Below are positions 1 to 64,000 of a DNA stretch of 64,000 nt, one piece after another. Source of the DNA: Streptococcus mutans (GTDB taxonomy: Bacteria > Bacillota > Bacilli > Lactobacillales > Streptococcaceae). Position numbers and translations under genes: made by a program. The notes below the pieces were generated by a model. The model was given only the letters and a program-made list of their open reading frames with translations, searched no databases and was not told where the DNA came from. The stretch's first letter is position 1; each line of letters begins with the position of its first letter. Location of the stretch: the NCBI RefSeq assembly GCF_006739205.1, contig NZ_AP019720.1:1116001-1180000 (forward strand), in the 5' to 3' direction.

Positions 1-219
1 AAGCAAACGATGTTCCACTTGTGATTGAATCATGCTAATTGTGGGCCGTTCAGTCTGTGCCTCTTCTAAATCAACAACAACCTTTTTGGTAACTTGTGCC
101 AAATCTTGACGCAAGGCATCATCTAATACATAAACTGTTTGTGCTGCACCAAGAATAGCTTGATATATCTTATCAGGATCAAAATCAACAACTTGACCAC
201 TACGTTTGATAACTTGCAT
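1..219 (-). CDS. ATP-cone domain protein, N-terminal part (runs off the window)
   Basis: The first 73 codons are visible and the gene continues past the left edge. The N-terminus (MQVIKRSGQVVDFDPDKI, then a YVLDD stretch and a predicted helix) matches an ATP-cone, the nucleotide-binding regulatory domain at the start of ribonucleotide reductases, NrdR and some related proteins. The start follows an AAGAGGTT ribosome site at 223-230 and a strong promoter at 264-292. A ribonucleotide-reductase-like enzyme is the natural guess, but only the cone is visible, so the full protein cannot be named. It lies downstream of dapA but is separated from it by a terminator and has its own promoter. Confidence 0.7.
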   Translation of the reverse strand, partial: MQVIKRSGQVVDFDPDKIYQAILGAAQTVYVLDDALRQDLAQVTKKVVVDLEEAQTERPTISMIQSQVEHRLL

Positions 220-263
220 AAGAACCTCTTTTCTAAATGTTACTAACATCTTTCATTACTATT

Positions 264-292
264 ATTATCTAAATTGTCGGATTAATTGTCAA
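264..292 (-). promoter_or_regulatory. Promoter of the ATP-cone gene
   Basis: On the minus strand a consensus -35 TTGACA (287-292) is followed after 17 bp by GATAAT (264-269), about 45 nt before the start codon at 219. In the rest of the 220-526 gap I see only AT-rich DNA and the dapA terminator. Confidence 0.7.
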
Positions 293-490
293 GTTTTTTA
301 TCTTAATCTATTACTTTTTGACTGATATAAGTACAATAGAAAATCGATCATATTATAAAGGCTTTTTTAAATGATTCCTCAATAATGAAAATTCTCTACT
401 TCATCACTATCGCTGAGATTTTCAATATCCTAAATAACTAAAATATCATTTAAATTCACTTTCGAATAGTAATAGTAATTATAGCCCCAT

Positions 491-522
491 TCAAAAAGCA
501 CACTAGCAAAAACCAGTGTGCT
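491..522 (-). terminator. Terminator after dapA
   Basis: An 8-bp stem AGCACACT/AGTGTGCT (497-504 with 515-522) is followed on the minus strand by a T5 run (493-497). It lies just after the dapA stop at 527. Confidence 0.75.
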
Positions 523-526
523 GCAA

Positions 527-1408
527 TCATTTCTCAACAATTTCAATAATGCGTCTAGCTTCTTCATCAGTACAAGCAACTAATGGCAAGCGCAAAGGCC
601 CTGCATCAAAACCTTGATGATTAAGAACTGCTTTGACAGGAGCTGGACTGGCAACAGAGAAGAGCGCGTGAACTTTAGGAAGAAATTGACGCTGAATCCC
701 AGCAGCCTTTTTAATATCACTCTTTTCAATAGCCTCCACCATAGCAAATAACTCATCGCCATTAGTATGTGAAGCTACACTAATAACGCCATCAGCCCCT
801 AAACTAAGAGCATGAAAAGCCTCGCCATCTTCACCCGTAAAGATTAAGAAATCATCTGGCTTATTGTCAACTAAATAAGCAATATTATCAAGATTTGTAC
901 ACTCTTTAACACCAATAATATTAGGATGCTGAGCCAAACGAAGCATGGTATCAGTTTCTAATGTTGTCACAACGCGTCCCGGAATATTATAAATAATAAT
1001 AGGCAGATCACTAGCATCAGCAAGAGTCATAAAATGCTGATAGAGCCCTTCTTGTGTCGGTTTGTTGTAATAAGGAACAATAGCTAAACCAGCAGAAAAA
1101 CCACCAAAGTCAGCAACTTCTTTAACAAAGTTGACAGAATCACGTGTATCATTTGTCCCCACACCAGCAATTAAAGGAACACGTCCATTAACAATTTTTT
1201 GAACGGCAGCAAACAACTCCAATTCTTCATCATGAGTAAGAGTAGGACTCTCAGCAGTTGTTCCCGCTAAGAGCAAACCTTGAGTATGATGAGCCAGTAA
1301 ATGCTCAATAAGCTTTGGAAGAGCAGCAAAATTGATTGATCCGTCTTCTTTAAATGGGGTGATGAAAGCTGTAATAATGTTGACGTCTTTAAAATCTTGA
1401 ATTGACAT
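527..1408 (-). CDS. dapA: 4-hydroxy-tetrahydrodipicolinate synthase
   Basis: DapA condenses pyruvate with L-aspartate semialdehyde, the first step of the diaminopimelate/lysine branch that supplies lysine for protein and for the streptococcal cell-wall cross-link. At 293 residues it is full length for this TIM-barrel family. Visible motifs are the N-terminal TAFITPF strand, GTTAESPTL for substrate binding, the IIYNIPGR tyrosine strand and the Schiff-base lysine in IGVKECT. A good ribosome site (GGGAGAGAAC) precedes the ATG. It lies 40 bp downstream of asd, whose product is its substrate, so the two are almost certainly one transcript. Confidence 0.95.
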
Positions 1409-1448
1409 GTTCTCTCCCTCTCACTTTAATACACCATTATTAGTTATT

Positions 1449-2525
1449 TTATTTCAGTTCAAACTTCAATTCTGATGTCGAACGAACAAGACCACGTTCA
1501 TGAAGACTTTCAGCAATTTGAACTGAATTCCAAGCAGCACCTTTAAGAAGATTGTCTGAAACGACCCACATATGAATACCATTTTCAATATCTAAATCCT
1601 TACGAATACGGCCGACAAAAGTTTCACGACTGCCAACAGCATTCGCTGCTTGTGGGTAAATTTGATGTTTAATATCATCTTCAAGAACAGCACCTGGAAA
1701 TGCTGCAATAGCTGCTTTTACTTCTTCAATTGGAGCAACGTCTTTAGTTTCAATATAAACAGCCTCAGAATGTGAAAAAAGGATTGGAACACGAACACAA
1801 GTGGCCGAAACGGGAAGTTCAGGTTCTTCCATGATTTTCTTGGTTTCGTTAGTCATCTTCATTTCTTCATAAGTATAATCATTATCGGTGAAGACATCAA
1901 TCTGTGCCAAAGCATTGAAAGCAATTGGATAATGCTTTTTATCACCACCTGATGGCAAAATATCAGCATGAACAGCTTTAGGATCCACACCATCATTAAC
2001 AACTTCTTTAATTTCACGAACAGTTTCATTAATAGCTGATTGACCTGCTCCTGAAACAGCTTGATAGGTTGAAACAATAACACGACTTAATCCCCATTTT
2101 TGACGAATAGGTTCCAAGGCTACCATCATTTGAATCGTTGAGCAGTTAGGACAAGCAATAATCCCATTATGAGCATCCATAGCATAAGCATTGACTTCAG
2201 GAACAACCAAAGGCACATCTGGATTTTGACGAAAATGAGAGGTATTATCAACAACGACTGCACCAGCTTTGACTGCATAGGGAGCAAATTTTGCCGAAAC
2301 AGAACCGCCAGCTGAAAAAAGCGCAATATCAACACCTTCAAAGGAATCTTTCGTAGTTAATTCAACCGTGACATCTTGATCTTTATATTGCAAAACTTTA
2401 CCTGCAGAACGTGAAGATGACAAAAGCCGTACCTTATCAACTGGAAGTGTCGATTGTTCCAATTGTTGAATCATACGAGTTCCAACGGCGCCTGTAGCAC
2501 CAACGATAGCAACTGTGTAGCCCAT
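1449..2525 (-). CDS. asd: Aspartate-semialdehyde dehydrogenase
   Basis: Asd reduces aspartyl phosphate with NADPH to aspartate semialdehyde, the branch point to lysine (DapA next door) and to threonine/methionine (Hom, near 25 kb). The 358-residue protein begins with the dinucleotide-binding motif [11 protein letters not shown]. It carries the catalytic Cys in ACPNCSTIQ and the later [10 protein letters not shown] segment with the active-site His. Length and motifs are normal. It heads an asd-dapA unit. About 230 bp upstream starts a structured RNA of the asd motif type that ends in its own terminator. A weaker -10-like TATAAT (2564-2569) lies closer to the gene and may drive asd directly. 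Confidence 0.95.
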
Positions 2526-2609
2526 AGTTTACCTCTTTATTCTAATTCATTCTAATAATAGACATTATACTACTTTTTATACAAAAAAAAAAGTCCATAA
2601 ACTATTGAA

Positions 2610-2755
2610 TTCAATAAAAAAGCCCTTGTTATTACAAGGGAAAAGGCACTTTTGATTAAGTGTGGCAAGCAGGTTCACACAACTTGCCAAGATCTGCTCC
2701 TGCATTATGATCTCCTTAGCGTATGTGGTATAAACCACAATCGACTCATCGCATA
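2610..2755 (-). ncRNA. asd RNA motif (structured RNA upstream of asd)
   Basis: Read on the minus strand, transcription from the promoter at 2761-2789 gives an RNA with several hairpins. The first is TGTGGT/ACCACA (2724-2729 with 2734-2739). Next comes GGCAAG/CTTGCC (2664-2669 with 2683-2688). Last is a terminator stem CCCTTGT/ACAAGGG before a T run. Position directly upstream of asd in a Streptococcus fits the published asd RNA motif of lactic acid bacteria, which has been seen as a discrete small RNA. Whether it acts in trans or controls asd by read-through cannot be told from the sequence. I did not compare it with a covariance model. Confidence 0.7.
2612..2640 (-). terminator. Terminator of the asd-motif RNA
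   Basis: A stem CCCTTGT/ACAAGGG (2623-2629 with 2634-2640) around a short loop is followed on the minus strand by TTTTTTATT. It would release a short RNA before asd unless read through. Confidence 0.75.
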
Positions 2756-2760
2756 GTTTT

Positions 2761-2789
2761 AGTATAACACAAATCGTCTGAATTGCCAA
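2761..2789 (-). promoter_or_regulatory. Promoter of the asd-motif RNA
   Basis: Minus-strand TTGGCA (2784-2789), a 17-bp spacer and TATACT (2761-2766) form a near-consensus vegetative promoter. It overlaps the region just after the cls stop codon at 2810. Confidence 0.75.
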
Positions 2790-2809
2790 GCCATCAAAAA
2801 AATTGAACA

Positions 2810-4348
2810 TCACAAGAGGGGGGCTACCAACTTAACAACCAAACCAATTAATTTTGTCGAAATTTTTTCTTTTTGTAAAGTTGATCGTGTTACTCGTCTT
2901 GATTGTTTTAAAGTTTCTTTAAAATCGGCTTTAATATCAACAAGACAATCCGTCTGATACATATAAGTCGCACATTCAAAATGATGATAAAGACTACGAT
3001 AATCTAAGTTTATTGTCCCTACTACTGCTTTTATATCATCAGCTATAAAAACTTTAGCATGTACAAATCCTGGCGTGAATTCATAAATCTTGACTCCCGC
3101 ATCAAGAAGAGCAGGAAAATAGCGCTTAGCTAAGGCAAAGGGAACCTTCTTATCAGGAATACCTGGCATAATAATTTTAACATCAACACCACGTTCAGCA
3201 GCAAATTGTAAAGCATGCTCCATTTCACTATCTAAAATTAAATAAGGCGTCATAATGTAAACATAATCCCGCGCTTGATTGAGGATATCAATGTAAACAT
3301 TTTCACCTACTTTTTCATGGTCAAGCGGTGAATCACTGTAGGGAATGACATAACCATTAGCAACAATCTCATGAAAATTTTGGGTTAAATAAGGTGCAAA
3401 TTCATAATCTTTATTGGTAGTAGACCACATTTGTAAAAACATTAAAGTAAAAGAAGCGACACCTTCACCTTCCAGCATAACAGCAGTATCTTTCCAATAA
3501 CCAAATCGTTCAATTTGATTGATATATTCATCCGCAAGATTAATCCCCCCATTAAAAGCGACCTTATTATCAATAACTAAAATTTTACGATGGTCTCGGT
3601 AATTGTAATAGGTAGACACAAATGGAGTTATGGGTGAAAAAACCTTGGCTTTTATCCCAATTTTTTCCAGTCTTTTAGCATAGTCAAAAGAAAGCGTTGA
3701 TAATTCTAACATGCCATCATACATCACCCTAACTTCTACTCCTTCTTGAACTTTTTGTTCTAAAATAGAAAGAATTTCACCCCACATCAATCCTTCAGCT
3801 ATAATGAAATATTCTAAAAAGATGAATTTTTCAGCTTTTAGCAACTGTTTTTTCATCTCTTCAAATTTAGATTGCCCATTCGGAAAGTACGTGACTTTGG
3901 TGTTTTTGTAAACAGGAAATCCTCCGCTTCTATGGAGATATTGGGCTAAATTATAAGTTCTAGCGTGACTTTCTTTTAGTTTATACAAAATACGTTGATC
4001 ATACTGAAAATAAGGTTTAATAGCTTGTGTCGATTTTTTGATAAGCGATTTCAACTCACGATAACCCCAATCTTGCTTTGTATAGATTAAAAAAAGTGTT
4101 CCTAAAATAGGAAAAGGCAAAATAACCAAAAGCCAAGTAATAATCGAAAGCGTATCCATCTGACTATTCACAAGATAAAGAACAGCTCCTATCATTAAGA
4201 CAATTCCTAAAATTTCAAGATGAAGTCTATAGTGATTAAACCAGAGAAAGGTTGATAACAAAAGAAAAACTTGAACAAGAAGTAAAACAACAATAATCGT
4301 GGCACGACTAAATATTCCTCTTAAAATACCTCTTTTACTTTTCTTCAA
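2810..4348 (-). CDS. cls: Cardiolipin synthase (phospholipase D superfamily)
   Basis: The enzyme joins two phosphatidylglycerols into cardiolipin at the membrane. The 512-residue reading has two or three N-terminal membrane segments (about 17-35, 44-61 and 68-90). It has two HKD catalytic motifs: HRKILVIDNKVAFNGG at His253 and HAKVFIADD...GTINLD at His430. The start is odd. The only start here is a TTG at 4346-4348 with no ribosome site, while a perfect AGGAGG lies at 4387-4392. Eight bases after that AGGAGG is an in-frame ATT (4376-4378), so translation may begin there and add ten residues. The ATT reading is inference. Confidence 0.93.
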   Translation of the reverse strand: MKKSKRGILRGIFSRATIIVVLLLVQVFLLLSTFLWFNHYRLHLEILGIVLMIGAVLYLVNSQMDTLSIITWLLVILPFPILGTLFLIYTKQDWGYRELKSLIKKSTQAIKPYFQYDQRILYKLKESHARTYNLAQYLHRSGGFPVYKNTKVTYFPNGQSKFEEMKKQLLKAEKFIFLEYFIIAEGLMWGEILSILEQKVQEGVEVRVMYDGMLELSTLSFDYAKRLEKIGIKAKVFSPITPFVSTYYNYRDHRKILVIDNKVAFNGGINLADEYINQIERFGYWKDTAVMLEGEGVASFTLMFLQMWSTTNKDYEFAPYLTQNFHEIVANGYVIPYSDSPLDHEKVGENVYIDILNQARDYVYIMTPYLILDSEMEHALQFAAERGVDVKIIMPGIPDKKVPFALAKRYFPALLDAGVKIYEFTPGFVHAKVFIADDIKAVVGTINLDYRSLYHHFECATYMYQTDCLVDIKADFKETLKQSRRVTRSTLQKEKISTKLIGLVVKLVAPLL

Positions 4349-4450
4349 TAATCTTTTAACCGTATTGTTATTACTAATGATTTTGTCCTCCTAAAACAGA
4401 TATCAAAGGTTATTATAACACAAATAAACAGTCGTTTTTTAAAAAGCAAT

Positions 4451-4490
4451 AAAAAACGAGGTAGGAAAATCAGCTTCGATTCCAACCTCG
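4451..4490 (-). terminator. Terminator after wapA
   Basis: The stem CGAGGTAGGAA/TTCCAACCTCG (4457-4467 with 4480-4490, one mismatch) is followed on the minus strand by a T6 run. It lies about 20 bp after the wapA stop. Confidence 0.8.
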
Positions 4491-4511
4491 GTTTTATTAG
4501 CATAATCAATG

Positions 4512-5873
4512 TTAACGACGTGTTCTATAGAAATAGACACCTGCCACAGCAACAATTACAAGACCTACAGTAGTTAACAAAAGCCCTGCTTGTTCACCTG
4601 TTGATGGTAAAACAAATTTCGCTTTTTGCTTGGTTACTTGTTTTGAAGTTGTTGTTATGTTTGTTGTTGTCGGAACATTCGTTTGAGAAGCAGTCGTTTT
4701 TGTTTGTGTTGTTGAAGCTCCTGTTGTGCTAGTAGCTGTTTCTGTAGTAGTTGAATTATTATTTGTTGTACTACTTGTTTCTGTTGTCGCTTCACTAGTT
4801 GTCGTTTCAGAAGATGACGAAGTTGTTGTTTCAGTAACAGTTGTTGTTTCTGCTTGCCTCTTTACTCTAGAACTAGCTCTACCATATGCGGATTCAATAC
4901 GAGCGTAGCCTGTTTGATTGGAATAATTAATATTATTTCCTGAAATAGCAATAGTGTTGCTGACATCTTTACCAGCAGATTGAGAAGAAGTTAAACGAGT
5001 AGTATAAGAGATAAAGATAGCGTTGTTACTGGATCCTGGAATTGTATAGGTAAATCCTGTTGTCAATCCTAAATCATTAATTTGATAAGTAACATTTTTT
5101 GAAAAATCCTCAGCATAAGGTCGCGAAGCAGCTTCATCTAAACTGTTAACATCATCACCAGCAATGTACTGCAAGCGTGCAGCAACCAAGGAATCTTTTA
5201 CGATTTCTTGATCTTCTCCGACAACATCAGTCAAAGTCAAATTATCAATAGCACCTTGTTTGTTGTTAATGAGAACTTTCCAGTGAATCAAACCAGAATT
5301 ACTTTTATCCTGATAACCCACTTTGTTAACATCTGGACTTATTGGCGTAATATCTTTGTCTTTAACATAAGAGCTATAAGCAACATTATTATAGTTAAAG
5401 TTTACAACACCAGGAATAGAAATATTGTTATGATTCAATTGTGCATTAAAATTTAATGTCATAGCCTTATCATTAGGCAGTTTTTCAAAAATATCAGTAA
5501 AGGTAACTGTTACTTCTCCTGTATTAGGATCAGTTGTTGCTTTACCAGCTAATTGCCCATTGGTATGCATAACATCGAAAGTTAGAGCAGTCGTAAATTG
5601 TAATTGCTCTGGCAACTTAATGGTTAAAGTATCCCCAGCCTTAATACTGACTTCATCTGGGAAAGTAATAGAATTACTGAAAGAAAGTGGTTCCCAATAA
5701 TTAACAGCCTTAGATGGATCATTAGAAAGTGCTGTACCATCTGATTTTGTGATAGAAGCCGTATTTGTATAATTTGTGACTTGGTCAGCTTTTACAATCT
5801 TCGTTACCCAAAAAGCTCCCAATAAAATAGTAAGGACTGAAACCAAGCTTAATAGTTTACGTTTCATTTTCAT
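4512..5873 (-). CDS. wapA: Cell-wall-anchored surface protein WapA (antigen A precursor)
   Basis: WapA is a sortase-anchored adhesin involved in surface attachment and biofilm. In the sequence, residues 1-30 form a signal peptide ending near KIVKA. Residues about 31-335 form a beta-rich region resembling collagen-binding/MSCRAMM adhesin modules. Residues about 340-415 are a Thr/Ser-rich wall-spanning stalk after a basic RVKRQ site. The C-terminus carries LPSTGE (about 422), a hydrophobic segment and RTRR. Its 453 residues match what I recall for S. mutans WapA. The RVKRQ site could be where the soluble antigen A fragment is released (inference). A ribosome site AAGGAG precedes the first ATG. 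Confidence 0.93.
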   Translation of the reverse strand: MKMKRKLLSLVSVLTILLGAFWVTKIVKADQVTNYTNTASITKSDGTALSNDPSKAVNYWEPLSFSNSITFPDEVSIKAGDTLTIKLPEQLQFTTALTFDVMHTNGQLAGKATTDPNTGEVTVTFTDIFEKLPNDKAMTLNFNAQLNHNNISIPGVVNFNYNNVAYSSYVKDKDITPISPDVNKVGYQDKSNSGLIHWKVLINNKQGAIDNLTLTDVVGEDQEIVKDSLVAARLQYIAGDDVNSLDEAASRPYAEDFSKNVTYQINDLGLTTGFTYTIPGSSNNAIFISYTTRLTSSQSAGKDVSNTIAISGNNINYSNQTGYARIESAYGRASSRVKRQAETTTVTETTTSSSSETTTSEATTETSSTTNNNSTTTETATSTTGASTTQTKTTASQTNVPTTTNITTTSKQVTKQKAKFVLPSTGEQAGLLLTTVGLVIVAVAGVYFYRTRR

Positions 5874-5933
5874 AATAGAATTTTCTCCTTAGTTAATCTG
5901 TAGAATATTTTGAATTGTTATATCTACATCTAC

Positions 5934-5963
5934 ATTTTAACATAAAAATACTGTTTTTAACAA
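5934..5963 (-). promoter_or_regulatory. Likely wapA promoter
   Basis: Minus-strand TTGTTA (5958-5963), an 18-bp spacer and TAAAAT (5934-5939) preceded by TGT (extended -10) lie about 60 bp upstream of the wapA start. Confidence 0.55.
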
Positions 5964-6109
5964 GAAGTCTTCAATTGTTATTATTTTGTTATTTTAATAT
6001 TTCTATAATTTTTCGCTTATCTTTGTATCATAAAATTTTGTTTTGAAGGTTTTATGCACAATTATTTCACATCAATACTCAACAACTACAACAAGCAACA
6101 CCATAAATC

Positions 6110-6208
6110 TTAAAGATATAAAATAATTGACTAATTAATTTTATTTTATATCTTTAACTAATTGACTATACCTAAATAATTATTTATAATATTATATAAA
6201 ATAATTGA
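6110..6208 (+). promoter_or_regulatory. Promoter and palindromic operator region of the HTH gene
   Basis: A 17-bp perfect inverted repeat (6110-6126 with 6141-6157, 14-bp spacer) ends 4 bp before a -35 TTGACT (6162-6167). After 17 bp comes a consensus TATAAT (6185-6190). Fourteen bases of the left arm region (TATAAAATAATTGA, 6117-6130) recur exactly at 6195-6208, around the expected transcription start. This layout fits autoregulation by the encoded HTH protein. The rest of the 5964-6109 stretch shows nothing I can name. Confidence 0.6.
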
Positions 6209-6221
6209 TTGGAGTGAGTTT

Positions 6222-6737
6222 ATGCCAAAAAGAATTCAATATTCAAATCAGAAATTTAAAATATTACAAGCAAATCTCTCATCTATTCGAAATATAGCTA
6301 ATTGGACAGCTAAAGAGTTGGGAGCTAAAATTGGTGTTACCAAACAAACCATTAGTAATCTTGAAAATTCTAATGGACAAACAAATAATTTAAATTCCAC
6401 ACAATATCTTGCCATTCGTTCTGTCATTGATCATGAAATTACTATTACTGATAACCCTGTTTTAAAAAAAACAATGGACTACTTATTCAACCAAGAACAA
6501 GACAATATAGATTCAAACATAAAGTTGAAATCGGCTAAAGATATAAAAATCGCACAACTTGGAGCCGCATCAAAAGCTGCATATACTTCTCAGATAAAAA
6601 ACAGTGAACAGACAAATCTAGAGAGAAAAACAATGGCTGTTTTCGCTTTGCTTCCTTTAACTACTTCTATTTTGGGTTCTACCACCTCTACTTATAAGCC
6701 CTTTTCCTTTTTTGATGACGTTATTCCTCCTTGCTAA
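6222..6737 (+). CDS. Small XRE-type HTH protein with C-terminal hydrophobic segment
   Basis: The 171-residue protein has an XRE/Cro-type helix-turn-helix at about residues 24-50 (AKELGAKIGVTKQTISNLE), so it should bind DNA. A charged middle region (about 85-135) follows, then a hydrophobic stretch at about 138-152 and a tail ending FFDDVIPPC. A single C-terminal hydrophobic segment suggests a membrane-tethered regulator, but it is short and could instead be part of a fold. GGAGTGAG precedes the ATG at good spacing. It stands alone between wapA and bglA, with repeat-rich promoter DNA. Function and regulon are unknown to me. Confidence 0.75.
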   Translation: MPKRIQYSNQKFKILQANLSSIRNIANWTAKELGAKIGVTKQTISNLENSNGQTNNLNSTQYLAIRSVIDHEITITDNPVLKKTMDYLFNQEQDNIDSNIKLKSAKDIKIAQLGAASKAAYTSQIKNSEQTNLERKTMAVFALLPLTTSILGSTTSTYKPFSFFDDVIPPC

Positions 6738-6754
6738 ATAGATATTTTACTGCC

Positions 6755-6797
6755 AACAAAAAAGTTTAGAGTGAAAGTGAATTTCACCCTAAACTCT
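6755..6797. terminator. Bidirectional terminator between the HTH gene and bglA
   Basis: The stem AGTTTAGAGTGA/TCACCCTAAACT (6763-6774 with 6784-6795) has a T run on the minus side (complement of 6758-6762) and a T-rich tail on the plus side. It lies between two convergent genes. Confidence 0.75.
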
Positions 6798-6824
6798 CTT
6801 TAAATTTTTAATCAACATCAATAA

Positions 6825-8895
<2,071 letters not shown>

Positions 8896-8936
8896 TCTTG
8901 CAAATAACTACATATTTCTTATGTCTTATACTTAAA

Positions 8937-8965
8937 ATTATAATCATCATTATTACAAATGTCAA
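8937..8965 (-). promoter_or_regulatory. Consensus promoter of the CHAP-like gene
   Basis: TTGACA (8960-8965), a 17-bp spacer and TATAAT (8937-8942) on the minus strand match the vegetative consensus exactly, about 40 bp before the gene. Confidence 0.8.
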
Positions 8966-9050
8966 TATTATATTTCTTTTTTATTACATAATATTTCTAA
9001 AAAGATACACTGACTTGAATTGATGTGTTCTTTTTATTAGTCTGATATGC

Positions 9051-9073
9051 TACAATAATACTATCCTTTGATA
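9051..9073 (+). promoter_or_regulatory. Promoter start of the AraC gene with a repeat of the bglA operator
   Basis: An extended -10 (TGC before TACAAT, 9051-9056) is followed at 9058-9073 by 16 bases (ATACTATCCTTTGATA) identical to the outer bglA half-site at 8344-8359. Its position at the expected transcription start suggests autorepression. Confidence 0.55.
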
Positions 9074-9079
9074 GAAAGA

Positions 9080-9985
9080 ATGGAAAGAATGAAAGCATTT
9101 TTAACAGATGAAAATTTTAAGCATGAGATTAACTTTGATAATGATTTACTACCTTATAAAATTTATCAAACAACTATTGCTAATGGCTATCCAGATACCC
9201 TTTTCCATTGGCATCCAGAATTAGAAATTTCTTATATTTATGAAGGTACAGCTCAATATCACATTGATTATGATTATTTTAATAGCCAAACTGATGATAT
9301 TATTCTTGTCCGTCCCAATGGTATGCATTCTATTCACCCTATCAAAAATAAAATGCAAAAAGCTCAGACACTACTTTTCCATTTAGATTTGGTTGGCTAT
9401 TCTCTTTTGGATCAAATTAGTCTTCGTTATTTGCAACCTTTGCAAAACTCTACTTTTAAACTTGTCCCTTGTATCAAGCCAGACATGTTAGGTTACCAGG
9501 ATATCAAAAATTGTCTTTTTGCTATTTTCGATATTTATCAGCGACAAGGACGCCATTTTGAACTCTTACTCAAGGCAAAATTACAAGAATTAATCTATCT
9601 TCTCTACTTTCATCAATACGTCCTGCGAAAGCATTCTGATGATATGTATCGTAAAAATGAGAAAATTCGTGAATTGATTGATTATATTCATCAGCATTAT
9701 CAAGAAAAATTGTCTATTATCTCTTTAGCTGATATTATCGGTTATAGCAAAACTCATTTTATGACAGTTTTTAAACAACATACTGGAACCTCCTGCACAG
9801 ATTTTATTATTCAATTCCGACTGAGTAAAGCCTGTGATTTATTAGTCAATTCCATTAAACCAATTCTTGAAGTTGCTTCCGAAGTTGGCTTTACTAACCT
9901 CTCTAATTTTAATCGCCAATTTAAACGTTATTATCAAATTACTCCAAGTCAATATCGTAAACAGTTCAAAAAGACACAAAAATAG
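9080..9985 (+). CDS. bglC: AraC-family transcriptional regulator of the beta-glucoside locus
   Basis: The protein has an N-terminal cupin-like sensing domain (FHWHPELEISYIYEG, about residues 30-120). A C-terminal pair of AraC HTH motifs follows, ending in the family signature EVASEVGFTNLSNFNRQFKRYYQITPSQYR. It most likely senses a beta-glucoside or derivative and activates bglA. Shared 16-bp repeats before bglA and at its own start support both activation and autoregulation. The start is uncertain: TTG at 9068 is too close to the transcription start, and ATG at 9080 or 9089 are both possible. The name bglC follows my recollection of the S. mutans bgl locus. Confidence 0.85.
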   Translation: MERMKAFLTDENFKHEINFDNDLLPYKIYQTTIANGYPDTLFHWHPELEISYIYEGTAQYHIDYDYFNSQTDDIILVRPNGMHSIHPIKNKMQKAQTLLFHLDLVGYSLLDQISLRYLQPLQNSTFKLVPCIKPDMLGYQDIKNCLFAIFDIYQRQGRHFELLLKAKLQELIYLLYFHQYVLRKHSDDMYRKNEKIRELIDYIHQHYQEKLSIISLADIIGYSKTHFMTVFKQHTGTSCTDFIIQFRLSKACDLLVNSIKPILEVASEVGFTNLSNFNRQFKRYYQITPSQYRKQFKKTQK

Positions 9986-9986
9986 T

Positions 9987-10015
9987 AAGATTTGGAGACC
10001 CTAGGATTAAATCTT
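9987..10015 (+). terminator. Weak hairpin after the AraC gene
   Basis: AAGATTT/AAATCTT (9987-9993 with 10009-10015) follows the stop codon but has no strong T run, so terminator function is tentative. Confidence 0.35.
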
Positions 10016-10048
10016 AATTGAACATGGGCTACGGGACACGGACGGCTG

Positions 10049-10130
10049 CAACAAGATAAACATACCCTAGACGCAAGCGTTATCGCTTAGTTCCCTTTCC
10101 GCGAACGCTCTTTGTATCTTTAACTTGTTT
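10049..10130. repeat. Palindromic intergenic element (MITE-like)
   Basis: A roughly 80-bp block between two genes has imperfect inverted ends: AACAAGATAAACATA (10050-10064) and the complement of 10115-10129, matching at 13 of 15 bases. Inside it are GCG-rich inverted words (CGCAAGCG, CGCGAACG). It looks unlike the AT-rich surroundings. I recall similar sequences between genes in other streptococci, but no second copy is evident in this window. Confidence 0.45.
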
Positions 10131-10166
10131 TCAATCGCTGCATTAAAATGTTATGTCTAATATATT

Positions 10167-10200
10167 TGAAAAGAGGCAGGACTTTTGTTCCTAGCCTCTT
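10167..10200 (-). terminator. Terminator after the esterase gene
   Basis: The stem AAGAGGC-AGGA/TCCT-A-GCCTCTT (10171-10181 with 10189-10200) is followed on the minus strand by TTTTCA. It lies 18 bp past the stop at 10218. Confidence 0.7.
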
Positions 10201-10217
10201 TGTTGTAAATAATTATA

Positions 10218-11729
10218 TTACTTTTTTTGATCGTTCAACCAATCAAAAACATTGTTATAACTTTTCTTGCCTTCTTTGGCAGTTGCCGCTCCTCCCTTAC
10301 TTTTATTGCTAGGTTTAAATCCTGACAATTTTGAAGATTTCTTAATGGTTTTAACATCTTGAACACCTGATACTTGGTTATTGAAGAAATAAACCCAAGA
10401 CCAATGACCATTATATGTGGTATCTTTCAGGTCTTTTCCTTGAACATTATCATAATAAGAAAACCATTTATTCTTAGCACCACTATCAAGAAGAGATTTG
10501 TAAATTGGCAATGAATAAGTCTTTGGATTAACAACCTTATCTGCTGCCGAATGGATAAACCAAATTGGAATATTCTTTAAGGTTTTAACTTTTTGACTAT
10601 CAAACCATATTTTATTTGTCCTAATACCTGATTTGCCCGAAATACTGTTCTTATCCTCAATCATTTTATAGGTGCCATCATTATTTCTTTCATATTGATA
10701 ATAAGAATAGGCTGTTGCTTGAGGAACTAGAGCAGCGAAATAATTAGGATAATGTAAAGCTATATTAATCGTCATGTAACCACCATTAGAGCAACCAGCT
10801 AAATAGATACGATTAGGATCAACATCTTTATTATTGGCCACATATTTTTTGATAGCATCCATAAGCATCTCTGTATAACGGGAAGTTCCTGCTCCCTGAC
10901 CATTGCTACCATCACCTTCATCCATCCAATAAGTTGGAGCTTGAACAGTCAAAACATAAGTACCTTTTTGATTACCAGACTTAAAGTGATTTTGAATATC
11001 CTCTTTGGTCAAAGCGGTTACTTTATTCCCAAGAAGAGTAATATCAGGATCTGTTCCACCCTCTCCTTGTCCATGCAACCAAATAATCAATGGGTTTTTA
11101 TTACCTGATTGTAATTTTTTAGGTTCATAAGCCGCATATTGCAAGTCAACTTTTTCGTTTTTCTTCGTCAAAGGATTGGTATAATTGCCTGAAAAACTTC
11201 CTCGATTAGTAAAGACTTCTGAATCTGGCGATACCCGCTTATTAATGGCATCACTTTTAGAGGTCAGATTGTTGGTTGATTTGCCTTTATAAGATACTGT
11301 TAAACCTTTAATGGAAACAGGGTAAGTCTTAACCCACTGATTTTGGAAAACATCTGTATTATAAACAAAAGGGGATGCGTTTTTACTGCTGTCATCAACA
11401 TTATATGTGACAGGCATTTGAATTGTTAGGTAATCGCCTTCTTTCTTTGTAGATTTTTGACCATTTTTATCAGATAGATAAACTTTCTTAATCTGACGTT
11501 TTACTCCTGCTGTTTCTACTTTGAGATCCTTAGTAGACACCTTGGAAATTTTTTGATTCAATTTAACAACAAGTTTAGGTACAGCAGGGCCGAATTCATA
11601 ACCTTTAATAACAATTTTAACATCATCGATACGATTACTTGAATCAAAAGCCAATGTAGAACTGGTTGCCATAAAAGTAAGACTTAGACCGACAGTGCTC
11701 CAGAACAGCATTTTTCTTCCTTTTTTCAT
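10218..11729 (-). CDS. Secreted alpha/beta-hydrolase esterase
   Basis: The 503-residue protein has a signal peptide (about 1-28, ending TSSTLAFDS). An N-terminal beta-rich region (30-160) resembles the Ig-like domain of some secreted esterases. An alpha/beta hydrolase domain of the PHB-depolymerase/feruloyl-esterase type follows, with oxyanion strand IIWLHGQGEGG, nucleophile Ser314 in GCSNGG, and likely Asp396 (HSAADKVV) and His441 (NGHWSW). It should act outside the cell on an ester. Lying 154 bp after bglP, it may deacylate plant glycosides or polysaccharides so the sugar can be imported (inference). AAGGAGG precedes the ATG. There is no wall-anchor motif. Confidence 0.8.
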   Translation of the reverse strand: MKKGRKMLFWSTVGLSLTFMATSSTLAFDSSNRIDDVKIVIKGYEFGPAVPKLVVKLNQKISKVSTKDLKVETAGVKRQIKKVYLSDKNGQKSTKKEGDYLTIQMPVTYNVDDSSKNASPFVYNTDVFQNQWVKTYPVSIKGLTVSYKGKSTNNLTSKSDAINKRVSPDSEVFTNRGSFSGNYTNPLTKKNEKVDLQYAAYEPKKLQSGNKNPLIIWLHGQGEGGTDPDITLLGNKVTALTKEDIQNHFKSGNQKGTYVLTVQAPTYWMDEGDGSNGQGAGTSRYTEMLMDAIKKYVANNKDVDPNRIYLAGCSNGGYMTINIALHYPNYFAALVPQATAYSYYQYERNNDGTYKMIEDKNSISGKSGIRTNKIWFDSQKVKTLKNIPIWFIHSAADKVVNPKTYSLPIYKSLLDSGAKNKWFSYYDNVQGKDLKDTTYNGHWSWVYFFNNQVSGVQDVKTIKKSSKLSGFKPSNKSKGGAATAKEGKKSYNNVFDWLNDQKK

Positions 11730-11843
11730 TAGAAAAACCTCCTTAATTAAAATACGATTATTTTTAAGATATTGAAATCTTAATCATAACACCCCTCCTT
11801 TTCTATTGCCTTTATCGTAATCAACAAAAGTTTTATAATCTAA

Positions 11844-11877
11844 AACAAAGGAAGACCAGAACTTTTGTTCTAGCCTT
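11844..11877 (-). terminator. Terminator after bglP
   Basis: An 11-bp stem with G-U pairs (11852-11862 with 11867-11877) and a short A-rich loop lies just after the bglP stop. The weak T run could allow read-through into the esterase gene. Confidence 0.6.
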
Positions 11878-11883
11878 ATTTGT

Positions 11884-13854
<1,971 letters not shown>

Positions 13855-13878
13855 TTATCCTATGAGGCATTAAAATAG

Positions 13879-13954
13879 AAAAAACCTAAACAAATACCAA
13901 ATAAATACAACAAAACACTCGTTTGCAATCTATTTCGTATTCATCTAGGTTTTG
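13879..13954 (-). terminator. Leader terminator controlled by LicT
   Basis: On the minus strand AAAACCTA (complement of 13947-13954) pairs with TAGGTTTT (complement of 13881-13888) at the base of a long AT-rich hairpin followed by a T run. Its 5' arm overlaps the antiterminator target, so LicT binding and termination are mutually exclusive. Confidence 0.75.
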
Positions 13955-13976
13955 CCTGCATGACCAGTAACAATCC
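13948..13976 (-). promoter_or_regulatory. RAT: ribonucleic antiterminator target of LicT
   Basis: The 29-nt minus-strand sequence begins GGATTGTTACTGG, has GCAGGCAAAACC at its end, and matches the BglG/LicT-type RAT consensus nearly base for base. LicT dimers bound here keep the overlapping terminator from forming. Confidence 0.85.
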
Positions 13977-13986
13977 TTACAAAGAT

Positions 13987-14023
13987 ATTATAGCAGATTA
14001 TTTAACTTTTGCAAGCGCTTTTT
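13987..14023 (-). promoter_or_regulatory. bglP promoter with possible cre site
   Basis: Minus-strand TTGCAA (14009-14014), 16 bp and TATAAT (13987-13992) form the promoter. The overlapping plus-strand TTGCAAGCGCTTTTTT (from 14009) matches the first ten positions of the CcpA cre consensus but lacks its CA end. Confidence 0.5.
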
Positions 14024-14061
14024 TATAAAAAATTAAAAGGGTAATCAAAAGTCTCGACTAT

Positions 14062-14150
14062 TATTTAAAAATCCAACCTAATGTAAGTTTAGGTTGACCA
14101 TCATTTTTAAAATTCAGCCTAATGTAAACTTACATTTAGAAGACAAAATT
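14062..14150. repeat. Tandem small palindromes between licT and bglP
   Basis: Two related inverted repeats follow each other: AACCTAA/TTAGGTT near 14075-14095, and TAATGTAA/TTACATTTA near 14119-14138. Both carry the words CCTAATGTAA and TTTTTAAAA. No gene or known site explains them. Confidence 0.35.
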
Positions 14151-14167
14151 TTTCATGATTTAGGCAA

Positions 14168-14201
14168 AAGAAAAAAGACAAACCTCAAGTAAGTTTGTCT
14201 T
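14168..14201 (-). terminator. Terminator after licT
   Basis: AAGACAAAC/GTTTGTCTT (14175-14183 with 14193-14201) followed on the minus strand by a T-rich run lies 18 bp past the licT stop. Confidence 0.75.
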
Positions 14202-14218
14202 CAATCTGAAACTAATCT

Positions 14219-15061
14219 TTATTGACTAGTCTCTAGACGTTGAATATGGATGGTCAGGTAAACCTGCTCATCTCTACTCATAGCAAAATTATAAGCAGAT
14301 TCTACATAAGATTTAATTTTTTCTGTGCAAGCAAAGGCATGAGGATAATTTTCTTTGACCTGTTCATAAAGAAAAGCGTCATTTTTTCCTTGAACAAGAC
14401 CATTAGCTACACGTTGAGCAAAGTATTGAACATGGGTGATAAACCGATTATAACTGATTGATTCTTCATCTCTAACCTCCCCAAAATGCAAACGAACAAT
14501 TTCTAAAATATCACTAACAATTTTAGAAATAAGGCGATTCTTTTCTAATAGGCCACCATCTTTTTGCGCATTAATAAAATGCAAGGCAATAGAAGCCGCT
14601 TCATCATCTGCCAATTGAAGCGTCATTTTTTCTTTGACCAATTCAATCGTATCTTTTCCTAATTGGAACTCCTCAGGATAAAACTTTCTGACTTCCCAAG
14701 CAAGAGGATTTTGTAAGGTAAGACCTTCTCTGGTTCTTTGGATAGTATAATGAAGGTGGTCAGCCAAGGCAATATAAAGGGAAATATCAAAGGTTTGTCC
14801 TAACTTTTCTTGCCCTTGATGAATAATTTCAAGAACCAGATCAATTTCTTCGCTATCAAGATCAACATAAACACGCGATAACTCTCCGACCATGTCTGTA
14901 TCCGTATTTTGTAAAATAAATCGTTTTTCGATTAAATCTTGATTGACCTCATCACCGGGCTTTTTTTGAAAACCTAGCCCCTTCCCCATAACAATAATCT
15001 CTTCGTTGTTGATACCAAGTATCTGAACGACATTGTTATTAAACACTTTTTCAATTTTCAT
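14219..15061 (-). CDS. licT: Transcription antiterminator, BglG/LicT family
   Basis: LicT binds the RAT in the bglP leader and prevents termination when beta-glucosides are imported. The 280 residues consist of an N-terminal CAT RNA-binding domain (about 1-55: KIEKVFNNNVVQILG, then GKGLGFQKKPGD) and two PTS-regulation domains (about 65-170 and 175-280). The PRDs have conserved histidines in LADHLHYTIQR, ALHFINAQ and LTIHIQRLE that PTS proteins phosphorylate in this family. Length is standard. It is transcribed toward bglP with its own terminator between. It sits directly after the pot operon with no obvious terminator in the 80-bp gap. Confidence 0.93.
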   Translation of the reverse strand: MKIEKVFNNNVVQILGINNEEIIVMGKGLGFQKKPGDEVNQDLIEKRFILQNTDTDMVGELSRVYVDLDSEEIDLVLEIIHQGQEKLGQTFDISLYIALADHLHYTIQRTREGLTLQNPLAWEVRKFYPEEFQLGKDTIELVKEKMTLQLADDEAASIALHFINAQKDGGLLEKNRLISKIVSDILEIVRLHFGEVRDEESISYNRFITHVQYFAQRVANGLVQGKNDAFLYEQVKENYPHAFACTEKIKSYVESAYNFAMSRDEQVYLTIHIQRLETSQ

Positions 15062-15140
15062 AGAACTTTCCTTAGTAAAACAAATGACGTACTTTTTTCT
15101 ATCCTATTAAATAAAAAACTAAAAAATATCTTAGAAAACT

Positions 15141-16214
15141 TTATTTACGATACATTTTAAATTGCAAATAGAGATCATTATAAATACCCAGCCACTTCTT
15201 GCCAAGATTATCATAGACTTCTAAATGACCTATTGTTTCCTTACTTGGATAAAAAGATTTATTATTTTTTATATCAGCCGGTAGTAAATCTTTCGCCTTA
15301 GCATTTGGCGTTGCGTAGCCAATATATTCAGCATTTTGAGCCGCGTTTTCTGGCTTTAGCATAAAATTAATGAAAGTATAGGCAGACTTTTTGTGTTTGA
15401 CTGTTTTAGGAATAACTAGATTATCAAACCAAAGATTGGAACCTTCGCTAGGAACGAGGTAACGAAGATCTTTATTGGTATCCAGCATTTCTCTAGCTTC
15501 TCCTGAAAATGTCACACCAAGAGCAGCATCTCCTCGAATGAGATAACCCTTCATCTCATCACCAACGATAGCTTTAATATTGGGTGTCAACTGATTGAGC
15601 TTCCTTTCAGCTCGCTCCAACTCTGCCCTATTTTTAGTATTGAGGCTATAAGTAAGACTATTGAGACTAAAACCAAGTACCTCACGTGCACCATCAACAA
15701 GCATAATCTTATTGGTATATGCTTTATTCCAAAGGTCATTCCAATGCTGAGGTACTTTAGTTAGCATTTTGCTATTGTAAACGATGCCTACTGTTCCCCA
15801 AAAATAAGGAATAGAATAGGTGTTGTCTTTATCAAAACTCTTACCAAGAAATTGCTGATCAAGATTAGTTAAACCCTTAATTTTTGATTTATCAAGCTTA
15901 ACCAAAAGATGCTCTGCCTTCATTTTGCTAATCATGTAATCGCTAGGAACAGCAATATCATAAGTTGTTCCACCTTGCTTGATTTTGGTATACATAGCTT
16001 CATTGGAATCAAAAGTTTCATATTGAACCTGAATGCCTGTTTCTTTGGTAAATTTTGTCAGAAGTTCGGGATCAATATAATCCCCCCAGTTATAAATAAC
16101 CAGCTTATCAGAAGCTCCTTTCCCTTCTATCTGTTGATTCATATAGAAGTTTAAGCCAATCAAAAGCAGGATAATAAGGAAAATACTTCCTATAAAGGAA
16201 TAAAGTTTATGCAT
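15141..16214 (-). CDS. potD: Spermidine/putrescine ABC transporter, substrate-binding protein
   Basis: PotD captures polyamines outside the membrane for PotABC. From the ATG at 16214 it is 357 residues, overlapping the end of potC by 8 nt. The frame is open 28 codons further up, but that part lies inside potC. After a hydrophobic N-terminus comes the family start KLVIYNWGDYIDPELL, then YDIAVPSDYMI and FSGEAREML. There is no lipobox cysteine, so the leader probably stays as a membrane anchor. It is the last gene of murB-potA-B-C-D. Confidence 0.93.
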   Translation of the reverse strand: MHKLYSFIGSIFLIILLLIGLNFYMNQQIEGKGASDKLVIYNWGDYIDPELLTKFTKETGIQVQYETFDSNEAMYTKIKQGGTTYDIAVPSDYMISKMKAEHLLVKLDKSKIKGLTNLDQQFLGKSFDKDNTYSIPYFWGTVGIVYNSKMLTKVPQHWNDLWNKAYTNKIMLVDGAREVLGFSLNSLTYSLNTKNRAELERAERKLNQLTPNIKAIVGDEMKGYLIRGDAALGVTFSGEAREMLDTNKDLRYLVPSEGSNLWFDNLVIPKTVKHKKSAYTFINFMLKPENAAQNAEYIGYATPNAKAKDLLPADIKNNKSFYPSKETIGHLEVYDNLGKKWLGIYNDLYLQFKMYRK

Positions 16215-16983
16215 ATTTTTCCTCCCTATCCTGCGAAATAAAATAATAACCAATGACAAGCAGAATGCTAAATAAGAAAACAACCGTTGACAAGGCATTG
16301 ATTTCTAAAGAAATTCCCTTACGAGCACGGGAATAAATTTCAACTGAAAGCGTCGAAAAGCCATTTCCAGTAACAAAAAAAGTTACTGCAAAATCATCTA
16401 AAGAATAAGTAAAAGCCATAAAATACCCAGCAATAATGCTAGGTGTTAAATAAGGCAACATCACTTCTTTTAACATTTGAAAGTAGCTGGCTCCTAAGTC
16501 ATAAGCCGCATGAACCATATCATCATTCATTTCTTTTAATCTGGGAAGAACCATTAGAACGACAATAGGAATGGAAAAGGCGATGTGACTAAGAAGAACG
16601 GAAAACATGCCCAATTTAAAGCCAATAAAGGTAAAGAGAATCAAGAAAGAGGCCCCAATCATCACATCAGGTGCTACCATAAGGACATTATTAATGGACA
16701 AAATTGTATTTTGATGCTTCTTTTTTACTTGGTAAATTAAAATCGCTCCAAAAGTCCCAATAACTGTTGCCAATAAGGAGCTTAGAAATGCTAGCAGAAA
16801 GGTTTCGACAAGAATCAACATTAACCGCTGATCGTTAAACATAGTTGTATAATGTTCTAAAGTCAAACCAGTAAAACGATTCATATCTCCTGCTTGATTA
16901 AAGGAATAAAAAATCAAATAAAAGATAGGAATATAAAGAATTAAAAATACAAGCGTTAAATATAAATGCCCTATTTTCTTCAT
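16207..16983 (-). CDS. potC: Spermidine/putrescine ABC transporter, permease
   Basis: PotC is a 258-residue inner-membrane permease with about six transmembrane segments. It carries the EAA loop DLGASYFQMLKEVMLPYLTPSIIAG, the contact site for the ATPase PotA. It starts within an ATGA overlap with potB and overlaps potD by 8 nt, indicating translational coupling. Together with PotB it forms the polyamine channel. Confidence 0.93.
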   Translation of the reverse strand: MKKIGHLYLTLVFLILYIPIFYLIFYSFNQAGDMNRFTGLTLEHYTTMFNDQRLMLILVETFLLAFLSSLLATVIGTFGAILIYQVKKKHQNTILSINNVLMVAPDVMIGASFLILFTFIGFKLGMFSVLLSHIAFSIPIVVLMVLPRLKEMNDDMVHAAYDLGASYFQMLKEVMLPYLTPSIIAGYFMAFTYSLDDFAVTFFVTGNGFSTLSVEIYSRARKGISLEINALSTVVFLFSILLVIGYYFISQDREEKYA

Positions 16984-17774
16984 TTCTTTCTCTCCTTAGT
17001 TACCCACATAATAACAAGCATGGTAACAATCAAAATGACACCAATAGTTGAACCCATTCCCCAATTTTGTGTTGTCAGAAAGTGCTGTTCAATAGCAGTC
17101 CCTAAAGTAATGACGCGATTACCACCAATTAGACGTGTCAGCATAAAAAGACTGAGACTAGGGATGAAAACAGATTGAACACCACTTCTAACACCATTTA
17201 AAGACAAGGGGAAAATGACCTTGGTGAAGGTCTGCCAATCAGTTGCCCCTAAATCACGACTAGCATTGATAAGATTGGAATCAATATCATCAAGAGCATT
17301 AAAAATAGGCAAAATCATAAAGGGGATTTCAATATAAGAAGCCACGAAAATAAAAGAAAAATCAGTAAAAAGAATTTGCTTAGGTGCCAATCCCATAAAC
17401 TGTAAAAAACTATTAACACCGCCATGATAACCAAAAATCCCCATAAAAGCATAAGCTTTAAGTAAAAGGTTAATCCAAGTGGGCAAGATAACTAACATTA
17501 ACCACAATTGTTTGTGCTTAAGATTTGTCAAGATAAGTGCCGTTGGATAAGAAATAAGAAGTGTCACCAGCGTAATAATAGCAGCATATAAAATAGAATT
17601 AAGACTCATTTTCAAATAAGTCCAGTTGGCAAAAAAAGTTTGATAATTGCTTAAAGTGACATGTCCCTCAATATCAAAAAAAGATTTGTAAAGAATAAGT
17701 GCTACCGGCGCTAACACAAAAAGACCTATCCAAAGAAGATAAGGCAGGAAAAAGAAATTAACTTTCCTCTTCAT
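16980..17774 (-). CDS. potB: Spermidine/putrescine ABC transporter, permease
   Basis: PotB is the second permease, 264 residues with about six membrane segments and an EAA loop [25 protein letters not shown]. Its start lies inside the last 17 nt of potA, and its stop overlaps the potC start by 4 nt. It is normal in length and order for the potABCD operon. Confidence 0.93.
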
Positions 17775-18912
17775 GACGCTCCTCCTCTATGGCATTTATT
17801 AGACCTTCTTCATGTTCTTCTGTTTCCACATATTCTTCAATACGGGCATCAAATTCTGCTTCAGTTTCATTGAGCCGCATGATATGAATATCTTCAGGTG
17901 TAAAGTCAAGTCCGATAATCTCACCTTCAATAGCTTTATGCGTTGAATGAATCATCCATTCATTGCCAAGTTCATCATGAGCAATAATTTCATAATGAAC
18001 ACCACGAAAAAGCTGTGTTTCAACTTTGACCTGAAGCTTGCCTTCTTCTGGCAACGTAATCTGCAAATCTTCCGGTCGAATAACCACTTCAACAGCTTCA
18101 TTAGGCCGCATACCACCATCAACAGCTTCGAAACGCTTACCATTGAACTCAACCAAGTAATCCTCAATCATAACAGCTGGCAGAATATTAGATTCTCCAA
18201 TAAAAGTAGCAACAAAATGGTTGATTGGTTCATCATAAATATCAACAGGTGTTCCTGATTGAACAATTTCCCCATCATTCATGACAAAAATCCAATCAGA
18301 CATGGCTAGCGCTTCTTCTTGATCGTGCGTTACAAAGACAAATGTAATCCCTAAACGCTGCTGCAGATCTCGCAATTCATACTGCATTTCTGTTCGCAAT
18401 TTCAAATCCAAAGCTGACAGAGGCTCATCCAGTAAAACAACCTTAGGCTGATTGATAATGGCACGAGCAATGGCAACACGCTGTCTCTGACCGCCTGATA
18501 ATTTTCCAATCGAACGCTTTTCAAAACCAGCCAAACGCACCATGTTTAAGGCTTCCGTGACACGTTTTTCAATTTCTTTCTTAGCTACTTTTCGTAATTT
18601 TAGCGGAAAGGCAACATTTTCAAAAACTGTCATATGAGGAAAGAGAGCATAAGACTGAAAGACCGTGTGTACATCACGTTTATTGATAGGGATATCATTG
18701 ATTCGTTTTCCATCAAGAAAAATACCACCGCTGCTTGCTTCCAGTAAACCCGCGATTAGATTTAGAATGGTTGATTTCCCTGAACCGGACGCTCCAAGAA
18801 GCGTGTAAAACTTCCCTTCTTCTAATTCAAAGTTAATATTTTTTAAAACAACAGTACCATTGTCTTCAAAAACCTTTGACACATTTTTAAATGCAATGAT
18901 TGGCTTAGTCAA
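17758..18912 (-). CDS. potA: Spermidine/putrescine ABC transporter, ATP-binding protein
   Basis: PotA hydrolyses ATP to drive polyamine uptake. It has Walker [10 protein letters not shown], signature [14 protein letters not shown], Walker [13 protein letters not shown] and the switch His in [12 protein letters not shown]-terminal TOBE-type regulatory region lies at about 240-350, and an acidic tail rich in Glu ([11 protein letters not shown]) at the end. Its 384 residues are typical for the family. The gene begins 3 bp after murB, an association common in streptococci. Confidence 0.95.
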
Positions 18913-18915
18913 TAC

Positions 18916-19836
18916 CTATGAGTCCTCCATTTGTACTTCTTTTTCACCAATAATTCGAACCTCTGGTTCAAGAGTAACACCAGAATTTTCTTTAACTCTA
19001 TGAATAACATCAGCAATTAGATCTTCGTAATTTTTAGCTGAACCGTTGGCGACATTGACCATAAAACCGGCATGTTTTGTGCTGACTTCAACACCACCAA
19101 TGCGATGTCCCATCAATTGAGCTTCCATAATCAACTGACCTGCAAAATGTCCTAAGGGACGCTTGAAGACTGAACCACAAGAAGGATGCTCTAAAGGTTG
19201 TTTAAGTGCTCGTAAATGATTTAAACGCTGCATTTCCTGACTGATAATAGTATAATCCCCTGGTTTTAAAGAAAACTTGGCTGAAACAACAACTTCCTGA
19301 TTATCTTGTAAAACAGAATGACGATAACCAAAGCGCATATCTCGCGCTTCAATTGTTTTAATCTCACCATCTCTAGTTAAAACCTGAGCTGAGATCAAAA
19401 TATGAGAGATTTCACCACCGTAAGCACCAGCATTCATAAAAACAGCACCACCAATACTTCCCGGAATGCCACAAGCAAATTCAAAGCCAGTCAAGCTATG
19501 ATATTGAGCAACTTTAGTTGTTTCAATTAGATTAGAACCTGCTTCTGCTTCAATCACATAACCATCAACAGTCACAGCATTAAGTTTGTCAAACATGATG
19601 ACAAAGCCACGAATCCCACCATCACGCACAATCAAATTACTGGCATTTCCTAAAACCATCCAAGGTAGGTTATTTTGATTAGCAAATTTAACAATGCGAG
19701 CGAGTTCATAACGATTACGTGGAAAGGCTAAAAAATCAGCTGGACCGCCCACTTTTGTATAGGTATATTTTTTTAGGGGTTCATTAATACGGATATCAAC
19801 GCCTTCTAAACTTTTGTTCATTTCATTTAACATCAT
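18916..19836 (-). CDS. murB: UDP-N-acetylenolpyruvoylglucosamine reductase
   Basis: MurB reduces UDP-GlcNAc-enolpyruvate to UDP-MurNAc in peptidoglycan synthesis, using FAD and NADPH. The 306-residue protein has the FAD-binding strand [14 protein letters not shown], the [20 protein letters not shown] segment, and the catalytic Ser in [11 protein letters not shown]. It lacks the long insertion of type I enzymes, as expected for Gram-positive type II MurB. It is first in the murB-potABCD run. A hairpin and a possible promoter (TATAAT at 19890-19895) lie upstream. Confidence 0.95.
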
Positions 19837-19860
19837 TAGCTATTTCTCTACTTTTTCATA

Positions 19861-19892
19861 TTAAAAAATCGGTAAATTAAACCGATTTTATT
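19861..19892 (-). terminator. Hairpin terminator between folK and murB
   Basis: AAAATCGGT/ACCGATTTT (around 19865-19889) with a T-rich tail on the minus strand closes the folC-K cluster. A TATAAT at 19890-19895 overlaps its upstream edge, so the same hairpin could fall in a murB leader. Confidence 0.6.
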
Positions 19893-19970
19893 ATATCAAA
19901 TTTTACATACTTTGACGACAAGAGAAGTTATTTTCCCATTAATTCATAATTTCCCAAACTGATAGATTTT

Positions 19971-20450
19971 CTACCAGATTTTAACTCCTGATTTGTCCAC
20001 TTTTTCCAGCAGAACAGCTACCGTTTCCTTTAAAACCGGATGAACTAATTCACTGGCAATATCATTAAGAGGAACCAAAACAAAAGCACGATTCTGCAAA
20101 TAGGGATGGGGGATTTTGAGGTTATCCTCTTTAATAATAGTATTTCCATAAAATAAGATATCAATATCAATTGTTCTGGGACCCCAATGTTCATGACGGA
20201 CACGATTTAAATGTTTTTCAATTTTTTGACAAGTCTCTAGTAAATCGTATGGTGATAAATCAGTTTCGAGTTGACAAACAATATTTAAAAAATCAGCTTG
20301 ATCTGTCTTTCCCCAGGCCGCTGTTTCATAGATAGGGGACACTGCCTGTAAAGTAATATGAGAGAGATGAGCCAGTTCCTCTAAAGCTCTCTGCAAATAA
20401 GTCTGCCGCTCTCCTATATTACTGCCTAGACTTAAATAAACAAGTGTCAT
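19971..20450 (-). CDS. folK: 2-amino-4-hydroxy-6-hydroxymethyldihydropteridine diphosphokinase
   Basis: FolK transfers pyrophosphate from ATP to hydroxymethyl-dihydropterin, making the substrate for FolP. The 159-residue sequence opens with VYLSLGSNIGERQ, followed by VSPIYETAAWG and the metal-binding GPRTIDIDILFYG, all HPPK marks. It overlaps folB by 4 nt (ATGA) and is the last gene of the folate cluster. Confidence 0.95.
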   Translation of the reverse strand: MTLVYLSLGSNIGERQTYLQRALEELAHLSHITLQAVSPIYETAAWGKTDQADFLNIVCQLETDLSPYDLLETCQKIEKHLNRVRHEHWGPRTIDIDILFYGNTIIKEDNLKIPHPYLQNRAFVLVPLNDIASELVHPVLKETVAVLLEKVDKSGVKIW

Positions 20451-20809
20451 GAGCGCTCTCGTTTCAATTCAATACCAACCCTATCATAATGACCAGCAAT
20501 GGGCGGATTTTCTTTAGTAATACAAATTTTGATAGCCCTCACTGGTGAAAATTGTTCAAAAATATCTTCACAAATGACCCCTGCCAATCTTTCGATCAGA
20601 GTATATTGACTGTTTTCAATACGACTCTTAAGTACTGAAAAAACTTGACCGTAATTCACCGTGTCTTCCAATTTATCTGTTTTTGAAGCTGCCTTTAAAT
20701 CAAGTGAGAGTTCTAAGTCAACCGTAAAAATCTGCCCCAAGGTCTTTTCTTCAGAAAAAACACCATGATAAGCATAAAAACGACAACCCTTTAAAATAAT
20801 CTTATCCAT
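20447..20809 (-). CDS. folB: Dihydroneopterin aldolase
   Basis: FolB cleaves dihydroneopterin to hydroxymethyl-dihydropterin. The 120-residue protein shows the family motifs GCRFYAYHGVFSEEKTLGQ and TLIERLAG, with the conserved Lys/Glu region in ICITKENPPI. Length is standard. It sits between folP (7 bp) and folK (4-nt overlap). Confidence 0.95.
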   Translation of the reverse strand: MDKIILKGCRFYAYHGVFSEEKTLGQIFTVDLELSLDLKAASKTDKLEDTVNYGQVFSVLKSRIENSQYTLIERLAGVICEDIFEQFSPVRAIKICITKENPPIAGHYDRVGIELKRERS

Positions 20810-20816
20810 AACACCC

Positions 20817-21617
20817 TCATGCTAACTGGCTGCTGACCTTTACAATGTCTTTGTTGGCAGCCACGTTATGTACTCTAACAATTTTGCAGCCCTTACTAAT
20901 GGCATAGCCAGAAAGAGCCGCTGTCGCCATGTCTCGCTCTTGCGGCTTGGTATGACCGCCTAACAAACTATCAACAACACGTTTTCTAGAAATACCAAAT
21001 AAAACAGGATAACCAAGCTTAGTCACCTCCGCTAAGCCTCGTAGAAGTTCCATGTTTTGTTCGACATTTTTAGCGAAACCAAAACCAGGATCAAGCCAAA
21101 TATTTTCTTTTTTAACTCCTGTTTTTTGGGCTAAATCAGCACGTTCCAGCAAGAATTGGCAAACATCTTCTGTCACATTGCCATAAACTTCTTCACACTG
21201 ATTGTGCATCAAAATAATAGGCGCTCCAGTTTCAGCTGCTAATTGAAACATTTGCCCATCATAAAGACCAGACCACACATCATTTAAGATGTGCGCTCCC
21301 GCAGCAAGGGCTACTCGAGCAGTCTCAGTCTTATAGGTATCAATGCTAATCAGGCAGTTAAACTTTTCGCTAATAGCTTCAACAATTGGAACAATCCGTT
21401 TAATTTCATCCTCAGCAGAAACAAATGCTGCGCCGGGACGTGTGGATTCTCCGCCGATATCAATGATAGCCGCTCCTGCTGCCAACATGGCTTCAACCTG
21501 TTTTAGAGCCTGATCGATTGTTTCGTATTGTCCGCCATCTGAAAATGAATCTGGGGTTACATTGAGAATCCCCATAATAGCTGCTTTACCAGCTACATCA
21601 TATTTACCAATTTTCAT
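20817..21617 (-). CDS. folP: Dihydropteroate synthase
   Basis: FolP joins hydroxymethyl-dihydropterin pyrophosphate with p-aminobenzoate and is the sulfonamide target. The 266-residue TIM barrel has the DHPS loops ILNVTPDSFSDGG and GGESTRPGA, the LDPGFGFAK segment and the C-terminal VRVHNVAAN. All are full and intact, without obvious insertions of the kind linked to sulfonamide resistance. It is 9 bp from folE. Confidence 0.95.
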   Translation of the reverse strand: MKIGKYDVAGKAAIMGILNVTPDSFSDGGQYETIDQALKQVEAMLAAGAAIIDIGGESTRPGAAFVSAEDEIKRIVPIVEAISEKFNCLISIDTYKTETARVALAAGAHILNDVWSGLYDGQMFQLAAETGAPIILMHNQCEEVYGNVTEDVCQFLLERADLAQKTGVKKENIWLDPGFGFAKNVEQNMELLRGLAEVTKLGYPVLFGISRKRVVDSLLGGHTKPQERDMATAALSGYAISKGCKIVRVHNVAANKDIVKVSSQLA

Positions 21618-21626
21618 GCTTGCTCC

Positions 21627-22205
21627 CTAGTTATGATGTATCATTGCTATAATTTCCTGACGCGTTTCTTTATCAGATTGGCAAATACCTCTAACAACTC
21701 TGGTTACAGTTTTGCTGCCAGGCTTTTTGATTCCTCTCATAGTCATGCACATGTGCTCTGCTTCAATCATAACAAGAACACCTTTAGGCTTTAAGGCTTC
21801 CTCAAGAGCATTAGCTATTTGAACTGTCAGTCGCTCCTGCAGCTGCGGGCGTTTGCTGACCACCTCAACAGCACGAGCTAATTTACTAAGTCCTGTGACG
21901 CAGCCGTCACTCGGAATATAGGCAACATGTGCTAAGCCGTGAAAAGGGACTAAATGATGCTCACACATAGAATAAAATGGGATATCCTTGACTAAAACAA
22001 CGTCTTCATGTTCTTCAGAAAAAACAGCTGTAAACTGGTCTTTAGGATCCTCATTAAGACCTGCAAACATTTCCTGATACATCTTAGCAACACGCTTTGG
22101 CGTATCCAACAGTCCCTCACGATTAGGGTCTTCACCAAGTGCTTCTAACAACTGATAAACGGCTTCTTCAATCTTTTTTTGGTCTGACATTATTTTCTCA
22201 TTCAT
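21627..22205 (-). CDS. folE: GTP cyclohydrolase I
   Basis: FolE converts GTP to dihydroneopterin triphosphate, the first step of folate synthesis. The 192-residue protein carries the zinc site Cys-His in [14 protein letters not shown] and the second Cys in [10 protein letters not shown], with GLSKLAR between. It lies 5 bp after folC and 9 bp before folP. An internal ATG five codons in is another possible start. Confidence 0.95.
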
Positions 22206-22210
22206 TTTTC

Positions 22211-23488
22211 TTAATACAATCTATTATAGCCTATTTCTTCATTTTTCAAAAGAACTTTTCTGACTTGTGAAATAAAATAGAGCGATCCTGTAATGACATA
22301 AAAGTCATCTCTTTGAGCCTTGCTTAATCTTTTGAGCCAAAGCTTAAAGTTACTGACTTGTTTGTAAATCTGTGGATAATCTTTCAAAGGAAGGGCATCA
22401 GGATAAGAAAAGGTTGTCACAGTCAAATCAGTGAATTGATTTAATTGCTTTAACATGCTGTCAATTGGTTTGGTATTAATGGCTGCAAAAAGAATATGAA
22501 TCTTTTTATCAGCATACTGCTCTTTTAAAAGTTCCACTAAGGCGGCAACACTTTCATTATTATGAGCACCATCAATCATAAGATTGTCTTTGATAAACTC
22601 TGTCCTTCCTATCCAGTAGTTATGAACCAGACTTTTTTGAATAACAGTATCAGTTACCTTAGGAAAATGCTCTTGCAATAAAAGGGTAGCCATAATAGCC
22701 AAAGCAGCATTAGCTCTTTGATGGTTTCCTTGCATGGCCAATCTAATATCAGAAATCTTTTTATCACCGCAAATAAAATCAAACCTCTCACCCTTATCTA
22801 CAAGATAAAAAGTTTGCCCTAACTCATAAATAGGGCTCTGAGTTTCTTTGGCCTTTTGGTAAAAAACAGCTTTAACATCAGGACGTTTTTCAGCAAAAAT
22901 AAAAGGGACTCCTTCTTTTAAAACACCGACCTTTTGCTGAGCAATATCAGAATAAGTCTCTCCCAAAACGGCCTGATGGTCCAGTCCAATGGAGGTACAA
23001 ATAACGGCTTGCGCCTTAAAAACATTGGTTGAGTCGTAGAGTCCGCCCATTCCTGCCTCAATAATAACCAAATCAACCGGATGCACTTTCCCGAAATAAA
23101 GAAACATTAAAAGCGTGATAATTTCAAATTCTGTCGCTGCTTCCAAATCAGTCTCAAGAGGCAGACGTTCAACCACAGGTTTGGCTAATTGAACTAAATG
23201 AACAAGATCCCTTTCACTGATCATTCGACCATTAATTGAGATTCGCTCTCTAAAATCAATAATATAAGGTGAAATAAAAGTCCCAACCCGATAACCTGCT
23301 TCACTAAAAATAGTTTGTAAATCATTAACAGTGGATCCTTTACCATTAGTACCGACAACATGGATGCCGCAAATATGCCGTTGGGGATTGCCCAATTTTT
23401 CTAGCATCCAAGTCATACGTTCCAAGCCCGGTTTAATCCCAAACTTTAAACTATCCTGTATCCAAGTCAATGCTTCTTGATAATTCAT
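22211..23488 (-). CDS. folC: Folylpolyglutamate synthase / dihydrofolate synthase
   Basis: FolC adds glutamate to dihydropteroate or folate. From the ATG at 23488 (GGAG ribosome site) it is 425 residues. It has a P-loop GTNGKGST, the [13 protein letters not shown] motif and IDGAHNNES at the start of the C-terminal domain. The frame stays open 48 codons further up to 23632 without a stop, but the ribosome site and the family alignment (NYQEALTWI is a typical start) favour 23488. It stands between thrB and folE. Confidence 0.93.
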
Positions 23489-23656
23489 TTTTTCTCCAGC
23501 TCTAAATTTCAAAAACACAGATGAGTTTAAGACAAAGCCATCATGACCGATACAATCACCACAAGCGGATATATCTTTTAGAAGATTATCTATAAAATAT
23601 TCAAAGTATATTGCTAACGCAGTAGTTATCATTCATCATTTAAGTAAAGATTCTTA

Positions 23657-24523
23657 TTAATTTTTCTCAACCCTTACACCCTTAGCATCAATACGAAGCA
23701 AATGAGTACTACCACTTAGCTCTAAAGCATCAATGTCCGCCTTGATTTGATCAGCCTTATCTTGATCCGTTAAGACAATAACCGTCGGCCCTGCACCAGA
23801 AAGGTAGCTGGCATAAGCACCGTTTCGCTTACCGATCTCCTTAATTTGTGCAAATTCCCTTACCAAGGATTGACGAAAACGTTCATGAAAGCGGTCATTC
23901 ATAATAGCTTCACCCGCTGTCTTTAAATCACCAGTCAAAAGACCGGCAACAGCAACATTAGCAATTGAGCTAGCAGCCACCGCTTCCTTATATGTTAAAT
24001 CTGTTGGTAAAACATCACGGCTGTCACTGGTCTTTAACTCATAATTAGGGATAAAAGCAATAAAAGAGCTTTTGGGAAAATCAGCAACAACATAATTAAC
24101 TTTTTGATTGATATAACTGGAAATCACGAGGTTTCCAAATAAAGCCGGTGCCACATTGTCTGGATGTCCTTCAATTTCCGTTGCAATGTCTAACTTTTCA
24201 CTGTCTGTCAAATTCAGATCTGCTAATTGATTAGCCAATTCAATACCTGCAACAATAACAGAGCTTGACGATCCTAATCCTCTTGCCAGAGGAATATCAC
24301 TAACCATACGTAAGCGATGAGGTCTGAGATCTGGTGCCACTTTTAAAGCTGTTACAAGCAACAAATTATGCTCATCACTTGGAATATCACCCAAATCATG
24401 ACTAATATGCCAAGAAGCAGCTTCTTCTAAAACTTCAATAGAAAGATATTTGGAAAGAGCAACGCCGACAGAGTCAAAGCCGGGTCCAATATTAGCTGAT
24501 GTTGCAGGTACTGTAATTTTCAT
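23657..24523 (-). CDS. thrB: Homoserine kinase
   Basis: ThrB phosphorylates homoserine on the way to threonine. This 288-residue GHMP kinase has the N-terminal [16 protein letters not shown], the ATP loop [12 protein letters not shown] and the C-terminal [10 protein letters not shown]. It begins 1 bp after the hom stop, so the two are translationally linked. No thrC is in the window. Confidence 0.95.
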
Positions 24524-24524
24524 C

Positions 24525-25811
24525 TTATTCCCCTAATACTTTGAAAGTGTTGAGCAATTTAAAGTCTGCCACAGCTTGTAATTTCTCAGTGACATTTACT
24601 AACTGGCTTTTACTCAATGAATGCGTAATTATCACCACACGCGCTTGTTCACCATTAGCTTTTTGCTGTAAAACTTGTTCAAAAGAGATATCTTCTGAAT
24701 TGAAAATTTCCGCCAAGCGCAGCATTTTACCTTTTTCATCTGCTGTATTAATAGCAAAATAATAATGACTTTTAACATCATCAGGATGCGCAATTTTTGT
24801 TTCACGGATAAATTCATTGAAGCATTTACCGACATTACCGTCTTTGATGCGACGAGCGATGCGAATCACATCAGCTACAACAGAGGTTGCTGTTGGCTTT
24901 TGACCGGCACCCGGTCCATAGTACATAGACTCACCAATACCAATTGATTCCACAAAGACTGCATTCATCACATCATTAACACTGGCAAGCGGATGAGATT
25001 TTGGAAGGAATGTAGGTGACACTTCTGCAAAAATACCAGAAGGTGTTTCCTCAACTGAACCAACCAGCTTGATAACATAACCTAGTTGCTGTGCCATAGC
25101 GACATCATCAGGAGTAATGCTTGAAATACCTTGATGCACTACTTGATCAAAATCAATTGTCATGCCAAAACCAAATTGGCTGAGAATAACAGCCTTATAA
25201 GCTGCATCAATTCCTTCAACATCATTGGTCGGATCGCTTTCGGCATAACCTAATTCCTGAGCTTTTTTGAGAGCCGCTTCATAGGTCCAGCCTTCATCGA
25301 CCATTTTGGTCATCATAAAATTAGAGGTTCCGTTTAATACTCCAAGAATACGAGTGACCTTATCAGAAGTCAATGAATTGGCTAAAGTGCGTAAAATCGG
25401 AATACCACCAGCAACAGCAGCCTCATAATAAAAAGCTACACCTTTATCTTGAGCAAGTCTGATGAGTTCTTTACCATGCGTTGCAATTAAGTCTTTATTA
25501 GCTGAAACAACATGCTTACCAGCTTCAAGCGCCTTGGTGATAAAAGTCTTAGCTGGTTCAATGCGTCCCATCAATTCCACAACAATAGCAATATCGTCAT
25601 CGGACAAAATATCATCAACATTCGTTACAAAGTTAAAATCATTGCCCGCTGCCAAAAGACGTTTTTTCTCATCGTCGTCTTTAACCAAAACTTTAGCAAT
25701 TTCAAGTTTAGTCCCTGAAGCAGCTATAATTTTATCCTTGTTTTCCTTCAATAAAAACGGTATTCCGCTCGCTACTGTACCAAACCCAAGCAAACCAATT
25801 TTTATAGACAT
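24525..25811 (-). CDS. hom: Homoserine dehydrogenase
   Basis: Hom reduces aspartate semialdehyde (product of Asd at 1.4-2.5 kb) to homoserine. The 428-residue protein has the Rossmann motif [12 protein letters not shown] and the catalytic region [13 protein letters not shown]...[14 protein letters not shown]-terminal ACT domain (about 345-425, [16 protein letters not shown]) is the usual site of threonine feedback. It heads the hom-thrB-folC-E-P-B-K run. The promoter region is shared with the divergent deacetylase gene. Confidence 0.95.
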
Positions 25812-25889
25812 TTCCTTCTCCTTGTAAACACAATTTTTTTCATTATATCAAATTTTTGGCAGAATTTACAGCTAATTATCCGCTTCTTG

Positions 25890-25898
25890 TGCTATAAT
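25890..25898 (+). promoter_or_regulatory. Extended -10 promoter of the deacetylase gene
   Basis: TGC followed by TATAAT (25893-25898) gives an extended -10 about 18 bp before the ATG at 25917. There is no clear -35. Confidence 0.55.
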
Positions 25899-25916
25899 AA
25901 GCTAAGAGGATATTTT

Positions 25917-26816
25917 ATGACTAAGAAAAAACATCAAAAGAAATCATTAACAGGCCTTAATGCCATTTTAATTTTTGCCTGTGCTTTAATATTAGGTTTT
26001 CTCCTTTTTGTAGTAACCTACCAAAAAAAGACAGCAACTAAAAATAGAACTACAACTACTACTGTAACCAGCATTGCTAAAAGCAGCCATCAGAAAAAAG
26101 AAAAAACAAACAGCAAATGGACCAAACAAGATCAGCCAGTTAAAATCCCTATTTTAATGTATCACGCTATCCATAATATGGCTCCAGAGGAAGCAGGAAA
26201 TGCCAATCTCATTGTTGCTCCCGATATTTTTGAAAGTCATATTAAACGTTTGAGCGACGAGGGTTACTACTTTTTAACTCCAGAAGAAGCTTACAAAGCT
26301 CTTACTCAAAACAGTCTGCCTGCTAAAAAAGTGATTTGGCTGACTTTTGATGACAGTCTTATTGACTTTTATAATATTGCCTTCCCTATCTTAAAAAAAT
26401 ATAAAGCCAAGGCCACCAATAATGTTATCACCAGTTTCACTCAGGAGGGAAGAGCTGGAAACCTAACGTTAAAGCAAATGAAAGAAATGAAAAAGGAAGG
26501 AATGTCTTTCCAATCTCATACTCTAACCCATCCTGATTTATCTGCTTCAGATCAAGAAACGCAGGCTGCGGAGCTAAAGCAATCTAAGGATTATCTCGAT
26601 AAAGAATTAGATCAAACCACAACAGCAATAGCTTATCCAGCGGGACGTTACAATGATACAACGCTTAATTTAGCTAATCAATATAAGTTGGGAGTGACAA
26701 CTAACGAAGGCCTAGCTAGTGCTAACGATGGACTTCTCTCCTTAAATCGTATCCGCATCCTACCAGATACAAGTGCAGATGTTTTAATAAATACTATCTC
26801 TCCTGCCATTCAGTAA
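25917..26816 (+). CDS. Membrane-anchored polysaccharide deacetylase
   Basis: The 299-residue protein has a basic N-terminus, one membrane segment (about 15-37), a Lys/Thr/Ser-rich linker (about 40-75), and a NodB-type carbohydrate esterase domain. Motifs seen are ILMYHAI, WLTFDDSLIDFYN (metal Asp), the metal-binding SHTLTHPDL and AYPAGRYND. The substrate is probably peptidoglycan GlcNAc or another exposed N-acetylated glycan, acting at the outer membrane face. AGAGG eight bases before ATG 25917 sets the start; ten more in-frame codons upstream overlap the promoter. It is divergent from hom and monocistronic. Confidence 0.88.
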   Translation: MTKKKHQKKSLTGLNAILIFACALILGFLLFVVTYQKKTATKNRTTTTTVTSIAKSSHQKKEKTNSKWTKQDQPVKIPILMYHAIHNMAPEEAGNANLIVAPDIFESHIKRLSDEGYYFLTPEEAYKALTQNSLPAKKVIWLTFDDSLIDFYNIAFPILKKYKAKATNNVITSFTQEGRAGNLTLKQMKEMKKEGMSFQSHTLTHPDLSASDQETQAAELKQSKDYLDKELDQTTTAIAYPAGRYNDTTLNLANQYKLGVTTNEGLASANDGLLSLNRIRILPDTSADVLINTISPAIQ

Positions 26817-26819
26817 CGA

Positions 26820-26856
26820 CAAAAGACTAGGATTAAAAACAGTCCTAGTCTTTTGA
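26820..26856 (+). terminator. Terminator after the deacetylase gene
   Basis: A 12-bp perfect stem (26821-26832 with 26843-26854) beginning AAAAGACTAGGA lies 5 bp after the stop codon. The stem ends in T4. Confidence 0.85.
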
Positions 26857-26916
26857 TATATATTATCCTTACCTTTGGAAACGACACTGTGACCACAGCG
26901 GCAACTGGTAGGTATT

Positions 26917-26947
26917 CCCATTGTCTTTATTTTTTAGACGATGGGTC
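26917..26947. repeat. Hairpin next to the intergenic repeat
   Basis: CCATTGTCT/AGACGATGG (about 26919-26927 with 26936-26944) forms a stem with one mismatch and a T-rich loop, immediately before the repeat at 26951. The 26857-26916 DNA shows nothing else. Confidence 0.4.
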
Positions 26948-26950
26948 TCT

Positions 26951-27107
26951 GATTGCTTTTCACTGTAGTTAAAGTGATAGAACTGCTTATAGTTTGATCA
27001 CGAGGAGTTAGCAAGACCCAGAATCGCCAAAAAGAGTACAGTCCTTAGATTTCTAAATAGTCCGCTGGATTATTTAGTTTTCGCCTCCATTAGTTAAGGA
27101 AAGCCAT
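26951..27107. repeat. Intergenic repeat family, copy 1
   Basis: About 155 bp aligns with 63581-63740 in the same orientation at roughly three-quarters identity. Blocks in common include GATTGCTTTT, GCTTATAGTT, CGCCAAAAAGA, ATTTCTAAA, TAGTCCGCTGGA and TTTTCGCCT. It contains no open frame, and TAGTCCGCTGGA-type words are palindromic. It lies in the 3' region of the acyl-CoA-dehydrogenase-like gene. Confidence 0.75.
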
Positions 27108-27178
27108 AAATTCCAAACATATTTATTGAAAGAATAAATAAGTCCATATCAAAAGAGGACAAGCGAGAGATCAAGGGG

Positions 27179-28246
27179 CTAAACAGTTTCCAAAATATGT
27201 CGAAGCTGAACTGCACTTGGGGAAACTATCGGCAGAAAAGCCCCTTCATTCCAACGGCGAATAAAACTTGATGTTGAATGTTTAAAATACCCGCGACCGC
27301 CGCTTGCCTGCAATTCCAGCAGCAAACTATTGGCTACAATATCTACGATATCAATGCGTAACTGAAAAAGCTGCCGCGGATTTCTAATGAAGTAGGTACG
27401 ATCACCTAGACCTTCAAACAAGTCACTCTTAATGGTATTGAGATCTTTCAAAACATTATCATATTCTGTTCTCAGAACTGAACGATTGCTGTTAAGATTT
27501 TGCGCAACTTCTTTTAAGGAACGCTCCGCTAAACCAAAAGCAAGACCAAATTGGTAACCTAGAAATTCCGGACGCGTCTGAGCCAAGAAGTCTTCAGCAT
27601 CATCTGATAAAATCCAGTTATTATCCAAAGGAACGCGATTAAATGTGAGAGCTGCTGTGTTAGAACCCTGCAAAGAAACAAATTCTAAATCATCAGAGCG
27701 TGATAGGTGTGCTGCTGTTGATGGCACTGTCAAAATTAAAGGTTTTTTATTTTCGTCTTCAAAAGAAGCCGCAAAAATAGTAACGAAATTATCAGAACGC
27801 AAATTAGTCACCCAAGGTAATCTGCCTTTAAGGTAATACTGTCCCTCTTGCTCAATGATAGTAACATTCAATTCTTCAATTTTAGATAAGAATTTTGTCG
27901 CATTTGACAGAGCTGTCCCGGCTGCTAATTTCCCTGTTAACAAATCAGGCAGCCAAGTCTTTCTAGCATAGTCGTTACTGCTTGCAAGAATATTTTCGAT
28001 AAAGGTTCGATGTCCCCATGAGATAAAGGAAGCCGTTAAAGAATGCTGCGCTAATTCTGACAAAAATCCAATAACCTCTGTTTGAGAACCACCCTTACCC
28101 CCAGATTTCTCTGGAACAGCAAGACCAAAGACACCTTCCGCTGCTACTTTTTCTAATAGTTGGTCAGCTGCTCCGCCAGACTTTTGGTCAATCTGATCAG
28201 CATGAGTATCTAACCAATCAATAAATTCTCCCGAAAAATAAGCCAT
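27179..28246 (-). CDS. Acyl-CoA-dehydrogenase-family flavoprotein
   Basis: At 355 residues this has the three-part ACAD layout. There is an N-terminal helical part (FGLAVPEKSGGKGGSQTEV), a middle beta part (about 120-205) and a C-terminal helical part ending in RRWNEGAFLPIVSPSAVQLRHILE. The catalytic-base region is not typical of fatty-acid enzymes. S. mutans does not degrade fatty acids, so an ACAD-fold monooxygenase such as the sulfur-acquisition SfnB/DszC group is a better guess (inference). It is 20 bp after the AhpD-like gene and shares its promoter, which carries an ATAA-N7-TTAT box. Confidence 0.75.
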   Translation of the reverse strand: MAYFSGEFIDWLDTHADQIDQKSGGAADQLLEKVAAEGVFGLAVPEKSGGKGGSQTEVIGFLSELAQHSLTASFISWGHRTFIENILASSNDYARKTWLPDLLTGKLAAGTALSNATKFLSKIEELNVTIIEQEGQYYLKGRLPWVTNLRSDNFVTIFAASFEDENKKPLILTVPSTAAHLSRSDDLEFVSLQGSNTAALTFNRVPLDNNWILSDDAEDFLAQTRPEFLGYQFGLAFGLAERSLKEVAQNLNSNRSVLRTEYDNVLKDLNTIKSDLFEGLGDRTYFIRNPRQLFQLRIDIVDIVANSLLLELQASGGRGYFKHSTSSFIRRWNEGAFLPIVSPSAVQLRHILETV

Positions 28247-28266
28247 AATAGCCCCCTTTTCATTTT

Positions 28267-28818
28267 CTATTTCACATACTGCTGTAACTCTGGGTTAATT
28301 GGTGTGTCTGCCATATTATTGGCATAATTGCAAAGCGAGGCTAAACTAACACCCAAAACCACATCAAGCGCATTCTCAGGTGTATAACCAACTTCCAAGA
28401 AATCAGCAAAAGCTTCATCTCCGACACGTCCCTTGGTGTTAATAACAGCAATAGTAAATTTTGCCAAGGTATCCAACTTAGGATCATCATCGATCGGAGT
28501 TGCATTGCGCAAGGCCTCTAATAAATCTGGTGCCATTTGAATTTGCTTAATCGAAAAGGCTGTATGACCTGCTACACAAAAAGCACAGCCATTGGTTACA
28601 GCAGCTGTAATCTGAACAACTTCGCGCTCCGTTGGTGTTAATGAATTACGACGATTAATTTCTCCTACTGTCCGATAAGTCTCAAGAGCCGTTGGGGCAT
28701 TAGCCAAAAGGCCAATAAGATTAGGTATATAGCCGCCATTGTCCTTTTTAACTGTCCGCAACGTTTCTTTAACTCTCTCGGGTGCAGTTTCAATTGTATG
28801 TATAGTAAATTTAGACAT
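28267..28818 (-). CDS. AhpD-like / carboxymuconolactone decarboxylase family protein
   Basis: The 183-residue protein (ATG at 28818, AGGAG seven bases upstream) has the AhpD active-site pattern C78-A-F-C81-V-A-G-H85 after the conserved Glu in TPTEREVVQ. Such proteins act as thiol-disulfide reductants or alkylhydroperoxidases. The pairing with the ACAD-like flavoprotein suggests one reaction system. I recall this locus labelled in S. mutans as macrophage infectivity potentiator-related, which says little about function. A longer open frame to 28932 lacks a ribosome site. Confidence 0.85.
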   Translation of the reverse strand: MSKFTIHTIETAPERVKETLRTVKKDNGGYIPNLIGLLANAPTALETYRTVGEINRRNSLTPTEREVVQITAAVTNGCAFCVAGHTAFSIKQIQMAPDLLEALRNATPIDDDPKLDTLAKFTIAVINTKGRVGDEAFADFLEVGYTPENALDVVLGVSLASLCNYANNMADTPINPELQQYVK

Positions 28819-28839
28819 AATAAACTCCTTTTTTAGTAT

Positions 28840-28913
28840 TTCTACTATCTTATCATGCCCTACCTTTTTAGGATAATCTATATTTTTTATGGTTAGGCAT
28901 AAGAAAAATTTAT
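28840..28913 (-). promoter_or_regulatory. Promoter with ATAA-N7-TTAT LysR-type box
   Basis: ATAA-GAAAAAT-TTAT lies at 28899-28913. Downstream on the minus strand come AACCATAAAAAA and an AGATTAT -10-like word. The same order (box, AACCATAAAAAA, AAATTAT) occurs at 53715-53756 in front of the UroD-like gene. The T-N11-A geometry fits LysR regulators. Confidence 0.55.
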
Positions 28914-29017
28914 AGAGCTCTTGGATAAACAAAAAATTCCAATTTCAGAGAAGGTACAATTGAAACGCCAAAATATTTTTACATAATTTTATTTATGCAA
29001 AAAAATAACTATAACCA

Positions 29018-29053
29018 AAGAAAAAGCCCACTAAGAAAACCTTAGCGGACTTT
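29018..29053 (-). terminator. Terminator after rplL
   Basis: The stem around AAAGTCCGCTAAG/CTTAGTGGGCTTT on the minus strand followed by T5 lies 30 bp after the rplL stop. The 28914-29017 gap shows no gene. Confidence 0.8.
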
Positions 29054-29084
29054 ATTGTTTGAATAGCTTTAAAACAAGACTCTC

Positions 29085-29453
29085 TTATTTAAGAGTAACA
29101 GTTGCTCCAGCTTCTTCAAGTTTAGCTTTAAGTTCTTCAGCTTCTGCTGCTGCAACACCTTCTTTAAGTACAGATGGTGCGTTATCAACAAGACCTTTAG
29201 CTTCTTTAAGACCTTCGCCTGTGATTTCACGAACAACTTTGATAACAGCAACTTTCTTGTCACCACCAGCAGTCAATTCGATATCAAATGAATCTTTAGC
29301 AGCTGCTTCTTCTCCACCAGCTGCACCAGCCGCAGCTACAGGAGCAGCTGCAGTTACACCAAATTCTTCTTCAATCGCTTTTACAAGATCGTTAAGCTCA
29401 AGGATTGAAGCTTCTTTAATTTCAGCAATAATGTTTTCAATGTTCAATGCCAT
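29085..29453 (-). CDS. rplL: 50S ribosomal protein L7/L12
   Basis: L7/L12 forms the ribosomal stalk that recruits translation GTPases. The 122 residues show the N-terminal dimerisation part ([26 protein letters not shown]), an Ala/Gly-rich hinge (about 33-50) and the C-terminal domain with [24 protein letters not shown]. It is 65 bp after rplJ, as usual. Confidence 0.98.
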
Positions 29454-29518
29454 TGTTAAATTCCTCCAAAAATAGTTTTTCTTAAATAATTTGTAGCACT
29501 ATGCTACTGTTTGAAGAC

Positions 29519-30022
29519 TTAAGCGGCGTCTTCGTCTTTGCTTTCTGCAACAGCTTTGACAGCATATGCAACGTTGCGGACTGGCGCTTGAAGTACAGAC
29601 AAGAGCATAGAAAGAAGTCCTTCTCTGTTTGGAAGTGCTGCGAGAGCTTGAATTTCTTCTTTTGTAGAAACAGCACCTTCGATTGCACCGCCTTTGATTT
29701 CAAGTGCTTCAGCATCTTTAGCAAAATCGTTAATAATTTTAGCTGGTGCCACAACATCTTCATTTGAAAATGCAACAGCTGATGGTCCAGTAAAGATATC
29801 ATCAAATCCTTCAAGACCAGCTTTTTCAGCAGCACGACGTAAGATTGAATTCTTGATAACTTTGAATTCAACAGCACTTTCACGCAAGTTACGACGAAGA
29901 ACAGTATCTTGTTCAACAGTAAGACCACGTGAATCAACAACGACGATACTTACAGCTGCTTTCATTTTCTCAGCAACAGCATCAACTAATTCTGCTTTTT
30001 TAGCAATACTTGCTTCACTCAT
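29519..30022 (-). CDS. rplJ: 50S ribosomal protein L10
   Basis: L10 anchors L7/L12 dimers to the ribosome. At 167 residues it has normal length, with the N-terminal [15 protein letters not shown] region and a C-terminal helix for L12 binding. Upstream lies the L10 leader structure, through which the L10-L12 complex represses its own operon in other bacteria. Confidence 0.98.
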
Positions 30023-30029
30023 CAGTGTT

Positions 30030-30183
30030 TAACCTCCGTTTTTATTTTTGGCTGAATGCAATAAAAAATCGCACCCAAACCCAGACACGAAAGTACAATA
30101 CGTTTTTTCAGTTTACGTTTTGTGCCTCGGCAGGAATATTATGAGCACGCTCCCCTGCTGTCTTAGGTCAGTTTTTCAAAACC
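30030..30183 (-). ncRNA. L10 leader (autoregulatory ribosomal-protein leader)
   Basis: The minus-strand leader contains the hallmark GACAGCAGGGGAG followed about 20 nt later by TTCCTGCCGAGGC, which pair as in the Firmicute L10 leader family. It starts just after the promoter at 30190-30217 and ends before the GGAGG of rplJ. L10-L12 is known to bind this RNA and reduce expression. Confidence 0.85.
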
Positions 30184-30189
30184 TTTACT

Positions 30190-30217
30190 ATCATAACATA
30201 TTATTTGAACAAGTCAA
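30190..30217 (-). promoter_or_regulatory. rplJL promoter
   Basis: Minus-strand TTGACT (30212-30217), a 16-bp spacer and TATGAT (30190-30195) place transcription at the start of the L10 leader. Confidence 0.65.
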
Positions 30218-30370
30218 GTTATTAAGGCAATTTAAGAAGAATTTTAAATTATTTTTATTATATAATACATTCTGCTTGATATATAATAATATTGGTGTTA
30301 TAATATAGGCAAATAGTTGATAAAGCTTCTATATCAGTGTCTGAAAATTGTTTTCTTTACTAAACTGTTA

Positions 30371-30394
30371 TAGTATAATCGACTATTTATAATA
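30371..30394 (+). promoter_or_regulatory. clpL promoter region with small palindrome
   Basis: TATAAT (30374-30379) lies inside an interrupted palindrome TTATAGT...ACTATTTATAA (about 30369-30393), 38 bp before clpL. No CtsR heptad pair and no CIRCE element are visible in 30218-30416, which is otherwise AT-rich with several more TATAAT-like words. Confidence 0.4.
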
Positions 30395-30416
30395 ATTAAA
30401 AAAGAGGTAATAAATT

Positions 30417-32522
30417 ATGGCAAATTTTAATGGACGCGATCCTTTTGGAAATATGGACGATATTTTTAATCAATTAATGGGTAATATGGGGGGATACAAC
30501 TCTGAAAACCGTCGATATTTAATTAACGGTCGTGAAGTAAGTCCCGAAGAATTCGCACAATACAGACAAACAGGTAAGCTTCCTGGCAATCCAGAAATAC
30601 AGCAAGCTCAAGCTGCTGCTAGAACTCCAAAAGAAGACAGTATTTTGACTAAGCTTGGTAACAATTTAACCGAAGAAGCCAGACAAGGTAACCTTGATCC
30701 TGTTATTGGACGGAATAAAGAAATTCAAGAAACTGCTGAGATCTTAGCTCGGCGGACTAAAAACAATCCTGTTCTGGTCGGTGATGCCGGTGTTGGTAAA
30801 ACAGCTGTCGTTGAAGGCTTAGCACAGGCTATTGTTAACGGTGATGTCCCTGCCAGTATTAAAAATAAGGAAGTTATTTCTATTGATATTTCAGGATTAG
30901 AAGCTGGTACACAATACCGTGGTGCTTTCGAAGAAAATATTCAAAACTTGGTTAAAGAAGTCAAAGAAGCTGGCAATATCATCCTCTTCTTTGATGAAAT
31001 TCATCAAATTTTAGGTGCTGGTTCAACTGGTGGTGACAGTGGTTCTAAAGGTTTGGCAGACATTATCAAACCTGCTTTATCTCGCGGTGAATTGACTGTT
31101 ATCGGTGCTACTACGCAAGATGAATACCGCAATACCATTATGAAAAACGCTGCATTGGCACGTCGTTTCAACGAAGTCAAAGTAAATGCACCTTCTGCTG
31201 AGGATACTTACGAAATTTTAAAAGGTATTTCAGCTCTCTACGAACAACATCATAATGTTATTTTGCCTAAGGAAGTTTTAAAAGCTGCTGTTGACTTATC
31301 CGTACAATACATCCCGCAACGCAGTCTGCCTGATAAGGCCATTGACCTTGTTGATATGACAGCTGCTCATCTGGCTGCTCAACATCCAGCAACTGATGTT
31401 AAGACACTTGAAAAAGAAATTCAAACTGAAAAAGATAAACAACAAGCTGCTGCTGAAAAAGAAGATTATGAGGAAGCTCTTAAATCAAAAACTAAAATTG
31501 ATAAACTGCAAGCACAAATTGACAATCATACTGAAGGGCAAAAGGTCACTGCTACTATCAACGATGTGGCTGAGGCAGTTGAACGTTTGACAGGTATCCC
31601 TGTTTCGCAAATGGGAAGCAGTGACATTGAACGTCTAAAAGAAATGAATTCTCGTCTCAAAGGCAAAGTTATTGGTCAAGATGAAGCTGTTGAAGCTGTT
31701 TCACGCGCTATTCGCCGTAACCGTGCTGGTTTTGATGAAGGCAACCGTCCAATCGGCAGTTTCCTTTTTGTCGGACCTACTGGTGTTGGTAAAACAGAAT
31801 TGGCTAAGCAGTTAGCCTTGGATATGTTTGGTTCTAAAGACTCTATTATCCGTCTTGATATGTCAGAGTACAGTGATCGTACAGCTGTTTCCAAATTGAT
31901 TGGTACTACTGCCGGTTATGTCGGCTATGATGATAACAGCAATACATTGACTGAACGTGTTCGCCGCAATCCTTATTCTATCGTTTTACTTGATGAGATT
32001 GAAAAGGCTGACTCTCAAGTCATCACTCTTCTCCTTCAAGTATTGGATGATGGTCGTTTGACAGACGGACAAGGTAATACCATTAACTTTAAGAATACCG
32101 TGATTATTGCAACTTCTAATGCTGGTTTTGGTAATGAAGCATTAACTGGTCAGGAAGATAAGGACATGAAGATCATGGATCGCATTGCCCCTTACTTCCG
32201 TCCCGAGTTTTTAAACCGTTTCAATGCAGTCATTGAATTCTCTCACTTAAGCAAAGAAGACTTGGATGAAATCGTTAATCTCATGCTATCTGAAGTGAAT
32301 ACCACGCTTGCTAAGAAAGGAATTGATCTTGTTGTCAGTGACAGCGCCAAGGCACATTTGATTGAAGAAGGTTATGACGAAGCAATGGGTGTTCGTCCAT
32401 TACGCCGAGTTATCGAGCAAGAAATTCGTGATAAAGTAACTGACTTCTATCTTGATCATACAGATGTTAAACATCTCAAAGCTGAAATGCAAGATGACAA
32501 ATTGATTATTGAAGAAGCTTAA
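30417..32522 (+). CDS. clpL: ATP-dependent Clp protease ATP-binding subunit ClpL
   Basis: ClpL is a HSP100 disaggregase/chaperone active in heat and acid stress. It has 701 residues. A short N-terminal Asn/Gly-rich part (1-75) without the ClpC/ClpB N-domain comes first. Then follow AAA module 1 ([27 protein letters not shown]), a coiled-coil middle (about 320-375, Lys/Glu-rich) and AAA module 2 ([24 protein letters not shown]). [16 protein letters not shown]-terminal segment ends it. No ClpP-docking loop of the IGF type is evident, in line with ClpL acting without ClpP. It is monocistronic. Confidence 0.95.
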
Positions 32523-32535
32523 TCCTATGCAATTT

Positions 32536-32573
32536 GAGAGGCTAGAATGCTAATTCTAGTCTCTCTTTTTTTA
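32536..32573 (+). terminator. Terminator after clpL
   Basis: A 13-bp stem GAGAGGCTAGAAT/ATTCTAGTCTCTC (32536-32548 with 32553-32565) followed by T7 is the strongest terminator in the window. Confidence 0.9.
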
Positions 32574-32575
32574 AA

Positions 32576-33109
32576 TTAATTTTTACCTTGGACAATCCGT
32601 TTAAAAATGGGATAAAGTATAGGAACAGCTACAATGGTAACAATCGAAGTTCCAAAAGTACCTGTAATTTTAGCCAAGGCTCCTACCATTGCTGGAAGTA
32701 GAGCTAAGCCACCAATGAAACTGTTAATCAGAGTATATTTAAAAAGATTGAGAATAATCTTCGTTACCGCAGCAACTAGTCCAACAGTAAAAATAGTTGC
32801 CGGTTTATCATTGGCTTTCATCGCTTTCTCATAAACTAAATGCAAAACATAGCAAACAAGCAGTGATTCTAAAATAGTTATCCAAACTTCTGCCGCATAA
32901 CCGTTGAAAATATCAAAAAGTCCCAAACCAAGTGCAGCTGCTAAAGCACCAAAACCTGAACCAAAAACAAGAACAGCGATAACCACTAAGGCATTGCCCA
33001 AATGAACAAACTGCGGTCCCACCTGAATACGCAGAAATTGAACACTGACTAAAATCAAGGCTGCAAATAAACTCACTTCTATCAAACGACGTAACTCTTC
33101 TTTTTTCAT
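32576..33109 (-). CDS. pdxU: ECF transporter S component, probably for pyridoxal/pyridoxine
   Basis: The 177-residue membrane protein has five or six transmembrane segments and the small size of ECF substrate-binding (S) components (LFAALILVSVQFLRI, VHLGNALVVIAVLVFG). It overlaps pdxK by 4 nt, so the substrate is most likely a B6 vitamer. The shared EcfAA'T module is not in this window. Confidence 0.8.
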   Translation of the reverse strand: MKKEELRRLIEVSLFAALILVSVQFLRIQVGPQFVHLGNALVVIAVLVFGSGFGALAAALGLGLFDIFNGYAAEVWITILESLLVCYVLHLVYEKAMKANDKPATIFTVGLVAAVTKIILNLFKYTLINSFIGGLALLPAMVGALAKITGTFGTSIVTIVAVPILYPIFKRIVQGKN

Positions 33110-33957
33110 TTTTTCTCCTTTAATAATAATTGATAATTCTTTATTAAATCAAGTAAATGCGGTTCATAACAAAGACCATATCTTAAATCTCTTTCTAATG
33201 CTAGGGTCGTCATCATGACTTCATTCAAAAAATCTAAAGCAAGACGACCAGATTTCTCAAGAGAAATTCCTCTAAAATAAGCGGAAGACAGGATTGCTGT
33301 TAATATATCTCCTGTACCATAAAAATGTTGTGGATAATGTTTAGCCATCAAGTAAACCACCTTGTCTTTTGTACGGTCATAAATGGCTAAACCAATCTTA
33401 TCTGCTTCAAAAGTAACACCTGTTAAAACAATATAAGAAGGTCCTAAAGCTGCTAATTTTTTTAACAGTCTTTCGACTTGACTAGACTGATAATCCTTCT
33501 CTAAATAAGCTGTTTTTGTTAAAAAAGCAGCTTCAGTTAAATTGGGAATAATAACGTCAGCGTTTTGGCATAGTCGTCGCATATGATTAGCATGTCCTTG
33601 ATCAAATCCCTGATAAAAACAGCCTTTATCTCCCATAATAGGATCTACAAATAAAGGCAACTGTTTCGCATTTGCAAATTCTAAGATCAGGTTTATTTGC
33701 TGACTATTCTTGAGATAGCCAGTTACCAGACCATCAAAAGCGATTCCTAAATTCTGCCACTGTTCTAAAAAGCCTGTCATACCTACTGTATAATCATCTA
33801 TACGAAGCTGTTTGAAGCCACCAGTATGTGATGATAAGAGCACCGTTGGTAAAATGGCTGTTTCTACTTGGCAAGCAGCCATAAGAGGCAAACTGCTGGC
33901 TAAAGCGACCTTGCCAAGTCCCGGTAAATCATTAGCGACAAGTAAACGCGGTAACAT
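33106..33957 (-). CDS. pdxK: Pyridoxal/pyridoxine kinase
   Basis: PdxK phosphorylates imported B6 vitamers to make pyridoxal phosphate. The 283-residue ribokinase-fold protein has VANDLPGLGKVAL at the N-terminus, FDGLVTGYLKN, PLFVDPIMGDKG and the C-terminal FYGTGDILTAIL with the catalytic Asp. It is translationally coupled to pdxU and divergent from pdxR. The two promoters are superimposed in the 97-bp gap. Confidence 0.9.
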   Translation of the reverse strand: MLPRLLVANDLPGLGKVALASSLPLMAACQVETAILPTVLLSSHTGGFKQLRIDDYTVGMTGFLEQWQNLGIAFDGLVTGYLKNSQQINLILEFANAKQLPLFVDPIMGDKGCFYQGFDQGHANHMRRLCQNADVIIPNLTEAAFLTKTAYLEKDYQSSQVERLLKKLAALGPSYIVLTGVTFEADKIGLAIYDRTKDKVVYLMAKHYPQHFYGTGDILTAILSSAYFRGISLEKSGRLALDFLNEVMMTTLALERDLRYGLCYEPHLLDLIKNYQLLLKEKK

Positions 33958-33994
33958 ATAAACTCCTTAATGCATTTTTCAAAACGATAAAAAT

Positions 33995-34039
33995 ATTGTA
34001 AGAAATTTAAAAATAGAGTACAATAGAAAGAAATTTAAA
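33995..34039. promoter_or_regulatory. Overlapping face-to-face promoters of pdxK and pdxR with direct repeats
   Basis: Plus strand: TTGTAA (33996-34001), 17 bp, TACAAT (34019-34024). Minus strand: TTGTAC (34018-34023), 17 bp, TACAAT (33995-34000). Each -10 nearly coincides with the other's -35. The word AAGAAATTTAAA occurs twice (34000-34011 and 34028-34039), 28 bp apart, and is the natural candidate for PdxR binding. Confidence 0.65.
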
Positions 34040-34054
34040 CTGTATGGGGACAAA

Positions 34055-35317
34055 ATGGTTAGTAAATATCATGAAATTTTTTTAAATATTATACAGCAAA
34101 TCGAAGATGGTCAACTAAAACGCGGCGATAAACTGCCTTCTATTCGTCAACTGAGCCAAGATTTTCACTGCAGCAAAGATACTGTTCAAAAAGCTTTGTC
34201 AGAATTGAAATATCAAAAATATATTTATCCTATTCTCAAAAGCGGTTATTACGTTTTTGAGGATAATCATGAAGAAGAAATCCTACCTCCAATCTCTCCT
34301 TCTAATTACCACAATATTGCTTACGAAGATTTTAGAACCTGCATGAATAAGACTTTAGTTGGGCGAGAAGATTATCTCTTCAACTACTATCATCAAGAAG
34401 AAGGATTGGAAGAGCTGACGCAATCTTTACAGGCGCTTTTCGTAGACGAAGCCATTTACAGCAAAAAAGAAAATATCGTTGTCACTTCTGGCAGCCAACA
34501 AGCCCTTTACATCCTATCACAGATGACCTTTCCCAATCAAAAAGAGATTATTTTACTGGAACAGCCGACCTACCATCGCATGAACACCTTGGTTAAATCG
34601 CAAAATCTTCCCTACTTAACTATTGAGCGAGGATTTGATGGACTTGATTTTAATCGACTAGAGGAGATTTTTAAACAAGAAAAGATTAAGTTCTTTTATA
34701 CTATTCCGCGTCTATCTAACCCTTTGGGTTTGTCATACAGTCACAAAGAAAAACAAACTTTGGTAGAATTAGCTCATAAATACGATGTCTACATTATTGA
34801 AGATGACTATATGGCAGATTTTGACAGAGCCAGCAATGTTTCCTTACATTACTTAGATACCAACGATAGGATTATTTATTTAAAATCATTTTCTATGTCG
34901 CTTTTTCCTGCTTTACGTTTAGGAAGTTTAATCCTTCCTAAGAAACTCTTGAAAAAATTTCTTGATTATAAAAATCTGATTGATTACGATACTAATCTTA
35001 TCATGCAAAAGGCACTCTCTTTGTATATTGATAATGGTATGTTTGCTAAAAATAAGAAACGTCTCAAGCAAATGTATTATCAAAAAACATCTGAGTTAGC
35101 AAAAGAATTTTCAACTTTTACTCTCAAGCTTCCTCATCATATTTTCCAAGATTCATTAATATTACAATTACCAACTAAAGTCAACCTTGCTCTTTTAAAG
35201 TATAGACTCAATTCACCTAATTTTTTGGAAAAAAATTATATTAATACTTGCCCCTACCACTTTATTCAACTGCAAGCAGGAGAAGACCGGCAGAATTTGC
35301 TAACTATTTTCGAGTAA
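34055..35317 (+). CDS. pdxR: MocR/PdxR-type regulator (GntR HTH fused to an aminotransferase domain)
   Basis: The 420-residue protein has an N-terminal winged helix of the GntR type (about 1-70, GDKLPSIRQLSQDFHCSKDTVQKALSEL). A class I aminotransferase fold (about 100-415) follows, with SGSQQALYILSQMTF, NPLGLSYS and the PLP-lysine region LKSFSMSLFPALRLG. In that last segment the lysine precedes SFSMS. Such MocR proteins sense PLP. Divergent pdxK-pdxU supports the name, and I recall a published S. mutans PdxR at this locus. Confidence 0.9.
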   Translation: MVSKYHEIFLNIIQQIEDGQLKRGDKLPSIRQLSQDFHCSKDTVQKALSELKYQKYIYPILKSGYYVFEDNHEEEILPPISPSNYHNIAYEDFRTCMNKTLVGREDYLFNYYHQEEGLEELTQSLQALFVDEAIYSKKENIVVTSGSQQALYILSQMTFPNQKEIILLEQPTYHRMNTLVKSQNLPYLTIERGFDGLDFNRLEEIFKQEKIKFFYTIPRLSNPLGLSYSHKEKQTLVELAHKYDVYIIEDDYMADFDRASNVSLHYLDTNDRIIYLKSFSMSLFPALRLGSLILPKKLLKKFLDYKNLIDYDTNLIMQKALSLYIDNGMFAKNKKRLKQMYYQKTSELAKEFSTFTLKLPHHIFQDSLILQLPTKVNLALLKYRLNSPNFLEKNYINTCPYHFIQLQAGEDRQNLLTIFE

Positions 35318-35355
35318 AAATACAGACTAGAACAACCATTCCAGCCTGTATTTTT
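35316..35355. terminator. Terminator after pdxR, possibly bidirectional
   Basis: AAAAATACAG/CTGTATTTTT (35316-35325 with 35346-35355) plus inner pairs forms a symmetric hairpin with A/T tracts on both sides. It overlaps the pdxR stop. Confidence 0.75.
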
Positions 35356-35450
35356 CGATAGCTTAAAAGTACTATAGCTCTTTGGTGAGAATTTAATCTT
35401 ACTTTATCTTAAAACAATCCACCCTAACCTTTAAATTCTCTGTCAATTGC

Positions 35451-36401
35451 TCATTCTCTCAGGCCTCTGCTTAAACTTTCAATATCATTTGGTCTCGTAC
35501 GACAGCAGCCGCCCACTACTTTGGCACCGAATGTATGCCAAATTTTAGTATTTTCCAAAAGCGTATGCGATAAATCAGCAGATTGTGTCCACATTTGGTG
35601 TTGGCCATCATAGACTTCACCAGAATTAGGGTAAGTCACTAAAGGTTTATCTGTTATATCGGCAACCTTTTTCAAAAGACTGCTGTACACTGACGGTGAG
35701 CTGCAATTAATACCTAAAGCCAGAATTTGCGACGCCTTATCAATCAGTTCAGCCACTTCTTCTATGGCTGTTCCGTCAGAAATCGTAGTGCCATTTTGAG
35801 CTGTAAAACTCATGTAAGCTTCTACAGACGGAAATTCTTCCTGTAAGAGTTCAACCAAGGCCTGTGCTTCTAAGAAATTTGGAATAGTCTCAAGCGCTAA
35901 TAAATCACTACCCTCATCAACTAAGATTTTAATACGTGACCTATGAAAATCTTTAAGAACTTCCTTATCAAGCTGACCATAATTCCCTGTATATTCAGAA
36001 CCATCAGCTAAATAAGCCGCATAAGGGCCAACATCACCACTGATTAAGGGATAGGGGCGAACTTGTTTTTCTTTTTCACTCAGCTCCTGCCAGACTTTCT
36101 CTCTAGCATTTTTAGCTAAACTAACTGTCAAGGCTATCATTTTTTCAGCTTCTTCCTGACTTAAACCATAGTCACATAAACCTTGGTAACTAGCTTGGTA
36201 ACTAGATGTAGTTACAATATCAGAACCTGAACGTAAATAAGTTTCATGAATCGTTTGAATGATACTTGGATTTTCCAAAAGGTATTTGGCCGACCATAGT
36301 TTGCCTGAAACATCATAACCCAAAAATTCCAATTCTGTTCCCAAAGCACCATGTAAAATAAGATAATCTTCTTGATTTAATAATGTTTTGAAACGTCCCA
36401 T
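35451..36401 (-). CDS. mmuM: Homocysteine S-methyltransferase
   Basis: MmuM makes methionine from homocysteine using S-methylmethionine or S-adenosylmethionine. The 316-residue protein has the family's zinc ligands: Cys in LGINCSSP and the Cys-Cys pair in VGGCCRT. The N-terminal LHGALGTELE is also typical. It is 9 bp after the S-methylmethionine permease reading frame, which is broken here. Confidence 0.93.
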   Translation of the reverse strand: MGRFKTLLNQEDYLILHGALGTELEFLGYDVSGKLWSAKYLLENPSIIQTIHETYLRSGSDIVTTSSYQASYQGLCDYGLSQEEAEKMIALTVSLAKNAREKVWQELSEKEKQVRPYPLISGDVGPYAAYLADGSEYTGNYGQLDKEVLKDFHRSRIKILVDEGSDLLALETIPNFLEAQALVELLQEEFPSVEAYMSFTAQNGTTISDGTAIEEVAELIDKASQILALGINCSSPSVYSSLLKKVADITDKPLVTYPNSGEVYDGQHQMWTQSADLSHTLLENTKIWHTFGAKVVGGCCRTRPNDIESLSRGLRE

Positions 36402-36410
36402 ATAATCTCC

Positions 36411-37788
36411 TTACAATGTCTTATGCCGCCAATAATAATAAAGATAACAAAGTAGAATAAAAGGTATACCGAAATAAAGACCCGCTCTTTGTGATGCATC
36501 CCAAGCAATACCAATAATCGAAATCAACAATAGCATAATCGTAATGTAAGGCAGAATTGGAGTAAAAGGCGTTTTATAAAACAAGTCTTCTTGGGCATGA
36601 CTTTTCAGCCATTCCTTACGAAAATTAATTTGTGCCATAGGAATGGACAACCAGACTACAACAACAGCAAAGCCAGCGATTGACATCAGAGCCAAATAAA
36701 CGGTATCTGCCGCATAGATACTTGAAAACAAGGATAAAACAGCACCTGCCATCGATAGGAGCAAAGCTCTCATAGGAACACCGTGTTCATTGATTTTAAC
36801 AACCCTCGGACTAATCATACCTTCGTTGGCCAAAGACCAAAGCATGCGGCTGGAAGCATAAAGTCCTGAATTACCAGCAGACAAAATAGCTGTCAAAATA
36901 ACGAAATTCATGATATCAGCAGCAAAAGGAATGCCCATCTTATCAAAAACATCAACAAAAGGAGCACTGGATACACCTGCTTCTTTCATTGGTAAAAGCG
37001 ATGCTAAGACAACAATTGTCAATACAAAGAAAATCACTAAACGACCAATTGTTGTTTTAATAGCCTTGGGAACAGCTTCTTTAGGATTGTTCGTTTCTCC
37101 CGCTGCAATCCCGATGAGCTCTGTTCCAGAAAAGGCATAATTAACTGCCAGCATGACTGACATTAATGCTGGAAGTCCCTTTGGCAGAGCTCCATGAGCT
37201 GTCAAATGACTAAAAAGAAATACTTCGTGCTTACCATGTAAAAGAAACCAAACCAAGCATGGCTCCAAAACCAAGAATAATAAAAACAAGAATAGCTAAA
37301 ACCTTTATACTAGAAAAGAAGGATTCTGCTTCAGCAAAAGAACGAACACTGAGAGCATTAAGACCAAAAATAAGCAAGGCAAAAAGTGCTGCAAAGACCC
37401 AAGTGGGAACATAAGGAACCCACCGTCCCATCAACATACCTGCACCAAGAAACTCTGTCCCTAAAGCAACCGTCCAACAAATCCAATAAAGCCAAGCAAT
37501 GGTAAAACCAGTTCCAGGACTGATGAATTTGGTAGCATAGGTATGAAAAGAACCTGTAACAGGCATAGCTACTGCTAATTCACCCAAAGAAAGCATCACA
37601 AGGTAAACAACAATAGCACCAACTAAATAAGAAATTACTGCTCCTAAGGGACCAGCTTGAGCAATTGTATAACCTGAACTTAAGAAAAGCCCTGTTCCAA
37701 TAACACCGCCTAAGGACAACATAAAGAGATGACGACTGGTCATTTTTCGCTTAAACTGACCTTCATTTTCAAAATTGTGGTTTTCCAT
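36411..37788 (-). pseudogene. mmuP: Amino-acid permease (S-methylmethionine permease type), frameshifted
   Basis: Two frames together make a complete APC permease of about 457 residues. Frame one (37788 to 37231) covers the N-terminus through [22 protein letters not shown] and about five membrane segments, and ends [16 protein letters not shown]. Frame two, shifted by one base, continues from about 37240 with KHEVFLFSHL through NYAFSGTELIGIAAGETNNPKEA to the C-terminus at 36411. Removing one base at the TGG-TAA junction (near 37231-37234) restores one frame. Next to mmuM, the natural substrate is S-methylmethionine. It is either a true pseudogene, a sequencing error or, less likely, programmed frameshifting. 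Confidence 0.8.
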
Positions 37789-37798
37789 AAGTCCTCCT

Positions 37799-37820
37799 AA
37801 AGCTTAATAGCTTTATCATA
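37799..37820 (-). promoter_or_regulatory. mmuP promoter start with palindrome
   Basis: AAAGCT-TAAT-AGCTTT (37799-37814) is a perfect palindrome between a -10-like TATGAT (37815-37820) and the ribosome site AGGAGG. It sits where an operator would block transcription. The 37821-38030 stretch holds no other clear signal. Confidence 0.4.
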
Positions 37821-38029
37821 ACACAATTAACTCATCTTAGATAATAGCTATTTTCTATCAAGCTGTTAGTTAGAGACTATAACAAGATTCCCCGTTGAAT
37901 GCACCTAATTACATGGAAATATTAGATTCAGAGGAACGTACTAATTTATCAAAAAGGCTGTAATCAAAACATTTCTACTACTTCATTTTTTCTCCATTCT
38001 AGGCAAAGATTCACAGATTTATTTTATCT

Positions 38030-38076
38030 AAAAAAGCAAAAAGGTATGACTCACTATGTTTATAGGAATCACACCC
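38030..38076 (-). terminator. Terminator after engB
   Basis: GGTGTGA...TCATACC on the minus strand (38043-38076) with internal pairs and a T5-GC-T6 tail closes the engB side. Confidence 0.7.
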
Positions 38077-38116
38077 TTCATCTAATCAACTTTTTAACTA
38101 TTTCACCTTGGGAAAT

Positions 38117-38710
38117 TTAAAGAGACTCTAAAATGGCATCCCAAGATGTATCCAAACCTGTCCGATCAACTGACGAAAAGATGATAAAAGCATCATTGGA
38201 ATCAAAATCAAGTTTCTTTTTTATAGCAGATTCCTGTTTATTCCATTTGCCACGAGGAACCTTGTCAGCCTTTGTCGCAACTAAAATAACAGGAATTTCA
38301 TAGTATTTCAAAAAATCATACATCTGTACATCATCTGAACTGGGATCATGACGAAAATCAACCAAACTCACGACTGCTCGTAAATTTTCACGACTAGTTA
38401 AATACTCTTCAATCATTTTGCCCCACTTGGCGCGTTCTTTCTTTGAAACCTTGGCATACCCATAACCGGGCACATCCACAAAGCGAAGCTTATCGTCGAT
38501 ATTATAAAAATTCAACGATTGCGTCTTTCCGGGCTTACTAGACGTACGAGCCAGATTTTTTCGGCCTAACAGCGTATTGATAAAACTGGATTTACCAACA
38601 TTTGAGCGGCCAGCTAGGGCAATTTCAGGTAAGTCATCTTGAGGGTAATGCGATTTATTGACCGCACTAAGAAGAATAGAAGCATTGTGGGTATTTAAAA
38701 ATTCACTCAT
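38117..38710 (-). CDS. engB: Ribosome-biogenesis GTPase YsxC/EngB
   Basis: EngB is a small essential GTPase for 50S subunit assembly. The 197-residue protein carries G1 [10 protein letters not shown]3 DVPGYG and G4 TKADK, plus FIIFSS near the end. The ATG at 38710 follows GGAGATGGAG. It is 15 bp after clpX, an arrangement common in Firmicutes. Confidence 0.95.
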
Positions 38711-38725
38711 CACATCTCCATCTCC

Positions 38726-39958
38726 TTAGGAAGCTGTCTCAAGAATAGGTTTGTCGGTCCCTTCTACCGCTTTCTTAGTAATGCGAACGCAAGTGACATC
38801 CTCTTGACTCGGAATTTCAAACATCAGATCCAGCATCGTTTCTTCAATAATAGAGCGAAGACCGCGTGCGCCTGTCTTACGTTCAATCGCCTTTTGAGCA
38901 ATCGCTTGAAGCGCCTCTTGATCAAACTCAAGCTCAACACCATCATAAGATAAAAGCGTCTGATATTGTTTAACTAAAGCATTTTTAGGTTCTGTCAAAA
39001 TCTTAACCAAATCATCAACCGTTAATTGCTCAAGCGCAGCTAAAACTGGCAAACGACCAATAAACTCTGGAATAAGACCAAATTTTTGAATGTCTTCTGA
39101 AATAATTTCTTGCATATAAGAAGATTGATCATCAATCTTCTTATTATTTTGACCAAAGCCAATAATTTTCTCACCCAAACGCTGTTTAACGATATCTTCA
39201 ATACCATCAAAAGCGCCACCAACTATGAAGAGGATGTTTTTCGTATCAATTTGAATCATTTCCTGTTGGGGATGTTTCCGACCACCTTGTGGTGGCACAC
39301 TAGCTACTGTTCCTTCAATAATCTTAAGCAGAGCTTGTTGGACACCTTCACCAGATACATCACGTGTGATGGAAACATTTTCGCCTTTTTTAGCAATCTT
39401 ATCAATTTCATCAACATAAATGATGCCACGCTCCGCGCGTTCAACATTATAATCAGCTGCCTGAATCAATTTAAGCAAAATGTTTTCAACATCTTCACCT
39501 ACATAACCCGCTTCAGTCAAGGCTGTTGCATCAGCAATAGCAAAGGGCACATTGAGACTCTTAGCCAAAGTCTGTGCTAAGAAAGTTTTTCCAGAACCTG
39601 TCGGTCCAATCATAAGAATATTTGATTTTTGTAAGTCAACATCTTGGTCGTCTTGGCTCTCAGTAAAACTGATACGCTTATAATGATTATAGACAGCAAC
39701 TGCTAAAGCACGTTTGGCACGGTCCTGACCGATAACATAACTGTCTAGTATTGCCAACAATTCTTTTGGTTTTGGAACTTCTGAAAGATCAGCCAATACC
39801 TCTTCTGCTAGTTCTTCACGGATAATTTCTTGTGATAATTCAACACATTCATTGCAAATAAAAACGCCATTACCTGCAATAATTTTTTTAACTTCATCTT
39901 GATTTTTGCCACAGAATGAACAATGCACTGTGACATCATTGGTTCTATTTCCAGCCAT
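38726..39958 (-). CDS. clpX: ATP-dependent Clp protease ATP-binding subunit ClpX
   Basis: ClpX unfolds tagged proteins and feeds them to ClpP. The 410-residue protein has the N-terminal zinc domain (CSFCGKN and CNECV), Walker A GPTGSGKT, Walker [13 protein letters not shown], and the pore and ClpP-contact regions including IGFGQ (the IGF loop). It is full length. It lies between a 56-residue membrane protein and engB. Confidence 0.97.
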
Positions 39959-39982
39959 TTTTTCCTCTAACTTCTAATTTTC

Positions 39983-40153
39983 TTAAAACAGGGTTCCATA
40001 AAAAGCATGAATGGTATTTACAATATTAGTCAGAGCATTTAACAAGAAAAACACCCCTAAACCATAACGATTTTTCTTAAATGCAGGAACAGCACATAAA
40101 ATACAAATCACAAATAAAAAAGCAGTAAATACACCAAAAATACTTCTTTGCAT
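39983..40153 (-). CDS. 56-residue two-segment membrane protein
   Basis: This short frame begins MQRSIFGVFTAFLFVICIL and ends HAFYGTLF. It has two hydrophobic segments (about 5-24 and 32-48) separated by a basic loop KKNRYG. GGAGA lies about 12 bases before the ATG, just after the folA stop. Position between folA and clpX is one I recall as conserved in streptococci, supporting a real gene. Function unknown. Confidence 0.65.
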   Translation of the reverse strand: MQRSIFGVFTAFLFVICILCAVPAFKKNRYGLGVFFLLNALTNIVNTIHAFYGTLF

Positions 40154-40170
40154 ATCTTAAGCCAATCTCC

Positions 40171-40683
40171 TCATTCCTTTTTCTCAAGTACAGTAACAGT
40201 AAAGTCATGACTGTTATTTTCATCTTTTTCAAAAAAAGCTTGAGAAATTTCCTGAAAACTAGAAAAATCTCTTAGAGGAAAATAAGTATCTCCTTCAAAC
40301 TGTCCATGAACTGATGTTTTTATTATTTTATCATAATAACTTTCAAAAGCTTTATAAATAGATGCACCACCAACAATAAATAAACTTTTGTCTTGCTGCC
40401 TGTACCAAGAAAGAGCTTCTGGGACACTGTGGACAATGCTTACACCTTCTGCCTTAAACTGTGGATCATGAGTTAAAATCAAGGTGTCACGTCCAGGTAA
40501 CACACGGCGGTTCATACCATCAAAGGTAACGCGTCCCATCAATAGAGCTTGCCCCATGGTCATCTCTTTAAAATGGTTCAACTCTTTGGGTAAATGCCAA
40601 GGAAGACTGCCTTTAACTCCAATTAAGTGTCTGTCATCTTCTGCCCAAATGGCAACAATTTTCTTTTCTCGCTTATTGTTCAT
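40171..40683 (-). CDS. folA: Dihydrofolate reductase
   Basis: DHFR reduces dihydrofolate to tetrahydrofolate with NADPH and is the trimethoprim target. The 170 residues include IVAIWAEDDRHLIGVKGSLPWHLPKE, the GRVTFDGM loop and FIVGGASIY. The folate genes near 20 kb make its substrate, and thyA 1 kb away regenerates dihydrofolate. Confidence 0.95.
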   Translation of the reverse strand: MNNKREKKIVAIWAEDDRHLIGVKGSLPWHLPKELNHFKEMTMGQALLMGRVTFDGMNRRVLPGRDTLILTHDPQFKAEGVSIVHSVPEALSWYRQQDKSLFIVGGASIYKAFESYYDKIIKTSVHGQFEGDTYFPLRDFSSFQEISQAFFEKDENNSHDFTVTVLEKKE

Positions 40684-40767
40684 ACTTTTCTTATTTTATC
40701 AAATTTCTAAAAAAAATGCATTGAAAAAACTCAAATGCATTTTGTCTATTGTATTTAAACTCCTTAT

Positions 40768-41547
40768 TTAAGCTAACTGTTCTTGAGTTATTCTAAGATC
40801 ACGTTCCCATTTTACCCAACCAACAATACTATTAATCATATAAATAATATACATGAGCATAACATGTGGTTCTGCACCCCACCAAAGAAAAATGCTGAGA
40901 ACATTGGTCGCAATCCAAAAGAGCCATTGTTCACTGTACATGCCTGTTTGAAGAAACTGACCGCTCCAATTGGTACCATCTGTTGAACTATCCCAAAAAG
41001 GGCGATGCGAACCGATTGATCGATAAATAAAGCCAAAAACTAACCAGACAATAATTGTAATTCCAAGTGATTTCAACCAGCCTAGGGGTGTCAGTTTTCG
41101 TGATTTAACATCCTTTACTTCAACTTTCTTTTCCTGTCCTTCACGATGTCCAATCAACCAATAATAAGCACCGACAAATTGCATGACAGTGAAAAATAAG
41201 GTTGTTAAAACTTCACCATAATACATATTTTCAAAACTGAGATAAAGATAGAGCATTTCATGAATAAAACCGATGAAATAATTACTGATACGCCCCTCAG
41301 CAACAAAGATAACACATAGAATTCCTGTCAGTGCTGCCGCAAAACCAGCAATGTGCCGTGTTCCACCGATAAATTCTAAAACCAGTGTTGGAAAACTAAG
41401 AGCTAAAAGGTATAGCCACTGCGACAGGCTCCTATTTTTAACCAAATCCTCCCATAGCGCTTGTAATATCCCCCAAAAGCCTAATTTTTTACCTTCTTGC
41501 CACAGCCATTTAAAATTATCCCAGATATTGCTTGCTTTTCTAGACAC
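40768..41547 (-). CDS. pnuC: Nicotinamide riboside/mononucleotide transporter PnuC
   Basis: PnuC imports nicotinamide riboside for NAD synthesis. The 259-residue protein has about seven transmembrane segments. It carries the family's tryptophan-rich substrate region (NWSGQFLQTGMYSEQWLFWIATNVLSI cut here to NVLSIFLWW) and an INSIVGWVKWER tail. It is alone between folA and thyA, 84 bp from folA. Confidence 0.85.
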   Translation of the reverse strand: MSRKASNIWDNFKWLWQEGKKLGFWGILQALWEDLVKNRSLSQWLYLLALSFPTLVLEFIGGTRHIAGFAAALTGILCVIFVAEGRISNYFIGFIHEMLYLYLSFENMYYGEVLTTLFFTVMQFVGAYYWLIGHREGQEKKVEVKDVKSRKLTPLGWLKSLGITIIVWLVFGFIYRSIGSHRPFWDSSTDGTNWSGQFLQTGMYSEQWLFWIATNVLSIFLWWGAEPHVMLMYIIYMINSIVGWVKWERDLRITQEQLA

Positions 41548-41631
41548 CGTTTTGCTCCACCTTTTTAATTAATGTTTGAAATCATTATACAACGTTTTTT
41601 ACATGTGTCAAGACATATATTGGTTTTTTAT

Positions 41632-41656
41632 AAAAAAGAGCCATAATTATTGGCTC
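41632..41656 (-). terminator. Terminator after thyA
   Basis: GAGCCA/TGGCTC (41638-41643 with 41651-41656) plus A-T pairs, followed on the minus strand by T6, lies just after the thyA stop. Confidence 0.75.
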
Positions 41657-41663
41657 GTCATTT

Positions 41664-42503
41664 TTAAATAGCTAAATCAAATTTTAATTGTGGTTTAACC
41701 GGTTCATAATCCAATAATTCAAAATCTTCAGGTTTAATATCAAAGAAATTAGTTTTATTTGGGACATTCAATACCAAATGCGGTTGACAAACCACTGGCT
41801 CTCTCCGCAATAATTCCTCTGCTTGTTCAAATTGATTATCATAAATATGAAGATTATTGACAAAATAGAAGAATTTACCAACCTTCCAACCAAAGTGTTT
41901 GGCGATCATCATCTGCAAAGCGACATATTGCATGGCGTTGATATGGTGAGCAACCAGCATATCGTTGGAGCGCTGTGTTAAGGTAGCATCTAAATAAATT
42001 TCGCCATTCACACGACGAACATCGAACATGGTTTGAAAGGCACAAGGTAGGAGACCTTCTGTTTTTTCAAAGGCTTCATAATCCCAAAGAGAGATGACAT
42101 TGCGTCGATTCCAAGGATTTTCTTCCAATTGTTTGAGAATTTTATTCATAATATCATGTTTCTTAACAATGGCACCATAACGTTCTCCGATGGTTCCTGT
42201 TTGCTTGACTTCCCAATCATTCCAATACCTAACACCGTACTTATCATTTAAGATGGCTAATTCGTTGGTCTGATCCTGATAGATCCAGAATACTTCCTTG
42301 ATAGCTGACTTGATAGCAATCGGACGAAGGGTTGTGATAGGAAATTCTCCTTTTGCAAGATCATATTCTGCAAAAGCGCCTGTAATATATTTAGAATTGG
42401 CTGTCTTGCCATTTTTATATTTAGGACGAGCCTGTTCGCTCCAGACACCATCAGTTAAGATTTTTTTTATATTTTTTTTGAAAATAAAATCTGCCTTAGA
42501 CAT
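41664..42503 (-). CDS. thyA: Thymidylate synthase
   Basis: ThyA methylates dUMP to dTMP using methylene-tetrahydrofolate. The 279-residue protein has the active-site Cys in LPCAFQTMF, the [16 protein letters not shown] loop and the NNLHIYDNQ segment. The lower identity to E. coli-type ThyA around the Cys is usual for streptococci. It is divergent from mvaS. Confidence 0.95.
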
Positions 42504-42710
42504 TGCTTCTCCTTCTATGATTTTAAGAAAATAATTTAAACTTCTTTTAGATATTATAGCAGAAAAAATAGGTTTCGTCTGATCTGACAGATTCTCCCAA
42601 AAATTGAATCCTTGAAAGTTTATTCATTACCTTTAGTTTAAATTGTGATAAAATAACTATGACATTTTACAAAAAAGAAACCAGATAAAAAAGAAAAGAA
42701 GGATTGACTT

Positions 42711-43886
42711 ATGAGAATTGGGATTGATAAAATTGGTTTTACAAGCAGCCAATATGTCCTGAATATGAAAGATTTAGCTGAGGCCCGTGGCGAAGATCCC
42801 CAAAAATTCAGTAAAGGACTTTTGCTGAATGCTCTTAGCATCGCTCCTATTACCGACGACGTTGTCACCCTAGCAGCCGGATCAGCCAATGAAATTCTGA
42901 CTGCAGAGGATAAAGAAAAAATTGATATGGTCATTTTGGCTACCGAATCCAGTGTTGACCAAAGTAAGGCTGGAGCTGTTTATGTACATTCCTTATTAGG
43001 TATTCAGCCTTTTGCGCGCAGCTTTGAGATGAAAGAGGCATGCTACAGTGCTACTGCAGCCCTCAACTATGCTAAACTGCATGTTGAAAAACATCCTGAC
43101 ACGCGTGTGCTTGTTCTTGCTAGCGATATTGCCAAATACGGAATTGGAACTCCCGGAGAATCTACTCAAGGAGCCGGCAGCATTGCCATGCTGGTCAAAA
43201 AAGATCCCCGTATTCTTATTCTTCATGATGAGACCTTAGCTCAGACACGTGATCTTATGGATTTTTGGCGGCCAAATTATACAACAACACCTTATGTTAA
43301 TGGTATGTATTCTACCAAACAATATTTGGATATGCTGAAAACGACTTGGGCAGAATATCAAAAACGTTTTGATGTTTCTTTAACTGATTTTGCAGCTTTT
43401 TGCTTTCATCTTCCTTTTCCTAAACTAGCTCTTAAAGGCTTTAACAAAATCATGGATAAGCAAGTCCCATCTGATTTGCAGGAAAAACTTAAGGTGAATT
43501 TTGAAGCTTCCATTCTTTATAGCAAGCAAATCGGAAATATCTATACAGGTTCACTCTTTTTAGGACTCCTTTCTCTTTTGGAAAATAGTCAAAATCTTGT
43601 GGCTGGTGATAAGATTGCTCTTTTTAGCTATGGTAGCGGGGCTGTTGCTGAAATTTTCACAGGAACACTGGTTAAAGGTTTCAAAGAACAGCTACAGACT
43701 AATCGTCTTGACAAACTCAAAAGACGGACTCCCTTATCTGTTGAGAATTACGAGAAAATCTTTTTTGAAGAGGCTCAACTTGATGACAAAGGAAATGCTT
43801 CTTTCAAAGAATATCAGACAGGACCTTTTGCCTTAAAAGAAATCCTTGAACACCAAAGAATCTATGGTAAAGTCAATGAATCCTAA
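42711..43886 (+). CDS. mvaS: Hydroxymethylglutaryl-CoA synthase
   Basis: MvaS condenses acetoacetyl-CoA with acetyl-CoA to HMG-CoA, opening the mevalonate route to isoprenoids. The 391-residue protein has Glu80 in ATESSVD, nucleophile Cys111 in KEACYSATAAL and the downstream FCFHLPF histidine. It overlaps mvaA, giving coupled translation. A good AGAAGGA ribosome site precedes the ATG. Confidence 0.95.
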   Translation: MRIGIDKIGFTSSQYVLNMKDLAEARGEDPQKFSKGLLLNALSIAPITDDVVTLAAGSANEILTAEDKEKIDMVILATESSVDQSKAGAVYVHSLLGIQPFARSFEMKEACYSATAALNYAKLHVEKHPDTRVLVLASDIAKYGIGTPGESTQGAGSIAMLVKKDPRILILHDETLAQTRDLMDFWRPNYTTTPYVNGMYSTKQYLDMLKTTWAEYQKRFDVSLTDFAAFCFHLPFPKLALKGFNKIMDKQVPSDLQEKLKVNFEASILYSKQIGNIYTGSLFLGLLSLLENSQNLVAGDKIALFSYGSGAVAEIFTGTLVKGFKEQLQTNRLDKLKRRTPLSVENYEKIFFEEAQLDDKGNASFKEYQTGPFALKEILEHQRIYGKVNES

Positions 43887-45147
43887 AAAAATTAACTGGT
43901 CAGGTTTTTCTAGAAAGACATTGCAAGAACGCCTGAAACATTTAGAAAAACATCAGCTGCTAAGCACAGAAGAGTTGAAGAAACTCTGTCAAAATCAACA
44001 ATTACCTTTAGAGACTGCCAATCAAATGGTCGAAAATGTCTTAGGAACTTTTTCGCTGCCTTTCGCCCTAGCACCAGATTTTCTCATTGATGGGAAGGAA
44101 TATCAGGTTCCTTTTGTAACTGAAGAGCCTTCTGTTGTTGCGGCAGCTAGTTTTGCAGCTAAAATTATCAAACGTTCTGGTGGTTTTTCTACTAAAATTC
44201 ATAATCGTCAAATACTTGGCCAAGTGGCTCTTTATGATGTGGATGACTTTGATAAAGCACACAAAAATATCTTGGACAAGAAGGCCTTACTCCTATCTTT
44301 AGCCAATGAGGCACACCCTTCTATCGTTAAGCGTGGCGGCGGCGCTTGCGATTTGATGACAGAGATTAAAGGGAGTTTTCTAATTGTTTATCTGAGTGTT
44401 GACACCAAAGAGGCCATGGGAGCAAATATAGTTAATACTATGCTGGAAACCTTAGCTGCTCCTTTAGAAGAACTATCTGGCGGACAAAGTCTCATGGCTA
44501 TTCTTTCTAACTACGCAACAGAAGCTTTGGTAACAGCACAATGTCAGGTTAATCTTCGTTTCCTCAGTCGTGATAAGACAGAAGCCAAAAAATTAGCTCG
44601 AAAAATGGACTTAGCCAGTCAACTAGCCCAAATTGACGTTTATCGAGCCAGCACCCACAATAAGGGTATTTTTAATGGCATCGATGCTCTTGTACTAGCT
44701 ACAGGTAACGATTGGCGTGCTATTGAGGCTGGTGGACATGTTTATGCTAGTAGAGACAGCCACTATCGTGGTCTTTCTGCTTGGTCCTATGATGACAAAA
44801 ATGAGATATTAAAGGGCAAGATAACCCTACCTATGCCCATTGCTACTAAGGGAGGATCTATTGGGTTAAATCCAACTGTTCAATGCGCTTATGATTTGCT
44901 TGGAAATCCGACTGCTAAAGAATTAGCTGCTATCATTGCTGCTGTAGGTCTGGCTCAAAATTTTGCCGCCCTTAAAGCCTTGACTAGCACAGGTATCCAA
45001 GCTGGACATATGAAACTTCAGGCAAAGTCCTTAGCCTTGCTTGCAGGCGCTAAGGAAAAAGAAGTCTCAGCTCTTGTTTCTCAGCTTCTTAAAGCTAAGC
45101 ATATGAATTTAGAAACCGCGCAAACACTTTTAAAAAATTTAAGATAA
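43864..45147 (+). CDS. mvaA: Hydroxymethylglutaryl-CoA reductase (class II)
   Basis: MvaA reduces HMG-CoA to mevalonate. At about 427 residues it is the bacterial class II form, with VTEEPSVVAAAS (catalytic Glu), MGANIVNTMLE and the Lys/Asp region ATGNDWRAIEAGGH. The start is uncertain because it lies within mvaS: TTG 43846, ATG 43864 and ATG 43876 are all in frame and none has a strong ribosome site. The overlap points to re-initiation after mvaS. Confidence 0.93.
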   Translation: MVKSMNPKKINWSGFSRKTLQERLKHLEKHQLLSTEELKKLCQNQQLPLETANQMVENVLGTFSLPFALAPDFLIDGKEYQVPFVTEEPSVVAAASFAAKIIKRSGGFSTKIHNRQILGQVALYDVDDFDKAHKNILDKKALLLSLANEAHPSIVKRGGGACDLMTEIKGSFLIVYLSVDTKEAMGANIVNTMLETLAAPLEELSGGQSLMAILSNYATEALVTAQCQVNLRFLSRDKTEAKKLARKMDLASQLAQIDVYRASTHNKGIFNGIDALVLATGNDWRAIEAGGHVYASRDSHYRGLSAWSYDDKNEILKGKITLPMPIATKGGSIGLNPTVQCAYDLLGNPTAKELAAIIAAVGLAQNFAALKALTSTGIQAGHMKLQAKSLALLAGAKEKEVSALVSQLLKAKHMNLETAQTLLKNLR

Positions 45148-45289
45148 ATTTAAAAACTTCATATTATAATCCTTTAAAAAATATCATTGCAGAGATGGTA
45201 TTTTTTCTATTCCTCACTTTTTTCTTGACAATAATTTTCGATAAAGATATAATCTAGTTATTAAGACTAGATGTTAAGGAGATAAGAAT

Positions 45290-45760
45290 TTGGAAAAAAT
45301 ACTTTATCCAAAATGGGATGACCTTCCTGAACTTGATTTATATTTAGACCAAGTCCTGCTCTATGTTAATCAGACCACAGATGCTGCTGCTTCTAAAGAC
45401 AAAGGACTAACAGCTTCTATGATTAATAATTATGTCAAACATGGTCATATTGAAAAGCCAATCAAGAAAAAATATAATCGAAAACAGGTCGCTCGTTTGA
45501 TTGTTATTACTGCTCTCAAAAATGTCTTCTCTATCCAAGAGATTAGCCAGACTTTGACCGTTTTAACAGCAAATAACTCTTCAAAAAACCTTTATAATGA
45601 CTTTGTCACCTGTATGAACACCGATGAAAGACAAGATATTGCCCCTGTAGTAGTATCAGCTTGTCAAACTCTAAAACTTTATCTGCAAACACATCAGCTT
45701 GTCTTAGAACTAGAAAGAAGTGATATCAATGAGTCCAACACAAACTCTGAAACTAAGTAA
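45290..45760 (+). CDS. DUF1836 protein
   Basis: The 156-residue protein starts at TTG behind AAGGAG. It has a winged-helix-like centre (TASMINNYVKHGHIEKPIKKKYNRKQVARLIVI), typical of DUF1836, where the MerR-like arrangement suggests DNA or effector binding. It overlaps the hemolysin III gene by 32 nt, so the pair is probably cotranscribed. No function is known to me. Confidence 0.8.
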   Translation: MEKILYPKWDDLPELDLYLDQVLLYVNQTTDAAASKDKGLTASMINNYVKHGHIEKPIKKKYNRKQVARLIVITALKNVFSIQEISQTLTVLTANNSSKNLYNDFVTCMNTDERQDIAPVVVSACQTLKLYLQTHQLVLELERSDINESNTNSETK

Positions 45761-46385
45761 ACAATTGAGTTTTGGCGAAGAGGTTGCTAACAGTGTGACA
45801 CACGCTGTTGGTGCAGCTATTATGCTTGTTCTGCTGCCTATTTCCGCCATTTACAGTTATCAACATTACGGAATAGCCGCTGCAATCGGAATGTCCATTT
45901 TTGTCATTAGTCTCTTTTTGATGTTTTTGTCATCAACTGTTTATCATGCTATGACTTATGATTCACCACAAAAATATGTTCTTCGTATTATTGATCACAG
46001 TATGATTTATATTGCTATTGCAGGAAGTTATACACCAGTTGCACTTTCACTGGTCGGAGGTTGGTTAGGCTACCTTATTATTGTTCTTCAGTGGGGCACT
46101 ACTATTTTTGGTATTTTATATAAAATTTTTGCTAAGAAGATTAATGATAAATTCAGTCTTTTTCTTTATTTATTGATGGGATGGCTGGTTATCTTTATTA
46201 TTCCAGCTATTGTCAGCAAGACTGGTCTAGCTTTTTGGCTTTTAATGTTAGGCGGTGGCTTATCTTATACTGTTGGAGCCTTCTTCTACGCTAAAAAGAG
46301 GCCTTATTTTCACATGATTTGGCATCTCTTTATTTTACTGGCTTCTGCTTTGCAATATATCGCTATTGTCTACTATATGCTATAA
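45729..46385 (+). CDS. Hemolysin III family membrane protein (PAQR-like)
   Basis: From the ATG at 45729 the protein is 218 residues with seven transmembrane segments. It carries the family's motifs: the N-terminal EEVANSVTHAVGAA, SSTVYHAM, and a late HMIWHLFILLASALQY with the conserved histidines that bind metal in PAQR proteins. Despite the family name a haemolytic role is unproven. GTG at 45720 is an alternative start. Confidence 0.88.
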   Translation: MSPTQTLKLSKQLSFGEEVANSVTHAVGAAIMLVLLPISAIYSYQHYGIAAAIGMSIFVISLFLMFLSSTVYHAMTYDSPQKYVLRIIDHSMIYIAIAGSYTPVALSLVGGWLGYLIIVLQWGTTIFGILYKIFAKKINDKFSLFLYLLMGWLVIFIIPAIVSKTGLAFWLLMLGGGLSYTVGAFFYAKKRPYFHMIWHLFILLASALQYIAIVYYML

Positions 46386-46387
46386 AA

Positions 46388-46420
46388 TTAAAACTCCGCT
46401 TCAAAAACGGAGTTTTCTTA
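46388..46420. terminator. Terminator between hemolysin III gene and fni
   Basis: AAACTCCG/CGGAGTTT (46391-46398 with 46408-46415) with T-rich tails on both sides serves convergent genes. Confidence 0.75.
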
Positions 46421-46467
46421 TTATTTAATTTTGATAACCACCTTAATGACACCTTTAAAACAAGCCA

Positions 46468-47472
<1,005 letters not shown>

Positions 47473-48471
47473 CTATAATTTTTCTTGATAAAGCAATTCA
47501 ATACCAGCTTTTTGCCAGCGTTCCACTAAAAGGTGACTATCCCTGTCTTTAAAAGAAAGAGCAATTCCACAATCACCGCCACCAGAACCACTGCTCTTAG
47601 CAATGACATCTAGACCTTTCTCAGCTGCTTTTAATTGCCGTAAACGTTCTGTATAGATAGCTGGATTGAGATTTTCTAAGAGCTGGCTGCTAGTTGCTAA
47701 ACTTTCTTTTATCACATCTTTTTGACCATTTAGCAAGCCTTGGGAAAGTTTTTCGACATTTTCCTGACTGACTTTTAAAAAGGATGGCGTAATTGAAGAT
47801 TTAACAAGATTAACCATCTTATTTGAAATAGAGGGTTGTTTGGTCCAGCCAACGAGAAAATCGCAAGTGATTTTAGGATATAAGACTGAAATGCGATAAC
47901 CCCAATCCCTCTCTAAAACAGTTCTTAGGTCATCAGATACTATCCAAGTCCTTACTAATTGGCGGTCAAAAGCTGTAAAATAAACCAAATTATCATAGGC
48001 AATGCAAGCCAAATCTCCCATGGAACCATTATCACCACGCTTAATTAAGGTATAGGCAGCCAGCTTAAAGATAGTATCTGTCGATAAATCCAATTGATAG
48101 AAACGAGAGAGTGCTTTTAAGGTTAAAATAGTAACACTACCACTAGAACCAATCCCGAATTTTTTCCCATCGCGTCCCAATTCTCCATTAATTTCTAAGG
48201 AAAAAGGGGATAAATCAGCAATTTCTTTTCCCAAAAAATTTGCTAAAACCGTAATTGTCTCTTGGATCAGGCTATAATTAGAGTCAGCCGCCATACCCAC
48301 ACAATAAGCAAACATATCAGACCAAATTGAAATTTCTTTGGCAGATTTGATAGTAGCTGTCATATAAATGGGAATGTTTTTAATAATGGCCGACTGACTG
48401 GGAGTTAAGATAGCATATTCACCAGCAATATATAGTTTACCGCCTGTTTTTACTTGAATGATATTATCCAT
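47473..48471 (-). CDS. mvaK2: Phosphomevalonate kinase
   Basis: MvaK2 phosphorylates mevalonate 5-phosphate. From the ATG at 48471, 1 bp after the mvaD stop, it is 332 residues. GHMP marks are GGKLYIAGEYAIL, the ATP loop KFGIGSSGSVTI and the C-terminal SGSGGGDCGIAL. A 45-codon upstream extension of the frame overlaps mvaD and is not used. Confidence 0.93.
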   Translation of the reverse strand: MDNIIQVKTGGKLYIAGEYAILTPSQSAIIKNIPIYMTATIKSAKEISIWSDMFAYCVGMAADSNYSLIQETITVLANFLGKEIADLSPFSLEINGELGRDGKKFGIGSSGSVTILTLKALSRFYQLDLSTDTIFKLAAYTLIKRGDNGSMGDLACIAYDNLVYFTAFDRQLVRTWIVSDDLRTVLERDWGYRISVLYPKITCDFLVGWTKQPSISNKMVNLVKSSITPSFLKVSQENVEKLSQGLLNGQKDVIKESLATSSQLLENLNPAIYTERLRQLKAAEKGLDVIAKSSGSGGGDCGIALSFKDRDSHLLVERWQKAGIELLYQEKL

Positions 48472-48472
48472 G

Positions 48473-49405
48473 TTAAAGTTCCTTTGTTTTAGACACAATA
48501 ATCTGATAGTCTTGCGCAAAAATACGAGATAGACGCTCCAAATCTTTCTCGAGACACAAAACTTTGACATTAGGACCTGCATCCATGGTAAAATAACACC
48601 TTTCACCTTGCCGTCGCAGTTCTTTTACTCTTTCCATAGCTTGGTAGGAAGCTTTAGTTAAATAAGAAAAAGGAGGATTAGCGGTTCTTGTTGTTGCATG
48701 CATAGCTAAAGCATTAGCTTCTATTAAATCGCCGACTTTTTCAAAGTCAGCAGCTTTTAAATAGTCCAACATAGCAACATAATCCTTTTCAGATTGGGCA
48801 ATCCAATCAGCAAAATTTGTTGAGGTCTCTGAACAACGCTGCATACCTTGACGGCTCGAAATAGGTTTTCTGGTATCGTTCAAAACCAACATAATCATAG
48901 CTAACTTTAAATCTGACGGTACAGGATAAATCTCACCTGAATCTTTATCCCATGCCGTCAAAGGTCCAAAAAAAGAACGCGAAGAAGAACCTGAAGCAAA
49001 TTTGGCTATTTGGGCAAGTTCTTCCTGAGTTGCATTTGTTTCAAAGAATATATTGGCAGCCTTAACCAAAGCTGATAAACCGCTAGAACTTGAAGATAAA
49101 CCAGCTGCCGTTGGCATATTGTTGGAAGTCTCTACCTTAACAAAAAAAGGAGTCTCTTTTCTAAAAAAATCCAGAACCTTACTGATTTTTCGGTGCTCTG
49201 CTTCATTTTGTAAAATATGATCAATGTAAAATTCATCAGCTTCTGCATTTCTTAAAAGAGTCAGTCTAGTTTCCGTATACATATTTTCCAAAGTCAAAGA
49301 AATACTACTGGTTGCCGGAATCATTTTTTTAGTATTTGTCTTACCCCAATATTTAATGATAGCAATATTTGCATAAGACTTCACTTTTACAGATTTTACG
49401 GTCAC
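48473..49405 (-). CDS. mvaD: Diphosphomevalonate decarboxylase
   Basis: MvaD makes isopentenyl diphosphate. The protein has SYANIAIIKYWGK at its start, PATSSISLTL, TAAGLSSSSSGLSAL (ATP loop), GSSSRSFFG, and the catalytic Asp in MDAGPNVK. I chose the GTG at 49405, preceded by GGGAAG, giving 310 residues. An ATG ten codons earlier (49435) has no ribosome site. mvaK1, often next to mvaD, is absent here. Confidence 0.92.
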   Translation of the reverse strand: MTVKSVKVKSYANIAIIKYWGKTNTKKMIPATSSISLTLENMYTETRLTLLRNAEADEFYIDHILQNEAEHRKISKVLDFFRKETPFFVKVETSNNMPTAAGLSSSSSGLSALVKAANIFFETNATQEELAQIAKFASGSSSRSFFGPLTAWDKDSGEIYPVPSDLKLAMIMLVLNDTRKPISSRQGMQRCSETSTNFADWIAQSEKDYVAMLDYLKAADFEKVGDLIEANALAMHATTRTANPPFSYLTKASYQAMERVKELRRQGERCYFTMDAGPNVKVLCLEKDLERLSRIFAQDYQIIVSKTKEL

Positions 49406-49531
49406 TTTGGAACTTCCCTTCTTAAGTTTATTCATTATGATTGCATTATCATTTTAATATAAAAATGAGAAAAAAGCGACCTTAAGCAAAAAGAAATTTC
49501 TTAACTCATTTACAAAAGAAGCCTATCTGAC

Positions 49532-49575
49532 TAAAAAATTCCCTAAGTCAGAATGTTCATTTCTAACTTAGAGAA
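49532..49575 (-). terminator. Terminator after the amino-acid ABC operon
   Basis: CTAAGTTAGAA/TTCTGACTTAG on the minus strand (about 49543-49553 with 49561-49571) followed by T6 ends the operon that starts near 53.7 kb. Confidence 0.75.
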
Positions 49576-49611
49576 CTGTAATTCTTTTTATCAATGCGGT
49601 GGAAATTTTCT

Positions 49612-50376
49612 TTATAATATATAATCAACTGAGTAACTATCATCAGACAGAATCCGGGCTAAAAAGCGACGCGTTCTGTCTTCTTTAGGTTTCGAGAAAA
49701 ATTCTTTTGGCGAAGCTTCTTCGATGATGTGCCCACCATCCATAAAAATGACATGATTGGCCACATCTTTGGCAAAACTCATTTCATGCGTGACCACAAT
49801 CATGGTAACGCCCTCCTCAGCCAATTGTTTCATGACACCCAAAACATCACCAATCAATTCAGGGTCAAGTGCCGATGTTGGTTCATCAAAAAAGATAAGA
49901 TCTGGCTTGACTGCAATGGCACGTGCAATCCCAATTCTTTGCTGCTGACCACCAGATAATTGACTAGGATAATAATCTTTATAACTCAATAAGCCTACCT
50001 TTTCAAGGGCTTGCTCCGCAATTTGAATCGCTTGTTCTTTGGGAATCTTTCTTGCAGTCATTAAGCCTTCTAAAATATTCTCCAAAGCGGTTTTATTAGC
50101 AAAAAGATTATAGTGTTGAAAAACAAAGGCCGTCTTTTGCCGAATGGTCAAAATTTCTTTACGATTAAGTGTTGCCAAATCATAAGATTGTCCATCTAAA
50201 GTTAGATGTCCTTTATCTGCTTTTTCCAAGTGATTAAGACAGCGCAAAAAAGTTGTTTTTCCTGAACCGCTAGGACCCAAAATAACGACAACATCTCCCT
50301 TGTTAACAGTCAAGCTAACATTGTCAAGAACAAGTTTATCTCCAAATTGTTTTGATAAATTTTTAATTTCTAACAT
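49612..50376 (-). CDS. Polar amino-acid ABC transporter, ATP-binding protein
   Basis: The 254-residue ATPase has Walker [10 protein letters not shown], signature [14 protein letters not shown], Walker [15 protein letters not shown] and VTHEMSFA, the pattern of the polar amino-acid (PAAT) family. It is the last gene of a five-gene run (UroD-like, binding protein, two permeases, ATPase). I recall this operon as S. mutans tcyDEFGH, linked to cysteine/homocysteine supply, but the name is from memory. Confidence 0.88.
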
Positions 50377-50385
50377 GTATTCTCC

Positions 50386-51060
50386 TTAAGCAAAACGCTT
50401 TTCTAAAGTTGAAAAGCTCCACTGAATCAAACCACAAATAATAATATAAATAATGAAAATCACAAGATAAGATTCAAAATATTGGTAACCATGAGCCGCT
50501 TCAACCTTAGCTATTGCTGTAATATCCTTAACTGTCATGACAAAAACAAGCGAAGTTCCTTTAACAATATTAATCACCAAATTACAAAGATTGGGAAGAG
50601 CAGACCTCAAAGCCTGTGGGAAAATAATTCTGAGATAACTTTGTGTCGTTGTTAAACCAATAGACTGAGCTGCTTCCAACTGTCCCTTATCAACCGTTAA
50701 AATAGCAGATCGTAAAATTTCTGATAGACTCCCTGTTGTCATTAGACTAAAGATAATAAAAGCATAATAAATAGGATTAAGTTTAAAAATATCTAATCCG
50801 CTTGATTTTAAAATGGTATTTAAAACACTGGGTAAAAGACTGTAAAAAAAGAGAATCAAAAGAATAGGCGGTGTTGCTCTAATAAAAGCTAGATAAACAA
50901 TCGAAAAAGTCGTCACACCTTTTACCTTGTAAATTCTGCCCAAAGCCAAAAACAAAGCCGGTAAAAAGCTCAGCAGTATAGAGACTATCATGATGACTAA
51001 GGTCACAGGAACACCCTTTAAGGAAAGTAAAAATGTATGAAAAATATAAGAAAAATCCAT
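50386..51060 (-). CDS. Polar amino-acid ABC transporter, permease 1
   Basis: The 224-residue PAAT-family permease has about five membrane segments and the EAA loop AAQSIGLTTTQSYLRIIFPQALRSALP. It is 9 bp from the ATPase gene and 8 bp from the second permease. It is one half of a heterodimeric channel. Confidence 0.88.
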   Translation of the reverse strand: MDFSYIFHTFLLSLKGVPVTLVIMIVSILLSFLPALFLALGRIYKVKGVTTFSIVYLAFIRATPPILLILFFYSLLPSVLNTILKSSGLDIFKLNPIYYAFIIFSLMTTGSLSEILRSAILTVDKGQLEAAQSIGLTTTQSYLRIIFPQALRSALPNLCNLVINIVKGTSLVFVMTVKDITAIAKVEAAHGYQYFESYLVIFIIYIIICGLIQWSFSTLEKRFA

Positions 51061-51068
51061 ATGACCTC

Positions 51069-51761
51069 CTAAGTATTTCCTTTATTAAGACTGTGTTCCA
51101 TAAAATGTGATACCAGTGACAAAACTAAGGCAATTCCCCAATAAATAAGGGCAACAGCTGTATAAGTTTCCAGAGAGTAATTCCCCAAATTCCGACTAAT
51201 AATCAGATTTCCTGCCCCCATGACATCCACTAAACCGATTGTATAGGCTAGAGCCGCATCTTTCATCAAATTTAAAATGGCAGTTGTTATATTGGGTAAG
51301 GCGATTTGAAAGGTCTGCGGCAAAAGAATACGCCTAAAGGTTTGAAAGCCAGTTAGACCAATACTGAGACCAGCTTCTAATTGTCCCTTAGGTACAGCTA
51401 AATAAGCTGATTTGAAAACTTCAGAAATTGAGGCCGCAAATAGTAATACCATAGTTACAACGACAAAAATAGCACGTGACCAATCGTCAACATCCAAATG
51501 AAGCCACCAAGTCAAAAATTCTGGCAGACCATAAAAAACAAGAAAGAGCAAAACAATTGGCGGTGTACATCTCAAAATAAAAACATATCCTTTAGCAAAG
51601 GCTGCCCAGCTGTTTTTAGAATCCACTTGTGCCCAAGCCAGACCTGCTCCCAACAAAGAACCTAAAAGAACGGTTAAAAAAATGACCCACAACGTTAAAG
51701 GAAGAGCATTTAAAATAGTTGGCAAAAATTTAAAAACATAAGATGGTGTATAAGAAACCAT
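51069..51761 (-). CDS. Polar amino-acid ABC transporter, permease 2
   Basis: The 230-residue permease has about five membrane segments, RCTPPIVLLFLVFYGLP near the N-terminus and the EAA loop AGLSIGLTGFQTFRRILLPQTFQ. It pairs with the neighbouring permease. It lies 9 bp after the binding-protein gene. Confidence 0.88.
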   Translation of the reverse strand: MVSYTPSYVFKFLPTILNALPLTLWVIFLTVLLGSLLGAGLAWAQVDSKNSWAAFAKGYVFILRCTPPIVLLFLVFYGLPEFLTWWLHLDVDDWSRAIFVVVTMVLLFAASISEVFKSAYLAVPKGQLEAGLSIGLTGFQTFRRILLPQTFQIALPNITTAILNLMKDAALAYTIGLVDVMGAGNLIISRNLGNYSLETYTAVALIYWGIALVLSLVSHFMEHSLNKGNT

Positions 51762-51770
51762 ACTGACCTC

Positions 51771-52625
51771 CTATTTTGTGACATAGTTAAAGACATCTTC
51801 CCCAAAATACTTCTTAGACAGTTTGGCTAAAGTTCCATCCTTCTTCAATTCTTTCACAGCCTTATTGTAAGCTTTAACGAACTTTTGATTGGCTTTATTA
51901 CGATGAATCAATGGGTAAGTTTCGATACCTTTATAAGGAATCCAAGTCAACTTATCAGCATACTTATGATAAGCACCATCCTTATCCTTCACAGCCTGTT
52001 TAAAGGAGAGTTTTATATCAAAATAAGCATCATAACGTCCCTCTAAAACCCAGGCATAAGCATCTGCAACCGTAAAACTTTCTGCTGATTTCAAATCAAT
52101 TGGAGTATCTTTATGTTTTTTATTGTAAGCTTCAATAACATTCCACTGAGCATTTTGCGGAGAGATAGGAACAAGTTTGCCGCCCGATTTCGCAAAAGAA
52201 TTAATACCAGTAATTGTTTTTTCTTCATCTTTCCTAATAGTCAAGCCGATGACACTGGCACCAAGAGCATCTTTAGGGATAATAAATTTTTTGGCACGCT
52301 CTTTTGTGTACCAAGCCCCTTTAGTCCCAATATCATACTTGCCTGATTCAAGTCCGATAAGCAAATCCTCATCACTTGTTCCTGTATATTTAAATTTATA
52401 ATCAGGTAGTTTTTTATCAATAGCTTTTAAAACGTCTACTTCATAGCCTGTATTTTCTCCCTTATCATTCACATAATCATAGGGAGCATAATTTTGAGTA
52501 TGAGCCACCTTTAGAGTAGTCACTTTCTCATTAGCACCATTTCCCGCCAATTGACGTCCAATAATCGTCCCACCAATAAGAAGAAACAATACGCCTCCTG
52601 TAACAATCCATGTTTTCTTAGTCAT
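51771..52625 (-). CDS. Amino-acid ABC transporter, substrate-binding protein
   Basis: The 284-residue protein is a family 3 solute-binding protein with TLKVAHTQNYAPYDYVNDKGENTGYEVDVLKAI at the ligand site and KYDIGTKGAWYTKERAKKF. The N-terminal hydrophobic segment (about 5-25) has no lipobox Cys, so it is probably membrane-anchored rather than a lipoprotein. An aromatic-rich, Asn/Lys-rich pocket and operon context fit a sulfur amino acid (inference). Confidence 0.85.
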   Translation of the reverse strand: MTKKTWIVTGGVLFLLIGGTIIGRQLAGNGANEKVTTLKVAHTQNYAPYDYVNDKGENTGYEVDVLKAIDKKLPDYKFKYTGTSDEDLLIGLESGKYDIGTKGAWYTKERAKKFIIPKDALGASVIGLTIRKDEEKTITGINSFAKSGGKLVPISPQNAQWNVIEAYNKKHKDTPIDLKSAESFTVADAYAWVLEGRYDAYFDIKLSFKQAVKDKDGAYHKYADKLTWIPYKGIETYPLIHRNKANQKFVKAYNKAVKELKKDGTLAKLSKKYFGEDVFNYVTK

Positions 52626-52648
52626 TTGAATAATCTCCTTCTTTCAAC

Positions 52649-53656
52649 TTATAAAGTTACCGCTTCTTTGACCCAAGCAATACGCTCAGCAGCAATATCA
52701 CTTGGAATCGTACAATCTGCTCCTATAACAGTGGCTAACGTACCAGATTCTTGTAACAATTTCTTTACTTCAGTTTGAATATCATCCTTACTTCCTTTAT
52801 AGAGAATACCGTCTTTAGTGTTAACAAATCCTCCCAAAACGGTTTTACCGCCAAAAAGTTTACGGCCTTGAGCTAAACTGATACCTTCCGGACCAACAGC
52901 CCAATTAAAAACCTGAGCCGGATAATCCTTGAAGAGTTTGATATCATTGCTTGCTCCTTCATAACCACAGATATGAAGAACAGTTAGACCTTGAGCTTGC
53001 TGAGCTGCCTCAATAATGGTCAAATCACTAGGTGTAATATAGTTCCGATAGTCCTCAGACGTTACATTGCTGTCTTGAATGGATTGTACACTGAGATAAA
53101 TCCCTTCAAGACCAGCTTCTGCAATAATTTTTCTTGTTAAGGTAGCAATATCACCAGCAATCACATTTAAAACCTTTTTTAGAGTCTGAGCATCTTCTTG
53201 CAAAAATCGGGCAATAATGCCATCACCATGAGCCACCTGACCTGATAACTGCCATTTAAGATAAGTGACTGGAGAAAAAATGTTATAAATAGCCACAATA
53301 TCTTCAGTAAAACTTTCTTTAATAGCCTTGACTAACTGCACTTGTTGATCAAACCAAGGGTGATTTTCACCAATAGAAGAAATATTGGCTAATTCTTGAA
53401 TTGATGTAACATTTGTATGAATCAATTCATTTGGATAAGTGAAAAAACCATCACTCATCAATTTGATAAAATCAGGATCTACTTCTTTAATAAATTTTTG
53501 ATGTCCTTGAAGATTCTTCTTAAAAAGTTCTGGATTATCAAGGCCTTGTCCAAATTCTTCTTCTGCCAAAAAATGATACCAAAAACCAACAGGAACTTTG
53601 TCTACCCTTTCACCTTTAAAAGCCTTTAAGACCCATTCTTTCTTACTGTCTGCCAT
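52649..53656 (-). CDS. UroD-like (MtaA/CmuA) zinc methyltransferase-family protein
   Basis: The 335-residue TIM barrel belongs to the uroporphyrinogen-decarboxylase superfamily. It is not a heme enzyme. It has the zinc-ligand pattern LHICGYEG (His-x-Cys) and GADCTIP (Cys) of MtaA/CmuA methyl-transfer proteins. S. mutans has no haem route, so a methyl or thiol transfer is more likely. It is first in the operon with the amino-acid transporter and divergent from a LysR gene. The start at 53656 follows AGGAG by nine bases. Confidence 0.82.
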   Translation of the reverse strand: MADSKKEWVLKAFKGERVDKVPVGFWYHFLAEEEFGQGLDNPELFKKNLQGHQKFIKEVDPDFIKLMSDGFFTYPNELIHTNVTSIQELANISSIGENHPWFDQQVQLVKAIKESFTEDIVAIYNIFSPVTYLKWQLSGQVAHGDGIIARFLQEDAQTLKKVLNVIAGDIATLTRKIIAEAGLEGIYLSVQSIQDSNVTSEDYRNYITPSDLTIIEAAQQAQGLTVLHICGYEGASNDIKLFKDYPAQVFNWAVGPEGISLAQGRKLFGGKTVLGGFVNTKDGILYKGSKDDIQTEVKKLLQESGTLATVIGADCTIPSDIAAERIAWVKEAVTL

Positions 53657-53714
53657 AAAGTCCATCTCCTTTGAAAATAATATGACTTTATCCTACCATC
53701 TCCTCAACACCTTG

Positions 53715-53821
53715 TATAATTTATCTTTTTTATGGTTGGCTATAAATTTTATTTATGGCAATAAAAAAGAGCTTAAATAAAGGAAAAGAAAAAACAATAG
53801 TAGGCCATAAGAAAAAGTTAT
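53715..53821. promoter_or_regulatory. Two ATAA-N7-TTAT boxes between the UroD-like operon and the LysR gene
   Basis: ATAA-ATTTTAT-TTAT (53742-53756) and ATAA-GAAAAAG-TTAT (53807-53821) have the T-N11-A spacing of LysR sites, 65 bp apart. On the minus strand the first is followed by AACCATAAAAAA and AAATTATACA, matching the arrangement at 28840-28913. Confidence 0.6.
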
Positions 53822-53913
53822 CACTCCTTTGTTTTTTTCTATCGGTTTTTTACGGATTTTCCTGTGTTTCTTTTGTTATAATGTCAGAAAAGTTCTAGAA
53901 GAAGGAGATTATT

Positions 53914-54825
53914 ATGAATTTTCAACAATGTCGTTATGTTGAGGCTATTGCCAATACAGGTTCTTTTAGTGAAGCTGCTAAAAAACTTTATGTCACACAG
54001 CCCAATCTTTCCTCTTCAATTAAAGAGTTAGAAAATGACTTAGGAGTACAGCTTTTTATTCGCTCTAATACGGGTGCTCGCCTAACAGATGATGGTTATG
54101 ATTTTCTTAAGTATGCTAAACGCATTTTGGGAGAAGCTGATCTTCTTAAAAAACGCTACCAAGACAACTACAAAAAGAGCTTTACCATTAGTTCGCATCA
54201 CTATGATTTTCTAGCCATTCCGCTTCTTGAAATAGCCGAAAAATTCAAAAAAGACTTTCAACATTTTCACCTGATTGAGACAACAACCAAAAAAATCTTA
54301 GAAAGCGTCTTAAATTTTGAAAGTGACTTGGGTATTCTTTATCTTAACGACGATAATCGTCATATTTTAGAACGTTATTTTAAACAGCATGATCTTGCTT
54401 TTACACCTCTCGGGGATTTTCCTACACGGATTTTCCTTAGAAAAGATCATCCGCTCGCCCAGCAAAAGGTCATTGAAAAAGTGCAATTAAAAGATTATAA
54501 GCAAGTCCGTTTCAGACAAGAAATTTCAGGACTTAACTTTGACGAAGATACCCTTGATATTCCTGAAAATCAATCTGTCTTTTACAGTAATGATCGCGGT
54601 ACTATCATGAATATCCTCTGTGGTTCAGATGCTTATGCTTCAGGATTGGGTATTGTTAACAGTTTTATCAAGGATCAAATTGTTCTAATCCCTCTTAAAG
54701 ACAGCAAAATGCATACCCTTGGTTTTGTTAGCAATAAACGTAAACAAGAAACTGATATTACTCAGCAATTCATTACTGCTGTTAAAAACAGTCTTAGAAC
54801 ATACGAAAGGGGAACACAATTGTGA
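53914..54825 (+). CDS. LysR-family transcriptional regulator
   Basis: The 303-residue protein has an N-terminal HTH (NFQQCRYVEAIANTGSFSEAAKKLYVTQPNLSSSIKELE) and a LysR effector-binding domain. It is divergent from the UroD-like/ABC operon with two LysR-type boxes between, so it very probably controls that operon. I recall the S. mutans regulator HomR, linked to homocysteine/cysteine supply, in this neighbourhood, and this gene may be it. Confidence 0.88.
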   Translation: MNFQQCRYVEAIANTGSFSEAAKKLYVTQPNLSSSIKELENDLGVQLFIRSNTGARLTDDGYDFLKYAKRILGEADLLKKRYQDNYKKSFTISSHHYDFLAIPLLEIAEKFKKDFQHFHLIETTTKKILESVLNFESDLGILYLNDDNRHILERYFKQHDLAFTPLGDFPTRIFLRKDHPLAQQKVIEKVQLKDYKQVRFRQEISGLNFDEDTLDIPENQSVFYSNDRGTIMNILCGSDAYASGLGIVNSFIKDQIVLIPLKDSKMHTLGFVSNKRKQETDITQQFITAVKNSLRTYERGTQL

Positions 54826-54971
54826 TTTGGCAGAAAAAGTATAAAAATGTTCACTTGTTCCAAGCAGACTTCCAAATTTTATATCCCTCAAACTTCTTAA
54901 TAAGGACAAATTTCTTGCAAAGTTTGACAATAAATTCTATAATACTAAAACATTACCATTAGGAGGCAATC

Positions 54972-55322
54972 ATGTCAATTATTAAAATGCTTATTATCAT
55001 TCTGGTCGCTTTGGAATTCTTTTACATTATGTATTTGGAAACGTTAGCCACACAGTCTACAAAGACATCTCAAGTTTTTGGCATGACTCAAGAAACATTA
55101 GGTGAAAAAGAAATTGATGTACTGTTTAAAAATCAAGGTATTTATAATGGCCTTCTTGGTTTAGGTCTGCTTTATGGCTTAGCTTTTAATACAGCTATCA
55201 TTTTACCAATCTTGATTTACATTATTCTTGTTGCTGCGTATGGTGCTTATAGCAGCAATCCAAAAATTTTGCTGACACAGGGAGGGTTAGCCATTATCGC
55301 TGCACTACTTTATCTCTTTTAA
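54972..55322 (+). CDS. DUF1304 membrane protein
   Basis: The 116-residue protein has four hydrophobic segments and the DUF1304 pattern (MYLETLATQS, FKNQGIYNGLLGLGL). AGGAGGC precedes the ATG at good spacing. It stands alone after the LysR gene, 146 bp downstream. Function unknown. Confidence 0.85.
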   Translation: MSIIKMLIIILVALEFFYIMYLETLATQSTKTSQVFGMTQETLGEKEIDVLFKNQGIYNGLLGLGLLYGLAFNTAIILPILIYIILVAAYGAYSSNPKILLTQGGLAIIAALLYLF

Positions 55323-55328
55323 TAGGTT

Positions 55329-55369
55329 AAAAATGAGGTCAGGATAAAAATATCCTAACCTCATTTTTT
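55329..55369. terminator. Bidirectional terminator between the DUF1304 gene and relS
   Basis: An 18-bp symmetric stem (55329-55346 with 55351-55368) with A/T tracts on both sides serves the two convergent genes. Confidence 0.85.
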
Positions 55370-55378
55370 ATATCAAAA

Positions 55379-56617
55379 TTATAAAATAACCTTAAAAATA
55401 ATGGCATCATTCTTATAGGAGACCGAAATTTTTCCTTTAAAAATTTTAACAATACTCTGAGCCATTGACAATCCGATGCCATAACCTGATGTCTGATTGT
55501 TATGCGATTCATCTTCGCGATAAAAGCGGTCAAAGAAACGGCTATAATCAATTTCAGTACCTTCTTTAAAGGTATTTGAAACCTCTAGCCTTGCCTTTTT
55601 AAGACCACCGGTTCTGCTAAGTTTGACACTTACTGTCCCCTTATCATCACAATATTTATTAGCATTATCTACTAAAAGAGTAACCAATTCAAAGAGGGAT
55701 TTTTCTTCTGCTTTGACATAAATATCAGAAGCAATCTGCATCTCAAACGTTTTACCATCTTTAATGATGGGAGCTTTAAAGTCTTCTGCTGCATCTTGCA
55801 CAATTTCCGAAAAACAAACTCTTTCAAGAACAATATTCGGCTGCTCTTCTAACCTAGCCAAAGTAACTAATTGATTGATTAAATGGGTCAAGCGTTCAAC
55901 TTGATCCTTGGTACTTTTGGTCCATTCTGTTTCGCCAGTCATTAATTCTTGCAATTCATTATTAGCAGAAATAATGGATAAAGGGGTTTTTAATTCATGT
56001 CCAGCATTAGTAATAAAGCGTTTTTGCTTCTCATAATTTTCAAGGTAAGGCTTAATAGCATAGCCTGAAAAAACAGAAACAACTAAAATAAAAAAGAGCA
56101 AACTATAAAAGGACATTTGAATAGACAAATTAATTAATTCGGAACGATCAGCAAAAAAACGAGTAGCATCCAAGACAACAACCAAATAGCGGCCAGATGG
56201 ATTCATTTTTGTCACACGGTAAGAATAAAAATGATTGTTTTTTCTAAAACGTCCGTCTCTTTCATGGAGATTAATATTTCTCATATAAGACTCTGCCTGT
56301 TCTTCTGTCAAATGAGAAATATGACTTAGATTAAGAGAAACGGTATCTTTTTTCCTATCCACTATAAAACTGTAATATTGGTATTGATTAATAACAGCTA
56401 CTGACAATCCTCGATTTCCTACCTCCTTGTTAATTTCTATCGGATCAGGAAATTCTCCTTTATTTCTAGATAAAATGGTCAAAATAGCATTGATCTCATC
56501 GTTATTTTGAACATAACGAACAGAATTAAAAACACCCACAAAAGAAATGAGGATACATAAGATAGCAAAAGAGGCGACAAGGATAAAACGGAATCTGATC
56601 TTACGAAACATGCTCAT
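55379..56617 (-). CDS. relS: Sensor histidine kinase RelS
   Basis: RelS forms a two-component system with RelR. The kinase has two membrane segments (about 10-30 and 165-185) around an extracytoplasmic sensor part. The phospho-acceptor His lies in ITNAGHELKTPLSIISANNE, and the ATPase has LLVDNANKYC (N box) and GYGIGLSMAQ (G2). It overlaps relR by about one base, with ATG at 56617 (GTG 56620 also possible). Confidence 0.92.
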   Translation of the reverse strand: MSMFRKIRFRFILVASFAILCILISFVGVFNSVRYVQNNDEINAILTILSRNKGEFPDPIEINKEVGNRGLSVAVINQYQYYSFIVDRKKDTVSLNLSHISHLTEEQAESYMRNINLHERDGRFRKNNHFYSYRVTKMNPSGRYLVVVLDATRFFADRSELINLSIQMSFYSLLFFILVVSVFSGYAIKPYLENYEKQKRFITNAGHELKTPLSIISANNELQELMTGETEWTKSTKDQVERLTHLINQLVTLARLEEQPNIVLERVCFSEIVQDAAEDFKAPIIKDGKTFEMQIASDIYVKAEEKSLFELVTLLVDNANKYCDDKGTVSVKLSRTGGLKKARLEVSNTFKEGTEIDYSRFFDRFYREDESHNNQTSGYGIGLSMAQSIVKIFKGKISVSYKNDAIIFKVIL

Positions 56618-57303
56618 CACCCGCCAATTCTAACTAAGGTAAAATCGCCATTCTCTTCTCCTAAGATAGCAAGATTTGCCTTAATAGATTTTAGTTTTTG
56701 TCTAAGATAAGAAATATAGATGAAGACATAACCTTCATCAATTTCAGGATCATCATCTTTTGCCCAAACATGCTGAAAAATTTCTTTGGTTGATAAAGAT
56801 TTATTAGGATTAAGCATAAAAAAAGCCATCAATTTTGATTCTTTTCCTGCTAAACGAATAGAATTGCCTGACACCATTTCTTGCTGGGCAAGATCAAGTT
56901 TGACACTGCCAAAAGTTAAAACTTTATCCGTAAAACGATCCAGACGCCGTTCTAAGGAAGCCAAGCGCGCTAAAAGTTCCTTTAAAGAAATAGGCTTGGT
57001 TAAATAATCATCAGCACCTGCCTCTAAACCAGTTACTTTATCTTCAATTTCCGACATAGCTGTCAACATAATAGCATGCGTATGATCCCCACTGGCACGA
57101 ATCTCACGCAAAGCTTCCAAGCCGGTTTTAATTGGCATCATGATATCTAAAATAAAAACATCATAAGCATTTTCATGTGCTTTTTCGATAGCATCTTGTC
57201 CATTATAAACTTGATCAACTTGATAACCTTGATGCTTTAAAGCTGCTGTGTAAACACGCGACAACTGCTCTTCGTCTTCTGCTAGTAAAATCGTTAAAGA
57301 CAT
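56617..57303 (-). CDS. relR: Response regulator RelR (OmpR family)
   Basis: The 228-residue protein has a receiver domain with acceptor Asp in VFILDIMMP and the conserved Lys in LTKPISLKE. A C-terminal winged-helix DNA-binding domain follows, with SGNSIRLAGKESKLMAFFM and EGYVFIYISYLRQKL. It sits between relP and relS with no gap to relP. Confidence 0.95.
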   Translation of the reverse strand: MSLTILLAEDEEQLSRVYTAALKHQGYQVDQVYNGQDAIEKAHENAYDVFILDIMMPIKTGLEALREIRASGDHTHAIMLTAMSEIEDKVTGLEAGADDYLTKPISLKELLARLASLERRLDRFTDKVLTFGSVKLDLAQQEMVSGNSIRLAGKESKLMAFFMLNPNKSLSTKEIFQHVWAKDDDPEIDEGYVFIYISYLRQKLKSIKANLAILGEENGDFTLVRIGG

Positions 57304-57927
57304 TTATTCACCACTTCCTACAATCAAATTTCGGATGGTCTGCATAGAGAGATCACAAGAAGCTAACTCATCCGCACAGCGCTTTAATTCTTTAGCAATG
57401 CGCTCTGGGTTCTTGATATCGTGTTTGTATTTCATCTGGTGCTCCAAACTAGCCCAAGAATCCATAGCTATAGTTCTCAACTGAACTTCGACAAAATATT
57501 TTCCCGGTTGCTGTCCCAAGCAATCCTCAAATGGCGTTTTTATTTCTAAAATCAAATGATAAGAACGATAACCATTAGGTTTAGCATTGTAAATATAATC
57601 TTTTTCATTATAGACATTGACGCCATCTAAAGTTTTAAGGATAGCAACCATTTTATAAATATCATCAACAAAACCACAGACAATACGAATGCCAATCGCA
57701 TCACGAATTTCTTTTAGAGCTGACTGCGCCGTTAGAGGCAGCTGTTTACGCTGACATTTCTCAATCATACTCTCATTGGTCTTTATACGTGCAAGAAAAT
57801 GTTCAAACAGTTTAAAACCAGTATCTTTTTTTACGCGTTGATTTTCGTCTTGAATTTTTTGGCTGAAATGCTCTAAAATCTGAGACAAATAAGCTTGATA
57901 TTTCCCATAGATCGTTTCTTGTGACAT
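57304..57927 (-). CDS. relP: Small alarmone synthetase RelP
   Basis: RelP makes (p)ppGpp without a hydrolase domain. At 207 residues it has the synthetase domain: KKDTGFKLFEHFLAR, AIGIRIVCGFVDDIY, and NGYRSYHLIL with the GTP-binding tyrosine, and ends in a C-terminal helix. It directly precedes relRS. An extended -10 promoter lies 28 bp upstream. In S. mutans this operon is functionally tied to rcrRPQ (established knowledge). Confidence 0.95.
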   Translation of the reverse strand: MSQETIYGKYQAYLSQILEHFSQKIQDENQRVKKDTGFKLFEHFLARIKTNESMIEKCQRKQLPLTAQSALKEIRDAIGIRIVCGFVDDIYKMVAILKTLDGVNVYNEKDYIYNAKPNGYRSYHLILEIKTPFEDCLGQQPGKYFVEVQLRTIAMDSWASLEHQMKYKHDIKNPERIAKELKRCADELASCDLSMQTIRNLIVGSGE

Positions 57928-57954
57928 AATTCATCCTTCTTACATGCTTGTTCT

Positions 57955-57963
57955 ATTATAACA
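57955..57963 (-). promoter_or_regulatory. Extended -10 promoter of relP
   Basis: TGT-TATAAT on the minus strand (57955-57963) with no clear -35. An inverted repeat AACGATG/CATCGTT at about 58041-58067 lies further upstream. Confidence 0.6.
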
Positions 57964-58099
57964 TAGAAGATTAAAGAATTCTTATTTTGCCAAATGGTAT
58001 GAGAAGTTCCAAGCCATAATGAGGTCACAAACAAACTAAATAACGATGAAGTCAGCAAGGCATCGTTTTGATTTTTGAAGAGTATTAACTGGTTGCCAT

Positions 58100-58146
58100 A
58101 ACCACAAAAAGCCTAGCATTATCTGCATGGTAGGCTTTTTGTGGTT
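58100..58146 (-). terminator. Terminator after the 138-residue membrane-protein gene
   Basis: A 16-bp stem (58100-58115 with 58131-58146) carrying AAAAAGCC/GGCTTTTT lies just past the stop at 58157. Confidence 0.8.
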
Positions 58147-58156
58147 TAATCAGTCA

Positions 58157-58573
58157 TTAGCGTTTTCTAAAAAAGCTGGTTTTTTTGACATATCTTATTC
58201 CCCATAATAAAAGAAGAGAGACAATAAAACTAATTACAGCAGCAGCTGAGAAGATGATCTTACTGGCAAATTCGCTTACTTGAATGGCCTTATAACCGCT
58301 TAAAACCATCAAAAGCAAAAACACGACAGTAAAGATAACTTGACTAGTAACTGTAGCAGCAGAACTTTCTTGTGCATTTGCCTCTCTAGCTTCTTTAATG
58401 AAATAATAATTCAGACCAGCTGTACAAAGCGTTATAATTAAAAAGCAAACCTGAACAAGCAGGGGAGATTTAAAAATAGCTTGTGTCAAAACCATAATTA
58501 ACAAACAAATAGCAATAAGCTGTGCTGTTAAAAGTCTCAATAACTTCAGTTTCTGACTTTTCTTTCTAGACAT
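58157..58573 (-). CDS. cipI: Four-segment membrane protein, likely bacteriocin immunity protein CipI
   Basis: The 138-residue protein has four membrane segments and a basic C-terminus (KKTSFFRKR). The ATG at 58573 follows GTGAGGAG. Its position between relP and tpx, and the two ACC-R-TTTAGGA repeats upstream that match the S. mutans ComE box, correspond to the gene known as SMU.925/cipI, described as giving self-immunity to the competence-induced mutacin CipB. The name is from memory of that locus. Confidence 0.75.
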   Translation of the reverse strand: MSRKKSQKLKLLRLLTAQLIAICLLIMVLTQAIFKSPLLVQVCFLIITLCTAGLNYYFIKEAREANAQESSAATVTSQVIFTVVFLLLMVLSGYKAIQVSEFASKIIFSAAAVISFIVSLLLLWGIRYVKKTSFFRKR

Positions 58574-58667
58574 ATCTTTCTCCTCACCTAAAATAATATT
58601 CATATAGTTGGCTGTACAATACAATACAGCATTAGGCTTTCCTTATTAATAACATAAAGATATTCTT

Positions 58668-58735
58668 AGTATAACAGAAAATATCCTCTAACGGAGTCAA
58701 AAATCCTAAATGGTAGTAATTTTGTCCTAAACGGT
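58668..58735 (-). promoter_or_regulatory. ComE-type box and promoter of the immunity gene
   Basis: Two direct repeats, TCCTAAATGGT (58704-58714) and TCCTAAACGGT (58725-58735) on the plus strand, 21 bp apart, match the ComE consensus TCBTAAAYSGT. Downstream on the minus strand are TTGACT (58695-58700) and TATACT (58668-58673) with a too-long 21-bp spacer, as expected for an activator-dependent promoter. Confidence 0.85.
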
Positions 58736-58764
58736 AAAAAGACACAGAAATTGTGCCTTTTTAC
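58734..58764 (-). terminator. Terminator after tpx
   Basis: GTAAAAAGNCACA-type stem (58734-58746 with 58752-58764) with a T5 tail lies 5 bp past the tpx stop. It abuts the outer ComE repeat. Confidence 0.75.
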
Positions 58765-58768
58765 TAAC

Positions 58769-59254
58769 TTATTTTACTGCTGCAAGGGCAGCGTCATAGT
58801 TGGGATGATTAGTCATTTCATCCAAATATTCAAGATAGGTAATCTTATTATCTTCATCAAGAACAAAAACAGCACGTCCAAGCAGATGGAGTTCATTAAT
58901 CAATAAACCATAAGCCTTTCCAAACGAATAATCATAGTAATCTGACAAGGTTATGGCATCATTCAAACCAGCTGCACCGCACCAGCGTGCTTGTGCAAAT
59001 GGCAAATCAACTGATACAGTGATGACAACAGTATTATCAGCATCTGATAACTCCTGATTAAAACGACGTGTTTGTGCATCACAAACGCCTGTATCAATAG
59101 ATGGCACAACGCTAATCACTTTTTTCTGACCAGCAAAATCTGCCAAAGTTTTTTTAGACAAATCGGTATCTGTCAGAGAAAAATCAGGTGCTGTATCACC
59201 AACCTGCAATTTCTTACCAGCAAGTGTCACCGTATTTCCATTAAAAGTTGTCAT
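58769..59254 (-). CDS. tpx: Thiol peroxidase (atypical 2-Cys)
   Basis: Tpx reduces peroxides. The 161-residue peroxiredoxin has the peroxidatic Cys58 in PSIDTGVCD and the resolving Cys92 in ARWCGAAG, the arrangement of Tpx enzymes. It is downstream of rcrQ, with which it is linked in the S. mutans stress/competence network. It has its own 196-bp upstream region. Confidence 0.95.
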
Positions 59255-59450
59255 AAAATAATCTCCTTTTCTCTACTAGCTCTTATTGTAGGATATTTTC
59301 TCCTTTTAATCTAATGATTTGATTGGAAAAATGATTTTAAATATTAATAGAACAAGATAAATAAAATTCACACTTTATTTAGAAATAATAAAAAAGCAGC
59401 CAAAAATAACAATAAAAATATGTTTATTTTTTGACCACTCTTTAAACTCA

Positions 59451-61205
59451 TCAAGCCACTTCTTCTGTAAATTGACTATTATAGAGATCGGCATAGAAGC
59501 CATTTTCTGCCATCAATTGGTCATGGCTGCCTTGTTCAATAATATTACCATCTCTCATGACAAGAATAAGATCAGCATTGCGAATAGTTGACAGACGATG
59601 GGCAATAACGAATGATGTCCGCCCCTCCATCAAATGATCCATAGCCCTTTGAATAAGTTCTTCCGTACGAGTATCAACAGAGGAAGTTGCTTCATCAAGT
59701 ATCAGAAGCGGTGCATCTTTAAGGAGAGCACGTGCAATGGTCAAGAGTTGTTTTTGACCGACTGATAAGGTGACCGAATCATCTAAAACAGTATCATAAC
59801 CCTTAGGTAAAGTCTTGATGAAATGATGAACACCAACTGCCTTAGCTGCTGCAATCACTTGCTCATCAATAATATGTTTTTGATTATAAATCAGATTTTC
59901 CTTAACTGTACCTTCAAAGAGCCAAGTATCTTGGAGTACCATGGCAAAAGCATCATGCACTTCTTCTCGTGTCATATCATGGATATTAACTCCATCAATA
60001 GAAATCATCCCTCTATCAACCTCATAGAAACGCATAAGTAAGTTAACAATCGTTGTCTTACCCGCACCAGTCGGTCCCACAATAGCAATTTTTTGACCAG
60101 CCTTAGCATGAGCCGAGAAATCATGAATAATAGTTTTATCAGGACTATAACCAAAGAAAACATTGTCAAAATTAACATTTCCTTCAACTTTTTCAAGTTG
60201 TTTAACTTTATGGTTTTCGTCTTCTATTTCTTCCTCATCAAGAAATTCAAAGACACGTCCCATAGCAGCATTAGCTGATTGCAATTGAGTGATTCCTTGA
60301 GCAATCTGCGCAATGGGCTGAGTAAAAATACGGACGTAAGTCATAAAGGCAACAATCGTTCCCATAGTAATATCGCCGTTAATAGCCATGGTAGCACCGA
60401 CAATACAGACCATGACATACCCAAAATTTCCGATGAATTGCATAAGGGGCATCATAATTCCAGAAAAGAATTGTGATTTCCACATACTTGCAAATAATTG
60501 GTCATTCAAGTTTTCAAACTGCTTCTTGCTTTGCTGAATCGCATTGTAACTAGAAACCACATTATGACCTGAATAGACCTCTTCAACATAACCGCTGACA
60601 TCGGCTAGATTAGCTTGTTGCTTTTTAAAAAGCGGCTGGCTCTTGGCCATGATAACAGTGGATAACACAAAACCAGCAAAAACAGACAAAATAGCGGTCG
60701 CTGCAAGAGCTCCATTGGTTTTAATCATCATGAAAATAGAGCCAATCAGGAGAATTATAGCTGCTACCATTGAAACTAAACTTTGGTTGAAAGACTGTGT
60801 CATTAAATCCACATCATTGGTCACTCGAGACAAGGTATCTCCTTGTGAATGGCTATCAAAATATTTGAGCGGTACCTTATTGATTTTATCTGCAATGGCA
60901 TTGCGCAGACGTTGCGAAAACTTTTGAATCAAAGTGGACACAATAAAGCTAGCAGTATAAGAAACCAAAGCACCAGCAAAGTATAAGAGAGCCAAGGTTA
61001 GAGCAATCTCACCGATTTTATCTAAATCAATTTTTCCTGCCAGCCCTTTGGTCATGGTATCTGTCATCTCTTTCAGCCGGTCAGGTCCAATAACAGTAAT
61101 CGTACTTGAAACGATAGTAAAAATGACAGCAAGTCCAAATAAAGCCTTATAGCCTTTAAGGTAAGGAGCCATTTGGCTTAATAATGATTTCTTCTTATTT
61201 TCCAT
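59451..61205 (-). CDS. rcrQ: ABC exporter half-transporter RcrQ
   Basis: The 584-residue protein has six N-terminal membrane segments and an ATPase with Walker A GPTGAGKTT, signature LSVGQKQLLTIARA (unusual V for G at the second position), Walker B LLILDEATSSVD and the H-loop AHRLST. It starts inside the end of rcrP (11-nt overlap). RcrPQ is probably a heterodimeric exporter. The exported substrate is unknown. I recall reports of small peptides encoded at its 3' end. Confidence 0.93.
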   Translation of the reverse strand: MENKKKSLLSQMAPYLKGYKALFGLAVIFTIVSSTITVIGPDRLKEMTDTMTKGLAGKIDLDKIGEIALTLALLYFAGALVSYTASFIVSTLIQKFSQRLRNAIADKINKVPLKYFDSHSQGDTLSRVTNDVDLMTQSFNQSLVSMVAAIILLIGSIFMMIKTNGALAATAILSVFAGFVLSTVIMAKSQPLFKKQQANLADVSGYVEEVYSGHNVVSSYNAIQQSKKQFENLNDQLFASMWKSQFFSGIMMPLMQFIGNFGYVMVCIVGATMAINGDITMGTIVAFMTYVRIFTQPIAQIAQGITQLQSANAAMGRVFEFLDEEEIEDENHKVKQLEKVEGNVNFDNVFFGYSPDKTIIHDFSAHAKAGQKIAIVGPTGAGKTTIVNLLMRFYEVDRGMISIDGVNIHDMTREEVHDAFAMVLQDTWLFEGTVKENLIYNQKHIIDEQVIAAAKAVGVHHFIKTLPKGYDTVLDDSVTLSVGQKQLLTIARALLKDAPLLILDEATSSVDTRTEELIQRAMDHLMEGRTSFVIAHRLSTIRNADLILVMRDGNIIEQGSHDQLMAENGFYADLYNSQFTEEVA

Positions 61206-62997
61206 TTTCTAACTCCTCCTTAGATAGTTGTGAATAAGCAATTTCTTGATAAATATCGTTATTAGCCAGTAATTCCTTGTGTGTTCCTTGACCAACAACC
61301 TTTCCTTGATCTAAGACTAAAATATGATCAGCATCCATAATAGTTGAAATACGTTGGGCGACAATCAGCTTAGTCATGTCTTTGGTTTTCTTTGCCAAAT
61401 CATTTCGCAGAATGCGATCCGTCTTATAATCAAGAGCTGAGAAGGAGTCATCAAAAATAAGAATTTCTGGTTTGCGTGCAAGTGCACGGGCAATAGCTAA
61501 GCGCTGCTTTTGACCGCCAGAGAAGTTGGTACCGCCTTGAGCTACCTCGGTATCCAGACCCTTTTCTTTTTCTTCAACAAAGTTTTTGGCTTGGGCTAGT
61601 TCAAGAGCCTCCCAAATTTTAGCATCATCAAGCGGCGCTTGATCGCTTTGCCCAAATGCAATATTAGAACGAATGGTCCCACTAAAAAGCACTGCCCTTT
61701 GCGGAATATAGCCGACTTTATTGTTGAGGTCATCATGGCTGTAATCTTGCACTTTGATTCCATCTATCTTAATCCAACCTTCTGTAGCATCATAAAAACG
61801 AGGAATCAGATTAACAAGAGTTGATTTTCCTGAGCCAGTGGAACCAATAAAAGCAACTGTCTCACCAGCTTTGGCACTGAAAGACACATGCTCAATAACC
61901 GCACGAGAATTTTTACTGTAACGAAACGATACATCATGAAATTCGACTTCTCCTTTTCGAGCATTGTCTGCTTTAGAATATTCTTTGAAGTGTACAGATG
62001 AGTTAAGCGCCAATACTTCATTAATTCGTTTGGCAGAAACTAAAGCACGCGGTAAAATGATAAAGACAGCGACCATCATCATAAAACCGACAACAACCTG
62101 CATGGCATAAGATGAAAAGACAACCATATCACTAAAAACACTGATACGATCAGCAATAGCTCCTTTAGCAGCTGTCACACTCGTCATAGGAATTTTAATA
62201 TCATTGAGCAGGTAAGCTCCAATCCAATAAATAGCTAAAGTTAGACCACTGGAAACAACTGTCATGACAGGATTCATTAGCGACATCAGACGATAGACCA
62301 ATAAATTCAATTTCGTCAGGTTTTTATTTTCCCGCTTAAATTTAGTGTCCTGATAATCTTCTGCATTGTAAGCCCGAACAACACGAACACCAGTCAGAGA
62401 TTCACGGGTTGTAGAATTTAGAGCATCCGTCAAGCTCTGCACCTGACGCTGTCTTGGAAAAGCGACAAACATCAAAACAGACAGCATAATAAAGACAATT
62501 AAAACGGCAACACCGACTGCTCCTGTCCATTCATCGCTTTTACCCCAGATTTTAGTCAAGGCCCAAACAGCCATGATTGGACCGCGTGTCACCACTTGCA
62601 TTCCCATAACGATCATGATTTGCAACTGTGTCAAATCATTAGTCGTACGCGTTAGAAGGCTGGGAATGGAAAATTTCTTGATTTCCGCCTCTGAATAATC
62701 CATAACCCGATTGAAAATATCAGATCGAAGACGGGTCGTAAAGCTAGCAGCTGTTCTTGAAGCTAAAAAACCAACTAGAACGGCCATAAAAAAGCTCCCA
62801 AATGAAAACATGAGCATCTTAGATCCCGGATCCATAATATCTGAGGCGGTCGTTCCCTTAGTCTGCAGCAAGGTTGTAATGTTGGACATATATTCGGGCG
62901 TCTTCAAATCCATCCAGACAGCCAAACAGATAAAGGCAGTACTAAGGAGAACCATGCCCCATTCTTTAGCATTTAGACGTTTAAAAATTTTAAACAT
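61195..62997 (-). CDS. rcrP: ABC exporter half-transporter RcrP
   Basis: The 600-residue partner of RcrQ has six membrane segments and an ATPase with Walker A GSTGSGKST, signature FSGGQKQRLAIARA and Walker B ILIFDDSFSALD. Here Asp replaces the catalytic Glu after Walker B (FDD rather than DE), so this half is likely the degenerate ATP site of a heterodimer. It starts 3 bp after the rcrR stop. Confidence 0.93.
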   Translation of the reverse strand: MFKIFKRLNAKEWGMVLLSTAFICLAVWMDLKTPEYMSNITTLLQTKGTTASDIMDPGSKMLMFSFGSFFMAVLVGFLASRTAASFTTRLRSDIFNRVMDYSEAEIKKFSIPSLLTRTTNDLTQLQIMIVMGMQVVTRGPIMAVWALTKIWGKSDEWTGAVGVAVLIVFIMLSVLMFVAFPRQRQVQSLTDALNSTTRESLTGVRVVRAYNAEDYQDTKFKRENKNLTKLNLLVYRLMSLMNPVMTVVSSGLTLAIYWIGAYLLNDIKIPMTSVTAAKGAIADRISVFSDMVVFSSYAMQVVVGFMMMVAVFIILPRALVSAKRINEVLALNSSVHFKEYSKADNARKGEVEFHDVSFRYSKNSRAVIEHVSFSAKAGETVAFIGSTGSGKSTLVNLIPRFYDATEGWIKIDGIKVQDYSHDDLNNKVGYIPQRAVLFSGTIRSNIAFGQSDQAPLDDAKIWEALELAQAKNFVEEKEKGLDTEVAQGGTNFSGGQKQRLAIARALARKPEILIFDDSFSALDYKTDRILRNDLAKKTKDMTKLIVAQRISTIMDADHILVLDQGKVVGQGTHKELLANNDIYQEIAYSQLSKEELENGK

Positions 62998-63000
62998 GAA

Positions 63001-63435
63001 TTACTCCTTCTTTTCTAAATTTTGTTTGATTTGTTTAAAAACCTTCCGAGCAACTGATAAGTCTTCCTGACTAATATCTTTTAGAAGCAACTTTTTAAGA
63101 TCTGTTAAAAAAACAGTTATTTTTCCAGCTTTTTCCTGACCTAATGGCGTTAAAACAATTTGCTTGTATCGTCTGTCTTTTCTGGAAGGAATAACAGAAA
63201 TAAAACCATTTTTTTCCATTCGTTTAATGAGATTACTGGTCACAGATTTTGAGATATCTAACCTTTTTTCAATATCTTTAATAAAAATTTCCTTTCCTTG
63301 ATTATCCTTTAAAAACATAACTGTCCATCCCTGAGGTCCGGACAGATGTTCAACACCATGGCTTTTGGATAATTCTTGAATATATCTTTCTGTTGCTGTA
63401 ATGAGGTTTTTAAATTCACTAAAAGGCTCCTTCAT
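63001..63435 (-). CDS. rcrR: MarR-family regulator RcrR
   Basis: RcrR represses its own operon rcrRPQ. The 144-residue protein has a winged helix with KDIEKRLDISKSVTSNLIKRMEKNGFISVIPSRKDRRYKQIVLTPLG cut to the MarR pattern (SVTSNLIKRMEKNG, SRKDRRY). Palindromic operators overlap its consensus promoter at 63465-63536. It links stress tolerance and competence in S. mutans (established knowledge). Confidence 0.95.
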   Translation of the reverse strand: MKEPFSEFKNLITATERYIQELSKSHGVEHLSGPQGWTVMFLKDNQGKEIFIKDIEKRLDISKSVTSNLIKRMEKNGFISVIPSRKDRRYKQIVLTPLGQEKAGKITVFLTDLKKLLLKDISQEDLSVARKVFKQIKQNLEKKE

Positions 63436-63464
63436 AAAAACACCTCACTTTTTATGAGAATATT

Positions 63465-63536
63465 ATAATAGTTCTCATGAAAACTATTATAATGATTCCT
63501 TAAACTATTGTCAAGAAAAAAGTTTCTATGAGAACT
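63465..63536 (-). promoter_or_regulatory. rcrR promoter and RcrR operators
   Basis: The minus-strand promoter is consensus: TTGACA (63509-63514), 17 bp, TATAAT (63486-63491). A 26-bp near-perfect palindrome (63465-63490) covers the -10, and a related 16-bp palindrome AGTTTCTATGAGAACT (63521-63536) lies upstream of the -35. Another ATGAGAA/TTCTCAT pair (63454-63460 with 63472-63478) overlaps the first. Confidence 0.8.
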
Positions 63537-63580
63537 AATTTAATTTTTTATAGCTTGATGGTGATAAAGTCACTTTAAAC

Positions 63581-63740
63581 GATTGCTTTTTCGCTGTAGT
63601 GAAAGTGCTCAAACCGCTTATAGTTCTATCATGAGGTGTTGGTAAGACCTAGGGGCGCCAAAAAGAATGGAACTCCCTTGAATTTCTAAAATAGTCCGCT
63701 GGACTATTCACTTTTCGCCTTCATTACTTAAGAAAAGCCA
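63581..63740. repeat. Intergenic repeat family, copy 2
   Basis: About 160 bp aligns in the same orientation with 26951-27107, sharing GATTGCTTTT, GCTTATAGTT, CGCCAAAAAGA, TAGTCCGCTGGA, TTTTCGCCT and AAAGCCA. It has no open frame. It lies in the gap upstream of rcrR. Confidence 0.75.
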
Positions 63741-63915
63741 CAACCATAAAAAGAATAATTCATTTCCAAACAAGTCTAATCCTTCTGACTACTTTCTAAG
63801 ACTGGCTTTATTGAACAAATTTGCTTTTTCCCTATTTTCATGTTACCATATTGAAGAATTACATAAGGATGTTTGGGAGAAGCCATCTATAAAAAAAACC
63901 AGCCTATTATTTGGC

Positions 63916-63946
63916 AGCTCCTATTTTTATATTAGGAGCTTTTTTA
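63916..63946 (+). terminator. Terminator or attenuator upstream of the last gene
   Basis: AGCTCCTA/TAGGAGCT (63916-63923 with 63933-63940) followed by T6 lies 40 bp before the ATG at 63987. A smaller GCC/GGC hairpin (63902-63915) overlaps its base. The gap 63741-63900 shows no other signal. Confidence 0.7.
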
Positions 63947-63986
63947 CTGCTCAAAATTATCCTTAACGAAATTTAAAGGAGTTTTT

Positions 63987-64000
63987 ATGAAACGTCAATC
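63987..64000 (+). CDS. Start of an unidentified gene
   Basis: ATG at 63987 after AAAGGAG (63975-63981) begins a frame MKRQ that runs off the window. Four residues are too few to name it. The terminator-like hairpin 40 bp upstream suggests its expression may be attenuated. Confidence 0.5.

Follow-up and report, generated by a model that had tools for sequence, protein, structure and literature searches.

In Bacillus subtilis, sulfur operons of the ytmI/yxe type bring together a cystine-type ABC importer, a flavin enzyme and an M20 deacetylase, and the ytmI operon is controlled by a LysR regulator. In Streptococcus mutans, a system of paralogous regulators, HomR/CysR/MetR, was reportedly described by Sperandio in 2010. 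HomR of S. mutans activates metBC, tcyDEFGH and thiosulfate genes, CysR activates homR (PMC5131005), and CysR is SMU.852 (PMC11631912). In this study, we report on a window of 64,000 nucleotides (G000:C1:1116001-1180000) from an S. mutans genome that consists of a single contig of 2,018,796 bases. A LysR gene in this window is divergent from an operon (53665 to 49612) encoding a UroD-like protein, a substrate-binding protein (SBP), two permeases and an ATPase, and this locus is separated by 25 kb from a pair of genes for an AhpD-like and an acyl-CoA-dehydrogenase-fold (ACAD) protein (Table 1). The gene next after LysR (54972-55322) encodes a DUF1304 membrane protein, and its position is retained in several mutans-type genomes. 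The regulon proposed below resembles the ytmI/yxe-type operons of B. subtilis in its cystine-type ABC importer, flavin enzyme, M20 deacetylase and putative LysR control; it differs in that the flavin enzyme has an ACAD fold and is not luciferase-like, a UroD-like protein is added, and the operons are scattered. The C-termini of the UroD-like, SBP, AhpD-like and ACAD proteins are those printed for SMU.932, 933, 961 and 962 (PMC10782952). The promoters of the two operons share a 46-base element, and the operons are very probably switched together for sulfur scavenging, as judged from the analyses given below.

Table 1. Positions of the putative regulatory elements and of the genes discussed, numbered within the window
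Feature	Position	Strand	Basis
46-base putative operator-promoter element, UroD-like/ABC operon	53711..53756	-	R1 E 1.4e-10, 42.6 bits (site in model); holds box 53742-53756
46-base putative operator-promoter element, AhpD-like/ACAD-like pair	28868..28913	-	R1 E 3.0e-10, 41.5 bits (site in model); holds box 28899-28913
Left half of element, ATAA-N7-TTATGGCC, upstream of LysR gene	53797..53821	-	R1 15.1 bits, E 0.05; right half absent
LysR-type regulator, 303 aa (proposed regulator)	53914..54825	+	PF00126 74.8 bits and PF03466 40 bits, both above cut-off
UroD-like protein, SMU.932 by C-terminus, H231-x-C233 ... C318	52649..53665	-	PF01208
Amino-acid substrate-binding protein, SMU.933 by C-terminus	51771..52625	-	PF00497; best NCBIfam match cystine SBP, below cut-off
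ABC permease 1	51069..51761	-	PF00528; best NCBIfam match cystine permease, below cut-off
ABC permease 2	50386..51060	-	ORF; retained in the operon of relatives
ABC ATPase, TcyN-like	49612..50376	-	PF00005; NF008428 best match, below cut-off
AhpD-like/CMD protein, SMU.961 by C-terminus	28267..28815	-	PF02627 and TIGR00778 above cut-off
ACAD-fold protein, SMU.962 by C-terminus	27179..28246	-	

The original prediction had linked the two operons through a shorter box, ATAA-N7-TTAT, with the T-N11-A geometry of LysR regulators. The three copies that it named, at 53742-53756, 53807-53821 and 28899-28913, were confirmed, as was AACCATAAAAAA on the minus strand beside two of them (53726-53737 and 28883-28894), with AAATTAT (53716-53722) or AGATTAT (28873-28879) after an equal 3-base gap at both sites. 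The T-N11-A geometry is present in both elements, and the LysR gene does lie divergent from UroD. Three further copies of the short box, at 2999, 27607 and 53677, had escaped mention, and the box alone is not enriched in the window (6 copies against 4.51 expected; at least 6 in 27 of 100 shuffles); it was dropped as evidence because its frequency is that of chance. A box at chance frequency had been named in advance as grounds for abandoning the prediction; such a frequency was found for the short box but not for the full element. The observation was therefore real in part, the box having been drawn too short. The genome search that had been proposed with the box plus spacer, ATAA-N7-TTAT-NNCYAACCATAAAAAA, returned 2 exact matches in 2,018,796 bases, which are the two promoters, and 2 additional ones, each of which has 3 mismatches; the reversed pattern, used as a control, returned 0.

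The element was defined as ATAA-N7-TTAT-N8-ATAA together with a -10-like stretch, spanning 46 bases from ATAA to the CAAG past that stretch. It is conserved before UroD in genomes carrying the LysR gene (LysR+), and 26 aligned sites (13 UroD and 13 AhpD promoters) have 16 invariant columns, including the entire TTAT and the entire second ATAA. A sequence-only profile, R1, was built from these 26 sites. Two scoring matrices were also used, each trained on one side: the matrix from 17 UroD promoters, the one in the window included and no AhpD promoter among them, scores the AhpD element at 34.7, and with the matrix built on 11 AhpD sites, all from other genomes, the elements of the window reach 51.8 (UroD) and 47.5, the next best place in the window being at 7.0. 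The half-element upstream of the LysR gene is possibly an autoregulatory or second site; at the corresponding place before LysR, ATAA or ATAC-N7-TTAT was seen by eye in five other loci (L005-L009).

Among 247 Streptococcus genomes, LysR was detected in 36 (E <= 1e-60), ACAD in 55 (E <= 1e-20) and both in 15. The AhpD promoter could be scored in 54 of the 55, that of G184 being cut by a contig end. With the UroD-trained matrix, AhpD promoters reach at least 18.8 bits in 15/15 LysR+ genomes, and the element was found in 0/39 scorable genomes lacking LysR (LysR-), all of which score 1.0 bits or less. UroD loci were examined in the best 30 of 93 genomes with a match. With the AhpD-trained matrix, 12 of 13 LysR+ genomes score at least 31.8 before UroD, and the element was found in 0/17 LysR- genomes upstream of the first UroD copy (all at or below -3.2). 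In these 17 fetched LysR- genomes (L240-L255 and L257), the UroD-like gene stands in two tandem copies without the element. As the 400-base stretch lies mostly in the coding sequence of the first copy, the 134-263 bases upstream of that copy were scored, and since the best score there is -3.2, the count of 0/17 stands. The LysR+ exception, G073, has no element within 400 bases of UroD and a score of 22.4 elsewhere in the locus. Genome G042 has no UroD/ABC operon beside LysR (L058), and a genome search found no UroD-like gene in it; it has kept LysR and the AhpD element (47.3). The idea that one LysR links both operons is supported by tracking before AhpD (15/15 against 0/39), by tracking before UroD (12/13 against 0/17) and by G042, which keeps the regulator and the distant element without a UroD-like gene.

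Profile R1 gave a match with E <= 0.05 in 35/35 further LysR+ genomes (best E 7e-14 to 3e-5), which are not all independent because many of those genomes supplied training sites, and a weaker match in 11/35 LysR- genomes (best 5.8e-5), these 35 of 211 having been taken non-randomly from printed lists. LysR presence is clustered on the ACAD tree, where 3 changes of the label are enough to explain it and LysR is present in 15 of the 18 rows on one side; the independent events are consequently few, though concordant. The three exceptions inside the LysR side (L029, L112 and L113) are without both LysR and the element. LysR matches flagged with an internal stop occurred in G073, G083, G114, G143 and G181, and all five genomes were counted as LysR+; the stop in L077, L080, L081 and L115, at about residue 299 of 303, is the natural end, and in G073 (L065) the aligned LysR residues 1-299 contain no stop. 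In LysR+ genome G058 (L031), the ACAD copy is flagged with two internal stops and the AhpD promoter still scores 41.3.

On its own 2.02-Mb genome, R1 gave three strong matches, which belong to the UroD/ABC operon, the AhpD/ACAD pair and a gene for an M20 amidohydrolase about 1 Mb from the window operons. This last gene was not in the training set; its site (28.5 bits, E 3.6e-6) ends 51 bases before the gene and scores 35.5 with the 11-site AhpD matrix, a matrix that does not exceed 21.1 in three equally large simulated genomes. Its product scores 354.3 bits against TIGR01891, above the cut-off of 153.75. R1 gave 24 own-genome matches up to E 10, two of which are the AhpD and UroD sites on the opposite strand (1144877 and 1169720). 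Weak matches located upstream of genes were the LysR half-site, the promoter of cysK (gene named by eye; same geometry, E 0.13) and that of metB (E 4.85; the match stops 76 bases ahead of the ATG). Five further weak places (L223-L227), lying inside genes or across gene starts and having no full element, were attributed to chance.

The genome has five LysR genes, four of which were covered by the paralog comparison. Three are mutual paralogs at 38%, 32% and 33% identity, the window LysR being 38% and 32% identical to its two paralogs; the fourth shows 21% over part of its length. As one of three mutual paralogs, the window LysR is probably HomR, and hence part of the regulon may be already known; likewise, the UroD/ABC operon (SMU.932-936) is probably tcyDEFGH. 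The likeness to the HomR/CysR/MetR system extends to three paralogous LysR regulators and to sulfur amino acid supply (PMC5131005, PMC4048456, PMC13160496), and the metB promoter, a HomR target there, is among the weak matches here. The difference is that the AhpD-ACAD pair, the M20 gene and an ergothioneine-type operon are not among the targets described in the available portions of those papers. No literature statement placing the AhpD/ACAD pair or the M20 gene in this regulon was found, a weak negative, most subscription papers being outside the coverage.

Given three LysR proteins 32-38% identical, and a cysK promoter that is a CysR target (PMC5131005) and whose weak match shares the geometry, the element might instead be read by CysR or the third paralog and not by the adjacent LysR. 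We consider this improbable: presence of the element tracks the adjacent LysR gene across genomes; the cysK site reads TTATCA..TGATAA and the element TTATRGC..CCATAA; and CmbR, which appears to be the counterpart of CysR, is universal in 15 Streptococcaceae genomes (PMC3616900), yet the element is absent without the adjacent LysR. The difference between the two palindromes is a possible specificity switch between the LysR paralogs. At L126:1491-1505, the TTATCA-TGATAA palindrome of the cysK promoter occupies the place of the element's TTAT-N8-ATAA. Control of the UroD/ABC, AhpD/ACAD and M20 operons by the adjacent LysR, acting as an activator of sulfur scavenging, is in our judgement likely on this comparative evidence.

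To see which genes stand behind the element in relatives, 70 rows were fetched, comprising the top of the R1 list and L122; the sites of G096, G191 and G098 are each present twice, the UroD matrix shows no clear site in L203, and in a few rows the site lacks a nearby ORF. The genes found encode UroD-like and AhpD-like proteins, M20 hydrolases, amino-acid SBPs and permeases (these importers being partly cystine-like), TsuA-like transporters, C26 hydrolases and thiourocanate hydratase. M20 genes follow the element in eight genomes by BLAST at 75-100% (G000, G127, G057, G176, G214, G036, G098 and G213), and G191 likewise has one. A TsuA-like sulfur transporter follows it in seven genomes by sequence likeness (G143, G214, G043, G236, G139, G061 and G020); TsuA is the best NCBIfam match but below cut-off in the two proteins tested, and PF04143 is above cut-off in the one tested. 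In G143 a TsuB-like gene (best match, below cut-off) stands behind the TsuA-like gene. C26 hydrolases are above the Pfam cut-off in G073 and G180; by likeness, one is also present in G075, apparently interrupted, and another in G098 about 470 bases from the element. Thiourocanate hydratase, above the equivalog cut-off in both cases, follows moderate R1 sites (E 1.8e-5 and 3.2e-4) in G069 (L212:5683-12616) and G191 (L213:5722-10081). After it comes thiohydantoin desulfurase, which exceeds the cut-off in G069, where it was tested; its counterpart in G191 looks alike by eye. Further members of the operon, both below the cut-offs of their models, are a gene resembling histidine ammonia-lyase and, in G069, genes for a betaine-type ABC importer. 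This operon is apparently one of ergothioneine desulfurisation, a pathway in which, going by the model names, the lyase would be ergothionase.

The original prediction of a sulfur-starvation response is supported in its sulfur role, and this indirectly, because the element in relatives precedes thiourocanate hydratase with thiohydantoin desulfurase, TsuA-like transporters and partly cystine-like importers. Another view would be a redox or peroxide response, in which an AhpD peroxidase and a flavoprotein act and cystine is imported for redox balance rather than sulfur nutrition. The family membership of the AhpD-like protein speaks for it, as do the rise of SMU_932-936 next to S. mitis, described in a study of the peroxide production of that species (PMC11921374), and the accumulation of SpxA2, too, in a clpX mutant (PMC10782952). 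Thiourocanate hydratase, thiohydantoin desulfurase, the sulfur transporter and the M20 and C26 hydrolases behind the element in relatives are, however, nutrient-type functions, and we hold the redox alternative to be rather unlikely.

With regard to the enzymes, the suggestion of a sulfur-acquisition monooxygenase for the ACAD-fold protein is at most compatible with the data. An ordinary acyl-CoA dehydrogenase would need electron-transferring flavoprotein (ETF), and a search of the genome for PF01012 gave nothing at E <= 0.001, with 10 of 14 control genomes positive. The protein resembles the ACAD-fold sulfur monooxygenases SfnB and DszC in fold class, in weak model matches and in the ETF not found in its genome, but scores far below the family cut-offs (38.9 bits against 430.9 for SfnB, TIGR04022; 28 against 850 for the DszC model). 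The fold searches did not separate dehydrogenase from monooxygenase: DszC was absent among the 50 rows of the second search, and Foldseek places the related TdsC (5xb8) at rank 40. The profile alignments of the protein stop short of the C-terminal part, where the catalytic glutamate was sought. Among the 120 ACAD relatives listed, the named non-streptococcal ones belong to Aerococcus (64%) or to Pasteurellaceae, the latter numerous and at about 48-59% identity, which suggests that the gene may have been transferred between mucosal bacteria. In one locus (L024:2623-3971, G127), two transposase-like ORFs, recognised by eye, lie between the AhpD-like gene and an ACAD gene whose product is 97% identical.

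The UroD-like protein differs from the zinc methyltransferases MtaA/CmuA of the UroD superfamily in scoring below the cut-off of their model (TIGR01463, 38.5 bits against 235.4) and in its genome, where a search for the B12-binding domain of a corrinoid partner (PF02310, E <= 0.001) gave no match, whereas it did so in 12 of 14 control genomes. An H-x-C...C pattern is present, with C233 and C318 invariant in 37 sequences and H231 in at least 90%; H231-x-C233...C318 are presumably the zinc ligands. The AhpD-like protein matches the solved structure 3lvy over its entire length (E 9.4e-119).

Published data sets bear on the two operons jointly and singly. In the table of the ten proteins accumulating most in a clpX mutant, SMU.962, 961, 932 and 933 take four of the ten rows and were read as ClpX substrates (PMC10782952). 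On that reading each protein would accumulate through its own lack of proteolysis, and the promoter likeness would be due to descent or chance; SMU.961 is indeed a reported ClpX substrate (PMC10782952). We regard it as highly improbable, since the element is conserved independently of ClpX and four rows of ten coming from just two operons would be explained more simply by shared transcription. AhpD with the dehydrogenase, and SMU_933-936, were altered only in an lrgAB mutant under all three stresses, the direction not being given in the available part (PMC5361627). Zinc raises cysteine uptake genes including tcyEFGH (PMC9387928), and depletion of immR raises tcyDEFGH, cysK and a hipO (PMC10233336), where the equivalences of tcy with SMU.932-936 or 933-936 and of hipO with the M20 gene are candidates only. 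In their available portions, five data sets mention one operon only (PMC10900908, PMC9416482, PMC11921374, PMC6952196 and PMC12815764); as several move SMU.932-936 without mention of SMU.961-962, or the reverse, not every data set shows the operons responding together.

For the proposed regulon, we infer the binding by LysR, its activating role, the inducing signal and the substrates as follows. LysR (53914-54825) would bind ATAA-N7-TTAT (T-N11-A) and the TTAT-N8-ATAA that adjoins it, immediately upstream of a weak promoter, and would act there as an activator of sulfur scavenging. In this genome its targets would be three operons or more, among them those of the UroD-like protein with the cystine-type ABC importer, of the AhpD-like/ACAD-like pair and of the M20 amidohydrolase, and probably its own gene as well. 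Cystine or modified sulfur amino acids would enter through the importer, and an N-acyl group would be taken off by the M20 enzyme. Release of the sulfur may be helped by the flavoprotein, which would work without ETF, and by the zinc-type enzyme resembling UroD, which would work without a corrinoid protein. More tentatively, as a possibility we would not yet favour, the UroD-like, ACAD-fold, AhpD-like and M20 proteins might form one undescribed corrinoid- and ETF-free pathway for releasing sulfur from cysteine-type compounds with S-alkyl or N-acyl groups, and in other streptococci this regulator might run the desulfurisation of ergothioneine as a sulfur source.

The proposal made here would bring little-characterised enzymes of a caries bacterium together in a single sulfur regulon, and it supplies a precise candidate operator. 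It also offers an alternative reading of the published clpX proteome, in which the products of both operons are conspicuous. A further prediction is that ergothioneine desulfurisation is switched on via the same regulator in some streptococci.
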